A DNA stretch of 64,000 bases from Thysanoteuthis rhombus. Its lineage: Eukaryota > Mollusca > Cephalopoda > Oegopsida > Thysanoteuthidae. Below, one piece after another: positions 1 through 64,000 of this stretch (positions are counted from its first letter, which is position 1; each line of letters begins with the position of its first letter). Made by a program: the position numbers and the translations under genes. Where the stretch lies: positions 1,839,397-1,903,396 of the forward strand of contig OY735212.1 of the NCBI GenBank assembly GCA_963457665.1, written 5' to 3'. The notes beneath the pieces were generated by a model, which ran no database searches, had not been told where the DNA came from, and worked only from the letters and a program-made list of their open reading frames with translations.

Positions 1-95
1 GTTTCAATTCTGCTTCGTGGTACTGGATGGGGTAATTAAAAATTGTATAGCCACGCTGAAGAGACAGCTGTCTGTGGATGGTACAATAATATATG
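1..95 (+). repeat. SINE-like 3' end, copy A
   Basis: The segment contains the phrases 'tggtactggatgggg', 'tatagccac' and 'cagctgtctgtggatg' and then runs into a (TA)n tract. The same ordered phrases occur at 25900-26008 and, inverted, at 54997-55097, each also abutting (TA)n. This makes it the 3' part of a dispersed short retroposon whose tail is or becomes (TA)n. The tRNA-like head is missing because the window begins inside the repeat. Family name not recognised. Confidence 0.55.
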
Positions 96-117
96 TATAT
101 ACTTATATATATATATA

Positions 118-188
<71 letters not shown>

Positions 189-212
189 GCAGACAGAGAG
201 ATAGATATATAG
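89..212. repeat. (TA)n-(GA)n microsatellite
   Basis: Uninterrupted TA dinucleotides pass into GA dinucleotides and then a cagacagag/gata-rich edge. It directly follows the SINE-like copy and was probably seeded by its tail. The short ORF spanning it is low complexity and not a gene. Confidence 0.9.
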
Positions 213-1395
213 AGAGGTAGAGAGAATTGTTTTTTCTGTCTATTTTACTAAAGAACGAGATTAAATTAAATTAAGATTACGTAACGGCATTTATCAAAAA
301 TTAATGGTGATATTTCTTTTTTGTCTGTGGCAATTAACTGCTTCATAAATAAAAGATGTATAGTGACTCATTATATCTAGTTAAAACCTACTGTTTTTGG
401 TGAAAGCGGACGCAACTTTTGAATGGGTATGTCTAATTAGATTATAATTGTTTTGTTTTTTCAGATACCTATATAATTTATAGTTTTCCTTCTAGCGCCC
501 CCCTTATCCGCAGTTTTCATTTCAGTGGTTTCTTTATCCACGGATACCATTTGGGTGGTCCTCCCTTACCTGCAGTTTATCTTTCAGACTTCCCTCCACA
601 CTTGCTATTTCCCTTTCGGTGACTCCCTATCTAAATTTTCCCTCTCAGTGGTCCCTTATATCCACATCATTAGAATTTCATTTTGCTTAAAGGAGAATCG
701 TTTTTTTCAAATCATATGGGAAGAAACGAAAAATTACATTTATCTATTTACTTATTTCATCTATAAGATAAAAACACCTCCATGGTCATCTCCATAAGCA
801 ATTTACATTAAAAAATATAAATTCTATATTAAAGATATGTATTAATTCAAGTTATTAAAAATGTATGAAACTTAATAAAAAAAATTGGAAGCCTATCAGT
901 ATGGAGAAATATTTGCCATGTACTTTTTATCTATTTATTTTTCGAAAAGTCTTCTCTATATTTCAGTTGATAACTCCCTAAATTGTCCTATCAATATGTT
1001 TTCTATTCCATATGATCTTAATTTTAATTTACCTTTAAAATCATTCATACTTATACTATTTTACGTAAGATGGTAAATTATTCCAGTATTTCAAAATTCT
1101 TTAGGAGACAAAAATCATAGTCTTGGCTAGTAAATTTATTGTTCTATCTTACTTATTAAAAATAGTAATTCTGTGATTTGTAAAGCCATTTAATACCTAG
1201 AAAGTTTTGATTAAGTCTTTTCTTGCCCTTTATTTAAGCATTGTGGTCATCTACTACTTCTACTTCACCTTCTTTTTCTACTACAAAAACTATCTCTTCT
1301 TTTTTCTTTTCTTCTTTTCTTTAATCCTCTACTTTCTGAGGTAGGGTTAGTGAGACTATTGACTACTCCATATCTCGATGTTCCGTTCTAGCCCC
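213..1395. other. AT-rich stretch without a recognisable gene
   Basis: I see no exon-like structure, repeat family or RNA gene here. A short pyrimidine-rich tract (about 1255-1330) is the only compositional feature. The small ORFs are chance openings in AT-rich sequence. Confidence 0.5.
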
Positions 1396-1915
1396 CAATG
1401 AATACAGACTTAAACACGATAGAGTGGGTCAGTACATCCACTGGATAGTCTATAAATACTATGGTTCACCACACACACTACATTGGTATGAACACAATCC
1501 AGAACCTGTTACTGAAACACAAAATGTGGAAGTATTATTGGATTTCCCAGAACACACGGATCAACCCATTGAAGCAAACTGCCCATACATTAATAAGGAC
1601 AGAAAGGGAAAAGAATGATCAGTAATAGATATGACCATTCCATTTATTTACAAAAATAAAACCTGGAAAAGAATTCAAAAGATTGTCTAAGTACAAAAAC
1701 CAGGAAATTGAAGGCATAAAATTGTGGTAACTGAAGACTGAATCAATATCTGTTGTTATAGACGTCCTTGGTGTCGACAAATACCTAGGTAGAATACCAG
1801 GACACCCAAGCATCTATACAGAACTGTCCACACAGGCACTGCCCATATCCTTCGCAAAGTTTTGTATGACAGGTCTGACAAGATCATACCTCTACTGCTT
1901 TCTTTTCTGGGAAGG
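1396..1915 (+). pseudogene. R2/NeSL-like LINE, 3' coding fragment
   Basis: The plus strand encodes degenerate C-terminal sequence of a restriction-like-endonuclease (RLE) LINE. A run with HDRVGQYIHW and WYEHNPEPV and then FPEHTDQPIEAN is followed in other frames by IPG/HPSIY and TAHILRKVL, in the order found in the copy at 46849-47868. Several frameshifts and stops separate these blocks, and the PD-D endonuclease motif is damaged. No reverse transcriptase lies upstream on this strand, so this is a 5'-truncated dead copy. Confidence 0.7.
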
Positions 1916-1984
1916 TAGAGTTGATCAGCGCCTGCTTTTGGGTATCGTTAGTGAAAATTCCTCAGTTTTAGCGTTCATTCTGCA

Positions 1985-3450
1985 TACGTCAGTTATGTTT
2001 CAGTTAATGATGTTAGATCTATACAGTACTACAGGTATTGCCAAGGTGTTGATGGCTTGGATGCAAGTTTTAAGGATAGTTCGATCCTTTCTGTGATGCA
2101 CCTTTTTCATTCTTTCTTTCATCGATACGTGTTGGATTCGTACATCATATTTGGCGAGACTTTTTTCCAATTGTATTTTCATTGATGGCTCTCGACTTTC
2201 ATTGATATATTCTACTAATGATGTCTTTCTAGAGGTTCTAAATCCTCAATTGCAAAGAGTCCTCAACCTCCTTTTTTCTTGAAAGTCACTCAATATTTGC
2301 TCTTATTTGTAAATTGTCATCTTTTTCTTTGGCTTTCGTATCTACTTATGGAAGCTCTTACTTGTGCTGCAAAGGCATTAATTGCAAATTGTTTGTAGTA
2401 CTCAGATACGGCCTTTTCTTTCACCTTATCACTCTTTATTTCATTTGATTGGTTGATCCCGAAGTAGTTATACGTTTCATCTAAATTAACTTCCCTTATT
2501 TGCTCCTCTGAAGGTAGATGGATATTCCAAGTTGATATCAGTTTTCCTTTATTCATAATAATTTTTACACTATGACTCAGTCCAGATCCCATATGAATAT
2601 CACCAGAAAATGTTCTAACAGTATTTAAAAGGCTTTCTGCCTCTTCATCTGATTAGCATCCATTTTTAGATCATCTTTATAGAGCAGGTGACTGATTTGC
2701 ACCCTGCCTATTTGGGAACCTTTTTCTCATTCTTTGAGATGATTGTGATTAGGATCAATGCCCTTGTGAATAGAAGTAGTGAAAGTGGGTCTCCTTGGGG
2801 GATGTCTCGTTTAATTTATACACCCCCAATCGTTTCTGAGTCAAAACTTTTCATCAACTACGAGTGCAGAACAGGGTAAAATGCTTTTTTATTATCAGTC
2901 CATATCTTTCCATGCTTCATCAACAAAAACAATTGGTCTTTGGTTCCTCCTGATTGTTTTCATGTCCTCTCTGTTGTCAAAGTATGAAATTGTCGTTCCA
3001 AAGGTTGCTGAATGATACATCTGATATGATTGATGTCAGGAATGTCCAAAATGTTCAGAGGCCTGTACTTGGTGATTACTTAGGAACTAATTTTTTTCTC
3101 TTTCATTATCAAACTTGTTCTGCCTTCCGCCAACGCCTCTAGAAAGCCACCGTCAATCCCTGATTGTAACTGGGATGCTAGTCGTTTGTGGATATCAGTG
3201 AAGTATCTTAGCCAGTATCACAGAATTTTCATTACAGCTTTCGTTGCTTTTTTCAGTCGTATCTAGTGTTATGATAAGACCTTGTTGGACATTATCATTA
3301 ATCAGTTTTTGCTCAATCCCAGAAATCCATTTTGCATCATGTTGTTTAGGATTATCACAGAGCTTATTCCAGAACTGTTTTGTTTCAGTCTTGCTCGGAA
3401 GCCAACCTCTTTAATCTTTAGTGGTTGCCTCTAGTTAAACCGTAGAATTT
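1985..3450 (-). pseudogene. R2/NeSL-like LINE, reverse transcriptase fragment
   Basis: Read on the minus strand, decayed reverse transcriptase blocks appear in family order: a GDPLS-like block near 2790-2820, a degraded Y-K-D-D catalytic box near 2670, then a block with HLPSEEQIREVNLDETY and YFGINQ (2317-2592), and finally CIQAINTLAIPVV (2000-2182). The YxDD box reads YKDD. Frameshifts and stops interrupt it throughout. It lies opposite to and next to the plus-strand fragment at 1396-1915, so the two are separate insertions of one LINE group. Confidence 0.65.
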
Positions 3451-6400
3451 ACTCAGAATATTATTAGTTGTTGTATTCATGATTAGCATCAAAACACACA
3501 AATTGGACTCAGACTTCAATTGGTAATCATTCCCGTAGCTCGATGTGCCAAACTTATGAAGACATACGTCAAGAAAACATATGTAGTATGTGGATCATAA
3601 TCATCAGCATCATCATCAGCAGCAACAGCAATAGGAGTAGTAGTAGCTTTTCAGCGTTGTCGTATGCGGTGTCGGCCGAACATATCCTCCCCGAATCAAT
3701 TCTTGGGTCCACATTCACAATTTGATCAGACGCTGTGTGATATTTACACTTTATTTCCAATCGGTGCTCGATCCTAATATGATTAAAATAACTTTAATCA
3801 ATCTTTTAGAGGCCTTTACTGTGGGTAACCCTTTCTAATTACACCGATTCATTGCTTAGAAATACGCAAGATACAAAGTTTTAGGGAATTTTTACTTCAA
3901 ATTTTATATAACGCAATGCACGTCTAAACCATAGAACCTGATTACAAGTAACTTTTCAGATATATTTCCCTGGGGATGCTTTTTCTACAAAAAATGATCC
4001 ACCAGTTTGTAAAGCTATAACGAGGGTTTTGTTGTTAGTAATGGGAAAGGTGTCCACACTCATAGACATGAGATCTATAATAAAAAAGAATAATAATTCA
4101 TTTAGTTTCTGGGTATGCTTTCATACCTCGAACAGTTAGGACGTCCAACTTGTAATTGAGAGAGTGATGCACCCTGGAAGCGAGTTCTTGAAAAGCAATA
4201 ATAGTGATTGGTGAAGACAAATTTTCAGGTAGCTATGCGTATACGGTGTGCCATCATGGATGTCGTGAATTTTACAAGTATACGATGCGTACGAAGATTC
4301 TTAGCAGATTTGTTAAAAAGGGTGAAATAATTATTGCAGGTTTTGGCTGGCATTGTGTGCAGAAGTGTAGATTTGGATCTTTTTACGGACACTGAAATAA
4401 TTATTTAGTACAATTTCCAGTTTTAGTAAAAATCTATATTTACAATTATCAATATCTAGACATAAGAGTAGTCAATCGGAGGTGGCCAGTCAGTAATCGT
4501 AAAAGGCGCAGGGAATCGAAAAATGAACGGATACCCGGGAAAAGACAGCTCAAGTCCACTGTATTGTCACCCCAACCCCCATATAAGTGGAACTTTCTTC
4601 TAAAATATTTAAAACATTTGCTTCTTCATTGAATATGGAACTCAATTACCTCCTTAGATACGGGTTTGAGAGTGTGCAGGGATCATTTCATTGATTGTTG
4701 ATGTCACATACCTTCATGGTCATATCCTCTGGCAGGGCAAGATCTTTGATTTCAAGGAATCTCAAAATCTTCCCCAACTCAAGGAGCTTTATAAGTATGA
4801 GTAGTCAGTGTTGGTCGGTCGGACCCAGAGTCAATCGGTTTTCAAAGTTCTCTGAAATTTTCCCTTGAACCTGGGACCAGCCTGCAGAGATATCTTCATA
4901 GTCTAACCGTATTCAGAATCCTGAGAACGTTCAAACCATAATTTGATCCGATAAACCTAATAAATAATTGTAGTGCTCTATGCAGTTGATTTGCCAGGGA
5001 CTACCAAATCTTTTTCTACCAGAGATTTTAACTATTAAACCATTTGTTATTTAGAATGTCATCACAGGCGCTCGACTTCTCCATCCCTTTTTTATCTCGA
5101 CATATAACCTATGTTCCACTACCAGACGTATCAACAGCGACATCAACACTGGACACTTCATCATTGTTTACAATTCCGGGCATGGTGCCTGAAAAAACAT
5201 CCAGTGTGAGGCGAATTAGTGGTGTCGGAACACAGTGCCAGAATATTAATATTGAACCGTTTCTTTTCGAGGTAGGATATTTTAGTATGAGAGGAATAAA
5301 AACGAATCCTAATTAACTACAACAATATTTTTCCATGATTGTCTACGTACTTACTGAATCTTTATATTTCTACATTTTTCTTGCTTCTTTTTTTTCCATT
5401 CAGAAAGGTATTTTTCCATCGTAGGTAAGCAGATTAGAACAGTGTGAGGCCAGCATTAATTTTCAATTATTTGTCAATAAATGGACAATATAAAGCAAAC
5501 AGGAAATAAACTAAAACCAATTCTTTTCTCAGCCATCGCTTGTTTTAATCCCATAGCAACGACGGACATAAACATTTTAGCTCCTTATGTCCGATTGAAA
5601 TTTATATAAATTGAACATCCAAAATTGCCTGATTTAAAACCCCACACATGGATATTTCTGAGACAAAAAGCTTTGAAAAAAACATACTTTTTACGTCAAT
5701 ATTTGCGTGACTACTTTTCTACATTTTATGGAGGAATAAAAAAAACTATTTTCAGTGAAAGCCATCTGTTGCCCGCTAAGGGCAACTAGACATTTTATCA
5801 AGGTAAGCTTTGAAAAATATTTCTCAAACGGTTTCATACATTAGTTAATGGATTCACGTAAGGTAATGAAAAGAATTTGACGCCCACGAATAATAACAGT
5901 CCTGCTTCTTAAGAGTAAAATAAAGGGGGTATTATATGGATACTGAAGCGCCCACTTTTTGGGAAAAAATTACTGCTAATTTTTTTTTATGCAACGATCA
6001 TCAAAGAGATCATTGTAAGTGTAAAAACATTCAAGGAAAAAACGAATAAAAATACCTTTAGAATAAAAAGACGAAAAAGATTAATGCATTGGCAAAATTG
6101 AACAATCTTACTAAGTTTAGTTTGCCACTGCATTAATATTTTCGTCTATCTAATGTTACTATATCACTGTCCGATCAATTAGGATTGGCATTAACAGTCT
6201 ACATGGCTTATTAGAAAAAAGAGTAGTGTTCAAAAAATTAATTACAGTATTCTAATCCTACAATTATGAGCTCCCATGAATCCCGTGCTCTAAATAACAT
6301 TAAGAAGTTTAAGATTAAAGATAAAAACATTCTTGTTTCGCGACTTTCATAATGATATGAACCAAGTCGTTTGTCTTTTATAACTTTATTGTTCAATTTC

Positions 6401-7330
6401 CTCGGACTCTTTAACAGGTCTTTTCATTTCAATGATGCACAAAAGATCTTTTACTCAGTAGGGATTTGAGTATCAAGGTTCCCGAGAAAGAGTACTTTTT
6501 ATATATGCATATATTATTATTTGAAATTTTTACAATTATATCAACACAGAGTGCAAGTATGCATTTCGCTTGCTGGTTATAATAATGACGCTTTAAATGC
6601 GAATACAAATATCCTTTTCCCTGACTAAAATGCTTATAAAACGTATCATTTTATCATGTTCAAAGGTATTTTGCAAACCATCATAAAATTGAAAAAACAA
6701 AACAAACAAACTAACAAACTGGGCGGATCTAGGGTAGAGGGAGAGACCCAAATGAAAAAAAAAACAAAACATTGATTTGTAGAAAAGAAAACCAATCCTG
6801 AACATTGATATTGATTCATGGTTATATGATATTTTTTGGATTTTTTAATCATATTTCTTTTACTGGATATCGAGAAATGCAACAGAAACAGAAAAATAGA
6901 AGAAAAAATGACATAACATACCATATGTATCCGGTTGATTTATGATAAAAACCTGAACATTTGTTCTTCAACGTTACGTCTGACAACCAGTGTCCCACAA
7001 AGCCTGCTTTTTTATCAACTTTATAGGAGTGTATATCTACGTAATATTTCATGTATTATCAACCAATGAGAACTATGGATTTAGGCGGGGTGGGGGGCAA
7101 CATATTATCAAATAGTCGTTCAAATGTTGTGTATGATAATAGAACAGCAAGAAGGCATCTTTTATCTGGAAAAAAAAACTGATTCATTTAAGGCCACTGG
7201 AAAAGGTAGGGTGCACATGTGCACAATACTGAATTGCGTTATTTTTACCAAATATTCACCTTTTTACGAGCAGAGTAAAAAGATATGAAGCAAGTAAATT
7301 AGAAAATAGAGCGAGCGAATTAAAAAAAAA
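3451..7330. other. Long anonymous non-coding stretch
   Basis: No gene, RNA or transposon domain could be supported over nearly 4 kb. There is a trinucleotide-rich patch at about 3600-3650 (atc/agc/agt units), homopolymer runs, and an ORF at 5044-5316 with no recognisable domain. The base composition is AT-rich and unremarkable. It could be intron or intergenic DNA. Confidence 0.45.
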
Positions 7331-7344
7331 CTAGAGCTTCTACA

Positions 7345-7500
7345 AAATTGCATAAATGAAAAGCCAACGGGCCTGATCAGTCACTCAATAGGAACCATCA
7401 CGTGACCAATGTCCTTTTGAAAGCCTGCCATGTTAGGGTGATCAATTCAAAAATGAAAATGTAATGATCAATGAATAAATTGTTTCTCTCACCTTTTGTT
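7345..7500 (+). repeat. CACGTG-core dispersed repeat, copy 1
   Basis: The copy carries 'tcactcaataggaaccatc' followed by 'acgtgacc', then a run rich in tgatcaat. Related copies, in either orientation, are at about 18840-19090, 30030-30230, 39045-39110 and 56570-56760. All share a TCACTCAATaGaAACC-like block beside a CACGTG palindrome and a TGATCAAT-rich flank. No coding capacity and no known family name; a non-autonomous element is the likely explanation. Confidence 0.5.
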
Positions 7501-7605
7501 TTTGTTCATTTAATGACAATGCCACAGTCCTTATATTCTTCAACAGTCTGATTCTGACGATATGATATCGTCTTTCGCCTTCTCTGTTACTTGCTATCTC
7601 CGCCT

Positions 7606-7624
7606 CTTTGTCTCTCTGTCTCTA

Positions 7625-7660
<36 letters not shown>

Positions 7661-7668
7661 TCTCTCGT
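7606..7668. repeat. (TCTG)n/(TC)n microsatellite
   Basis: Pyrimidine tetranucleotide and dinucleotide repeats. The overlapping ORFs on both strands (Leu/Ser and Arg/Glu/Asp runs) are products of the repeat. Confidence 0.9.
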
Positions 7669-8814
7669 CTGTTCGATCGTCATCTTGTTTCTTCTGGCAG
7701 CTCCTTCTTCTTGTGCTGCGGGAATGTTGCAAATATTGGGCATTAGTTGTAAGTGGGCCACATAAACGAGATAAATGTGAACGCCACGGCAGTTTCTCAT
7801 GTCCAGTGACTCTTTATATGAAAGGAAGTATGTTTCGTTTTGGCTATGAAGATTAACAGACACCACCTCATTTGTATCCTTGAACGCATGCATATACACG
7901 TACGTGAAATATCTATTAGGATGACTAATTTTGAGTGTTGTTCCAGTGAAAATTATATTTCTAAGTGTACATTATCGTTGCACTATGATTTGTAAATATC
8001 TACCAGAGAGACAATTTGGACGCCTACCGAGGCATAGTCAATATGCTATTGTGAGTAGTGTGAGTTATCATAGTGCGAGAGGGGTTACATTTTCAACTGG
8101 TGACCTATTTTTCGTGACCTTTGTTTCTCTTATGCAAGTATCATTGAACAGTATCAAATTCCTTGTCGGTTCATTTGCAAGTTACTTTATAGCTGGTTCT
8201 GTTGGATAACGCAGATATGCACGGGTGGATTTTGTGGTATGTCCCCGTAAAACAATTAGCCTCATATCAAACACATATCAATGAAGATGGGCACTTCATC
8301 GAATGATAAGCTTTTTGCTGACCCGCACATCCTTTCAGACGATACAAGTGTTTTCAAGTGGTGTTTGTCACCAATAGCCTTTGTCTACTTTACTGACTCA
8401 ACTGATTTAGACACGCAACGTACGTAATCTAGATCCTATCCAAGGAGCCTATCCTGTACAAGGCCGTTCACGGTCGGGCAGCAGTCGTTAGTTTCATCCG
8501 GAGAGGAAAGGGTCGTCCACTTTTATCTCGCACCCTTACCGGACTTACCTGTCCTCGGTCAGTTTTACTCGCCTTGTACTTTGCATTGGCCGTGTTGCGT
8601 TTTCTGATAACATCTTCAAGCCGCAGAACCGTGAAGTTGAGATGAAGGAGAAATAAAGACTCTAAATTCTTACCACGGCACTTTCTTCTTTTACGTCATC
8701 TCTGCTACTCTTCGCCTTAACTGCGGACACAATTAGTGGGTTCAACCATCTTCACTGTTGCATCATTTACCATGTAATTTCCCAAATTCATGGTATACTT
8801 TTTTTTTAAAATGT
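7669..8814. other. Anonymous stretch with a GC-richer island
   Basis: Nothing recognisable as a gene. The part at about 8420-8660 is more GC-rich than its surroundings, which suggests a decayed mobile element or old coding sequence, but translation in six frames gives no motif I can name. Confidence 0.35.
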
Positions 8815-9785
8815 TCTCAGTATTTTCGACTGTCACTGGTCTTTTTCAAGGCAAGTTTTGAAGTTGAGGAGCTGTTATTCCATTTTTCAATTTTCGAAGA
8901 TGTTTGACAACTCAGATGAATGCACCATGAATTTTTGAAAATGTCTACACCCCTTCTAACCGTTGTCTTTAAAGGGATACTATACCTGTTTTGGAGTCTG
9001 CCAAAGGCATTCATACTGTCATCAATGACAATGTTTCTGGAAAGTGTGTTGTGAAGTATGTTACCAAGGTAAGTGAATCCGTCCACTGCGTCCTAATCCT
9101 TTCCATCGATGGAGATGTTAGGCTTGATGTAATGGTTTTCTTGGCACTGGCTGGTCTCTCTTTTATTGATCGTGAGACCTAAGTTATTGCAAACCTCAGC
9201 ACTAAGTTGCATGTCATCAACAGAGACGGCGTTGAGGGCACAGTCATAGGCAAACAGGCAGTCACTAATGGTATCTGTAACAACCTTGGTTTTCACTTGA
9301 AGCTGCTCGAGGATAAACTGTTAGACACCAGTGTGTTATCATGCCGACTCCTATGTTTGTGTCCAAGAATGCAGTTATCAGCATGAGACTGGACATGGTA
9401 GGAGCAAGTATATCGCCTTGCTTCAGATCGTCTGATACGAGAAATGGCTTAGATGTGTCTCTGTTGTCTTGCACCTATCGTGTAGCTGTCGTAGATCGGT
9501 GATGAATTTTCTGAGGCTTCTGTATCTCGCTATGATTCTCCAAAGGCCATCTCTGCTAACAGTATCAAAGGCTTTGGTCAGATCAACATAAGTGGAGTAG
9601 AGGGCGGTATTCGGTTCCAGATACTTCACTTGAAGTTGCCGAGCAGCAAGTACCATGATAGTTCCTATTTTTTTCCGGGAGCCACACTGACTTTCTGGTA
9701 AGTAACGTTGCTCAAGGTGTAGGAACAGCAGCGATGACAGCATTCCTATCTTCATAAAATGTGTCTTTGAATTCATCCTGATGGA
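8815..9785 (-). pseudogene. Non-LTR retrotransposon reverse transcriptase, decayed
   Basis: Three minus-strand blocks in different frames follow the order of a LINE reverse transcriptase. The first (9423-9776) has LPESQCGSRKK, then YSTYVDLTKAFDTVSRDGLW, the palm motif A region. The second has LKQGDILAPT (motif B). The third (9093-9296) reads LFAYDCALNAVS, a mutated YADD box, with DGFTYLGNIL (8817-9086) after it. The catalytic Asp pair is damaged (Y-D-C) and frames shift at least twice, so it is dead. It belongs to the endonuclease-bearing jockey/RTE-like LINEs; I cannot place the clade more finely. Confidence 0.75.
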
Positions 9786-10324
9786 GCATAGTCATGGAAA
9801 ATGAGTAGGAGTCCCATCTTCATTGGGCGATCGTTCACTCCTCCAGGGAAACTTGCCAGCGAGCTGACGAGCACTTATCTCATCACAAAACAAACTCCAG
9901 CTTAGCACCTACCCTAAGGTCTGCATCCACCCCAAAATGAAGTGTAGTTCGGGCTACTATCGCAAATCTCGTCCTCTCCTGCCAGTCTGGTTTTCAGTCA
10001 ACTTTACACATTGTGGCTGGTGACCACAGAGCTCCAACGGGAGATGGAGTCTTTCGCTTGCGTTATGTAAGGATGGAATTGGTTGATGCTGTACGGGTCA
10101 AAATGGTATTAGATCACTCTCCAAAGTAGACCACGAGTACCTGCATCCTACGAAGGTCTGTTCCATCCCCCATGTACAATGAGTCAACTTCAGAGCTGCT
10201 TGCCATTTGAAGGCAGACCAACCAACATTTGAGATAGCTGACCGTATGATCAGAAAACAGGTTGGGAGAAGACGGTGGGCGAATGGGATGTCAGAGCTCA
10301 TCTAGACGGTTGGACCTGTCTTCT
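9786..10324. other. Anonymous sequence flanking the LINE relic
   Basis: This probably includes upstream parts of the minus-strand LINE, but no motif is readable. A few plus-strand codon runs (about 10000-10120) look coding-like without a family assignment. Confidence 0.3.
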
Positions 10325-10590
10325 CTCCTACTCTTGTCAAGGTTCTGGAACAAAGAAGAGAATCAAGAAGGTAGATTACACTGACAAAGACTCAAACGCA
10401 ATGGATGTAGAGGATGCAGGATGAAAAGAAGGAAGTGATTGAGATTGGGTAGACATTGACGATCTCTTCAATAATGATGATCAATTAAGGGCATTGAAGA
10501 CTTAATTAATTATCAAAATAAGGGGTTGGACTTGAATGATGTGCCCAAATTGAAGATTACAGGATGCGAAGGTCATACTTAGTATGTACA
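10325..10590 (+). pseudogene. Unidentified acidic coding-like segment, frame-broken
   Basis: Plus-strand reading gives blocks that look like real protein: KVDYTDKDSNAMDVEDAG, then VDIDDLFNNDDQLRALK, then after a one-base shift LINYQNKGLDLNDVPKLK. Two in-frame stops and a frameshift interrupt them. The acidic, Asn-rich character is unlike the flanking AT-rich DNA. It could be the N-terminal part of a transposase or a retrocopy of a host gene. I do not recognise the family. Confidence 0.35.
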
Positions 10591-10619
10591 TGGAAAGATG
10601 ACACCAGATTCTCAATATC

Positions 10620-11505
10620 CATTATGCTTTTCTTGCTGTTTTTCTTTTGAAGTCGTAGGAAAATATTTTCATATGTCTCTGAATGGTATTCACTTCAAAA
10701 GTTATTCAATTTTCTGTTTTTTGATTTCCAATTTCGTGTTCGTACTATTTGTTACAAATGGTTAAAATCAGCACTACCGGATATTATTTCAGCCTTTTAA
10801 CTGGAGTTAATATTTAATTTATGAATGAAAACATATAATCCTTTTTTTCTCAACGTTTTCTCTCAATTTGTGTTGTTGTTTTAGTCCTGGAAAGAGACTA
10901 GTTGTGTTTGAATTTTAATAATGACTATTTTTCTGAATTTCCCAGGTTATCAGTAGATAGAAAAATGTGTTCTTTTCTTTCCGTATATTGTTAATTTCAA
11001 ATGATATGCGATTTTCTATTTTTCTGTGTCCAATTTTGGATTTGCACTAGATGTGATGCAGGACTAATTTTAACCTTACCGAACATTGTTTCAGTTAAAA
11101 TGCATAATAATAAAATAGACATTTCAATTATTAAGAAAAACAGATTACGGGACCAACAGTTGATATCTCTTTCATACATGGAAACATGAAATAGGATTTC
11201 TCAACCAGTTTTCGCTTTTTTGTTGTTTTTGTTCTGAATAGAGTCAGCACCTGTTTGAATCTTAATAATTATGATTTTCTTCTATTTCTCAGGTCGGAAT
11301 TGTATGAGAAAATGCGTTCATTTGTTAGTGTGTATCATTTATTTCAAAAATGCAATTTGCTGACTTTTGGTGTCCAGATTCGTGTTGTCATTTAAGTTGA
11401 TGTACGGTCAAAGACGAACCCCAACGGACATTGTTTCTGCCTGGGAAGATGCAGCATCATGATATAGACACTTCAGGGATTAAGAAAAAAACGGATGGCA
11501 AAAAT
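10620..11505. repeat. Satellite-like direct repeats, about 345-bp unit
   Basis: Three diverged units follow one another. Anchors are 'ccaatttcgtgttcgtac' (about 10728), 'ccaattttggatttgcac' (about 11029) and 'ccagattcgtgttgtc' (about 11374), each followed by an accggaca/ttgtttcag-like end. The upstream anchor 'gtttgaattttaataat' near 10910 recurs near 11255. Unit spacing is about 300 then 345 bases. The ORFs at 11000-11189 lie inside a unit and are not genes. Confidence 0.6.
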
Positions 11506-11930
11506 ATCTAGAGGATTCCCGTGGACCTACCAATTCAACTCAACTTTTTATAGGCATAAGTATCATAATACAACATTTACAACAGAAGAGGCGGATAAAT
11601 CTAAATCTATTAAACAAAAAATATGATATTTAAAACATTTTCCTCAACCAGTTAGAACAGAAATTTTGAAAAGTCAGTTTGCTGATTTTGTCTTTATAAT
11701 AACGAATGCAATATAATGATTACTCCAAAAGAATCTTTCCTACGTTTTCTTCACGATTTTTAGCTTCCAAGCCATTTATACAGTGAGTAAATAACAAATA
11801 GATAAGCGAATATGATTGGAACTTACTCGGTATATAAGCCATCTGATAGCCTTTTTTTCCGTGCCTTTTCCAGCTAAAGCTATAAGATACTTTGACCTAA
11901 TACTAGTCAAGAACATTCATTTAACATCAA
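11506..11930. other. No feature seen
   Basis: AT-rich sequence between two repeat arrays. No coding or RNA signal was found. Confidence 0.4.
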
Positions 11931-11939
11931 CCTGTGACA

Positions 11940-12720
11940 TAGGCAATGTGTAGTTGACTTTGGGGGTCATTCTAGGTAATCAAAAGCCATTTCTGGCCAA
12001 TTTTCAAAGTTGCTGGTCACAATTCTGTACCAAGGGTGCTGAAATTTAGCATTTGGGTCCATCCTCTCACCACAAAGGTCAGTTGCAATCTGAGATCATT
12101 CGAGGTCACCAAACGTGATCCTTTTCTAATCATTTGCCCAAGTTGTTTGCACCTAGGTTATTAGAATTAGGTACATAGGTAGATCTTTACTCGGTGAAAG
12201 TCTTAGGCGATGAGATTAAAGTCAGAGGTCGGTAGATGCCACCTGAGGTCATTTGTTGTGTTTTCCAACCAACAAGAGCAATATAATATTGCTTTCGCTA
12301 TGAAGTATAAAATGTTTTCACTTCACGAATTGAACAGCAGACAAGGTCAATTTTAAAGGAAGTGTTGATCCCTAGGGTTATTAAAGGTAACCGAAGGTCA
12401 ATTAGGGATTGCAATAAATATTCCTGCCATTTTGCCGCCCAAGTTATTATGTCGATGGAGGTAAATTAGTATGTGAACTTAATATGGTCAGGAAAAGATA
12501 ATAGGATACAGGCCACTGATTTACAGGATGATTGGAGTTTAGTCGAGTTCAATTCTTGATTAAAATAGCTATTTCAGCCATATTGCGGCAAAAGAATTAT
12601 ATTCCTTTTGATAGATTTAAGACGTAGGGTTTATCTTGGACGGAAAATGATGATAGGATAGGTGGTGCTGATCATTGAGGTCATTGGAGACATATTGGAT
12701 TAAAATAGATTTTTTCAGCA
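11940..12720. repeat. Degenerate GGTCA-rich direct repeats
   Basis: The phrase (g)aggtcat/aaggtcaa recurs many times with loosely conserved surroundings, for example 'tttctggccaattttc', 'tttgcccaagttg' and 'tgccgcccaagtta'. This suggests a badly decayed tandem array with units of about 150-300 bases. Unit boundaries cannot be fixed by eye. Confidence 0.4.
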
Positions 12721-12884
12721 AAGAGAAAGAATGGGAGAAGAACTAATATTGTTTACCCTGAAGTTCTATCAAATTGACATCGTTTGTGTTATTTTGTGCA
12801 TCAGAACATTTTTACGTAACAATTACTTTTCATGTGTAAACAATGACAATAATCATTTTTTCCTTTGTTTTTCTGTGTGAGGAG

Positions 12885-13165
12885 GGAAGCTTTTCCTTTC
12901 CTCTGGAGCACCAAATGTGACAGATACTATTTCGTCTCTTAAGATGTCAAAGGTGGCAGGAAACGGTTCCCTTCATATGGAGGACCAAATTTTAATGGAT
13001 ACTGTTTCTTCTTTTTAGATGTCAAAAGTGAAGAGAAACTTTTCCCATTTCTAAAAAGTTTTCCTTCCTTCTGAAGGGTCAAGAGTAACTGGAGATTTTT
13101 CCCGTTTTTAAAATGAGAAAAGTAAGGGGAGACATTTTCTGAAAGTGGTTATTGGATAGATTCAA
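12885..13165. repeat. About 100-bp direct repeats, three units
   Basis: Units share a pattern of 'gatgtcaaa(a/g)gtg' plus a 'ttttccc' run and 'accaaat'. The phrase 'aagatgtcaaaggtgg' (about 12942) matches 'agatgtcaaaagtgaag' (about 13018), and a third looser copy follows. No gene content. Confidence 0.45.
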
Positions 13166-13659
13166 TTTTCCAGTAATAAATAACTGAAACACTAGCCCGA
13201 CACCAACCTACTTAACCGAACCCCACACCTACCTACTAAACCCTATACCTTCATCTCAGATTGAATACATTTTTGTCGCCTCCATTTGTCATTCATAGAT
13301 TCTAATAGCTTTTTCTTCCTCATATATTCAATAACCATAATTCCCACCACTCGTCATTTGTACATTTTAGTATTTTCCTTTCCGTCTGGACTTCTTGACT
13401 TTTGTTCTCCGATTTCATTGATTGCAAATTCAAATATTTGTTCACCCTTTTACGGATTTAACAAATTTCCTTCTACCCCTTTATGAATTTATCCAATCCC
13501 CACCCCAATGCAATCCTCGTACGTGTAAACATTTTCCTTCTCTGCTTTAATAACGTTTGTTCGCCATAATCAATAAATCGTGTGTTGTGCTTGCAAAGAG
13601 AACGACGTATTATAAAAAAGTGAACTAAACTAGCTTCAAGCTTCATTTTAAAAACTAAC

Positions 13660-14490
13660 AACGCTCTCGTCATGGCCAACCACAGAGATCACACAATAAT
13701 CGGCAATGACTGCAAAATCATACTACAACAGCTGGTTGAAGACAGCAATGATTCCGAGACATACTGTGCCATTAGGTGCTACACAACAGGATAACCCGGC
13801 AATGAGATGAGGAAACAGCTGAACAAATTTCTGTTCCTTTAACTTAGGAATACAGCCTCGTATTTTTGACGCATTGTAGATGGTGAACAGAGAAAACTCA
13901 ATGGTGATATCACGGAGATCATATCACATATTGACACCCTACTAAAATATCTTTCTGTAGAGAATACTACAATAACAAGTTTGACAACCAACTTCTATTC
14001 AGATGCCTATTTTGTCATCCACAATCATGATGCTTTACATACAAGCCGTATCGCCTAATGCAACCAGTAATAGCATTCTTTGCGGATGGATACTTTATAA
14101 AACTCTAATGACTACACATCCATCATAGCACTTATTGAGATATGGTTGAAGCCCCAAATAACTGAAGTGCAAATTGCTATATCCGACTACACCCCTATTA
14201 GATCGAATCGAATTGAAAGGAAGAATGAGGGTACTTTTCTGTAAGTGCACAATGACGTCCCTATCACAAACATGGATAAATTTGATGATGGCACTTGTTG
14301 AGCGATAATATGCAATATGGAATCATCAAACATCATCGTACCATTGGTATACCAAACACTGCACTGAGTACCTCTAGATAGTCCTTTAAATCCTCCATTC
14401 AGTTCATGCAAAAACATATGAAAAAAACAATCAAACATTACGATAATGGGAGATTTTAACTTCCCTTCCATTTCATGGAGCACTACAAAT
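13660..14490 (+). pseudogene. CR1/L2-like LINE: ORF1 tail and 5' part of APE endonuclease
   Basis: Plus-strand translation gives a coiled-coil-like run (ITEIISHIDTLLKYLSVENTT, about 13910-13980). It is followed by an apurinic-endonuclease-type block: IIALIEIWLKPQI, SDYTPIRSNR, ICNMESSNIIVPLVYQ and then IMGDFNFPSISW (about 14120-14480). The G-D-F-N-F-P motif is characteristic of APE domains of CR1/L2/jockey LINEs. Internal stops show it is dead. The domain is interrupted at about 14490 by an RTE fragment and resumes at about 14880. Confidence 0.7.
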
Positions 14491-14788
14491 ACTGAATATG
14501 GAGAGACCTCAAGACAGCAAAATACATCTGGGAGAAGAAAGAAGTCAGGAACATTATAGAATCCATTGAAAAAACTCAAATGGCAATGGGCTGGCCATGG
14601 TGCAAGAATGGCAGACAACCGATAGATACTGCAAGTCACAAAATGGATCCCCAGAGATCACATGCGCAACTGAGGCTGGCAGAGTATTAGATGAAGAGAC
14701 GAGCAAGATATTTTCAGAAAGTACCCACGTTGGGGAAGTGTGGTGAATCCTGGGAAAGGTCTATGTCCAACGACGGACATTAAGAGAC

Positions 14789-14823
<35 letters not shown>

Positions 14824-14825
14824 TT
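14490..14825 (+). mobile_element. RTE-like LINE 3' end inserted in another LINE
   Basis: It begins at 'gagagacctcaagacagc' and ends in a (gatgat)n tail. It matches the 3' coding end and tail of the copy at 57979-58530: a WAGHGARMADNR-like block, then 'gtccaacgacgg' and the gatgat tail. It interrupts the APE domain of the surrounding CR1/L2-like LINE, so it inserted later. The C-terminal coding region is frame-broken. Confidence 0.75.
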
Positions 14826-15255
14826 GTGGAGGAGGAGAGGAGGAGGAGGAGGAAGAGGAGGACGCAGGTGAAAAAATCGACGAAGAGTGCAGAGATACCT
14901 TTAAACTTTCTTGCCGTCAGCTTTGTGTCCTAATGTATAAAACTACCCACCAGAGTTCATGACACATTGGATCTCTTACCCACCAAAAACCTGAACTCGA
15001 CCATCCACACCTCACTTGAAGATTCAAGTATAGCTGATCACAATTTTCTTGTCAACAAAGGCATAGCTAAAAAAACAGAACCGTTTATAATTACAAACAC
15101 ACAAATCCAAAATCACACCTTTAGAAACATCATGTAGACCATAACAAAATCAACAGTCATTTAGATGTAATAGACTTGAACGAATTAAGACCAATGCCCA
15201 CAACGAACTACAACGAACTGAGCTTCAGGTCTTTGAGATCCAAATTCAAGAATGA
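14826..15255 (+). pseudogene. CR1/L2-like LINE: distal part of APE endonuclease
   Basis: After a purine-rich edge, plus-strand reading resumes APE-domain content: LPTKNLNSTIHTSLEDSS followed by DHNFLVNKGI (about 14975-15065). The S-x-x-D-H-N motif is the C-terminal catalytic signature of APE domains (SDHN-like). It continues the domain broken by the RTE insertion at 14490-14825. The remainder decays within 200 bases. Confidence 0.65.
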
Positions 15256-15685
15256 ACTTTAAAAACGCTAACTCTAAACTTGCCAACGAACCTTAACCAC
15301 AAACGTACCTACTGACCCAAACTCTTAACTTAACAATTAAGCCTAACTCTAAACCTACATATTGAACCAGCTATCTTTGCATCATGTACATGTAGCCATT
15401 TCAATATGGGCCAATTTCATATTGACAATTCTAAATGGCTAAAAGTGGCTAGATTTTCAACGTTGTTTGAATTGAATAAGTTAAAAGATATATACATGCA
15501 CAGGTTGAATGTGACCCTTGAATGTTTTATGGTCACTTTTAAAATTCAAAACTTTTTTTTATAGCGGGCTGTCGCTGACAGAACACCAATTAGCATATAT
15601 TAATTGGAGACCCACTGGACCAAGTTCAGGCTGAGGCAAATATAAAATAACGCTTGAAATCTTCCCAGTCGCTTATCAACCTCAG
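15256..15685. other. Spacer with CTAAC-like repeats
   Basis: At about 15270-15360 there are loosely repeated 'cctaactctaaac'-like phrases, similar to 13190-13260. They resemble decayed telomere-type or simple repeats, but no perfect array is present. Nothing else was recognised. Confidence 0.35.
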
Positions 15686-15689
15686 CTTT

Positions 15690-16398
15690 TTGACACTCGT
15701 CGTTGGACATAGATCTCCCCTAAGATTTACCGGACACCTGTATCATGGGCGTCGCTGACTCAATACTTTCTGAACTTATTTACTTCGACATATCATGTTA
15801 TTTGTTTTCGGACGCAGTTCTGCGTATGATTTCTGGGGATCCACGTTGTGAGTCGTAATGTCCAGCGGTTGTCTGACATTCTTGCAATATGACTAGCCCA
15901 TTCCCATTTGTGTTTCCTTATACATTCTATGATTTCTCTGACCATTGTTTTTTGGCTTGTTTTTTTGTTGTTTTTTTTTTCTTGTAAAATATCCAGTGTT
16001 GTCTTGTGATCTCTTCATGTAATGTTGAGCATAATTTTCTCCTGGACGCTTTGTATGGTTCTCAGTTTGGGGACCATTCATCTGATTTGGCCCAATGTTT
16101 CAGTTGTATTGGTGATTATCGAGAGCATGCATTGGTTCTCTCTGGGAGTGATTGGATTTTTCTTGTTTTTTAAGGTCAAGCTTGCTCTTCTGAAAGCTTG
16201 CCAATCAAGAGTGATTCTTCGCCTGATTTCTTTTACTGTTAGTGATTTCATGGAAACTCACTGCCTTATGTATATATAGTGGTTTACAATTCTGCGTCCT
16301 AAACATGTTTGTTGAACATGACCTTTGTTTTATTGTGGTTCATGAAAAGACCAACTCTTTTTCTTTCTTCTATGAGGTCATCTAGAATCATTTATAAT
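15690..16398 (-). pseudogene. RTE-like LINE, 3' half (interrupted copy)
   Basis: Minus-strand reading gives, from 16390 down: DLIEERKKELVFFMNHNKTKVMF, then KSLTVKEIRRRITLDWQAF, then MLNIT and RDHKTTLDIL, then the R-x-x-W and 'gtccaacga' 3' end at about 15690. These are the palm end, the thumb and the C-terminal segment of RTE-type reverse transcriptases. Stops and shifts are frequent. The upstream half lies at 17113-17465, separated by an inserted R2-like LINE piece. Confidence 0.7.
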
Positions 16399-16405
16399 CA
16401 TCATG

Positions 16406-16457
<52 letters not shown>

Positions 16458-16988
16458 CAACAACAACGACAATAATAATAATAATACTGTACCTGCAGAC
16501 CATAGAGTAAAAAAGAAGGAGGGTGAAAAAAGGGAAAAATATCAGGACCTAGCAAGGGAGTTAAGAAAAATGTGGAACATGAAAACCAGGGTAGTACCGG
16601 TCATAGTGGGTGCATTAGGAACTGTCCCCAAAACGCTGAGGGAGAGACTGGATGAGATCGGGATTAGGAGGAGGATAGAGACCGTACAGACCACAGCAGT
16701 ACTGGAAACTGCACGGATACTGAGGAAGGTGCTAGAGATAAAAGTACTGCAACGAATTGTAGCTCTGTCATGATAAGCGAAAGAGAGAGAGGAGACGTTA
16801 GCTGAAGACCTGAGGAGACTTATTGTCACTCAGCCTTCAGCGATAACCACTGGGCAACCGGTGTGAAACTGTAAATCGTAGAATTACTGCGACCTATGAG
16901 TACTGGGGGAGGAGGGCTGGAGACTTGAGGAGACTTGCTGTCACTCAAACTCCAGCGGTTACCACCAGGCAACTGGTGTGAGATTCCA

Positions 16989-17035
<47 letters not shown>

Positions 17036-17112
17036 GAAGAAGAAGAAAAAGAAAAAGAAGAAGAAGAAAAAGAAGAAGAAGAAGAAGAAGAAGAAGAAGA
17101 AGAAGAAGAAGA
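16399..17112 (+). mobile_element. R2/NeSL-like LINE 3' fragment inserted in RTE copy
   Basis: After an (AAT)n run, the plus strand encodes the endonuclease end: VPADHRVKKKEGEKREKYQ, KMWNMKTRVVPVIVGALG, then TARILRKVLEI, nearly as in the copy at 48223-52190. A stop follows, then the family's 3' UTR with two similar 'gtcactca..ccagcg' blocks. The tail is (AAT)n, then (AAG)n up to 17112. The 5' truncation falls exactly at the PD-D endonuclease end. Its position splits one RTE LINE, so this is a younger insertion. Confidence 0.75.
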
Positions 17113-17465
17113 AGGTTCTCAAAATTTGTGGTTACCTAGGGTATTCTCCGTCTATTTTGGTTCTTTCATTTTTTTAGTCTAAATTTCGGAAGATTCTGCT
17201 ACTTTTTCTTCCTGCTGAAATGCCAAATGGAGATGGCCAATGGTCAAGTAGCTTTTTCTGAGGCAAGCCTGTTCCTGTGGTTGATTTTCATCTAACGTTT
17301 GGGGATGAATTTGATAAAAGTTTGTCGATACAGTTGAGTAGGATTATTGGCCTGAAGTTGTTTAGATTTTTGGGATTCCTTTTTTTGCACAGCAGCATTA
17401 TGATTGCCAGGTTCGAAGTGTTCCCAGAAGTTTCTCCATGGACGGTAAAGCAAACCATCAAACAA
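17113..17465 (-). pseudogene. RTE-like LINE, finger/palm part of RT
   Basis: Minus-strand reading includes IIMLLCKKRNPKNLNNFRPI followed by ILLNCIDKLL (about 17288-17420), the conserved finger block of RTE-type reverse transcriptases (N-F-R-P-I). Nearer 17130-17190 comes KIDGEY-like sequence, which in this family immediately precedes the YADD box. The continuation is at 15690-16398, so the RT was cut near its catalytic box. An internal deletion removes most of the palm between the two blocks. Confidence 0.65.
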
Positions 17466-18830
17466 ACAAGGGAAAGGGGAAGGACCCTTGACCTAGACAA
17501 GAATGTTCTCAACTGTTAGGATTTCCTTGTTCAAAGCTCCTATTTAATTTTACTTTTTGTGTTTTTCATCTTGAAGTCTTTTTTTTTAAAGCTTAGAAAT
17601 TCTATTTTGCAGTTCATCTCTCTGTTTACCAGTTTTTCTTTTTCATCTAGTATCGAGGAATTAATGCGACAATTTGCAAAAAGGAATAAATCATAATTTT
17701 TTAATATATTTTTTATTTCCAATAATTGGAAATAGAAAAAATATATCAAATCTAATCTTTTCTTCCCATCTGGATGGGATTGTTTTATGATTATTTTTAA
17801 AACTTTTGGACAGTAAACATAGTTTAGTTGCACAATGACCTTAAAGTATATTACTGTGGATAAAAGACTTTTTCTGTGCATGTTCCTTCGTTTGAAAGAC
17901 TGGCTGATGAAATACTCGGGGAAAAAAGTTTTGGAATGAAAATGTAGAAGTATCTCTCTTCATCTGTAACTTTGAATTTCTCGTTTTCTTTTTACGAAAA
18001 GACAAATTGGCAGAGGATTCGCAAAGGAAATACAATGAATAAAAGGGACCAACAGAAGTATATCTTGATTCGTGCGGTTAATTTGTCCCAAAGTTTTCTG
18101 TACTATTCAACACTGCTCTGTTCAATGTCTAATTATGATCTACTGCGAATTCTCTCGACTTAAACTTATTTACATAAGGCACACTACATCAAAACCCGCA
18201 TCAATCAAAACCGGACTACAGAATGTCTTTGTAAATATTGTATTATTCAAGATAACATCTAATAATTAATTTGTACAGTTGAGGGAAAAATGATAATGAT
18301 AGAGTTCTCTACAGACTTGAAGTCATAGACTTCAAAATATGCTTATGGTATCACAAAACTACAATTTATTTTCTATGAAAAAGATCGTCGTTTTCAAGAC
18401 ACAAAAATTGGAACGTGAAATATTTGCAAAGAAATGTAGCATAGAATACTGACAATTCCTCAGATCATTTAAGGGATAAAGACGGCGACCTTCAGATAAG
18501 ACGAAACCTCTATTTCAGTCTGAATTTTATGGTTATAGCTCACGATTCAATCATAGATTTTGCCTTTGGCTCCGACAACAACCTCATATTTTCTGGTGTT
18601 TTGGTCGTTTCAGGTATGCCTTATCTACCTCAATATACGGTACTTGGTGATGGAATTTGAATCACATCAGAGCAAGATGTACAAAGTTACAAATGAAAAA
18701 AAAAGAAACAGCTTTTTCAGTTTTCAAGTTCGTCTGGCTGGCCGGCTAGCTTTGTAAGTATCATACGTACAAATAAATATTCCTGTGTCTAAAAAAAAAC
18801 GTTTTTCTATTGTTTCTATTGATTTTTAGT
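17466..18830. other. AT-rich stretch without recognised features
   Basis: The ORFs are Lys/Phe/Asn-rich and chance-like. No exon structure, repeat family or RNA gene was identified. Confidence 0.4.
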
Positions 18831-18839
18831 TGGGGGTTC

Positions 18840-19090
18840 ACTTGGTAATTTAAGATGATAATTAACTGATCACTTAGTTTGTGACTGGTAGGAAACACAC
18901 CCATTTTTGGTTAATTTGGACGTTTTTTGTGATCACTGTACAACAATAGGTGGGGGGAAGTAACTTATTCATTGATCACCTCTTTTTCCATTTTTCTTTT
19001 TTCAATTGATCACCCCTAACGCAGCATACGGTCGAAAGATATTGGTCACGTGATGGTTTCTATTGAGTGACTGGTCGGACCTGTTTTTCA
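18840..19090 (-). repeat. CACGTG-core dispersed repeat, copy 2
   Basis: Inverted relative to the copy at 7345. It contains 'ttggtcacgtgatggtttc' followed by 'tattgagtgactgg', and upstream TGATCAC-rich sequence ('attgatcacccc', 'aactgatcac'). This is the longest copy, about 250 bases. Confidence 0.5.
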
Positions 19091-20110
19091 TTTTTTTCCC
19101 CTCTACTCATAAATGTTTGATTTATTATATTATAGTTGCTTGATGTTTTTATGGTTGGAACAAAGAATCTGAGCTTATTCACTAGAATTGAGATATTTGT
19201 TGTTTTCATATAAATTAATCCTTTGTTGAATGAGCCCCTAGTGTTTCATAACCTCCATACATGGATTGCCTTCACGTTCTTTACTATATGTAGGACAAAC
19301 TGGACAGCAGAGGGAATTATTAAATTCATTTTCCCCATAATATACTTTTTTGATGAAAATATGAGCTAGCAATTATCTTGTTGTAGACTTAAGTGCGATT
19401 GAAAAAAAATGCCCTCTCATTTACACTGGACAAAACGATCTACATCCTTTGTTCGATGCATATCAAACTTTTCTTGCAGAAACTCCGCATTCAGTTCCTT
19501 CTCTATGACAGCGACTCTCCTTACATGTGACCTCATCCTATTTGTCAGAGCTCCCACGAGAACAGAGTGTGACACAAGGTCGGTTCAATGCAGAAATACC
19601 AAATATGAAAACGTGTGGGTAGGATGACTCAAAAAATCCTGTTTTGTCCTCCAAGCTATTGTTGCAAAGAAATAAGGGCACTGTTCTTGAGACCCCAGGA
19701 CGAATCCTAAGCCCTTTGGACTTGAATATACAGAGCAGTAGCAGGCCTCACAAGCCAAAGCCTGAATCGGTCATGGCAGAACATGGTCTGAAATGGTCAT
19801 GTGAACGAGTAATATGCAACCTAATGCGTTTTATCTTATGCTGTAGAATCGTCGTGTATTTGAGAGCTTATAGTTTTACTTCGTAGTCCATAATGTACCA
19901 GCGCAGAAGATGAACTGGCAGCATTGATTTTGAATGTGTCAGTCAGCTTGAAACACTTCTCTGTTTGTAATACCTGCTGTTTCCAGTCAACAAAAATATT
20001 ACGCCCATCCTCTGCGTTCCTTTTTTAGCAGCAACCGGTTGATGAAATGCTCAAGTAATCATGTTTCATGGTTGGTGCACAAAACTAACCAACCGTAAAT
20101 AAACCTGGTA
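19091..20110. other. Anonymous, with a short coding-like minus-strand run
   Basis: Between about 19435 and 19600 the minus strand is open and reads VLVGALTNRMRSHVRRVAVI, EKELNAEFLQEKFDMHR, DVDRFVQ before a stop. It is charged and protein-like, but I do not recognise it. No convincing splice signals flank it. The rest shows nothing. Confidence 0.3.
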
Positions 20111-20111
20111 T

Positions 20112-20112
20112 A

Positions 20113-20160
<48 letters not shown>
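20112..20160. repeat. (TA)n microsatellite
   Basis: A perfect TA run. Further TA/TG runs follow at 20330-20396 and 20512-20618 in the same block. Confidence 0.9.
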
Positions 20161-20162
<2 letters not shown>

Positions 20163-20511
20163 AAAAGGTTTTGAAAAGCAACAATGAATGAATTTGAGGC
20201 TGTTGAACCACATTTGAATACATTCCACAGGGTAGATAATATTTCGGGTGTAATAGAAAACTCTACCAATTGGGTCAACATGACCCTGTTAGAGATAATA
20301 TTGCGTCATCATAGGTTGGCTTATCTTGGTTTTATATACATATATATGCATTTATATATGTGTGTGTGTATGTGTGAACAATATATATATATATAGTCAA
20401 TCATGCACATACACACATTTATATATGTATATAGAACGAGTATTATTGAAAAGTAATTTTTTCTTTTTTTGGTGTTGATTTTTATATAAAAAGAAGAGTA
20501 AAAAATGGTTA

Positions 20512-20543
20512 TATATATGTGTGTGTGTATTTGTGTGTGTGTA

Positions 20544-20618
<75 letters not shown>
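20512..20618. repeat. (TG)n-(TA)n microsatellite
   Basis: A tg-rich start passes into more than 35 TA units. The Ile/Tyr ORF over it is an artefact. Confidence 0.9.
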
Positions 20619-20622
<4 letters not shown>

Positions 20623-20639
20623 CATGTATATAGTCGATC

Positions 20640-21274
20640 AGATATGTGTGTGTGGTTGACTGTATTTTGCTGCTATAGAAGTTGAACCATCCTATAGCTG
20701 CATTCAGTCCAGCATTTTTTCCTTTCCATATTTCTAAAAACCTGAAATGGTTACGTGGTAAACAACTGATCACTTTTTTTAATCACTCGGAGTAACAAAG
20801 TATGTAATTCTGCAAAGAATCAAGGGCAATAACTCCTTCCTAAATCAGAAACAAACCAAGAAAAGTTGGACAAACTTCCAATCCAGAAATCCAGTTCTGA
20901 ATGAAAGTGTCACTGGGTTTTGTGGTATCAGATGAACTAAATAACATACTAAAAGTCTATTACAGTTAGACCAATGGAAAGATATTTGTTTCAAGATGGC
21001 GTCAAAGGTGGTTGCAAAAAGCTTAAAATCCTCATCATTCGTTCATTATTCGGCTTAGACAAGTTTTTCTTACAACAGTTGAAGCGTACTTGATGAAAAT
21101 GATGACCGAAAGCGCTCGTTGAACTTTGGACAATGCCGTTACAATTCTAATTCTTTTCAAAAATCTCAAAGAGTTCTTTTAAGTGCCTGAAGATTACACG
21201 ACCATTCATTCCTTTTGTAATCAATCAACAGTAGTGTATATATATGGGAACTTGGAAAAGAAAATGGTCTCTAC
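20640..21274. other. No feature seen
   Basis: Only a short TGATCAC-like fragment at about 20768, perhaps the edge of a CACGTG-family copy, was noticed. No gene. Confidence 0.35.
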
Positions 21275-21650
21275 CAGAGAAAAGATTCAATCAGGAAACT
21301 TTATTGGGAATCATTGAAAACCAGTCAAACTGTTACCGGGGAACACTACAGTGAGTATTTTCCTCGTTTGAATGATGCATTGTAACTTGAAATGACGTTT
21401 TTTTTCTAAGTAAGTATTCAAACGGAAATCCTTACCAAGAATCACAGGAAACAACAAACGATTACCAGAAAACATTATTCATTATTTCACCCGTTTGAAT
21501 GGGGTATAAGGGAAGAACATGTCTTTTTTCTGAGCAAGGATTCCAACGGAATCCCTCATTAGGAATCGCAGGAAACTTGAAAAACTGTTACCGGGAAACA
21601 CTACGGTAAACACTGCACTCGTTTGAATGAAGGATTGGGAATTCAGTAAT
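21275..21650. repeat. 127-bp tandem repeats, three units
   Basis: Anchors 'gttaccggggaacactac' (about 21332), 'gattaccagaaaacatta' (about 21459) and 'ctgttaccgggaaacact' (about 21587) are evenly spaced at about 127 bases. Each is followed by a 'cgtttgaatga' phrase and 'aggattc/aatcgcaggaaac'. This is a small diverged minisatellite; the ORF at 21482-21685 lies inside it. Confidence 0.65.
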
Positions 21651-21837
21651 TCAGCGGATGCTTCAAATCTGTCACCTTCAATCAAATTTCTTCACTCATT
21701 GTGCAACCGGAAACACAGAATATATTTTCATGAATTGATCAGCCTTTCAAAGCCTCTGAAAAGTCATACGTCTATAATCGTTTATATTTATATAAATAGA
21801 TGTTATATACAATGACATAATAATCAATATCGTTGAT

Positions 21838-22022
21838 AATACTTACTTCTATTTCTATCATTATTCGGACTATCCTCATCTTGGTTGTTTTTCATACAAC
21901 GTTTCGGCCGTTGTACTCTACGGCCATCATCAGGTATCATCTGGTAGGTGTGTCCGAATAATAATAGACATATCAATAATACCTCATCTCAAAAATTCAG
22001 AGATATACTAATACTTACTTCA
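21838..22022 (-). mobile_element. Fold-back short retroposon, copy 1
   Basis: A core from about 21859 to 22009 is flanked by the 13-base direct repeat 'taatacttacttc' (21838-21850 and 22010-22022), consistent with a target-site duplication. The left arm runs 'attattcggac' to 'catctgg' and holds the hairpin 'caacgtttcggccgttg'. The right end is 'gtccgaataataat', the reverse complement of the left start, followed by 'acctcatctcaaaaattc'. It is a shortened relative of the element at 32957-33433. Confidence 0.65.
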
Positions 22023-22575
22023 TTGGATACTAGTTTTCTTGGTGGTAATAAGGTTGTATATTTATAAAATAGGAGTTGAAAAAAAAACATATTTCAAAAT
22101 CATCGGCTAAGTATAAATTTTGTTGGACGTGTTATTTCTAAAACAAACATCTCATTAGGAGTTAGACCAAAGCAAGAGTTCCATGATGATATTCAAAACT
22201 TGTTCCAAGCCTAGTAGTATACTAACGACTATTTTCCAGTTTGGAGTGCACCTTTGCACCCTACTTAACAGCCAAGATACGCCTAATGGTCGAGACGGCT
22301 CTGTGCATATATTTTCTATACATATACGTACATAACAAACATTTACAGAAACCTATTGTTATGGTGAAAAAGAAATGAAAATCAACTGATAAATTGTGTC
22401 ATTGGTGTAATTCGTTTTACTGAAGGCTTCAAATTATTACATACATGCGCGTGCACACGAACATAACACGCGAAAAGACATTGGTTGAGACTTTGTGTGT
22501 TTGTGTGTGTACACTCGCATGTGTGTGAGCACGCCCATATAGGTGTGTGAGAGAGAAATAAAAAAAAGAAGAAAT
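22023..22575. other. Region downstream of the beta-MSP-like gene
   Basis: Contains (TG)n/(CA)n-rich sequence at about 22490-22550. No gene seen. Confidence 0.4.
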
Positions 22576-22600
22576 AATAAGTGTCATTGTATTAATTCAC

Positions 22601-22606
22601 TTTATT
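22601..22606 (-). terminator. Polyadenylation signal of beta-MSP-like gene
   Basis: On the minus strand AATAAA occurs 37 bases after the stop codon (in 'tttgaataaagtg'), giving a very short 3' UTR with cleavage expected near 22580-22590. Confidence 0.7.
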
Positions 22607-22642
22607 CAAAGGTTCGAATCAGGAACATTGAAATATCGTAGT

Positions 22643-22754
22643 TTAATGAGACTGGCACAAGGCAGTTTTCTCCATATTCAAAAATACCGGATCACAGTGA
22701 TCTGGAACAGTCACACATCCTTGCATTCTCATAATACCAGCATAATAACCAATT
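22643..22754 (-). CDS. Beta-MSP-like gene, coding exon 3
   Basis: Acceptor 'ctttctttacag' ends at 22755. It encodes IGYYAGIMRMQGC, PDHCDPVF and TALCQSH before TAA (22645-22643). This supplies the last three cysteines and the G-Y-Y-x-G block that follows the CC pair in the family. Confidence 0.85.
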
Positions 22755-25356
22755 CTGTAAAGAAAGAAAAGGCCAAAGAATGAAACTCAATTAGTTTTGG
22801 TTAAATAAACGTCAATCCATTTGTTATCAAAGTTAATAAGAACTCGACATGAAATACACAGAATTACCAAAATTAAAATCTTGAAAGCAATGACAAGTAT
22901 CGTATTTCTACATGAGATCAGCTTAGTGTTATGGGAAAGAAAGAAACGAACCAACAAGGGAAGGAAGAAAGAAAGAGGGAGAGAGAAAGAAAGAAAGACT
23001 AAAAACGGAAGAAATAAGAAAGAAGTGAAGAGAAAGAAAGAAAAGAGAGAATAGAAAAAATGAGGTGGAAAGAGAGAAAAAGTCAGAGCTAAAGAACAAA
23101 AGAGAGAAAGAAAGAAAGAATAATGATGGGAAAGAGAAAAGTCAGAAAAGAAGAAACAAGAAAGAAAGAAAGAAAGAGGAAAGAAAAAAACAAAAATTTC
23201 ATGAAAGAAAGAAAGAAATAATATCATCAAAAAAAGAAAGAATTTCATAAAAGAATTTCAAGAGAGAAAGAATTTCACGAAAGAAATAAAGAGAGAAAAA
23301 AATGAAAATAAGAGAGGAGGAAAGAAAAAGAAAGAAAAGAAAAAATAATACAGGAAGAAAGAAAAATTAAGGACGAAAGAAGGAAAGGAAGAAAATTGTG
23401 ACTGGAAAGAGAAAGCAAGAAAGCAAAAAATAAGACAAGAAAACACAAAGGAACAAGAAAAAAAGAAAAAAAAACAAAGATATAATTTCATTCAAGAAAG
23501 AAATAGAATCCATTCACTTGCATATTCAAATTATCTTTTTTCGTTGTTGTTACTCAGGATAGAGGAATAGCAATTCCCCCCGGATTTCCAGTAGCTTCCA
23601 CAGTATCATCACAGACCCCTTCATTGCCACGGTCCGGTCAGTCTAAATCCTTCTTCGAAACTCCAAAAAGCAAAAATTTGGGGTCTTAACATAACTGTCG
23701 TTATTTTGGCCCATCCATTATAATCGATATTAAATAATTATTTAAAACTATCGGTATTGAACTGACAAAATATGATAACCTCAAAATAACACAATAAATA
23801 CAACGAGTGTATTGAGTTCGATCATCACTGAGTGCCTTACAATTGTGACTTTGTGGTAGACTAAGCTGAGCTCAGAATATATCTAGTTTTTGAATGTGCA
23901 CTTGTTGTAGTGCGATTCTTAAGATGGAATCTCACACCATTCGTCAGAGTAATAATTAGTCTTAAGCTTAAGACTCGCTCATTATTCAGTTTTCAGTCAA
24001 TTTCTAAGGAAACAACAGTATAGAAATCAACATCTTTTGAGGGTGGGGATCCACAGTAGAACGCTGGTCTTCCTCATGTAAGTGAAGTTTGAATTTTAGA
24101 TGCCAGCTGAAAACCCATCCAACGGGCAGATTCCAGCAAGTTCCCACCGAAGGCCAAAATGAACCTCTGTCTCCAATTGTAGATAAAAACTTTTTTTTAG
24201 GGTTCCTTTAATCCTATACCTTTAACTGCAATGCTCCGTTTCGATTGCTTGGGGGTCACATACAGATAAATGGAATCAGACTTTCAGGGTTAGATAGATC
24301 GATAGATAGATAGATTGGCTGTTATACTCACCCACAACATGACAATCCATTGTTGTTGCAACTACATCTCTGGCATCTCTCGGCATCAACCCAATTACTG
24401 CCTCTCATGAATTTGATTCCTTCGTATTCACAGAAAACATGCTGTTTTTGCGACCCTGAATACAAACAAAATGAAATAAGTTCATCAGAGCAAATATAAA
24501 GCAAACCTAAAAATCAAACCATAGATGTGATAGGTGGGATAGCATTATGATCATCTTTTATCGTCCGTTGTTGGATATAAACTTTCCCGAGGATTCGATA
24601 AAACCTCTTCGCAGAGCCAATACTTTCTGAATTTGTCTAGCTCGTCTCTCAATCTTGTATTCAGTCGGCCTCAGTTAAACATGTGAGCTCTAGGGATCAT
24701 TGTTATGAGTCGTGATGTCCATTGGTTGTCTGCCATTAAGGTAACATGACCACCCCTTTGCCATTTGAGTAGCATTGTAAAAATCATGTTTAGATAGATC
24801 AGTGATTTTTAGCTACATTAAGTGGAGGTCCAGTTATATTCGTGATCACATTTCACACGAGCAAGTGCAGTATGACTGTGTGAAGATCTAGCAAGGGACG
24901 TTACTCTTATTTCGATATGTCAGTCAATGTGCCTGTCACTTACTGGAGACCCTAGCGCATCCACTAAAACATTCAATTACCAGGATTATGAATGGAATCT
25001 GGATTTTGATCAGATGTTAATATACGCCTGTGCATCCAGTGATATAAGTGTGTGGAATGGAAGGAGGTTAAGAAAAATGGCGGATCTACGCCACTCAAAT
25101 ATATAATTACAAAAAATGGAATTGGCCAACAAAGTCTAAGATAAAATTACAGCATTCAATTTTCAACATTTCACTTTGCACAACCAATATTTTCCAACAA
25201 TCTCCTCTCTTGTAAATGCCATCAACATTGGGATTATTCATTGATAACACAAATCAAGAAATATAATGAAATTTCAGATCAAAATTCATCTCATACCATT
25301 CAGGCAATGAACTTATCAATTCATTCTCATCCTGATATGTACATGTTTCCTGCCCT

Positions 25357-25428
<72 letters not shown>

Positions 25429-26005
25429 GTCATTTATCGTCCGTTGTTGGATACAGACTTTCCCCAGGATATATATAGATGAAGAGTCTTTTTTTTTTTG
25501 TTGAAATAAATTGTGAAGGCTTTTTCGTCTGACACTCCTTAAAAGAAAATTCGTCAGAAAATGTTTGAATATATTAGTGTGCCGAGCGCTAATGTTTTGG
25601 ATAAATTTAAAATGGTTTTGCCTGGTAAAATCAGATACGAGATCTATTCAGCTTGAAAATGAGGTGTTCTTAAAACGCTTTGAGTGCGAAATCTCTCCGT
25701 TTGCACAGAACTGCTCTTTTGTTCTTTAAATTAACCAGGTGAAAAGAAGATCAGGTACGACTTGGAAGTATCCATCTTTATATGCCAAAACACAACTGGG
25801 ATTTTTCAACATTGGTAAAAAAAAAAGAAATATCGCTCAATTCAGTCCTACTGACTGTCCAGTTTTGCATAGTGCAGAGGTAGAACATATGCCTTTTGGT
25901 TTGAAGCGAAGGTTTCGAACCTACCTAACGGCACTGGAAGGGATACTGGATTGTCTATAGCCACCAAATTGTTATGCAAAGAAACAGCTGACTGTGGATG
26001 ACACA

Positions 26006-26058
<53 letters not shown>

Positions 26059-28515
26059 TGTCTAGAAAGGTTTACAGAATTAAGCATTAGAATACTTTTT
26101 TCCTTTATTTATATTTATACATAAACTTAGCATTGTAGTCTGATTTTGATTAAGACTCTTGGGTAAGAATACAGGATCACACTCTCCGGTGTAATAGATG
26201 GGATTATATCGTTATGCAACCAAATATTTGTTGTATAATCTCTCAACTGAATACTTCCAGATGATGTGCACTTGCAAGTGTCCGTAATGGAAGATCAAAG
26301 GTCTATGCAAATCTTTTCCTATCTCAATGCAAAACTAAACTAGAAAGTACCCAAAGAGTACATACCCCGAAAAGCGCAATTGTCAGACCCAAATCGCTTC
26401 TTCGGTAGTCTATTGCGCATCCTTACACAAAATTTCATTGAAATTCGGATCGGACTTTCTGAGATTTCGTATGGACAGACATGGACTTTGGACGACATTA
26501 TGTGCTCTTTGTATATAACTACGATCTAAGGGTGGTAATTGTGCATGAATCTACCCCAAAATGAAATCACTTCTTCCATAGAACTTTGCCAACCCTTCCA
26601 CAAAAAAATGGAAAATGTTGAGAACTCATGGAGATATCGAGTGGACAGCGGGACAGTCAGACATACACTTTCTCTGTTTTCAATTGGATTTTCCATCTCT
26701 TTATCATATTGTTCAGATCATTTATATTTCATGGTCTTATTTCGTTGTATGTTAGTTTCGACCCTTTGCCATTATTTCCTGATTGAGTTGAGGACCGGTG
26801 AACTCAATGTTAATGTCTTCATTGTAGGCTCTGACTATTTTGGTGGCGTGTTCCGAGTCGATTTGGAACTGAAAATTTGAGACAAACTCACATGGTTTGG
26901 GGTGTATGATAGCATAACCCTATTCAATATTGACAAAGTATTACCTTGATTTGATCGCTATCTCAAGTGGTCGACCCGACTGCGGGGCTTGGTTCAGAAA
27001 AAAAAACCTTCAACAAAAAACTTCGCAAACCCCGTTTGACATGTTTGATCATTCTAAATATCTAATCCAAGAAATGGTCATATCTATCATAATCAGAATA
27101 GTATGAATAATTATCTCATCTTATCGATCTACAAAGAAAAATTGTAAAATGTTCTTCCAAGTCGTATCCTGAAACTAAATGACAATGATAATTGGACAAA
27201 ACATCGTATAATGAGAAAATACGTCTAAAATGTGCTTAAATTTTATGCGTAATAATATGTTAAAATATTGTGCGTGGCAAAACTTCACTTTGATTAATTC
27301 TGCAGCTAGTGTATGCATAACGCTAATTTCCGGTTCTGAAATCAGCAGCTTCCCGACAAGAGTTCAAAATCTGACTGAGGCTATTTATGTTCTAATGCCC
27401 TTGGAAAAAACATGGATCGTTCTCTTCTCACTCAAGCTATAGGTAATAAAGTAGGGAAGACTGTTTTCTCTAGACTTTGGAGCAAATTGTGATTTAATTG
27501 GATATAATATTACGGCAAAATATTGCACGTCGTAAAATTATAACGTCACCGTAGAGGTTAGGTGAGAGGACTTCGAGTGAAGAAAAACAGAAATTTGTTC
27601 TTCCATTATGATGGCAATAACTCTTTTTATTCACGACAATACTACATCGATTTCTTCGTACAGATAAAAAAACACACACACACATGCACACACGAAGTAG
27701 TTGCATACATATGAATGAGTGTATCAAGAAATAGATGCATATTTGATCCGACAGAACCATTATAATATAATATTGCGTTATAGAAACTGTTATTTGAAAT
27801 GATCTCCCGCTGTTACACAGTTAATGTATTACTTGACAACCTGGACAACGTAAATAAAATAAACAATTAAAGAAAATGGGGTGTCGTTTGCATTATCGGC
27901 TGCTGTTTTGTTCAATGGTGAGAAGAATGTTACGTTGAAGCAGCTCTACACGCAGGTTCGATTCATGTAGCAGCCTCATTTTCTTTAATTGTTTATTCTA
28001 TTTACGTTGTTTGGGCCGAGTGATGCATTAACTGTGTAACGACGGGAGATCATTTCAATTAAGAGTTCCTATGTAATAAAACGCAATTTACGATCATATG
28101 AATGTGTGTGGAGGGATGCACATACCGGTAATGCAAACGTATTGATTCATATAGTTCTACATACAGACGGATGGACGGAGAGAATAATGCAAAGATATAT
28201 ACACAGGTTGAAGGTTCAAGCGGTGGAGTAGGTAACAGAGAGAAGAGAGTTGGCGAGAGAGAGAGAGAGTGGGTGTGTCTGTGTGTGTTTGTGTGGGTTA
28301 GTTCATTCTCCGGATCGGAGGACAGATTCCTTAAATGGCCAAGTGGTTAACTAATTGAAATAGAACTACTTACAGAATCAATATGAAAATCAGAAGATCA
28401 ATAGAAAAAGGTACTCACATTTATGGGGAAGGGTTGTTGCTGGACCAGCAGAACAACTAGCCGAAGCATAGTTGACTGCAATTACAAGGAGGATACAGGC
28501 AAGGAAGATCTTCAT
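22643..28515 (-). CDS. Beta-microseminoprotein (PSP94)-like secreted protein
   Basis: Three exons on the minus strand (28419-28515, 24332-24455, 22643-22754) join in frame to a 110-residue precursor. Residues 1-19 (MKIFLACILLVIAVNYASA) are a clear signal peptide with an A-S-A cleavage site. The mature 91 residues hold ten cysteines (21, 41, 60, 63, 65, 72, 73, 87, 94, 106). The order, with C-x2-C-x-C, then a CC pair, then C at +14, is that of vertebrate PSP94/MSMB, which also has about 94 mature residues and ten cysteines. Introns are 3963 bp (phase 1) and 1577 bp (phase 2), both GTGAGT...AG. Known members are small secreted disulphide-rich proteins: seminal in mammals, and in squid a member on egg capsules acts as a contact pheromone. 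The function of this one is inference only. Confidence 0.88.
22930..23510. repeat. Polypurine (AAAG)n-like tract in intron 2
   Basis: Nearly 600 bases are almost purely A and G on the plus strand, built of imperfect gaaa/aaag units. On the gene's coding strand it is polypyrimidine. It lies in the second intron of the beta-MSP-like gene. Long Lys/Glu/Arg and Phe/Ser/Leu ORFs across it are composition artefacts. Confidence 0.85.
23511..24331. other. Rest of intron 2 of the beta-MSP-like gene
   Basis: Nothing recognised beyond a short (gata)n run at about 24295-24315 next to exon 2. Confidence 0.5.
24332..24455 (-). CDS. Beta-MSP-like gene, coding exon 2
   Basis: Acceptor 'tttgtattcag' ends at 24456; donor GTGAGT starts at 24331. 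The 124 bases are 2 + 40 codons + 2, so phases 1 and 2 match the neighbouring exons exactly. It encodes VFCEYEGIKF, NWVDAERCQRCSC and GLSCC, the diagnostic cysteine cluster of the family. Confidence 0.88.
24555..24790 (-). mobile_element. RTE-like LINE 3' fragment in intron 1
   Basis: Inverted copy starting at 'catcttttatcgtccgttg' and matching the C-terminal coding end at 57985-58250: 'ttggatataaactttcccg', 'gtctagctcgtctctcaat', 'gagtcgtgatgtccattgg' and 'tgtctgccatt'. It is heavily truncated and lies in intron 1 of the beta-MSP-like gene. Confidence 0.7.
24791..25360. other. Intron 1, anonymous part
   Basis: No repeat family or exon recognised. Confidence 0.4.
25361..25472 (-). mobile_element. 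(TA)n plus RTE-like LINE 3' terminal stub
   Basis: A (TA)n run and a (ATC)n run precede 'tcatttatcgtccgttgttgg' cut at 'ctttccccagga'. This is only the last 60 bases of the RTE family plus its gatgat tail (inverted). The His-run ORF here comes from the tail. Confidence 0.65.
25865..26052 (+). repeat. tRNA-derived SINE-like copy with (TA)n tail, copy B
   Basis: The head 'agtgcagaggtagaacat' resembles a pol III A box and 'ggtttcgaacct' a B box, spaced as in a tRNA. The body 'gatactggattgtctatagc' and 'cagctgactgtggatgac' is shared with copies A and C. It ends in (TA)n at about 26011-26052. It is in intron 1 of the beta-MSP-like gene. Confidence 0.6.
26053..27771. other. Intron 1, with degenerate repeated phrases
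   Basis: At about 26340-26680 two loosely similar blocks occur ('cgcttcttcggtagtctat'/'cacttcttccatagaactt', each followed by 'ggacag' and 'cagacatgg/cagacatacac'), a decayed direct repeat of about 165 bases. The 113-codon ORF at 26539 overlaps it and is not supported as a gene. Confidence 0.4.
27772..28088. mobile_element. Fold-back/MITE-like element in intron 1
   Basis: Long imperfect inverted arms: left 'attgcgttatagaaactg' through 'gatctcccgctgttacac' to 'aattaaagaaaatg'; right 'cattttctttaattg' through 'gtgtaacgacgggagatc' to 'taataaaacgcaat'. The arms are about 105-110 bases and the spacer about 95. No coding capacity. Structure fits a non-autonomous DNA transposon. Confidence 0.7.
28419..28515 (-). 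CDS. Beta-MSP-like gene, coding exon 1
   Basis: ATG at 28515-28513, in the context gacaaccATG. Encodes residues 1-32, the signal peptide plus the first mature segment with Cys21. It ends one base into codon 33 at a consensus donor (AAAT|GTGAGT, intron from 28418). The first base joins exon 2 to give Trp33. Confidence 0.85.
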
Positions 28516-28628
28516 GGTTGTCTATCTTCTTGGGAATTATTGTACTCAGGCGAAAGGAATACAACTTTTGCTTCACACGTGAATTAGGGAAAGTTCTTTT
28601 CTGAAATATATGTTGATAAAAGCCCCTC

Positions 28629-28636
28629 TTTATATA
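28629..28636 (-). promoter_or_regulatory. TATA box of beta-MSP-like gene
   Basis: The minus strand reads 'tctatataaagagggg', with TATATAAA 114 bases upstream of the ATG. This predicts a start site near 28600 and a 5' UTR of about 85 bases. A focused TATA promoter fits a strongly or tissue-specifically expressed secretory gene; that last point is inference. Confidence 0.6.
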
Positions 28637-28639
28637 GAT

Positions 28640-30029
28640 CTACCCCGACACGCACTTGCGGAGAATTGCACTTGTCAAGGCCATAGCCAATAGCTGTGAA
28701 GTGATTTCATTGGTTGGAAACCTTAGAAGAATGAGATGTTTAGCTTAAAAATCAGGTGACATTAAACTGATGTTTAAGATTTTGTCGAATACCCTCTTCT
28801 GAGGAGAAACACATGACCCACATTTTGCTTCTATCCTATTTTCATTTAATTATCTCAAGTACCACCCCAGACCTTTTTGGTTCCTATGTCGTTCCCTGCC
28901 TCATCACGCCAAACTCAACATGTTTATCATCTTTTCAATTGTCCCCGCTTTTCTTCTATTGATAAAATTTCGTTGCTCTTGAAGTTTATGTTTTAGGCGT
29001 GGAACAAACATATCGTTGTTGCGTCGTGGTTGCTGGGACCGCAGGAACGAAACTGGAGATGGAAAAGAGAGGAGGGAAGAGACGAAAAAGCACATCTGTT
29101 GCCGAAACGGACATTTGTTGTTGAAATACGTTGAGCGAAATTCCAAACATAAACTCTTACCCTGTTACCAGGGAGGAAATACGGTAAAAGATCCATTTTA
29201 TTGTAGGCAAAATAGTAACAGTTAGAAGGAATTACATGGAAAAATAAAAAAAAACGAACATCAATACAGAATCAGGCAAAAATTATCTCTGTTAAATAAC
29301 CAAAGCATCTATCTATCTTATTGGCAAGATCAGTTGTGAGGACACAATAAGATCAACAAAGTCACCAAAAGTTTGTGTCACCTATCCTACGGTCATCCTG
29401 AGGTCGTTATTTACAGACACAATTCTGTAGCCGGTGGTTTGCAGCCGTCTCCCTTTAGTTTGGGAATGTCTAAATTGACCTGAACTTGGATTGGCCCTTA
29501 GGAGGACCACGGACTTGGAGAATTTCCAATTCGAAGGAATGCAAAAAAAGCTGACTTAGCCTCTCCAGATGAAATGAAGCGACTTCTGTTATGAACCCTG
29601 GGTGCTCTGTTTAACCACAGGTAGCGTACCTCTTTTGGGGGGCAGAACCTTTAATTGGGATCTAGATAACTGCATTGCGTGGTTAAGAAAGAACTATCCG
29701 ACTTTAAAAAGATAAATACATGCTAGTCCCAGCGATAATACATTGCTAAAGGACAAAAGATTCACAGTCAGCTAAAATTCTCATCATTCTTTGAGTATCT
29801 GGATTCAGTAATTAACCTGATTCAACGCTGCCTTGCTTTTGCGTCGTCAAGAGCGCATACGCGTTTCCCAACACATGTTCATGTATCGCGCGTACAGGCC
29901 TCATCAATGGAGCTCAAGGGTTAGGAATTTGAACATTTTTTCTTATTCCTTCTCTAAATAGGTTTCTAGCGCAGGGTTCAAATTACAATGTAAGTTTATA
30001 CAAAATTGGAGGGTTATTTTGTGTCCAGT
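28640..30029. other. Upstream of the beta-MSP-like gene; no gene seen
   Basis: ORFs at 28904-29225 on both strands lack recognisable domains and good codon structure. Nothing else could be supported. Confidence 0.4.
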
Positions 30030-30230
30030 GATGTTGACTATCGCTTTTTGAAAATTCGGACGTTCCTCGCAATCAACACCCAACAAAAGAAATGACAAGT
30101 GACTTATTAATTGATCGCTGTTTTATGATTATTTCTATTGATCTTCCCCGACAAAGCATCTTGCGAAATGACGTTGGTCACGTGATGGTTTCTCTTGAGT
30201 GACTAACCAGACCTGTTTTGATTTATTTCT
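30030..30230 (-). repeat. CACGTG-core dispersed repeat, copy 3
   Basis: Carries 'gttggtcacgtgatggtttc' then 'cttgagtgacta', as at 18840-19090, with 'ttaattgatcgctg' upstream. It directly abuts the mariner relic at 30239, so one may have inserted beside the other. Confidence 0.5.
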
Positions 30231-30238
30231 TCAATATC

Positions 30239-30475
30239 TTACTCCCCTCTCCATCCTACAATTGAAAAAAAAATGGTAGTCGATCGATTTGAAGTCTGGC
30301 GAGTAATCTGGGTGAGGTGAAGTTTCGTTGTTTCTGCAGGGTCATACGTGTGACATGCGAGGTTTCCTGCTTTTGAAAATTGGTGCAAATGTCGAACAAC
30401 TGTTGAATGTTCAACGTTTAGTTCCTCTGCAACCTTTGAAGTTGTTTTGTGTGGGTTCACCTCAATAATGACCCT
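30239..30475 (-). pseudogene. Mariner transposase, internally deleted
   Basis: Minus-strand frame 1 gives NPHKTTSKVAEELNVEHST followed by VVRHLHQFSKAGNL, the second helix-turn-helix of mariner transposases. Shortly after, in another frame, comes PHPDYSPDFKSIDYHFF, the block holding the third catalytic Asp (family H-P-x-Y-S-P-D-L-x-x-x-D-Y). About 170 residues that normally separate these blocks, with the first two catalytic Asp, are missing. The copy is therefore a deletion derivative and inactive. Confidence 0.8.
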
Positions 30476-30748
30476 TCTAACTCAACCACAAAGGACACAA
30501 GGCAACAAAAATCCTGAGGTAGAATGGGTATTGAGAACAGAAAGACAAATTCAAGATTTCTGTCAAGATGCAAATTCGAAAAGAAACAATATGGTTAAAA
30601 AAAAACAACCGCGTGATAAGCTTACAAAATATAAAACATTACAAATAGAAGCAGCAGCTTAAAAAAAGGTTTTCATTTGCTTGAAAATGTACAACGTGTA
30701 ATGAACCATAAAAAAATGCTCTACCGATGGTATTATCTTTGATACAGT

Positions 30749-30749
<1 letters not shown>

Positions 30750-30806
<57 letters not shown>

Positions 30807-30834
30807 CGGACACTTTTTGTATATCTATTATTGT

Positions 30835-30895
<61 letters not shown>
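30750..30895. repeat. (TA)n and (TA)n-(TG)n microsatellites
   Basis: Two TA runs (about 30750-30800 and 30844-30874), the second passing into (TG)n. ORFs across them are artefacts. Confidence 0.9.
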
Positions 30896-31199
30896 GTGAG
30901 ACAGCATTATCGGTTGTGGCATGAAATATTCGGACTTTGAATGGGAATTTTGAGACCATGGTACATTCAACGCAGATTGGAGTTTTGATGAAAGAATCAG
31001 AATAAAATCCTCCTATGGGATATGTTGCTGAAATATTGATTATAACGTGAGTCTCGCCATCTATTAATTTAAAATGCGGTGGATAAAGTCGGCCAAGCAT
31101 TGTTTCAATTCGAGCCATTTTATCGCTGCCAAACTTTTGAACCATCTTTTTTGCTTTATAATCTTTTCCATTATCATCTTCAATTGTTTGTGACAGCAT
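30896..31199 (-). CDS. Unidentified protein-like ORF
   Basis: The open frame from ATG at 31199 encodes about 100 non-repetitive residues before running into the (CA)n-(TA)n microsatellite. They include MVQKFGSDKMARIETMLGRL, HFKLIDGETHVIINIS, YPIGGFYSDSF and FPFKVRIFHA. Composition is balanced, unlike other ORFs in this AT-rich area. I recognise no family. It may be an exon, a retrocopy or part of a mobile element whose 3' end is the microsatellite. Confidence 0.35.
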
Positions 31200-31209
31200 A
31201 ATGATTTAC

Positions 31210-32942
31210 CCCATACTGTAATGTTTACGAGCAGAAACATCCAATTGATTCGGTTGTTTTCTTCTACTCAGGCGTCAATTTATAGAGAATAGCCCCACTA
31301 ACCCCGGGCTGTTTGCCCAGGCCTCTGAGACCACGTTGTAATTTGAAGATCCCTAGAGATCCGCTGATAAGGGGTATGGTTAAAGCGTCTTCACTGCGTA
31401 GGAGAATGGATTACAAATACAGGAACAATGAGCATTTCAAAATGATGTAACAACGCCGATATAAGAAGATCAAATAAGGTTTATTGTTGACAGGGACACA
31501 GATCCAAGTTAATTTTTCCTATTGTCTCGAGTACTACGACTGGTCAGGTGATTCCATCAAAGGGCAAAAAGTACATGCACGATCTTAGACATGGAAGCTA
31601 CCTGTAGACTTGGTCATTTTCGAGCTAGATCCTCCCAAGTCAGGTAATCGTTGGTGCGGGGATGTCAGCAAGTACTGTCATGATTGACTTCATCCTAGAA
31701 TCTTCTTCAGTAAAGAACTGTCTAGCACTGTCGCACGGTCTAGATTATCCATCCAACGCCAACGCAATTCTAAAGAGTTGACCAAACTGTCGTTGTTTTC
31801 TTCCTTGCATGATGGGGTTTGTTTCGGACCTCACAGCGCCGCCAAGGAGTTGCATAACCAACCGATTAGAAGGAGCTCACCGCCTCAAACTCAATATCAA
31901 TAGGCGGGAACACTGTACTTTTTTCAGGTGCAATTATCTCTTGTTTGATATTTCAAACAAAGAGAAGTCAAAATCTTCATAATCTCAAGTGCTCGTAAAA
32001 TTTGTTTATTTCCCTCTAATTGTCCCTTTTTATTTCTTATTTTTCTTTCAGAGACGTTTTCTTATCCTCTGTCAATAAGGTTGATTAAGTGGCAAAAATT
32101 TATCTATAGGAATTTATCTCTTCCTGACCCTCCGAAGTGTCCTTGACGCTTCTCCATAATCTCTCTGGTTGATCCAGATTGTTTTGTTTTTCTTATTATC
32201 TCACCCGGGCGTGATCTATGTGATTTTACCTTCAGGCGGCCTGTGACTGATAATTGTTTCAGGACCAGACGGAATTTATCTATTCCTGGTTTTCCTAAGT
32301 GTCTTTAGAATTTCTCCAATCTAGATAATCATTTTAACTTATTGATTGGCCGGATTTGTGTGGTCAGGAATCCCAGATGCTCGCTCTTGGGTTCAGAGGA
32401 ATAAACCCTGGCTATCAATGCGGCTTATGACAGATTCATCCCCAAGAAAAAGATATATTCCTTTTCTCATTCGGTGTGATAAGTCTTTTGGCATTGTCCG
32501 CGAATTAGTCCCGTCCTGGACATTTACACTTCGCGTTATCTTGAAAAGAAAAAAAAAACAAAAAAATATTATTCAAAATCCGAACTCAAGTAGTTCCATC
32601 TGACTTGTAAAATCCAAAATTTCTTGTTGTGTCTCTGCAGGATCAATTTATTAGTTAACCCCTCCTGTGACTAGTTGTAGTGTCACAAAGGTATCAAAGT
32701 TATACGCTGATCTTCTGAATTTTTACCATTCTGTAACATTTTTAGCTTTATCAACTAAAGTGCATTTAAACGGATACTTTTTAAAAACGTTTTTGAAGAT
32801 CAACAATAGTGACACTAGTATCAAGTATCGTAATTTGTTTGGTAGGATTTAATTGAGATAGTCTTAGAGTCAAATAACATAAAACTCATATTGATAAGTC
32901 ACTTGAATTAAAGCTTATTTGAATGAACACATACTATTTAAC
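31210..32942. other. Anonymous, with a short direct repeat
   Basis: At about 32105 and 32274 the phrases 'aatttatctcttcctg' and 'aatttatctattcctgg' begin two similar blocks ('aagtgtc..ttctcca') about 165 bases apart. No gene was recognised. Confidence 0.4.
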
Positions 32943-32956
32943 AAGGAAATCTGTTT

Positions 32957-33433
32957 CCATTATTATTCGGACCATCCTCATCTTTGTTGTTTTTTATACA
33001 ACGTTTCGGCCGTTGCACTCTACGGCCTTCGTCAGGTATCATCTGGGAAAAAAAAAAAAAAAAAAAAAAATCTGTCACCTGAGGTTTAAGACTCCTAAAA
33101 ATTAACACCGGTTGTCCACATGGACACATAGCGCAGTGGTTACAGCATCAGACAAATTACTGTTAAGTAATCTGATGGTACTAGGTTCGATCCTAGTGTG
33201 AGGCAGTATAACAATACTACTAACGCTGAAAGAGGGGAGTACGGTCGATATACCCCCGTCGGATAAATAAAGGGTTCGGTTCGTTACTTCCCAAAAATCT
33301 CCCAGATGATACCTGACGAAGGCCGTAGAGTGCAACGGCCGAAACGTTGTATAAAAAACAACAAAGATGAGGATGGTCCGAATAATAATGGAAAAAATAA
33401 TAATACCTCATCTCAAAAATTCCGAGATATACT
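32957..33433. mobile_element. 477-bp element with perfect 91-bp inverted arms
   Basis: The left arm 32957-33047 and right arm 33301-33391 are exact reverse complements over 91 bases. The element is bracketed by the 14-base direct repeat 'aaggaaatctgttt' (32943-32956 and 33434-33447), as for target-primed retrotransposition. Inside are an (A)n run (33048-33070) and a tRNA-like head with 'tagcgcagtggttacagc' (A box) and 'ggttcgatcctag' (B box). A body follows, reaching the hairpin 'ggccgaaacgttg' in the right arm, and the 3' end is 'acctcatctcaaaaattcc'. This is a SINE with an inverted partial copy of its own 3' part at the left. Confidence 0.75.
33120..33207 (+). repeat. tRNA-derived SINE head (pol III A and B boxes)
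   Basis: 'tagcgcagtggttacagc' and 'ggttcgatcctag' sit about 50 bases apart as in tRNA genes. The anticodon stem region is 'caaattactgttaagtaa'. It lies inside the 477-bp element and is the likely pol III promoter. It does not fold as an intact tRNA with paired acceptor ends. Confidence 0.6.
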
Positions 33434-33446
33434 AAGGAAATCTGTT

Positions 33447-33723
33447 TTGTTCACAGTTGATCCTATGCTTTGATCTGATAGCTGCATGTATCGTTTCTTG
33501 TAAATTAGAAAGAAACTATGTTTTTGGCCCCCAATTCTCGTGTACTAATACTGAATGGCTGTCCCTTTTATTGGATTTAGAGTCGTGTTTGCATTTAAAA
33601 TATAATGTCATTATGATACTGTTAAGTCAAGTCCAAATTAATCAATGAAGAACGTTGTGGTAAATGTTATCGTGAACACATATACAAGCACCTATCAGAT
33701 CAAAACATAGGATCAACTGTGAA
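33447..33723. repeat. Short inverted repeat next to RTE fragment
   Basis: 'gttcacagttgatcctatg' and 'tttgatctgatag' at 33448-33480 recur inverted at about 33690-33723 ('gataggatcaactg'-type). The arms are about 50 bases and the loop about 180. Confidence 0.5.
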
Positions 33724-34125
33724 CAAAGCATACATAATCTAACCAAGAGACAGATCTGCAAATCGAGAACCATACAACGCGCACATGAAAGAATTATGCT
33801 GAGCCTCACATGGAGAGACCACAAGACAGCACAGTACATTCGAGAGAAGACAAGAGTCAGGGACATCATAGAAGGCATTAAAAATCTAAAATGACAGTGG
33901 GCTGGCTACGTTGCAAGAATGGCGGACAACCGATGGACATCACGACTCACGACATGGATCCCCCGAGATCACATGCTCAACCGAAGCCGGCAGAATATTA
34001 GATGGGAAGACGAGCTTGACAAATTCAGAAAGTACTGGCTCCGCGACGCCCATAATAGAGAAGTGTGGCGAATCATAGGGAAGTTATATGTCCAACGACG
34101 GAGGTTAAGAGATTGATGATTTTTT
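33724..34125 (+). pseudogene. RTE-like LINE 3' coding end
   Basis: Plus-strand reading gives TIQRAHERIMLSLTWRDHK, YIREKTRVRDIIEGIKNLK, WAGYVARMADNRWTSRLTTW, RKYWLRDAHNREVW and VQRRRLRD, nearly identical to the copy at 57979-58530. A stop replaces one codon and the frame shifts at least once. It ends just after 'gtccaacgacgg' without a long gatgat tail. Confidence 0.8.
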
Positions 34126-35060
34126 TTTCTCAAATAAGTTCTTATGAAGGGAAAATACTAAGATACGCTGTTTGTACCATGGTTTATGGTAAATTCGACA
34201 AGACCTCCGTGGTAATCCATCCCCCGCTTGATGTCGTATACACGCGCTCATTTTCCTCAACAGTTAGTCCTGGGAGGCACAAAAACTTACACTTGCTACA
34301 CCAGAGACATTTTTTTCTCAATCCAATTAACACGTGCCTTAATTTCAAAGGTATTTTTTTCATTTCACATAATTAAATTTTCAGCTACGAAAAATGAAAA
34401 GTATTTCAAATTATTATTTATAATATATGCACACCACCACTAGAAAATTCGTCCTCAACTCTGTCAAAGGACATATTGCCTAGGTTGGATTCAAACCACA
34501 TACCCTTCTTTTAACAACTGGATGTGCTAAGTGATTACTCCCGAAAAGATATGCCAGATACGCAAGGGTTTTTGTTATATCTGATCCCATGTCAGAAAAT
34601 TAACATCTACTTCGTTTTTCAGATAATACTATTTTCACTCACAAAAAAATAAAAAAAGCGATTTCAAATTATTATCAATACTTGCTGAGATACCCTGCAT
34701 TGCCCGGAGAAAAATCTGTTAATATTACAACACTGGGAAGCAAATAGTATCTTATAGAGATTTCATAAAACGCTGGTCAGGCATACGTAGTCTCCGCTCA
34801 TAGCCTTGGAGATAATTTTTTCTGAAAACTGAGAATTCATTTGATCATTCCTGGCGTTAATAGCCCACATGTCAGAGAGGACCACTGTATTTAAGTTATG
34901 CTCATGCTATGTTTGGTTTTGGATTAGGATTGAATTAGGATTTGTTTTTGATCTGAGAAAAAATTGTCATTGTCAGTTTGAGGTTATCCTTTAAAAGACT
35001 CCGTCAAACTAGTATTTGTGCTTATATAAGGAGAAATTCACGTCCACGGTCTCCTTCGGT
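34126..35060. other. Anonymous, with tRNA-like B box on the minus strand
   Basis: At about 34480-34530 the minus strand reads 'ggtttgaatccaacc' downstream of 'agcacatccagttg', resembling the tRNA-related sequence at 36915-37015. A short SINE fragment is likely. Otherwise nothing. Confidence 0.35.
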
Positions 35061-36800
35061 GAATGGAAAGTAAGGGTTCAGCATCATAGCTACGTTGTAA
35101 ATAGAACTCCTCGCTATGAAACCTTCAAATATATCTTTTTTGCAAAACTGATACATTTCCGGGAAATTCGAAAGTCTGATTAATTGAAAGCACAGAAAGA
35201 AAAAAAGGGAAACTTTCTCTGAAATCGGTCAAACGATTGTATGCAATGCATTTCTGAACACTGGTGAATTGTTCCTCTCAATGATTACTTTGGTGCTGGG
35301 ATTAGTTTTTCATATGAGTAGACGCCCTCTCTCTCAAATTGACGGTTTATTTCTGTATGGAATTCAACATTGATATGTGCGTTGTAGGTAAATTGCGTCC
35401 CTGTGTTTTTTGTCTGTGAAATCTTATCGGTTGACACGCACATGCCAGCGTACAACCTTGGATAAACTGGCATAAACATCGAGAGAAAGAGAAATTCACA
35501 TCCATGGACAGTTATAACAGAAGGAAATTGAGGTTGCAATTTAGCATTATAGCTACATTGTAAATAGAAACCTAAAAAAAAAAAAACTTGAAATATTTAC
35601 TTTCTCAAACATTTCAAATTTCCAAAATAAATAAAGAAGAGAAAGAAAAAAAATCAGAAACTTAATACTCTACATATTATAAACACATCCGGGATTACAT
35701 TAGCACTGTGAGGGAAAAAACCTTCTCCCGTCTGAGTGTGAATTCGGTCAGCTAATTCCATTCTTCGAGGCTATATTCATGCGGCTGCTGAATCGTCACA
35801 ACTTTGCAATGGTAACTTAGAGCTCTCCGCCTCAAAAATGAGTACGTTCTTGTCTTTTGAGAACGCAAACGCAGACCCCGTAGAAACCATCAAACTTCTT
35901 TTGGGAAAATTCAACGTGAAAATGCGTACTAGGGGCAAATTGTTATCTGCTGAAATCGAATTTGCCAATTTCCGGACGTTTTAATCACTCGGCTATCTCA
36001 CCACCATGACTTTGAAACAACGAATCACGGCCTCACTCCATGATTTTTTAAGCATTGAGAGTACGTTCAAATAAATAATAAACAAAACTTCCCCAGATAA
36101 TGCTGACTCAAAATATACGTATACTTTGATTTCATATATTTAACTCCAATAGGTTTAGAGGAAATGTAAGATTTTAAAAAACACAAAGAAAAAATATTTT
36201 CGACAGACTTGTTTTCTGAAAGTGCGAACGTAGACCCCATAGAAATCGACGAACATGTTTTTGCGAAATTCAATCTTAAAATGTGTGCTATTGGTGAATT
36301 ATGAGCTTCTGATTTGCCTCAAATGAGGGCCTAGTTTAACATTATCAGTACATTGCAAATGGGACCTCACTCCAAAACCTGAAATAAATTGATTCGTCAA
36401 AACCGGCAACTTTCCATGAGGTTTAAAGGGCAAATTATTTGAAAAAATATGAAATTGAAAAGATAAAAACAACTTTTCGTGTTAGAGTTTGAACTTGTTT
36501 GACTGATTCTATTTTCGAGGCTCTTATTGTTCAGCTATTAAATCACCATGAACCTGAGAATTACTGCTCACAAAGACATTAAAAGAAAAGTGTTTATACT
36601 TGTATGTCAGTAGGTTCAATAATGATGAAAAACAATCATTGATGATGCTGATTAAAAATATAACTGTAATAGGGTTTTTTCTGAAGATCCTCGATGAAAA
36701 AAACACCGTTGAATTAGATCTCATAAAAATCGACAATTTGCTCTTAGCGAAATTCGCCCCTTAAGATGAGTGCTATAGGTAATTTTAGACCTGCTGATTT
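35060..36800. repeat. Degenerate long direct repeats, about 450-500 bp unit
   Basis: Phrases recur in order. 'tagctacgttgtaaatag' (about 35088), 'tagctacattgtaaatag' (about 35548) and 'atcagtacattgcaaatg' (about 36345) are one anchor. 'acgcagaccccgtagaaacc' (about 35870), 'acgtagaccccatagaaatc' (about 36230) and 'agatctcataaaaatcgac' (about 36715) are another, each followed by 'gcgaaattc' and 'atg(a/t)gtgctat'. Diverged and partly scrambled; no coding content. Confidence 0.55.
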
Positions 36801-36889
36801 CAGATATGCCTTTGTTTCTGTTCTGTGATGTGTAGTTCTGGACATTTTCTGAGTACACACACACACACGTATGTTGTAACTTATAATGT

Positions 36890-37015
36890 AGATGTACACA
36901 CCGCTATCAGAAAATCTGTTTTCAACTAAATGTATGACACTCTTGGATGGATTCAAACCACCAATCTTTCGGTTAACAGCCTAAAGCACTAACCTGCTGC
37001 GCCACAAACGCATAT
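36890..37015 (-). repeat. tRNA-derived SINE
   Basis: The minus strand reads 'tgtggcgcagcaggttagtg' (A-box-like), a stem with 'taaccgaaag', and 'ggtttgaatccatcc' (B-box-like), then a body ending near an (AC)n run at 36855. The layout is that of a tRNA-derived SINE head; the acceptor stem does not pair. Confidence 0.6.
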
Positions 37016-37861
37016 ATCTGTGTCAACACAGCTATTTCTTTCGGACTCCATTCATATGGGCTCTACTTATAAAATATTTTCCATTTTCCCTTACTGAAGC
37101 CCTCGTTTATGGCAACAGTATATGGGAAATCCTTATTTTTCTGGTGTCTACGACATTCGCAGTCATGATCCATATGCCTGCAAAGTTTCGTCTAATCCAG
37201 TTCTCCGGCTTGAGCGAGTGTTAACTTCTTACAGCAAATTTTAAGTAAAAACATGGAGAAGAAAAAATAAAATTTGCAGAGACTCTGAATCTTGCGTTTT
37301 TCAGAGCAATTTTTATGACTTCGTATTTTAAAAAAGTTACTTAGGATAAAACTCTCGAAAAGTCGACACAAATTTTATCAAAATTGATTAATGCTTACAA
37401 AATTTGTTACAAAATTAAAATGGTCACATTCTGTATAATCCCAACTTAACCACAAGGGTACAGTGCTGCTGGATGTGCCAGATTTTCTAAAATATGCCAT
37501 AGATTTTATCGAAATTTCGGTTAACAGTTGTTCCCCGTTGATATAAGCTATTTTTGTTTAAGATTCTAATTCATTCAATCCTTACTTGAAATCTTGGTGT
37601 GCTAAAATTTTCTGCCAAAAACGATTTCAAATTAAGTTCCTCCCAAATAGTGAACAGTGTAATTTACTTGGTTTGCTGTCCGTAACACTGGAGTCTTCCA
37701 CGGGGGGGGGGGGGGTTGATACATTCTACCCACTGTTTCAAACTATGCACTCTATCGATGAAAGAATTCAGTATTTCTTTCCAAAAAACAAAAAAGCAAA
37801 AAACAATCCAAATACATCCGTGATTTTTCCACCGGGGTTAACGAGTACATCGTTTGGAAAT
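37016..37861. other. No feature seen
   Basis: Includes a poly-G run (about 37701-37712). The 116-codon ORF at 37586 crosses it and has no recognisable domain. Confidence 0.4.
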
Positions 37862-37865
37862 CTGG

Positions 37866-38325
37866 ATACACATGATATATCAATGATTGGCAAACTAAAA
37901 CTGCTGGCCGTTATTACAGAGTTCGATCCTCATTGAGTTTCTCAATATTGATGTTCCGATACAAAACTGCTATGTTATCAAATGATATGAAAAAAATGTT
38001 TCAGGACACACGTCGTATAGCAATGATCAGCAAGCTAATCTTGCTGGCAATTGCTTGTGGGTTCGATCTCCATTGGATTTCCTGCTACAAAACTTCGATG
38101 CCAATAAATAATTTGAAAAAATGGATTCAAACGCACATATAACATTGAACAGAAAGCTATCTTGATGACCCTTTTCAACGGGTTCAATCCTCATTGGATC
38201 GCCAACAGTTAATGGGCCGATCATGTGAAAAGGTCATTACCCTGCTCGTATAGTGATGATCAGCAAGCTAATCTTGCTGGCTGTTGTTAGTTGCTTCGAT
38301 CATCATCGGATCTCCTGGATCAAAT
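37866..38325 (+). repeat. Four tandem tRNA-like units, about 113-134 bp
   Basis: Each unit has a hairpin such as 'cagcaagctaatcttgctg' followed about 15-20 bases on by a B-box-like 'gggttcgatc(c/t)' and 'catcattgg'-type flank, then 'ttcctgctacaaaactt'-like spacer. Hairpins start near 37886, 38028, 38152 and 38266. The upstream 'cgtatag(c/t)aatgatcagc' is shared. The stem-loop plus T-arm-like layout suggests a tRNA-derived sequence amplified in tandem. None folds into an intact tRNA. Confidence 0.55.
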
Positions 38326-41300
38326 GGTCTGATACTAATTCATACCAAGTTAATATACTTGTGTAATGAGCAGTATGGCCTTTTTGTTTTTCTGTCCGTA
38401 TCAGTGGACTGAGGGAGTAATGTCATCAGGATGTTCTTTGGAAAAACAACGAGTCATTGGAGGAAGTGGGATGATTTCGGCAAGATTTTACTGGAAAAAA
38501 ACTGGGTTCTATCATTTATGTGAAAGGTTCTTAGTCACTTATCACTAACTTCAACCTCATTGAAGACCAGGTACTTCTCTTCTTGGCAACAATCTTCCAC
38601 GATGACAGTTGCATCATTCAGCAGAACAATACGCACTGTCATTCTGCATGTGTTGAACAGAATGGTTTCAGGAACATAAAGAATATTTCACTGTGTTGCC
38701 CTGGCCTTCAAACACCTTGGATCTCATTCGCACTGAATGAATATCTGCACCCTTTTTATTTCATTTTCTTCTATGATTTTTAGTTTCTTTGTCGTAAGAC
38801 AATTGAACTCAGTACCTTATTTCTTTTCTTTGTTGTTGAGATGGAAAAAAAGTTCGCACTAAACTTAATATCGTAGTTGTTCAACTCTGCCAGTCAGCCT
38901 TTATCGGTTTATCTTACAGTTTGAATTCTTATTTTGTTTTAACCCCTTTCTCAACTCCTGCGTTCTATTTCTCGAGTATTTATTGCCGTGAAATCTGATG
39001 CTTGTTTGGTGACTGAGTCTAGACACATTCTCTTCCAAGAAGAGAAGGACTGGCCTGGTTAGTCACCCAATAAGAACTGTCTCTTCACCAACGTCTAACA
39101 CCAACCAGCCATACTCACATGAAAACTGGAAAAAACTATAATGATGTTGACTATGTTGGTGCTGACAGTTGTAGATACATACTATTTTGTTTTATCTTTA
39201 ATTAACAGTTATTCATGGATAATTGACTTACATGATATATAAGAAAATAAACAAATAATTGTCATAACGTGGTTGGATATTGTGCAGTTACGATATGCCC
39301 CCAAATATCAATCTGGCTTCAAAATAGCTGAATGTTGCTAAAAATAGCTAGACTTGGCGCAAAAATAGCTAATATAATTCCAGCACGGTTATAATGCAGT
39401 TGCCATCTTGGACCCTAACACCTATCGTATAACGGGGGGGGGGGGGGGTAAGTCAGCATAATCTTCTGCAAATGGCTACGAAAAAGATCTATTCCATTTG
39501 TTGCAGGGTCATCAACAGCTATAGGGGTGTAAAAAAAAAAGAAGTTTTTTTAAAGACATAATGGGTGAATATGTAATGATTCAACCTTCTAACTCCATTG
39601 GCGTGGCCTCTACGTATGATACATACGTACATACATGAATATATAGCGAGCAAACCAGCCAACTAGTTGACTGAAGAAACCCTTGTTGACAGTTTTGGTT
39701 GACCGTTTCTAATATTGCGACCCAAACAAAAATTCGTAATTCTTTGGTTCGAGTGCTTACACTGAACGGATTTGGATATTCTGTGTATTCGTAGCGAGTT
39801 GCCACTCATTTGTTTAAAATGATCTAACTACTATTACTGACCATTGTACGAAGATGACACGAGCCAGTGCCGAGTTTGAATTTTTACGGCTCAGGAGTTC
39901 CTGGGAAATCTGATGAAAATAGATAGAGAATGGAAGGTTTCAGATATTTTTTCATTAATTTCTGTGAATTATTTTCCTTGACCCCTGGTTCTTAGAATCA
40001 ACTAAGTTTTGATGTAAAATATCTAAACCCTAAGGAGAAGTAATCGAAATACTTTGAAGCTGTTGTTTCGTTCGACAGACGAAAAATCATCCACACACCA
40101 TGAAGTCTGGCCCCCTACAAACATACACCTTCAGATCGGTTACTACTCTAGTTTGCTTTAATGAGAAAAAGGAACTAAAAATATTTTTGTCTGTCAGGAC
40201 AGTTGCCAACATAGGAGAATAGTAGTAAAGAAAATTGGAGCTAACCCACCAGTAAAGACGACAGAAACGCACTCACTTCTTATTCCAAAACATGAAGAGT
40301 GCTAAGACGAAAGAAGTGTAGTTCGGTCAAATTCAGTCTATTCTGGCGCTTGGCAGCAATAATGCGCCCATTACTGGTCAATAAAATTGAACTTTTTTCT
40401 CTTAAGGTTGGAGTACAGCATTTTTAGACCGGTCTTTCGATGCAGATAACAAATTCCGAACCAGTTTAAATCCAGCACGTCTCATATTTTGGCTACAGAT
40501 GCAGTCTGTTTTCAGTTGTAGCGTATGTGAGGCAGTATAGGTAAAAGTCAGATGAAAACAACATCGTTATCAGTCAGAACCTTTCAGGGCAGAAAAGCAA
40601 AATCACGATGTATACGATATACAAAGAAGATAACATTCAGAAGGATAAACTAAAAATGTTGAGCTTTGAACCTCATCAAGAGTATCTATAGGGGTTATGT
40701 GCTAAAAAGGGACTTACACCTCATCATGAAAACTAGACGTGATACAAGAAAACTAATTTCAGTATCAGCACCCCAAACTGAATAGAGCACACACCACAAT
40801 ACATGTCTGCTTGAATTCTGTTTTATTGACCACTGTTATTTGCCAATTTATCATAGGTATCCCATTATTGTTGCCATGAAGTATGCCAAGCTGGACTTGA
40901 GAAATAATCGAACATTTACGAATGAAACGCTTGCAAGGATTATGAAAGCATGAAAAGGAAACCAACACTTTTCACTTTGAAGTGTTTTTTTTTTCTAATG
41001 AATAGATGAAATATGTTTCCCCCTTTTGTTTACATCGCAACATTCTCACAGGTGGCACAGAAAAAGTGACAATCTTGCAAGGTTTAGGCGGGTAGAATCG
41101 ATCAGTTGCTACACCTTGTATTTTTAAGGACAATGGAAACATCGTCTGTGAATCTGTCTATGCTGCTTACAACGATTGGGTCAGAGTGTGCTAGTTTGCA
41201 TCAATAATTCCGTACCCTGACATGTGGTTAGATCTGAATTTTAATTTGAAACCTTCACTGTACATTGGTGAACAAAAGCATTATGATCAGCAACTGCCTC

Positions 41301-41853
41301 GTAACAGCTGTACATGTCAGAACCTGGTGTATACCTATCAGCGGATGATCTGGTTACTTCATTTTGATGCATTAAATGTCACAGTTATTAAAAAGAAGTA
41401 GGATCTAGATGACATTCCCGAAATGGTGCAGGTTGTGGGGTGCTCACATTCAGTTGTGGGGATTACTTACCGGCAGTGGTAAGATATGGAAAAAAATCAC
41501 CAACCACCAACAAGGCATTGGACAACCAAGATCAGGTAGAAGCTCTTTTTTTTTTAGTACATGGAGTACCAACACCATATTAGGCACCATAGTTTATTGG
41601 CAAATTAGTTCATAGTGTTTGATTTATGTAAGCTATAGAGAAGCACTAGAGGTGCACTATTTCGTCCAATAACAAAAATGAAAAAGCAATCAGTTCACAT
41701 AAATATTATTTGTTTTTCAACAATCTCCTTCCTTATCTGTGGACTTAACTCAAGACATCTCCATCATTTACATAGTCCCAACATTATAAAGTTTAAATGT
41801 CAAGATCACAATTCAGAAAATAACTGTCTTAGGCTGCAGACTTTTTGATAAAC

Positions 41854-41855
<2 letters not shown>
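38326..41855. other. Long anonymous stretch
   Basis: Over 3.5 kb I found no gene. 39045-39110 has a partial CACGTG-family copy ('ggttagtcacccaataagaac'-type). A poly-G run is at about 39436-39448. Short ORFs lack support. Confidence 0.4.

Positions 41856-41857
<2 letters not shown>

Positions 41858-41925
<68 letters not shown>
41858..41925. repeat. (TA)n-(TG)n microsatellite
   Basis: Perfect dinucleotide runs. Confidence 0.9.
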
Positions 41926-41984
41926 ATAAAAATGCAACAAAAAAAAAAAGAAAAGGCAAACGTTTTTAGGATTAAGTTTTTCAA

Positions 41985-42235
41985 TATGTTTTAAACGGTT
42001 TCAAAATACTTACCCGTTATCTGAAGACGAGGTAAAATCAGTTAGTTGATTTTCGGGATGTCCATTGTGGGAGTATTTGATCATTTAGTCAGGTCATTAA
42101 TCTTGATGATGGTCTGCGTTTGTGTTAGACTCTCATCAAGATTAATGAACTGTCCAAATGACCAGATACTCCCACACTGGACATCGTGAAACTCTACAAA
42201 CGGATGACGTATTTTGAAACCGATTAAGGCTTACA
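41985..42235. mobile_element. Fold-back element with about 110-bp imperfect arms
   Basis: Left arm: 'aacggtttcaaaatac', 'gggatgtccattgtgggag', 'gtcattaatcttgatga'. Right arm, inverted: 'tcatcaagattaatgaac', 'ctcccacactggacatc', 'gtattttgaaaccg'. The spacer is only about 20 bases. No ORF; a MITE-like or hairpin-derived element. Confidence 0.65.
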
Positions 42236-43158
42236 CCAGTCAGCGATTTGGTGTCACAGTCATATCGCTAAACCAGCAATGGATGATTGCAGATGTAGTG
42301 ATACAGCTTCAAAGTAACTGTCCCAAAAAGCAAATTGGAACTCTGTCACTGCAACTGCTACCACAGACGTACGATTTTTGATTTCTAGATATTTAGCTTT
42401 TACCATTGCTTTCCTTCTCTAGCGGTAGACTGCGACAGATTAAGGCTTGTCATCAAGGCAGATATCCAGAAAAGCAAGAAGATAAGAGATGACTAGTGGG
42501 GAGAGAGAGGGAGCAGACAAAAGAGGGCGGTGACAGCGGCCGGAGATGGTCGCTCGTGAATCGGGCTGCACGGTCACGGAAGGAACTGCAGCTCAAGCAT
42601 AGTCTAGCAAATGTTCCATTGTTTTCCGAGACGGGGAGGCCAACTAGTTTGTTCTTTATAACACAGCTGATTATACATATATATATAAATAGCTATCAGG
42701 CGGAGTTCAGCTGTGAAAGCACCCCCGGGATGTAGCTGAAAACCAATCTTATCGGGTTGTTGCCAGCCAGTATGTATGTTTTTATACATGTATATTGAAC
42801 AGAAAGTAAGATTTCAGTTGAGCATTGATGTAGAACCCCTCTCTAAAACCCTTACAAAAGATTGGGGGGAGGGGGGTAATGGTTGAAGTGCTTCCCCTAC
42901 GGCCACTAACTATATATACGAAATTTGGTGTGTAAAGTGATACGCAAGGACCACCAGACAGAGATTTTTTTTGTTTTAAAACTTTTAAAAATTGTTTATA
43001 ACAAACTAATTGCCCTCTGATCCTCGGTCCAATAATTACGTTCTCTGACATGTACAAAAATACAAAACAAAATAAAGAGAGCAAACGAAAGAAACAAATC
43101 ACGTCATTACTCTCTGCATGAATACATCAACAATAGAAATCATTATTTTATCCACCAG
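42236..43158. other. Anonymous, with GC-richer patch
   Basis: 42490-42680 is GC-richer, with a purine-rich start and then (ta)n. It may be a decayed repeat, but I cannot assign it. Confidence 0.35.
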
Positions 43159-43160
43159 AG

Positions 43161-43230
43161 CAGGGGTATGCCAACTATGACCCGCGGGTCACACACAGTC
43201 CGCCAATTTCATTGAATATATAACTTTGCA
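43161..43230 (+). mobile_element. hAT-like non-autonomous element, 5' end
   Basis: 'caggggtatgccaactatg' followed by 'acccgcgggtcacacac' resembles the CAGGGGT...gcggcccgcgggcc start of many hAT-derived elements. The matching 3' terminal repeat and 8-bp duplication were not found, so the extent is unknown. Confidence 0.35.
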
Positions 43231-44459
43231 TACAAAAATCATGTTTTCTTTTTGTATATCTAGATAACGAGCAATGAAATCCAGTACTGAAAATAGATCA
43301 ATAGAATTCTAAATGGATATGCACAGCTATAATGAAAATCATTAAAGTAATTGAACAAAAAAAAAACAACCAAGAAACAAGCTGTTTCCATCGCAATGTA
43401 TGATTGGTTTTTCATTCGCTTTGGTCCTTCAGGCATCAATACATGGCTTATCCAGTCTGCCTTTTGAAAAATGAATAAATGACCAGTAAGTTTTTTTTAA
43501 CTTTAAACCAAACAGAAATGGAATGAATTATGTACACTGCGCTTGGTTGGACATAGATTAAAAGACGTTGAAAAAGAAATATTCAGGTTTTACTTTTCAA
43601 GTTACAGGAGACATATATGGTATGTTATGTTATTATTTTAATATTTTGTTGTTTCTGGTGCAAATTCAGGGGGGTCTGGAGTCCCAAAGCACAATAAGAA
43701 ATTATTTTTAGATATCTAGATTAAAGAAAGAAAAACAAATAACACCACGTAATCATAAATTAACCTTAAAACCACTGATGTTAAATTCAACATTTCTTTC
43801 CCCGCTTATTTTGCAAAAATACTTTCGCCCATCTAAACCTCTCAATCCTGTTCTACTTCTTGATTCCAACCCTGTGTTTGCTGGTTTGTTTGTTTCGATT
43901 TCATGATTCTGATATGTCCACAAAATGTCTTTAGATATCACGAAATGCTACATTGTCGAAGAAAAAAAGACAAAGACTGAAGCTTTTTGTGTGGAGAAAA
44001 ATGGATTTCCATTAGTTTTCGTCTGATTTTTAAGGCAGTTGATTGTTTCCAATGAAATTTGGAATCATCTAGATTTTCATGCCATTTACTTAGAGATTAT
44101 CCAGATACTTTTTTTTTCTAGAGTATTCTTTTATAACAATCCACAGTGACGTCAATATAGATCGTACAAACATTTTATCTATGAGAAGTAAGTATCTATA
44201 TTTACTTAGACAGTCCCCAAAAGTACATGTTTAAAAAAGGCTTGACTTAATGGAGTGTGAAGTGGCCTGCCATAATTGTCATGTAAAATAATCTTACGTC
44301 CGTCGAACAAAACTACAGCTCCGAAGTATTTAGTTTACTTTTCTTCGGTGTTGCCAATTAAGATATTTTATGAATAAACTTACAGAATTCTGGAGAGCGG
44401 AAATGAAGAGAGATAATTTACATGAAATACGGCGAAAGATCTATAATTTTTCATGTTTT
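43231..44459. other. No feature seen
   Basis: AT-rich; no gene or repeat identified. Confidence 0.4.
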
Positions 44460-44735
44460 ATTTTTAGTAGGTTTCTCGTGAACCGCTGATCCAAAAAACT
44501 TCAAATTTTTGATTGCTCTGCTTTGTGTGCAGACTAATATTCCTGGCAAATATCAACTTCGTGCAATGGCCAGTCATCAAGTAATCTCAGTGCATTAGAT
44601 TTCTCAAGAACTGCTGAATTGAAAAATAACTTCAACCTCGACACTGCACTGCTTTGTGGGGTGATTGATATATCTAGCGAATGTCATCTTCGCACAATAG
44701 CCAGATGTTGAGTAAATACAGTGCACACGCACACA
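44460..44735. repeat. Two 130-bp direct repeats
   Basis: 'gtttctcgtgaaccgctgat' (about 44470) and 'atttctcaagaactgctgaa' (about 44598) begin blocks sharing 'ctgctttgtg(t/g)g' and 'cttcg(t/c)(g/a)caat(g/a)gccag'. Spacing is about 128 bases. Confidence 0.55.
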
Positions 44736-45079
44736 GAGACATGTTTTTTCAACCGTGGTTAGCTGATATTCAGATTGTAGCTAGGTAATTTTTTTTCAAT
44801 TCTCCTCTGATAGTAAGAAAAAATCTTTTTGCAAAGAGATATTTTTTGTAATTTAAGAAAGGTATACCATTACCTTCATACTATAATTTCATTTAAACCT
44901 CCTTGCAAACAAAATTACTGAGAAAGTAGCGAACTAATTTTTGTCTCTTCGTCAAATATGTGAAAGCTGCTTTATTTGCAATCTTTGTTGGTTGCCACGT
45001 AAAACTGGTCGTAGCAAAAGAAATCTCTCGTGCAGATGAGCTCAATACAGTGAAGTGACTACCCTTCAGTTTTCTTTTG

Positions 45080-45352
45080 GCAAAGCAGGGTCTCACTGGA
45101 AACTGTCAACACAGCAGGGTGAATGAGAAAGTGTTGTCAGATATGTACAGGATGATATGTCAAATGAGATGTGCATCCATCAGTGGATCCAACAACAGAT
45201 TTTGCAACCAACGGGATGAAACGGGATCTGTGTGTACCTGTACCCGTGGCGATTTCTATTGTATGAGTCGGAGTTACGAAGTAACAAGAACACTTCTCTT
45301 ATATTCATTTAGTAATACGATGGGGAGGCATACCAAACGGACTGGGGGTATG
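45080..45352 (+). CDS. Cys-rich ORF, possible exon
   Basis: The frame includes MICQMRCASISGSNNRFC and SVCTCTRGDFYCMS, a cluster of six cysteines in 50 residues with a C-x-C. A consensus-like donor GTATGAGT follows the Y-C codons at about 45260, and possible acceptors (acagcag, tgtacag) lie upstream near 45114 and 45149. This could be an exon of a small secreted or VWC-like protein. I cannot place it in a gene, and it sits beside a Helitron relic. Confidence 0.3.
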
Positions 45353-45439
45353 TAAAAACAACCAGGTACACAGGGTCGCCCTCTATCTACATCACATCCG
45401 TACCGCTGCAAACATTTCACTCTCCTGAAAACATCTTCG

Positions 45440-46075
45440 CTGTGCAATTTTTCACCTTGTCAACTTCTGAATCGGTTGAGCAAAGTGTGACGTGCTCACA
45501 TAACCTCTCCGAGGTGTCAATTTTGATGTGGGTGTCCTCATGCACCCATTTGACGATGTCATCAAGTCTTTCACGCGGAAGAGAGACAGATTCGTTTTGC
45601 TCAACCTTCCCCTCGCCAAAGTTCTGCAGGATTGGTTGCTCTCCAGTAGATCATGTTTTCAGTAAGCAACAGGATCCCAACGATCTCCCATAGCTTTGAG
45701 CTCTTCAAACATCTCCCTATTACGTCAGCGTGGCATGACAGTAAGGATCATTTTCCAGTTACCGTTGAATATCATCGCGATGCAACCAAATAGCTTCTTC
45801 GAATCCTGCAGTGACTGGAATGTACGATCAGCTGCTTCCACACCATGTCATGTGTCATTCGGAAGACTGTTTCAGTGCTGTACTATTCGCTCACGTTGCG
45901 AATGCAGTCGTCAGTGAGAATGGGAGAACACTTGATACTATAATGAAAGGTTGGCAGTGGAGTAGCTGCAATGCCGCTTGCAGCAGTTGTTAGGGTTACC
46001 TTGCCATGGGCTCTGTAGAGCATGTAGCACAATGTGAAGGTTTTTGCAATTTCCAACACTTGCACCAGCTCCACT
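45440..46075 (-). pseudogene. Helitron Rep-helicase, helicase fragment
   Basis: The minus strand reads, in order, KVTLTTAASGIAATPLP (helicase motif Ia region), then in another frame LFGCIAMIFNGNWKMILTVMPR (degraded F-G-G-D-F-R-Q-x-L-P-V block), then NFGEGKVEQNESVSLP and FVEW-like DDIVKWVHED. These are the successive blocks of the Pif1-like helicase of animal Helitrons. Stops and frameshifts are many. The Walker A end is cut off where an R2-like LINE copy begins at about 46090. Confidence 0.7.
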
Positions 46076-46089
46076 CAATGGACGGGTGA

Positions 46090-46779
46090 ACAAGGAAACT
46101 TATGACAATGCATGAAGCCTCACGCCCCAGAGATGATACGGATAGTCTATATGTTAAGAGAAAAGAAGGTGACAGGGGACTCATCAGCATAGAGGACTGT
46201 ATCCAGAGAGTTAAAGCTGATCTAGAAAAGTACGTGCAAGCAAACAGCGAAGACATAATAAAGAATGCACGAAACAGCGCAACGAACAACAAAGTAGAAA
46301 ACAATAAAACAGCGCAGCAAACAAGGAAAGAAAAATAGGAAAAGAAAAATTGTACAGAGATTTTAAAAGACAGATGCAAGATATGGCAGACGAAAGATCA
46401 TGGACGTGGTTACGAAGAGGAAACCTGAAGAGAGAAACAGAATCGCTCATCATGGCAGCTCAAAACAAAAGCATCAGGACAAACTATATAAAAACAAAAA
46501 TCGACAGAACACAGACAAACAGCAAGTGCCGCCTGTGCAGTGAAAGAGATAAGACCGTAAATCACATAACTAGTGAATGTAGTCAACTTGCCCTGAAGAC
46601 CTGAGGAGACCAATTGTCACTCAGCCTTCAGCAATGACCATTGGGCAACCTGTGTGAAACTGTAAACTGCAGTATTACTGTGGTCTATGAGAACGAGGAG
46701 AGAAGGGCTGGAGACTTGCGGTGACTTGCTGTCACTCAACCTCCAGCGGTAACCACCAGACAACTGGTGTGAGATTGCA

Positions 46780-46783
<4 letters not shown>
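46090..46783 (+). pseudogene. R2/NeSL-like LINE, truncated copy
   Basis: It encodes MTMHEASRPRDDTDSLYVKR, DRGLISIEDCIQRVKADL, ADERSWTWLRRGNLKRETES and KCRLCSERDKTVNHITSEC (zinc knuckle). It then jumps directly into the family's 3' UTR at about 46603, so the endonuclease-coding segment is deleted. One stop (tag at 46336) breaks the frame. It is very similar to the inverted copy at 48223-52190. Confidence 0.85.
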
Positions 46784-46849
<66 letters not shown>

Positions 46850-46850
46850 C
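46783..46850. repeat. (ACT)n-(AAT)n tail microsatellite
   Basis: Trinucleotide tail of the preceding LINE; the same (AAT)n tail occurs at 16985-17035 and, inverted, at 48223-48290. Confidence 0.9.
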
Positions 46851-47870
46851 TTATCGGAAATCCTACGAATGGACACAAAAACTAGGAAATTGCTAAGAGC
46901 AAATAAAATGCCCGACCGTAAGCCCGATGAAGATAGACTTTTCCTGCTAAAAGAGGAGAGTGGTAAGGGCCTCACTCAACTAAAATCATCATTCATGACC
47001 ACCACAATCGGTCTTCAAACTACCAACGACTGAATGGTTCAACTGGTGAAGAAACCCAAGAGTAGCGATGAACTGCATTTCATTCCGAAGGTGGCAAATA
47101 AGTACAGGAAAAAAAAAATTAACCTCAAGAATGAAAGCAAACTTGAGGCTGACTTACTGACTCAAGCACCCAAGATAATTGAAGACAAGGCTAAACAGGA
47201 AGGAATGAAAATACTACACGAACACTGGAAAGAGGAACCAATCCACAGTCAATACCCGCTTCGTACTAAAGAAGCTGATTTAGATCAGAATAAACCTCAT
47301 CAGTGGTTGGTTGTGAAGTGCAAGACTGAAGACTGGAACGGAGGGTTTCATACTGGCAGCCCTGGACTAGACCCTAAAAATACGAAACTACCAAGCTAAC
47401 AAACTAAGAAATGGTACTGATCCTTATTGTACACTATATAAGAATAAAACAATGGACCATTTAATAGCAGGATGCTCGGTCCTTGCTGAAAATAAACATA
47501 AGATGAAAACCTCAGAATTGGACAGTATCTACATTGGAGCACCTGCAAATATCATAACGTCTTATATGTGGAGAACTGGTACGAACACCGACCTGAACCA
47601 GTTCCAAAAGCAAAAGATGTGGAATTATAATGAGACTTCACCATACATACTGATAGAACTATAAATGCGAACATGCCAGATATCTTAGCGACAGACTTGA
47701 AAGAAAAAAACGTGCCTTCCAGTAGATATGGCTGTCCCAGCTGATAAAAACGTTGCTGTCAAGGAATTTGAGAAACTCTCAAAATATAAAGACCTTGAAA
47801 TAGAAATCAGTAAAATGTGGCAACTCAGGACCAAAATAATACCGATTGTTGTTGGAGCCTTTTGATTACT
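46851..47870 (+). pseudogene. R2/NeSL-like LINE, second subfamily, 3' half
   Basis: Plus-strand blocks in family order: EDRLFLLKEESGKGLTQL, KIIEDKAKQEGMKILHEHWK, EEPIHSQYPLRTKEADLDQ, HQWLVVKCKTEDWNGGF, MDHLIAGCSVLAENKHKMK, then WYEHRPEPV, TDRTINANMPDI (PD motif), KEFEKLSKYKDLEIEI and KMWQLRTKIIPIVVGA. Several frame changes. It differs clearly from the 48223-52190 copy but matches the fragment at 1396-1915. Confidence 0.8.
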
Positions 47871-48151
47871 CAAACAAAAAAAAGGACCGTGAACTTGTCG
47901 ACAGAAAATTATCGTCTATGTGAATGCATGTACTGCATCCAACATATACCACGTTCTGTATATTCAAAATATATTTTGGAAAGTGTTATATTGTCCGTGC
48001 ATGTAAAAAACTTGCCAACGCCACCTGTTTTGTTTTCTTCTTTTTTTTCTTTCGCTTTCTAAAGCGCAGACTTTCATAATTTACAAAGTCACTGGGCTAA
48101 GGTCTATGGTTGAGAACCAGCTGGTGTCTTACATAAACTGAAATCAAAGCC
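47871..48151. other. Spacer between LINE copies
   Basis: Nothing recognised. Confidence 0.4.
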
Positions 48152-48222
48152 ATGATGAGCGATTCTGTTTCTCTCTTCAGGTTCCCTTTACGTAACCATG
48201 TCCATGATCTCTCGTCTACCTC
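48152..48222 (-). mobile_element. R2/NeSL-like LINE, short tandem piece
   Basis: The minus strand encodes DERSWTWLRKGNLKRETESL immediately beyond the (AAT)n tail of the large copy. It is a 70-base piece of the same family lying head-to-tail, perhaps the broken remainder of an older copy into which the large one inserted. Confidence 0.65.
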
Positions 48223-48277
<55 letters not shown>

Positions 48278-48535
48278 GTTATTATTATTATTTGGAATCT
48301 CACACCAGTTGCCTGGTGGTAACCGCTGGAGTTTGAGTGACAGCAAGTCTCCTCAAGTCTCCAGCCCTCCTCTCCTAGTACTCATAGGTCGCAGTAATTC
48401 TGCGATTAACAGTTTCACACCGGTTGCCCAGTGGTTATCGCTGAAGGCTGAGTGACAATAAGTCTCCTCAGGTCTTCAGCTAACGTCTCCTCTCTCTTTC
48501 GCATATCATGACAGAGCTACGATTCGTTGCAGTCC

Positions 48536-48920
48536 TTATATCTCTAGCACCTTCCTCAGTATCCGTGCAGTTCCCAGCAGTGCTGTGGTCTGTACGGTCT
48601 CTATCCTCCCCCTAATCCCGATCTCCTCCAGTCTCTCCCTCAGCGTTTTGGGGACAGTTCCTAGTGCTCCCACTATGACCGGTACTACCCTGGTTTTCAT
48701 GTTCCACATTTTCTTTAACTCCCTTGCTAGGTCCTGGTATTTTTCCCTTTTTTCACCCTCCTTTTTTACTCTATGGTCTGCAGGTACAGCAACGTCTAGT
48801 ATTTGGCAGGCCTTCCTTTTTTTGTCTACTATTACTAAGTCCGGCCTTCTTGCCTGGATGAGGTGGTCAGTTTGGATGTCAAAGTCCCACAGTAGTTTGT
48901 GGTTTTTCATTCTCCAAAAC
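48536..48920 (-). pseudogene. Restriction-like endonuclease part of RLE LINE
   Basis: The frame encodes KLLWDFDIQTDHLIQARRPD, then the second catalytic Asp in QILDVAVPADHR, and KMWNMKTRVVPVIVGALG to TARILRKVLEI. PD and the downstream D are intact; only the frame connection to the RT is broken. Confidence 0.8.
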
Positions 48921-50279
48921 TGCCTCTGGCTTGTGCTGATACCACTTTTCCCCATGGTTGAATCCCATTTGTTTACTTAGTTCCCAGTGTATGATCGTTG
49001 CTACTCTATCGTGTCTATGCTTATACTCCTTCTGGGCGAGTTGGCTACATTCACTAGTTATGTGGTTTACTGTCTCATCTCTTTCACCGCACATGCGGCA
49101 TTTGCTGTTTGTCTGTGTTCTGTCGATTTTTGCTTTTATGTAGTTTGTCCTTATGCTTTTGTTTTGGGCTGCCATGATGAGCGATTCTGTTTCTCTCTTA
49201 AGGTTTCCCTTTCGTAACCACGTCCATGATTTCTCGTCTGCTATATCTTTTATCTGCCTTTTAAACTCGCCGTTCAATTTTTTCCCTTCCCACTTTTCTT
49301 TTCTAGTTTGCTGTACTGTTCCATTGTTTTCTACTCTATTGTTTGTTGCACTATCCCTCGCGCTCTTTATGATTTCTTCACTATTTGTTTGCACATATCT
49401 ATCTAGGACTACTTTAGCTCTCTGGACACAATCTTCTATGCTGATGAGCCCCCTACCACCTTCTTTTCTCTTAACGTATAGTCTATCTGTATCATCCCTA
49501 GGGTGTAATGCTTTATGCATCGTCATAAGTTTCCTTGTTCGCCTATCCATTGATTGGAGCTCTTCCTTTGTCCATCCTAGGAATGGTCCTGTATACCTAA
49601 CTACTGACACAGCCCAGGTGTTCATTCCTTTTATTAGATTTCTGCTATTTAATTTGGTTTCTAATATTTTCCTTATCCTTCTGAGGTATTCTCTCTTAAT
49701 TTTCTCCTTCATCTCTTCCCGTTTTATCGTGTCACATTCAAGGACACCTAGGTACTTGTATCGGTCTTGTGCAGTCAATGCCCTAATCTTGTTGTTGTCC
49801 GGAAGTTCTATTCCCTCAGTCATTGAAAGCCTTCCTTTGTGCATCACCATGATTGCACATTTTTCTATCCCAAACTTCATTCCTATGTCCTCACTATATT
49901 CCCTTACTTCGTTGAACAGAGTCTCAAGCTCTCCCCTGTTTTTTGCAAACAATTTAATATCGTCCATGTACATTAAGTGATTGACCTTTCCTTTTGTTTT
50001 AGAGAAGTGGTATCCTTTGCTGTTTTTCAGGATTCTGTTAAGCGGTATCATTGTTAGAACAAATAATAGTGGGGACAACGAGTCTCCTTGGAAGATTCCC
50101 CTTTTTATCCCTACTTCTGGTAGTTTGTCCCCTGCGGCTGTCAAGTCTACTTTCCAGTTTTTCATCGAATCTCCAATGAATTTGACCACCGGTTCGCTAA
50201 ATTTAAACATTCTAAGGCATTCGAGTATCCAGCTATGTGGGATCATATCGTACGCTTTTTTGTTATCTATCCATCCCAT
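48879..50279 (-). pseudogene. RT and zinc-knuckle ORF of RLE LINE
   Basis: The 466-codon open frame covers RT motifs A (YDMIPHSWI), B (QGDSLSPLLF) and C (YMDD), the thumb, DDTDRLYVKRKEGGRGLISI and the CCHC knuckle. It ends prematurely at about 48880 because of a frameshift just before the endonuclease, which continues in another frame to 48536. The start Met is internal; in a working element the frame would continue upstream from the finger domain. Confidence 0.85.
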
Positions 50280-51235
50280 TGTGATATTTTTCTCCTTTTC
50301 CTCACTTCTCTTAAGATCATCTGTTCTATGTAGAGTAAATCATTTGCCCCTTTGGTTCCTATCCTACACCCTCTCTGTTCTTCTGGTTATAGTCCCCTTC
50401 TTTCCGTTGACATGTATATTCTCTCTGCTATTTGCCCGGTCAGGATTTTCCACATAAGTGGTAGGCACATGATTGGTCTATAGTTGCTTGCTATGTTCCC
50501 CTTTCTGGGTCTTTTTGGATGAGGATGGTTCTGCCTTTGGTCATCCACTCTGGTGCCTTGCCTTCGCTTAGACAACTTTGGAGTAGGTGGTTGAGTATGT
50601 CATGTAATGTGGTGAATTTCTTGAACCAATATCCACGGGACCCGGTGCTTTCCAGTTGGCTATTTTCCTAAGAGCATGTTTCATGTGATTTCATTCAATA
50701 ATATTGGTGCTCCATTGTCTATATCTTCTAGTTCTTTTCTCATGTTTCCTAACCATTGCAGTGTTACGTTGTGTCTTTTTGAGTGCCCCCATATGCTATT
50801 CCAATAGTTCTTGGCCTCTGTGGCATCTGGTTTTATGTTCTGCCTTCATTCTCCGTTTAGATCTTGGTAAAACTTTTTCTCGTTGTTTTGGAATGTGCGG
50901 TTTTGTGTGTATTGGGCCGTTCTTAGTCTGTATCTTTTCAGTCTTGCCTCTTTGGCAACTCTCTTCTGATGTATCTCTTCGACTACAGTTGTGATGCCTT
51001 TTTGTGTTACCTTGTACTTGTTCCAAAGTCTTACTCGTGGTCTGTCCGTGTGTGATGTATTTCTAAGCTGTACTTCATCTCTCTGTAGTTGGGAGATCTA
51101 CTTTTGTAATCTTCTTTCCCAGTTGGGTTTCTCTTCTCTATTATTGCTTGGGGTCCTTTCTTGTGTTGTGAAGCTTTGTGCTACCATTTTCACCCCAGCG
51201 TAAATTAAGTTGTTGAGTTCTAGGAGGGTGTTCGT

Positions 51236-52183
51236 TTATATGTGCTGTAAGAGGCAGTTGACTTGTTCGGTCACTTCTCCGAGTTTCTTTCTGTCTTTGT
51301 CTCTCAGGGAGGGGAGTGTTGTTTTCTCTCCTCGCATGATCTCTTTCAAAGCTTGTATTTTGGTTTTCTCTTGCTCCGTTGGTGCCTCGTCGTCACCTTC
51401 TGGTGCATGGTTTTCTGTGGGGGTTTCATGTGGAATTCTTCCAGTTACGTCGTTGGTATTAGTTGTGATGGGGGGGTATTCTTCAGGTGTGTCACCTGAA
51501 TCTCTCTCTACGTTATTGTGGATCTCTAGTAGTTCAGTCTCAGACAGCCATTTCTTCTTTTGGATTTGTTTTACTTGGTCAGCCAGGTGTTGGCTCGATA
51601 CTTCCATAGCAGATTTTTCCCTCCACATTTGGAGCATTCGCTCTCTATAAGATCGCACCGAAGGCTTGCTTTTAAAGTAACAATACATAACTAGTCTATT
51701 CTCCTCCCTTGACCATCTCTTTCTCTTGTTCTTTATAGCAGTCACTCTTTGGAGACTGCGCCTTCCCTGGTTGTCATGAGTGGTATATGAGTTTTGGCCA
51801 ACAGTAGCTGTGTGACGACTGTGTCCCTCCTGAAGGCCATTAAGGGTACACGAGTCGGAGTTTTGGCCAGCAGTCACAGGATGACGACCGGGTCCCTCCT
51901 GGTGGCTAACAAGGGAACACCTGCTGGTTACGACACACAAATCTTGAATCTGTGCCCCGTTTTTTGCGGTAAAATGGTTTGGTTGTACTGCCATGATTGG
52001 GGTTTTTGGTTCTTTAAGGTAGCGCCAGACCTTGGTGGGTTGGTTAAGACCGATGTGATTCAGAAGTAACCTAAGAGCCCCACCGGCCCTTTTTGGTTCT
52101 TTTAAGGTAGCGCCAGACCTTGGTGGGTTCATTGAGACCAATGTGCTCAGTGATACCCCAAGAGCCCCACCAGCTCTTACCAC
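51236..52183 (-). pseudogene. N-terminal ORF of RLE LINE (Myb-like)
   Basis: A 315-codon frame. The first 130 codons translate the tandem repeats of the 5' region and are probably untranslated in life. Then come a Myb-like DNA-binding segment (WSREENRLVMYCYFKSKPS), a K-Q-I-Q-K-K-K-W segment and an acidic Pro/Thr-rich linker. The frame stops before the RT, where other elements of this group continue. Confidence 0.7.
52005..52165 (-). repeat. Tandem 80-90-bp repeats in the LINE 5' region
   Basis: 'aaggtagcgccagaccttgg' occurs twice (about 52016 and 52105), each followed by 'aagagccccacc'. A second pair, with 'gttttggcca(a/g)cagt' at about 51791 and 51861, lies just inside. Such repeats are typical of LINE 5' UTR promoters. 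Confidence 0.75.
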
Positions 52184-52190
52184 TCAGGGT

Positions 52191-52784
52191 ATGACCTCAC
52201 AAGGACAAGCCATTCGGGTGTGCAGAGATATCAATTTGGTGATATGACAATCACCTAATTGTGGACCTAAAGAGAAAAACACACTAAGCCTCGTCTTGGG
52301 GGGGGTACATACATTCAAGATCATATGTCTCCCTTAAATCTTTCAAGTCTTGACTTAGTATAAGTCTCTGTATCTGTTGTTTTTTCTAATGCTGGACAAG
52401 GCAGGGCAGCTTCTTTGCCCTGCCAATCTATCTATACTCGAGGGTGGAGGGGAAAGTTCATTCATACACGAGGCTGGCCACTCACATGAAAAGGAATTAC
52501 TTTTCTATACTTCTATAGGACAACTCAATCTCGACGGGATTTGTTATAATTATTATTATCAAATAAGCAGCCCGCCGAGGAAGCTCGACAGTTTTATTAG
52601 GAGCCACGACCAAAGATTAAAGATGAATTTTTTGTGTATTCATGAGTCACACAAATATACAAGAATACTTAGTTACGTATACATTTCTTTGCTTATTATT
52701 TTGTTCTGTTTTGTTTTGAAATGAAGACCGAGAAGAAAAGAGTTTGCATCAGTCACAAGGAGTTACGGTGAATTTTTCAATTTA
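52191..52784. other. No feature seen
   Basis: Includes a poly-G run at about 52298. Anonymous. Confidence 0.4.
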
Positions 52785-52983
52785 GGTTACAATCAATGGA
52801 AAATGAAAAATTCATCCGGAAAATTTTTTACTTCATTCGAAATTTCATGTGGCATTTTAAGAGAATGTTTCATGACTTTTACGAAAAATATTATCCTAAA
52901 GTTATGGATGACCAAAATATCATTTTCAGTAGTTTTGCTCATTTGTTTAATTCATTCGATTCATTCCACTATATTGTATCTAC
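52785..52983 (+). CDS. Candidate first exon of a type II membrane protein
   Basis: After a weak acceptor ('tttttcaatttag'), a frame with ATG at 52803 or 52872 runs to a consensus donor GTAAGTGAG at 52984. From 52872 it encodes a short basic tail and a hydrophobic run, SFSVVLLICLIHSI, that could be a signal anchor. It ends in phase 1, which would also fit the acceptor at 59522 of the fucosyltransferase gene. A second frame is open over the same bases, so chance is possible. Confidence 0.25.
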
Positions 52984-52989
52984 GTAAGT

Positions 52990-53764
52990 GAGCATTGTTT
53001 ATATTTTTGTATAGTCATGAAGATCATTAATAATTATTTGGTATTTGTTTTCCTAAAGTAACGTTCACAGCTTGCATGCATCGATCTATTCTCTCTACAA
53101 CTTTATTGCATATCGACAATTAACGTTGCAGAAAAAAAAATATTGCTTCTGTTTTGTGACAGATGTGCAAAATTCATTCGTTCCATGCCCACCTTCGATT
53201 TTGTCATGATGTTTCGACACGTTGACAATTTCACGCATTCTGGTTTTTCTACGCTGTTCCTGCTCTCGGGTAAAAGCATACAGTCGCGTGAATCCATGTG
53301 AATATTGAATCCGTTGTGTCTGTATTGATTTTGAACTATGTGCAACTTACGATATCATATTTAAGAAACACTAGTTACACAGAAAACTTCTCCGAGTTGT
53401 TTCCTACCAATATAATCAACCGAATATTTGGAATATTTATAGACAATTAAGAAAACTACAAGTTGGGTGAATGTGGACTTATTCACAGACGTTTTGTTGT
53501 AATGGTCCCAAATTTTCTGAATGAAAAGGAAAATGAAGACAGAAAGACGCCTCAGTGGTGGACTTATATTTGTTGTAAATGTGTGGGTTGGGACCATGTT
53601 TGAATTTGTTGGCGGATGACTGGTCAAAATTGTGCGAGAACGCGCTTGGGATGAGGACCACGGGGATTTTGCTTTTATGGTGTGTTTTCTTGTTTTTGTT
53701 CATCTCTAATGGATAGGGGTTGGTGATTAGAAAGGAGTTGAGGTTCTTTCCATACTGGTTGGGT

Positions 53765-53765
<1 letters not shown>
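52990..53765. other. No feature seen
   Basis: ORFs are short and AT-biased. Confidence 0.4.
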
Positions 53766-53813
<48 letters not shown>

Positions 53814-53815
53814 TG
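53766..53815. repeat. (TA)n-(GA)n microsatellite
   Basis: Dinucleotide run. Confidence 0.9.
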
Positions 53816-53872
53816 AGAATATTAGGGTGAACAAACATTCTTTTTTATCAAAATCATTAGTAAATAAAGTAG

Positions 53873-53873
<1 letters not shown>

Positions 53874-53941
<68 letters not shown>
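53874..53941. repeat. (TA)n microsatellite
   Basis: Dinucleotide run. Confidence 0.9.
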
Positions 53942-53943
<2 letters not shown>

Positions 53944-54408
53944 CAACATACAAAGCACAATATTTCAATTACAAATATATAAAACAAACAATACTTTCAC
54001 GTAATACAAAATTCTGTACGAAATGCGAGAGGGGAAAACTTTGAGATTTAAAATGGCACAACCGCATCATATTGTCTTCGGTGACAATAGATAAGATTGA
54101 TAACAACTTTTTTGCAAATTGAAAAGTATATTAAAATTGTAGTAAAATTCATGACGAAAACAATCAAAATACAACCATGATAAAGTTTAAAATTGGAAGC
54201 GGTAAGTTAATGATAAGTTTTGTTGACGTGAGAAGAACTGATGGTTTTGATCGAAATACTGGACGACAAAACTATGATAATGCCAAGTTCCTTATATTTT
54301 ATGTGTTTGCTGCAAATATCGAACTTCATTTGATAAATCCAAAGTCAGTTAGGATGGATCCACGTATTCGTTAAAGCCGAAATTCGTAATAGCGTTATAG
54401 CAGAGGTT

Positions 54409-54412
<4 letters not shown>
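53942..54412. other. No feature seen
   Basis: AT-rich spacer between TA arrays; the 65-codon ORF at 54177 has no recognisable domain. Confidence 0.4.

Positions 54413-54460
<48 letters not shown>
54413..54460. repeat. (TA)n microsatellite
   Basis: Dinucleotide run. Confidence 0.9.
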
Positions 54461-54463
<3 letters not shown>

Positions 54464-54976
54464 AAATCAGATTTGCAATGTAGCATAATATAATATAAAG
54501 CAATGTCTGATATGTGATGGATTCATTTTGCAGACTGCTCAATGCATTCAACTATAAATCCCAGTAGTTAAATTGGTTTTGAGTAGAGCTGGAAACATAG
54601 TAGAAAGTAGATTCGCTACACAAACACGTTTATGTTTCTGTCTTCTTTTTGGTCATAAAGGAGAAAAACATGGGCAATATATTTAATGCAAAAATCATGC
54701 TTAAGCTCAAAATATCCCTTAAAACACAATTCAGCATCCACTTATAGCTAACTTCCACACCTAATTCACATCCTTTGACGTGTAACTTATTACGACCAGC
54801 AAAACATACACACTCCAAAAAAACTACAACAATAAAACAAAAATAAAAACTTCTCCCACCATAGTGACCTCCACAAAATTATCACCAAATTCCCCAAAAC
54901 ACATATAATCATTCGCCTGAAGAGGCCCAAAGTTGACAGAAACATGAACGTGTTTGTGTAACGAATCTATTTTCTA
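54461..54976. other. No feature seen
   Basis: 'aaacacgtttatgtttctg' (about 54622) recurs inverted as 'acagaaacatgaacgtgttt' (about 54938), followed by 'gtaacgaatcta' on the right and preceded by 'gtagattcgctaca' on the left. A fold-back pair about 320 bases apart is therefore present. Confidence 0.4.
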
Positions 54977-55094
54977 ATATATATATATATATATATAGTG
55001 TCATCCACAGACAGCTGTTTCGATGTATTACATCTCTTCAGTGTGGCTATAGACTTTCCATTATCCCATCCAGTACCACAAGGCAGGATTGAAG

Positions 55095-55157
<63 letters not shown>
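54977..55157 (-). repeat. SINE-like copy C between (TA)n runs
   Basis: The inverted copy at 54997-55097 ('catccacagacagctg', 'gtggctatagac', 'tcccatccagtaccac') is flanked by (TA)n on both sides (54977-54997, 55098-55157). See copies A (1-95) and B (25865-26052). Confidence 0.6.
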
Positions 55158-55159
<2 letters not shown>

Positions 55160-55314
55160 TTTTGAGAGATTACAGAACAAAGCTTCCTGCTATTAAGATA
55201 TTTTTTATCATCAAACCTGATGAATAATTGAATAAATGATTAATTCATTTTATTAATCATGTGGCAAGCATGAAACATAATTAGACGTATAAAAACATTC
55301 CTAAATGGAGTTAC
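55158..55314. other. Short spacer
   Basis: No feature recognised. Confidence 0.4.
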
Positions 55315-55480
55315 GACAAATCACGGTTCTAGTACGGCCAACCAAGTTAAGCAACGTCCAGCCTGGTCAGTACCTAGATAGGTGAATACCGTGGCCATCG
55401 TATCACTCTTTCTATGAGGAGACCGATCTCTACACTACACTTAATGATGAAAACCATTGGCCTCTCCTCTATCACGCCCG
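55315..55480 (+). repeat. 5S-rRNA-derived SINE, copy 1
   Basis: 'gtacggcca' then 'aagttaagcaacgtccagcc', 'tggtcagtacctagatagg' and 'tgaataccgtgg' follow 5S rRNA order (gene-internal promoter region), with the 5' half shortened. A downstream tail 'gaccgatctctacactac' is shared with the copy at 62555. A real 5S gene would be continuous over 120 bases, so this is a derivative. Confidence 0.7.
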
Positions 55481-56326
55481 AACTCTCTGACAGGTCTGGC
55501 TGTGTTGTTTGAACAAGATATGCATGAATGGAATTTTCAGATGAAACACAATCATCGATCGTTTTTATTTGAGAAAAAAATGGCTCATGAGCCAATCACA
55601 GACTTCCACTCTACTGCTTTGTCTCTTAAAACAATTTCTAGTCTGGAATCACTTTCGGATTTTTAAGCAATATTGATTTACTTCGATTTGCGTCCTCGTC
55701 TCGGTTGTTAGAATCAAAACGTTTCTCTGTTGTGCCATTTGGCCTCCTTCAGGTGTCCATCATAGTTAGTTTGAATAGCGAATTACAAACAAAGGTCCAG
55801 CGGGATTTTTTAACTTATGTGGAAACCATACATCAAAATGACCAACATAACAAAACTGGTGAAAATGATCTCCAGTGCTTTACTTGGGTATTTCTAGTAT
55901 TTTAAAATCAAACGGCATTATATAGTGGAAATGTGCTCACTTTCTTCCATCTTCAATGTTAGAATCGATAAATAACATTCAACATAAAAAATACGTTGAT
56001 ATGGCAGCTACCACTACACCATCAAAGGCAATCAATTAAAACTAAACGCTCCAACAGTCATCTAATGACAAAAAAGAACAAACTTTCAAGTCAATCTAAT
56101 AGTACGGATTTTTATATAGAATCTTGGAAAAAAACACTGGGGTTGCTGTGTACAAGCCCGAGGAGACTACATCGAAGGAGAACGTGGAAACTAGGTGAAA
56201 ATTTTTACATTGTTCTTTTCATGGTGAAACTTTTCTGAACATTTGTATAGCACATCTCAGAGTAACACATTTGAAAAACTGCATGGTGGAGTATTTCCGC
56301 CTGTAACATTTTTTTTTCCATTTCAG
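55481..56326. other. Upstream region of the fucosyltransferase gene
   Basis: No repeat family recognised. A 5' untranslated exon may lie here, because the exon at 56327 begins with an acceptor. No promoter signal is clear. Confidence 0.4.
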
Positions 56327-56369
56327 AAAATGAGATTGGAATGTTGGAAGATTTTGACCCCTAAACAAG
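56327..56369 (+). CDS. Fucosyltransferase gene, proposed first coding exon
   Basis: A 43-base exon between a strong acceptor ('ttttttttccatttcag') and a consensus donor (CAAG|GTGAGTAC). ATG at 56330 opens a frame of 13 codons (MRLECWKILTPKQ) plus one base, exactly the phase required by the acceptor at 59521. A short basic tail before the anchor is what type II glycosyltransferases have. Confidence 0.6.
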
Positions 56370-59300
56370 GTGAGTACCCGAATGTGAATGTGTGTTCTCT
56401 TGCAGTCACCCATCTGGGTACGGGCCATACTAGGCGCTGCTTTATCCTAGCGCGAATAAGTGCTCTTCCGAAAAGTAAATCACTACAGCTGCTGATTAGA
56501 TTGAAAACAACCCCCCACCTCAATCCTGGGATCCCAATGAATGGGTGGGGGTCAAAAGCTTTATAAACAGGTCTGGCTCGTCGCGCAATGGAAACCGTTG
56601 CATGACTGACGTATTTTCGCAACATATCGTGTAAGGGGTGATCAATCAAAAAAAAAATTGAAAAGGGTTAATCAATGGATAAGTTACTTTTCTCGCATCT
56701 TATTGAGTAGTGATCACTAAAAATTTGAATTCTCCAGAAACAAGCGTGAATGCTGCTGAAAAAACTGAGGGATCGACTTAGCATACATTTACATTGCAAA
56801 TTGAACATCCTATAATAGAAAAACTATTGGGGGTTTCAAAAGACAAAAAAGTGAATTTTTTCAGTGTAACAAGGTGCAAATGCTGAAAATTTCAGTCCTC
56901 AAGCTCCATTGTTGCAACCTGTATATATGACATATATACATACATTCATAGATAACCAGTAGGCCCGCAGGATTAACTTAAAAACCGAATAAACCTATCT
57001 TGACAGTTTTCATTGACGGTTTCTAATGATAGCAACTGCATCTCCAGTGACAAATCTCACTTAATGTTGGAGGGACCCTGCAACAAGCCAATTTCCGTCA
57101 AACCCTTAAACCTCTAGGTATACTAACGATATTGAATATAAGATTTGCAAATTAAATTCCAGCCTATGCTGTATTACAAAAATTTATCTGCTTTTTGTGT
57201 GAGGGTGGGGGGGATCCCAGGCACTACCTACAGTCTATTCGTCACCTTTAATTATTTTAGTTTCTTCTGTTCAGATGTTATTGTTTTCTTTTCTATAGAA
57301 AAGTTATCACGATAAATCGAGGTTGGAATCAACAAAATCAAAAGATAATGCAAACTTTGGTAATACAACATTTTATTACGAACTGGAATTTTCTCCCCGT
57401 CTTAGTCCACTTAGACATTTCGGCCGTAGTATCCTTCAGGAGATGAATGGATGCATTTTTGATCACCGAGACGGGGGAAGCCTCCTTCGACATTCGCTTG
57501 AAATGTGCATATTCCATTGTCCAATTTTGGGTGAAGTTGATTTTCGGTTCCAAAAGTATGGGTGAAAGGCTTTCTATAATGATATTTCTTCATCTAAAAA
57601 ATTCAGACAGAAAACATACAGCGTTATTGTATGCGTTCAAACGTAAAGGATCAATAAACAAATGAATAAACTGTAATTAATACCGGTTAAATCAAAGATA
57701 ATTTCGATTCTTGCGATAAATAATTTTTGTTAGTTCAGCAATAAAAAGGTCATTGATCAAATAAACTGTTGTTAGTATCGGAGGGGAATGAGTTTGAGAC
57801 TAAACTGTACATAGGATCAGTAGGATGATTGTGCACTTCTGGAAAAAAATGCATTAAATTTCTAACATGGTACATACCATGAAAATATTTCCAGAAGCGG
57901 AGGGAAGTCAAAGTTGACAGCTGAGGAATGTGAGAGGTCAAAATGATGATGTCGACTGATCGACTGGGTCTGATGTTTCATCATCATCATCATCATCATC
58001 AGTCTTTTAGCGTCCGTCGTTGGACATAGACCTTCCCCAGGATTTGCCACACTTCTCTATCATGGGCGTCACGGAGCCAGTACTTCCTGAACTTGTCTAG
58101 CTCGTCTCTCCATCTAACATTTTGCCGGCCTCGGTTGCGCATGTGATCTCGGGGAATCCATGTTGTGAGTCGTGATGTCCATCGATTGTCTGCCATTCTT
58201 GCAACATGGCCAGCCAACCGCCATTTGAGATTTTTTATGGATTCTATGATGTCTCTAACTCTTGTCTTTTCCCGGATGTACTGTGCTGTTTTGTGGTCTC
58301 TCCATGTGAGGCCCAGCATTATTCTTTCATGTGCAAATTGCATGGTTCTCAGCCTACGGGTCTGTCTCTTGGTTAAGTTCCATGTTTCAGCTCCATCAAG
58401 CAGTGTAGAAAAACATTTACTGTAACATTTCTTGGTAAGTTGGGAATCCCAATCATTTAGTGATACTTTTAAGATCACTAGAACCCTACGAATTGCGTTT
58501 ATGTCAATGTCAAATTGAAGAAACATTCAAAAGATCAGTTTAGCTAATGTATTTAGAGGTGGGCAGCATGTTGATCATACAAGCAGTACCTCGCTAAAAT
58601 TATCTGTACAACAGAAGTGAAAAAGTTGCAAATTTTATTCAGCCACGCGATGGGTAATCATTGCAAATTTATGACGTCATCAATTGTACAATTGGTCATA
58701 ATTTGAGAGCAATAACCGCTCTTTTTAAAGAGTTTTTAAAGATTTAAACAAAGATAACCAAGCTTTTATTGTAATCAGAATGAGTCTAATGCCTTCAAAA
58801 CTGTCATCATCTCTCGTATTTAAATCATACTAAAGTGAAGTCAGGTGTGGAATTTTCCAATTGTGACGTCGTTTTGTCTTTTATATATATTTGAGGATTA
58901 TAGAAAAATGTGGATTTTGGAAAAAATCGGTTTTAGCGTCTGATTTGGAACAGCCCCTTTAGACTATTATTTTCACTCTACGTCTTCTTTGTTATCTACT
59001 CATATACATTGGCTGGGCACAAAGGCGCTGGTTTCGGTTAATAGAGCACTCACAAAAGTATTACCGAGGATCATCATCATCATCGGTCATTTAACGTCCG
59101 TCAGACAAACCTTCCCCGGGATTTACTAGACCAATCGATTGTGAACGTGATGGTGCCATTTTTTTATCGGATAATTTTGCACATAACATCTGGGAATTCA
59201 AGTGAGTCGTGATGTCTAGCAGTGGTCTGACATTCCTGCAGACGAATTGTCTTGTGATATCTCCATCTGATGTTAGGTGCAATCCTCGCCTTTGCACATG

Positions 59301-60954
59301 GAATGGTTCAGAGTTTGAAAGGCAATACTTTAGTAAAGTTCCATGTTTCAGTTCCGTTGGTGCCCGTCGGGAGGTTGCATAGGTTGAAGACACTTCTTTT
59401 TAAAACCAATGAGATCTTGCAAACCGAGGGCGATTCTTTGTTTGAATTCTTCTCCTATGAACAAATTAAATGAATAAAACCTCCTTTTCCAAAAATGTTC
59501 CTTTTTGCTTTCTTTTTTTAGTTGGATTTGCGGTTTTCATCTTTTTAATCATCTATGCAGCAGTACTGGGCTTACCAGAAAAAGTGGGCATCCACAATCA
59601 TATCCTTTTGAATAGAATCCAAGGACTTATATCTGAAAAAACAACTCAACAAATGGTATCTGACAGATATGTAACAACTTCGACGACAAAAATTAATCAA
59701 CTCGAGAAAATTACAATGAAAATTACGAAAGCAACTGCTAAAATGGTACCAAAAAACAAACCCAAAAAAGCATTGATAAAAATATTTGCGACTTCACCAT
59801 CTGAAAAATCAGCAACAAGGAACGTGACGTTGGCATTTCAAACCACGACGATGGTAGTTGGGAGAGTTAAATGGATATTGACGACAAAAATAAATCACCA
59901 AAAAGAGATAACAACGAAAAGTATAAAAGAAAAAACTCCAACGATGACAACAACAGCAACAACAACGACAACAAAAATACCAAATACGACGATTATGAAA
60001 ATACTGACAATTACACCACCCAGAAATCCATCGAAAAGTCAAGGGATTCCGAAAACCTCTAAAGTTCATTCCAAAACGACAGCTCTACCAAAACATTTTA
60101 TATGTCTCAATTCTATGGGTCGTTTGGGTAATTTGATGTTCGAGTACGCTTCAGCGTATGGGATCGCCCGATCCAAAGGTATGGACGTGATTATCTCGGA
60201 AAAGGAACGTATTGTCAAGATATTTCACCTCAATCGTGGTGGTAGGGTTGTGAAGGATACTTCAATGTGTAAAGGTGTAAGAACAATAAGTGAAGCTCGG
60301 GCCAGTGCCTTTGACAAAAAGACAATAAACTTTAGTAATGATAAAAACGTTGCCTTATGGGGCTATCTACAGTCTTACAAATACTTCGATGAAGTATCAG
60401 ACGAGATACGCCGTCAGTTCACTTTTCGGGATTCCTTTAAAATCAAAGCAGAGAAAGTAATTCGCGGAATTCTTGAAGAACATCTCAAAAAACATAAGAA
60501 TGAAAGCCAAGATTGGACATTTGTTGCTGTGCATGTTCGGCGCGGAGATATGGTGAATCATCCACATGGCTATATGGTAGCTCCCAAAGAATATTTTCAC
60601 CGAACTCAAAATATGTTCCGAGCTTTAAAACAACACGTTATATTTGTTGTTTGCTCAGATGACATAAAATGGTGCAAAGCCAATATGAAGTCTAACGATA
60701 CGTACTTTGTGGAGGGGAACAGTCCTGAAGTGGACATGGCCATCCTTTCTTCGTGTAATCATACAATATCCTCTGTGGGGTCTTTCAGTTGGTGGTCAGC
60801 CTGGCTAGCCAAAGGATTGGTTACTTACTTTTGCCCACCAGCAAGACCAGGATCTGGACTTAGAAGAGCATATAGCAAAGACTTCAGTGACTATTTTCCG
60901 TCTAAATGGATCAGAGTAGAATTGAAGAAGATTCCAAAAGTTTCAGATGAATAA
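56327..60954 (+). CDS. GT11 alpha-1,2-fucosyltransferase-like type II Golgi protein
   Basis: Family enzymes transfer fucose from GDP-fucose to galactose-containing glycans in the Golgi. The proposed gene joins 56327-56369 to 59522-60954 (phase 1), giving 490 residues: a 13-residue tail with Arg/Lys, a signal anchor at about 14-31 (VGFAVFIFLIIYAAVLGL), a Thr/Lys-rich stem to about 205, and the GT11 domain. The domain opens with FICLNSMGRLGNLMFEYA (from 206), carries HVRRGD (351-356, the GDP-fucose-binding H-x-R-R-x-D motif) and VDMAILSSCNHTISS, then GSFSWWSAWLA (from 417). N-glycosylation sites include NES, NDT and NHT. The stem is much longer than in vertebrate FUT1/FUT2 (about 345-365 residues in total). 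If the first exon is wrong, an ORF start at 59470 is the alternative. Acceptor specificity is unknown. Confidence 0.85.
56570..56760 (+). repeat. CACGTG-family repeat, copy 5
   Basis: 'aggtctggctcg', 'caatggaaaccgttgcatg', 'gggtgatcaatc' and 'gtgatcac' follow the order of the 7345 copy. The CACGTG core is mutated here. It is in the intron of the fucosyltransferase gene. Confidence 0.4.
56761..57978. other. Fucosyltransferase intron, anonymous part
   Basis: At about 57415-57450 'acatttcggccgtagtatcc' and 'ttcaggagatgaat' resemble the hairpin core of the fold-back retroposons at 21838 and 32957. ORFs at 57323-57665 on both strands lack recognisable domains. Confidence 0.35.
57979..58532 (-). 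pseudogene. RTE-like LINE, C-terminal end of RT (best copy)
   Basis: The 175-codon minus frame carries LLDGAETWNLTKRQTRRLRT, ERIMLGLTWRDHKTAQYIRE, LKWRLAGHVARMADNRWTSR, RDHMRNRGRQNVRWRDELDK and WQILGKVYVQRRTLKD, the thumb and tail of RTE-type reverse transcriptases. The 3' UTR is almost nil, ending in a (gatgat)n tail (inverted at 57979-58001). It is 5'-truncated in the intron of the fucosyltransferase gene. The open frame suggests it is among the younger copies. Confidence 0.85.
58533..59069. other. Fucosyltransferase intron, no feature seen
   Basis: Contains short 'gacgtca' and 'tgtgacgtcg' sites, but no gene or repeat family was recognised. Confidence 0.4.
59070..59385 (-). mobile_element. 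RTE-like LINE 3' fragment
   Basis: 'catcatcatcatcggtcat' then 'ttaacgtccgtcagac', 'cttccccgggatttac', 'gagtcgtgatgtctagcag' and 'ttccatgtttcagttcc' match the 57979-58430 copy with internal deletions. It ends about 130 bases before the main fucosyltransferase exon. Confidence 0.7.
59522..60954 (+). CDS. Fucosyltransferase gene, main exon
   Basis: Starts after a pyrimidine-rich acceptor ('tgctttcttttttta' + g at 59521) and ends with TAA at 60952-60954. It encodes the signal anchor, stem and entire GT11 domain in one exon. An upstream in-frame ATG (59470) exists, but that reading translates the acceptor's pyrimidine tract, so I prefer the spliced model. Confidence 0.9.
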
Positions 60955-61139
60955 TTCGTTCTGTCTTTAAAAATGCTTTTAAATTTTATATCACGCTGTT
61001 AGATGCACGATAAATTCGAGCGAAGATTTCATAATCTTTTCAGTTCCTTTCCAACAGACTGATGCATTGATTTTAAATGTGTGTTTGTTTTTTTTTTTTT
61101 AAATCATACTGGGGGCTATTTAAAAAGTAATCTAGCTTG
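60955..61139. other. 3' flank of the fucosyltransferase gene
   Basis: No clear AATAAA; a GATAAA (about 61009) may serve as a weak polyadenylation signal. Confidence 0.3.
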
Positions 61140-61425
61140 TCTTATATCATCCAGAATCATTCCATTTTATATCACCCGGTTTTAGGAACTCTCCTTGGGT
61201 CACACTTCCAGATTCCGATGAAAAAAACACATGTGTTACTTTACCAAATTCATGGAGTAATCCAAAATATTAGGTCTGTATCTCAAATAGTTTTGAAATT
61301 TCTGAAATTTTGCTTTTTATCGAACGAGCCTTTCCGTTGGAACTTCGGCATTTACAGCTCTTCTGATATGGCATGTAAAGCTTTGAAACTTTTGACTCGA
61401 GCTAAACATTTCGGTAAGATTTGAG
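61140..61425 (+). repeat. Left arm of a 280-bp inverted repeat
   Basis: 'ccaaattcatggagtaatcc', 'aggtctgtatctcaaatag', 'ttttgaaatttctgaaa' and 'gatatggcatgtaaagc' correspond in order to the reverse complement of 62180-62460. Similarity is moderate by eye with small indels. Confidence 0.6.
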
Positions 61426-62179
61426 AATGTTACCCGATCAAGTGTTTCCTCCTGAAGGACACTGAAAATCCTAAACGTGAAATATTTCTTTTTTTATCTA
61501 TTATATGCTAAATCATGTGAATACAGTATCTGTGTTTGTTATTGTCATAGGAGTGTAAGAATGATTGTTTGAAATAGGCTCGATTTTCGAGTATCCTCAG
61601 AATTGCTTATTTTCATGTCCTCATCTGACCATGTGTACATATGAAGATGATCTGACGAAAGTTTAGTGCAATTGCTTAGCTTCTTTATGGAATAATGAAT
61701 TTTTGATACATGGGATGCGGTGTTCAAAGGTTCTCATCCTTAGAAACGGTATCAGTTCCCGGCCCAACCCACCTGGACGTTATTTTGTTAGTTACTGGAA
61801 AGAACATTCTTCAATATTGTAAAGAGCCAATTTGCCGCATCTTTGCATTTGAAAATAATTGATTCGATATCATTCATTGGTGAAGCAACAGCAACATGAT
61901 TGATCAACTCTGAACAATTAACAACGCAAGAATGAAGCCCAACAACAAAATGATATTTTATGAGATCACCCTCTGATATGCAAAATAATCGTTTTGATTT
62001 TATTTCAAACATCTGCTATTTTGACGATTTTTCCTTCCATTTACCTGCATCAAACGAAGGATCAAATTGTTTTTTTAAAGTTGTTTTTCTAATAATGATG
62101 ATCCCAGAAAAGGAGGGGAAAATCTTTTTTTTTTATGGGCTTTTTGTGACTTTTAGTACACAAGATACACTTGGTCTGA
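61426..62179. other. Spacer between inverted arms
   Basis: About 750 bases; no ORF with recognisable transposase motifs. Confidence 0.4.
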
Positions 62180-62460
62180 TAACACTTTTGAATTCTACAG
62201 AAAAATGTATCCCAAGTCAAAAAGATTCCAAACTGTACATGGCATATCAAAGGAGCTATAAATATTGGACGTTTGACAGAAAGGTTGGTTGAGCAAAATG
62301 TATGAAATTTCAAAGATTTTTTTGAATTTCAAAACCATTAGAGATACAGACCAAATGGTTTAGATTTCTCCAGAAGTTTGGTGAAAATCTGAGAGGGTGA
62401 CCAGGAGAGCATTGGCTAATTTGATATGGAATAATTCTCCCTTATATTCATTAGTCAGCA
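62180..62460 (-). repeat. Right arm of a 280-bp inverted repeat
   Basis: On the minus strand: 'ccaaacttctggagaaatc', 'tggtctgtatctctaatgg', 'ttttgaaattcaaaaaa' and 'gatatgccatgtacag', matching the left arm. The ORF at 61960-62292 runs through it and is not supported as a gene. Confidence 0.6.
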
Positions 62461-62554
62461 AAAAAATGTGGTTTTTTTTTTAATTTCGACTGACATAAAA
62501 AAGAAAAACAATAAAGAAAAAACATCTTAACCAATTAGCATTGGACGCAACATT

Positions 62555-62710
62555 TCTCGTACGATCAGCGAAGTAAAGCAACGTCGAGCCTGGTCAGAAG
62601 CCAGATGGGTGACCAACTGGAAATACCAGATGCTGTAAACATCTGTTGAATTATACACAGGGCTTCCTGTGGCAATACCGATCTCTAAACTACGTTCAAT
62701 AACGCAGATT
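62555..62710 (+). repeat. 5S-rRNA-derived SINE, copy 2
   Basis: 'gatcagcgaagtaaagcaac', 'gtcgagcctggtcagaagcc', 'agatgggtgacc' and 'aaataccagatgctgta' follow the 3' two thirds of 5S rRNA closely. The tail 'accgatctctaaactacg' is shared with 55315-55480. The 5' part of 5S is absent. Confidence 0.7.
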
Positions 62711-62719
62711 CATCCTTCC

Positions 62720-63700
62720 CCTGACCAACCTTGACCGCTGAATGATTGTTGGGATCCAAGGTTGCAACTGCTCACGGTCTTTCTTGGGTAACAGTAGCAA
62801 GGGTATACCAGGAATATCTGGATTCGTTCAGACATCGATGGAACGCAGAAACTATGTGATGCAAGAACAGGACCACTGGTGACTGATAACAGTGGTAACC
62901 ACCCAACGAGGAAAAACATTGCATCAAATCATATCCCGACGCTGCACTGTACAGCTCACACTGCATTCCATGGGATTTCTTTATCGTCATCCGAAAAGGG
63001 TATCATTATTGACACCATTAGTTAATGTGCCTCACCCGAGCCAAAGAACTTTGCCATTGGACCGTGGAACTTAGTTGGTCAGACGAGTCACGTTTTCAGA
63101 TCTTTCAGATAGATGGTCGAGTTGGTATGTGGAGGAGACAGCATGAGGCTATGGATCCATCTTGTCAGCAGGGTGTTATGCAAACTGGCGATGGTTCTGT
63201 TGGAGTTTGCAAGTGTCACTAATGAAACTGAAGTCCAAGTTTTTTTGACAGGTGTGACATATGTAGATTTTGTTGCAGACCATCTGCATCCCGTTATTCT
63301 TGCCATGTTTGAAGGAGGTGATGCTTTTGTTCCAGCAAGATAATGCAATCTTCAATCGTGCACGGCTGATACAAAATTGCTTCCAGGGACTCTCAGCTGA
63401 CTTCCAGGTACTCCATTAGTTCCAGCACTTATCAGATTTAAAACTCATTGAGTGTATATGGGACATGTTGTTAACCTCACTAAATTCCCTACTGTCACAC
63501 ACAACAAAGACATCTCAGTTATAGACAACTCTTGAACGTGGCAGGATAGATATATGTACACAATGGCTCCAGCATCTCGTAGTCTCCATACCACGTTGCG
63601 CAGCCCCCATTATTCAGGCGAAGAGAGGAGCTACAGGCTGTTAGGTATCTGGCCCCTATCTTTTAATGCTTCCGTTTACAGAGACTCAGCAATTTCTAAC
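62720..63700 (+). pseudogene. Tc1-like DDE transposase relic
   Basis: The clearest block (63068-63222) is SWSDESRFQIFQIDGRVGMW followed by RRQHEAMDPSCQQGV, which contains the first catalytic Asp region of Tc1/Tcb-type transposases (W-S-D-E-S-R-F). Upstream in another frame is CTVQLTLHSMGFLYRHPKR, the helix-turn-helix end. Downstream are VTYVDFVADHLHPVIL, a degraded 'LQQDNA' Asp block near 63335-63350, and ECIWDML near 63450. Many frameshifts; no terminal inverted repeats located. Confidence 0.75.
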
Positions 63701-64000
63701 TGCTGGGTTAAAAGATATAGACTAATGATCCTAAATGCATTTTAGTGCCGAATGGATTTAAATCAGGTGTACGTCTGAAAGGTTTCGGTCCTTGTCACTG
63801 TCCATTTGCTTTACCGTTATGCCACCACTCCATCCAGCTGAATCATAATAATTTTAGATACTAATAATTAATAAACAAAATTTCTGATGTCCTGCTCATT
63901 AAATATATGAAATTTGTAATTCAACAACTGTAGCCAAAAAAGGAGCAAAGACTTTCATCCCGTTTTCTATGTGAGTGTCTTTGGGTTTTCCGGCGCTCCC
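63701..64000. other. No feature seen
   Basis: AT-rich end of the window. Confidence 0.4.

Follow-up and report, generated by a model that had tools for sequence, protein, structure and literature searches.

A three-exon squid gene as a possible functional member of a β-microseminoprotein-like family on one contig of Thysanoteuthis rhombus

A gene of three short coding exons lies on the minus strand of the window, the term used here for the whole stretch of 64,000 nucleotides (64 kb) that was analyzed. We give a probability of roughly 0.5 to the reading that this gene is a functional member of a multigene family located on one contig and encodes a β-microseminoprotein (β-MSP)-like protein. An earlier note on this DNA, made from the sequence alone, was right about a real spliced gene and a ten-cysteine protein with the β-MSP order of cysteines, but its link to PSP94 proved weaker than claimed. 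Papers given by PMC number are cited for passages of their text.

The three-exon gene in the window

Splicing by script of the three exons proposed in the earlier note (Table 1) gave a coding sequence of 333 bases and 110 amino acids with no internal stop codon. Both introns had the GT-AG junctions and the phases (1 and 2) that had been described, and the TATAAA and AATAAA motifs were found upstream and downstream of the coding exons. None of the three exons was present in the list of open reading frames (minimum length of 100 amino acids; ATG, GTG, or TTG starts), again as claimed. The gene is a clear case of a small spliced gene that is invisible in such a list and is settled by comparison with its own paralogues.

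Table 1. Features of the gene, in positions of the window
Feature	Position	Strand	Basis
Promoter and 5' leader block, common to paralogues	28516..28723	-	leave-out nhmmer match
TATAAA box within GATCTATATAAA	28629..28634	-	sequence; conserved position among paralogues
Coding exon 1 (leader peptide, mature cysteine 1, and variable segment), covering residues 1-32 plus 1 base of codon 33	28419..28515	-	splice; leave-out HMM
Intron 1, GT-AG, phase 1	24456..28418	-	phase identical in 11 complete models
Coding exon 2, for the N-terminal domain core with cysteines 2-7	24332..24455	-	splice; leave-out HMM
Intron 2, GT-AG, phase 2, directly after Cys-Cys pair	22755..24331	-	phase identical in 11 complete models
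Coding exon 3, for the C-terminal domain with cysteines 8-10; stop codon TAA at 22645-22643	22643..22754	-	splice; leave-out HMM
AATAAA polyadenylation signal within conserved 3' end	22601..22606	-	sequence; 3'-end model match
Partial second copy of 3'-end sequence	22367..22434	-	nhmmer E 1.1e-11

Exon HMMs were built from the ten complete genes that lie elsewhere in this genome, with the window gene excluded, and were run against the six-frame segments of the window. Exons 1, 2, and 3 were recovered with E values of 4.1e-19, 5.3e-22, and 1.8e-19, the next best matches in the window having E values of 0.28, 0.82, and 0.30, respectively. An nhmmer model of the 200 upstream bases of nine other genes had a single match in the window at E ≤10, which was the promoter block of Table 1 (E 2.6e-48). 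A model of the 3' end from ten other genes matched positions 22647-22545 (E 9.1e-15), and the same ten-gene model detected the partial second copy. A chance combination of splice signals is ruled out by the paralogue models with the same phases and by these leave-out matches. The three-exon gene on the minus strand is real.

Related genes on the same contig

The genome (2.73 Gb in 514 contigs) was searched with the 110-residue protein; the match counts are lower bounds. At least 33 exon matches were obtained at E ≤0.001, all of them on the contig here called C15, where the window gene lies at 1.86 Mb and a cluster of matches at 3.07-3.30 Mb. A composite query of family exons returned at least 42 genome matches at E ≤0.5, and every one of the 38 with E <0.01 was on C15. 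Off this contig, the composite query matched C32 (E 0.036), C19 (E 0.047), and C37 (E 0.47). A hemocyanin unit encoded by the genome fitted chain 4yd9_C, which we take to be squid, better than chain 1js8_A, which we take to be octopus (835.5 and 715.6 bits, respectively); a second comparison of squid with octopus gave 160.9 and 141.0 bits. Over 89 residues the identity with the C-terminal unit of 6r83, also taken as squid, was about 82%. Judged from this one gene, the source is probably a decapodiform cephalopod, and an octopus was rejected.

Gene models were built from positions 3055001-3255000 of C15 and from four smaller pieces. The gaps in the cluster (3255001-3256900, 3262101-3265600, 3271601-3288700, 3291901-3300900, and beyond 3301900) were covered by the whole-genome exon searches alone. 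Of 13 three-exon assemblies 11 are complete, so that the contig holds at least 11 complete gene models, namely the window gene (W) and ten at 3.06-3.30 Mb (G1, G2, G3, G7, G8, G9, G10, G11, G12, and G13), besides degenerate copies. The 11 complete proteins have 108-110 residues, and splice phases 1 and 2 are found in all of them. The model of G13 bridges about 9 kb of unread sequence: its exon 1 was combined with exons 2 and 3 that lie about 10 kb off, no closer exon 1 being listed. The two degenerate assemblies are G4, whose exon 1 is frameshifted and whose exon 2 contains a stop codon, and G5, which has GTG in place of ATG and an exon 2 that is one codon short. A two-exon copy (G6, 3159476-3161045) and the lone exons and fragments that are scattered among the cluster genes were left out of the 13 models. 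G1 and G2 encode identical proteins and differ by a dS of 0.18. The window gene forms a branch of its own in two trees, which leave its exact position open.

When the window gene was paired with the ten complete paralogues one by one, dS was 0.51-1.31, which shows that the gene is not a recent copy. The corresponding dN/dS values were 0.27-0.57, ratios that also include the paralogues' own branches. Judged by these ratios, the protein is under constraint.

The copies also resemble one another upstream of the coding sequence. The TATAAA box is at the same place in all 13 aligned upstream regions (G12, for which upstream DNA was not fetched, is excluded). Local alignment of the ∼200 upstream bases of the window gene with those of nine paralogues gave scores of 62-102, and the best of 100 shuffles scored 18 or less in each case. 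For bases 201-400 upstream, the scores with seven paralogues were 11-22 (G11 lacks data here), and for the start of intron 1 the scores with eight paralogues were 19-34, slightly above those of shuffles. G13 is an exception, with scores of 61 and 44 in these two regions. The common promoter block suggests that the copies may be regulated in common. In the open-access literature searched, no earlier description of this shared promoter was found, and the search of that literature by title, abstract opening, or passages found no description of an array of such genes in a cephalopod.

Relationship of the protein to the β-microseminoproteins

As the earlier note had claimed, the window protein has ten mature cysteines in the PSP94 order. 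They include the Cys-x2-Cys-x-Cys motif and the Cys-Cys pair. Each of the 11 family proteins has ten mature cysteines in this order. The spacing in the window protein is 19,18,2,1,6,0,13,6,12, with 5 instead of 6 in five of the 11 proteins. The claimed signal peptide stands as a likeness by eye: the leader MKIFLACILLVIAVNYASA resembles one, and it is constrained among the copies (pooled dN/dS of 0.29).

The exon 2/3 junction, in phase 2, falls right behind the Cys-Cys pair, and the last coding exon corresponds to the C-terminal domain. In the MSP family a splice junction separates the N- and C-terminal domains (PMC3268785). The window protein shares with vertebrate MSMB/PSP94 and MSMP both the ten cysteines in one order and the junction between the two domains. 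MSMP has three coding exons, as does the window gene, in contrast to the four exons of USM and MSMB (PMC3268785).

The window protein differs from the vertebrate MSMB/PSP94/MSMP proteins in its match to the Pfam model of that family. PF05825 gave 16.3 bits, against a gathering cut-off of 22 bits, and because this score is sub-threshold we file the protein as β-MSP-like and not as a member of the Pfam family. Among the family (G2, being the same as G1, was excluded), five of ten members matched the model at E ≤1, the best with an E of 0.015. The unrelated Rieske model matched two of the ten with a best E of 0.011, surely by chance. None of the exons on C15 was returned by a genome profile search with PF05825. 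An above-cut-off match to this model on another contig, C7 (24.2 bits, E 0.102), reads by eye as a VWC-type exon and was not counted. The weak Pfam matches of family members were to Rieske, VWC, and VWA_N2.

Among proteins of solved structure, snake small serum protein 2 (SSP-2; PDB 6imf, chain B) is the best relative, with an E value of 1.4e-7, or 4e-5 without the leader. The SSP-2 score of the window protein was reached by none of 2000 shuffles in which the cysteines were held fixed, and for the nine other distinct family proteins by 0 to 79 of 2000. A family profile matched SSP-2 with an E of 0.0034, the next match being a leader-only one to a hemoglobin chain (0.21). SSP-2 has in common with the window protein a leader, the order of eight cysteines in the part seen, and the core, CLRCECDNDGLSCC in SSP-2 and CQRCSCNNNGLSCC in the window protein. 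It differs in coming from another phylum and in its spacings, which are 17,19,2,1,6,0,11 in the part seen as compared with 19,18,2,1,6,0,13. By the shuffle test, the window protein is related to a known member, SSP-2, by more than its cysteines.

Two other relatives were compared in the same way. The resemblance to a fragment of 1xhh, which we take to be porcine MSP, was reached by 42 of 2000 cysteine-fixed shuffles of the window protein and by 72-151 for three others tried. For chicken MSMB3, the resemblance was reached by 158 of 2000 shuffles of the window protein and, among the nine others, by 194-760. On this measure the resemblance to chicken MSMB3 does not go beyond the cysteine pattern. 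The spacing in chicken MSMB3 (9,17,2,1,6,0,13,8,13; letters from PMC8167871) is near that of the window protein after the first gap. The claimed link to PSP94 rests on the cysteine order, the exon border, and the resemblance to SSP-2, and it is weakened by a Pfam score under the cut-off and by a likeness to MSMB3 that is no closer than the cysteines explain. A β-MSP-like scaffold is very probable.

The earlier note had also called the protein lineage-specific. MSMB-like genes of bivalves, gastropods, and cephalopods were listed as early as 2011 (section 10 of PMC3268785), and the term is for this reason not supported as written; at most, the copy number fits it. β-MSP-like genes are already known from squid, to which the window gene adds one member. 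Loligo β-MSP is likewise a β-MSP-like protein of a cephalopod, a likeness drawn from its description.

The variable segment and possible functions

The most variable part of the protein is residues 22-32, which lie between cysteine 1 and an invariant tryptophan. The mean share of the commonest residue per alignment column is 0.44 in this segment, compared with 0.84 in the leader, 0.73 in the core, and 0.76 in the C-terminal domain. Pooled dN/dS (the pooled pairs are not independent) is 1.33 in the segment, compared with 0.29, 0.41, and 0.33, respectively. Among 11-codon windows of the alignment, the six highest ratios belong to those beginning at columns 17-22. For four non-overlapping pairs (G1-G3, G8-G10, G11-G12, and W-G13), the ratio of nonsynonymous to synonymous changes was 21:4 inside the segment and 117:75 outside (Fisher p 0.017), with segment bounds that were picked after the alignment had been seen and with one pair, G1-G3, that has recently shared exon 1. 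The excess of dN over dS inside the segment was not significant on these four pairs (p 0.31), and relaxed constraint fits it as well. The segment may have evolved either by diversification or under relaxed constraint.

PSP94 is thought to pair with CRISP3 via its N-terminal β1 strand, and residue F24 of PSP94 is marked as important in a model with CRISP2 (PMC8857485). The variable segment may be positioned like this CRISP3-binding edge when it is mapped by order after the first cysteine and not by structure. A first-to-second cysteine gap of 19 residues in the window protein, compared with 9 in chicken MSMB3, counts against the match between segment and strand. No earlier description of a variable segment placed in this way was found in the open-access literature searched.

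In work of Cummins et al. in 2011, Loligo β-MSP is said to be a contact pheromone of the egg capsule. Squid β-MSP is a product of a female gland, is found in egg masses or capsules, and provokes aggression in males (PMC10036341, PMC3268785, PMC4500399). It is a rare instance of a single protein that is said to release a complex behavior. We propose that the window protein would be secreted and would fold into a disulfide-locked two-domain β-MSP scaffold, and that the edge just past the first cysteine, the stretch most variable among the copies, would dock with a partner in an egg coat or in the secretion of a gland. The partner could be a CAP/CRISP protein, which is the mode of PSP94 and SSP-2; PSP94 prevents CAP proteins from binding sterols, and triflin is bound by SSP-2 (PMC8857485). 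Alternatively, it could be a receptor on an animal that touches the eggs, as is thought for squid β-MSP. A role in a reproductive gland or egg coat would be about an even bet, and partner binding through the variable edge is put forward tentatively, at slightly less than even odds.

The copies could instead act in egg coats or mucus as antimicrobial or barrier proteins, the variable edge then following microbes and not mates. Chicken MSMB3 is an egg-white protein for which antibacterial activity has been reported (PMC8167871), and MSMB is among the genes that differ between cuttlefish developmental stages, in a direction that the passage leaves unclear (PMC5085775). We consider this reading unlikely; in the literature consulted, a behavioral function is the sole one reported for a squid member (PMC10036341). 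It would likewise be rather improbable that the protein inhibits CAP/CRISP-type secretions of the animal itself, for example in saliva, in the mode of SSP-2 and triflin, although the SSP genes of snakes are likewise arranged in an array (PMC6609765). A secreted protein tied to repair or regeneration would have a precedent in a sea cucumber, Apostichopus japonicus, in which eleven tandem PSP94-like genes, assigned by cysteine topology and compared here with eleven complete models, go up after evisceration (PMC5638244). We regard this as quite improbable, as these echinoderm genes belong to another phylum and the common ground is limited to the layout and the cysteine pattern. Finally, a decaying, unused copy outside the main cluster, as might be suspected from the degeneration of several cluster copies and the distance of ∼1.2 Mb from the cluster, is very improbable in light of the dN/dS ratios and leave-out matches, and the window gene has kept an open reading frame as well as its splice sites, promoter, and 3' end.

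A bolder form of the proposal that the protein docks on a partner through its variable edge is that the family is a set of squid secreted ligands built for diversity. A fixed ten-cysteine scaffold and a shared promoter would be combined with an exon 1 edge that is swapped as a unit through recombination in intron 1, and the copies, each showing its own edge to mates, sperm proteins, or receptors, would give the egg coat a code of chemical identity. We think this unlikely to hold as a whole. Should such proteins indeed form an array in which the scaffold is constant and a single edge varies, each copy could be used to test what is bound, why the copies are many, and whether they mark species or individuals.

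The exchange of edges by recombination in intron 1 is suggested by G3, which has an exon 1 of the G1/G2 type and exons 2 and 3 of the G7 type. Of 94 exon 1 bases, G3 has 89 in common with G1 and 74 with G7, and the G1-like stretch extends from about 210 bases before the ATG into intron 1. From this one gene, exon 1 with its variable segment seems to have been exchanged between copies. Exons 2 and 3 of G3 are identical to those of G7 (124 of 124 and 109 of 109 bases) within stretches that are 87-89% alike overall. Gene conversion is one possible source of these identical exons despite the differing introns.

A mosaic paralogue in the cluster

G3, a complete three-exon paralogue in the cluster on contig C15 of the same genome, was compared with other paralogues there. 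Its exon 1 and ~210 bases upstream are of the type found in the paralogues G1 and G2. Exons 2 and 3 are identical to those of a further paralogue, G7, although the flanking stretches are just 87-89% alike. Judged from these sequences, G3 is a mosaic gene, with a G1/G2-type exon 1 joined to G7-type exons 2 and 3.

Duplicated sequence in the cluster and beside the window gene

Long inverted duplicates are present within the cluster (C15:3055001-3255000). Beside the window gene itself, its 3'-end sequence is repeated as a second, partial copy, ~170 bases downstream of its AATAAA.

Other features

The 466-residue ORF is a retroelement piece; its zf-RVT match was below cut-off. The Rfam cut-off for 5S rRNA is 38 bits. 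On contig C25 of the same genome, haemocyanin-unit matches form a regular array with a spacing of ~2.2 kb.

Features of the window and of contigs C15 and C25
Feature	Location	Strand	Match
Partial 3'-end copy	window 22367-22434
Candidate tRNA, gene or SINE-derived	window 36938-37011	-	Rfam, 44.8 bits
ORF, 466 residues	window 48879-50279	-	reverse transcriptase, E 3.2e-21
ORF, 494 residues	window 59470-60954	+	Glycosyl transferase family 11, E 7.2e-39
Candidate 5S rRNA, gene or SINE-derived	window 62523-62641	+	Rfam, 40.1 bits
G3, paralogue gene	C15:3112249-3115161
Inverted duplicate pair (example)	C15:3119509-3123981 with 3168412-3172909		91.7% over 4532 aligned bases
Inverted duplicate pair (example)	C15:3205018-3209525 with 3241608-3246191		93.8% over 4598 aligned bases
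Nine haemocyanin-unit matches	C25:56607734-56625492		all 97 bits, 464 aa frames
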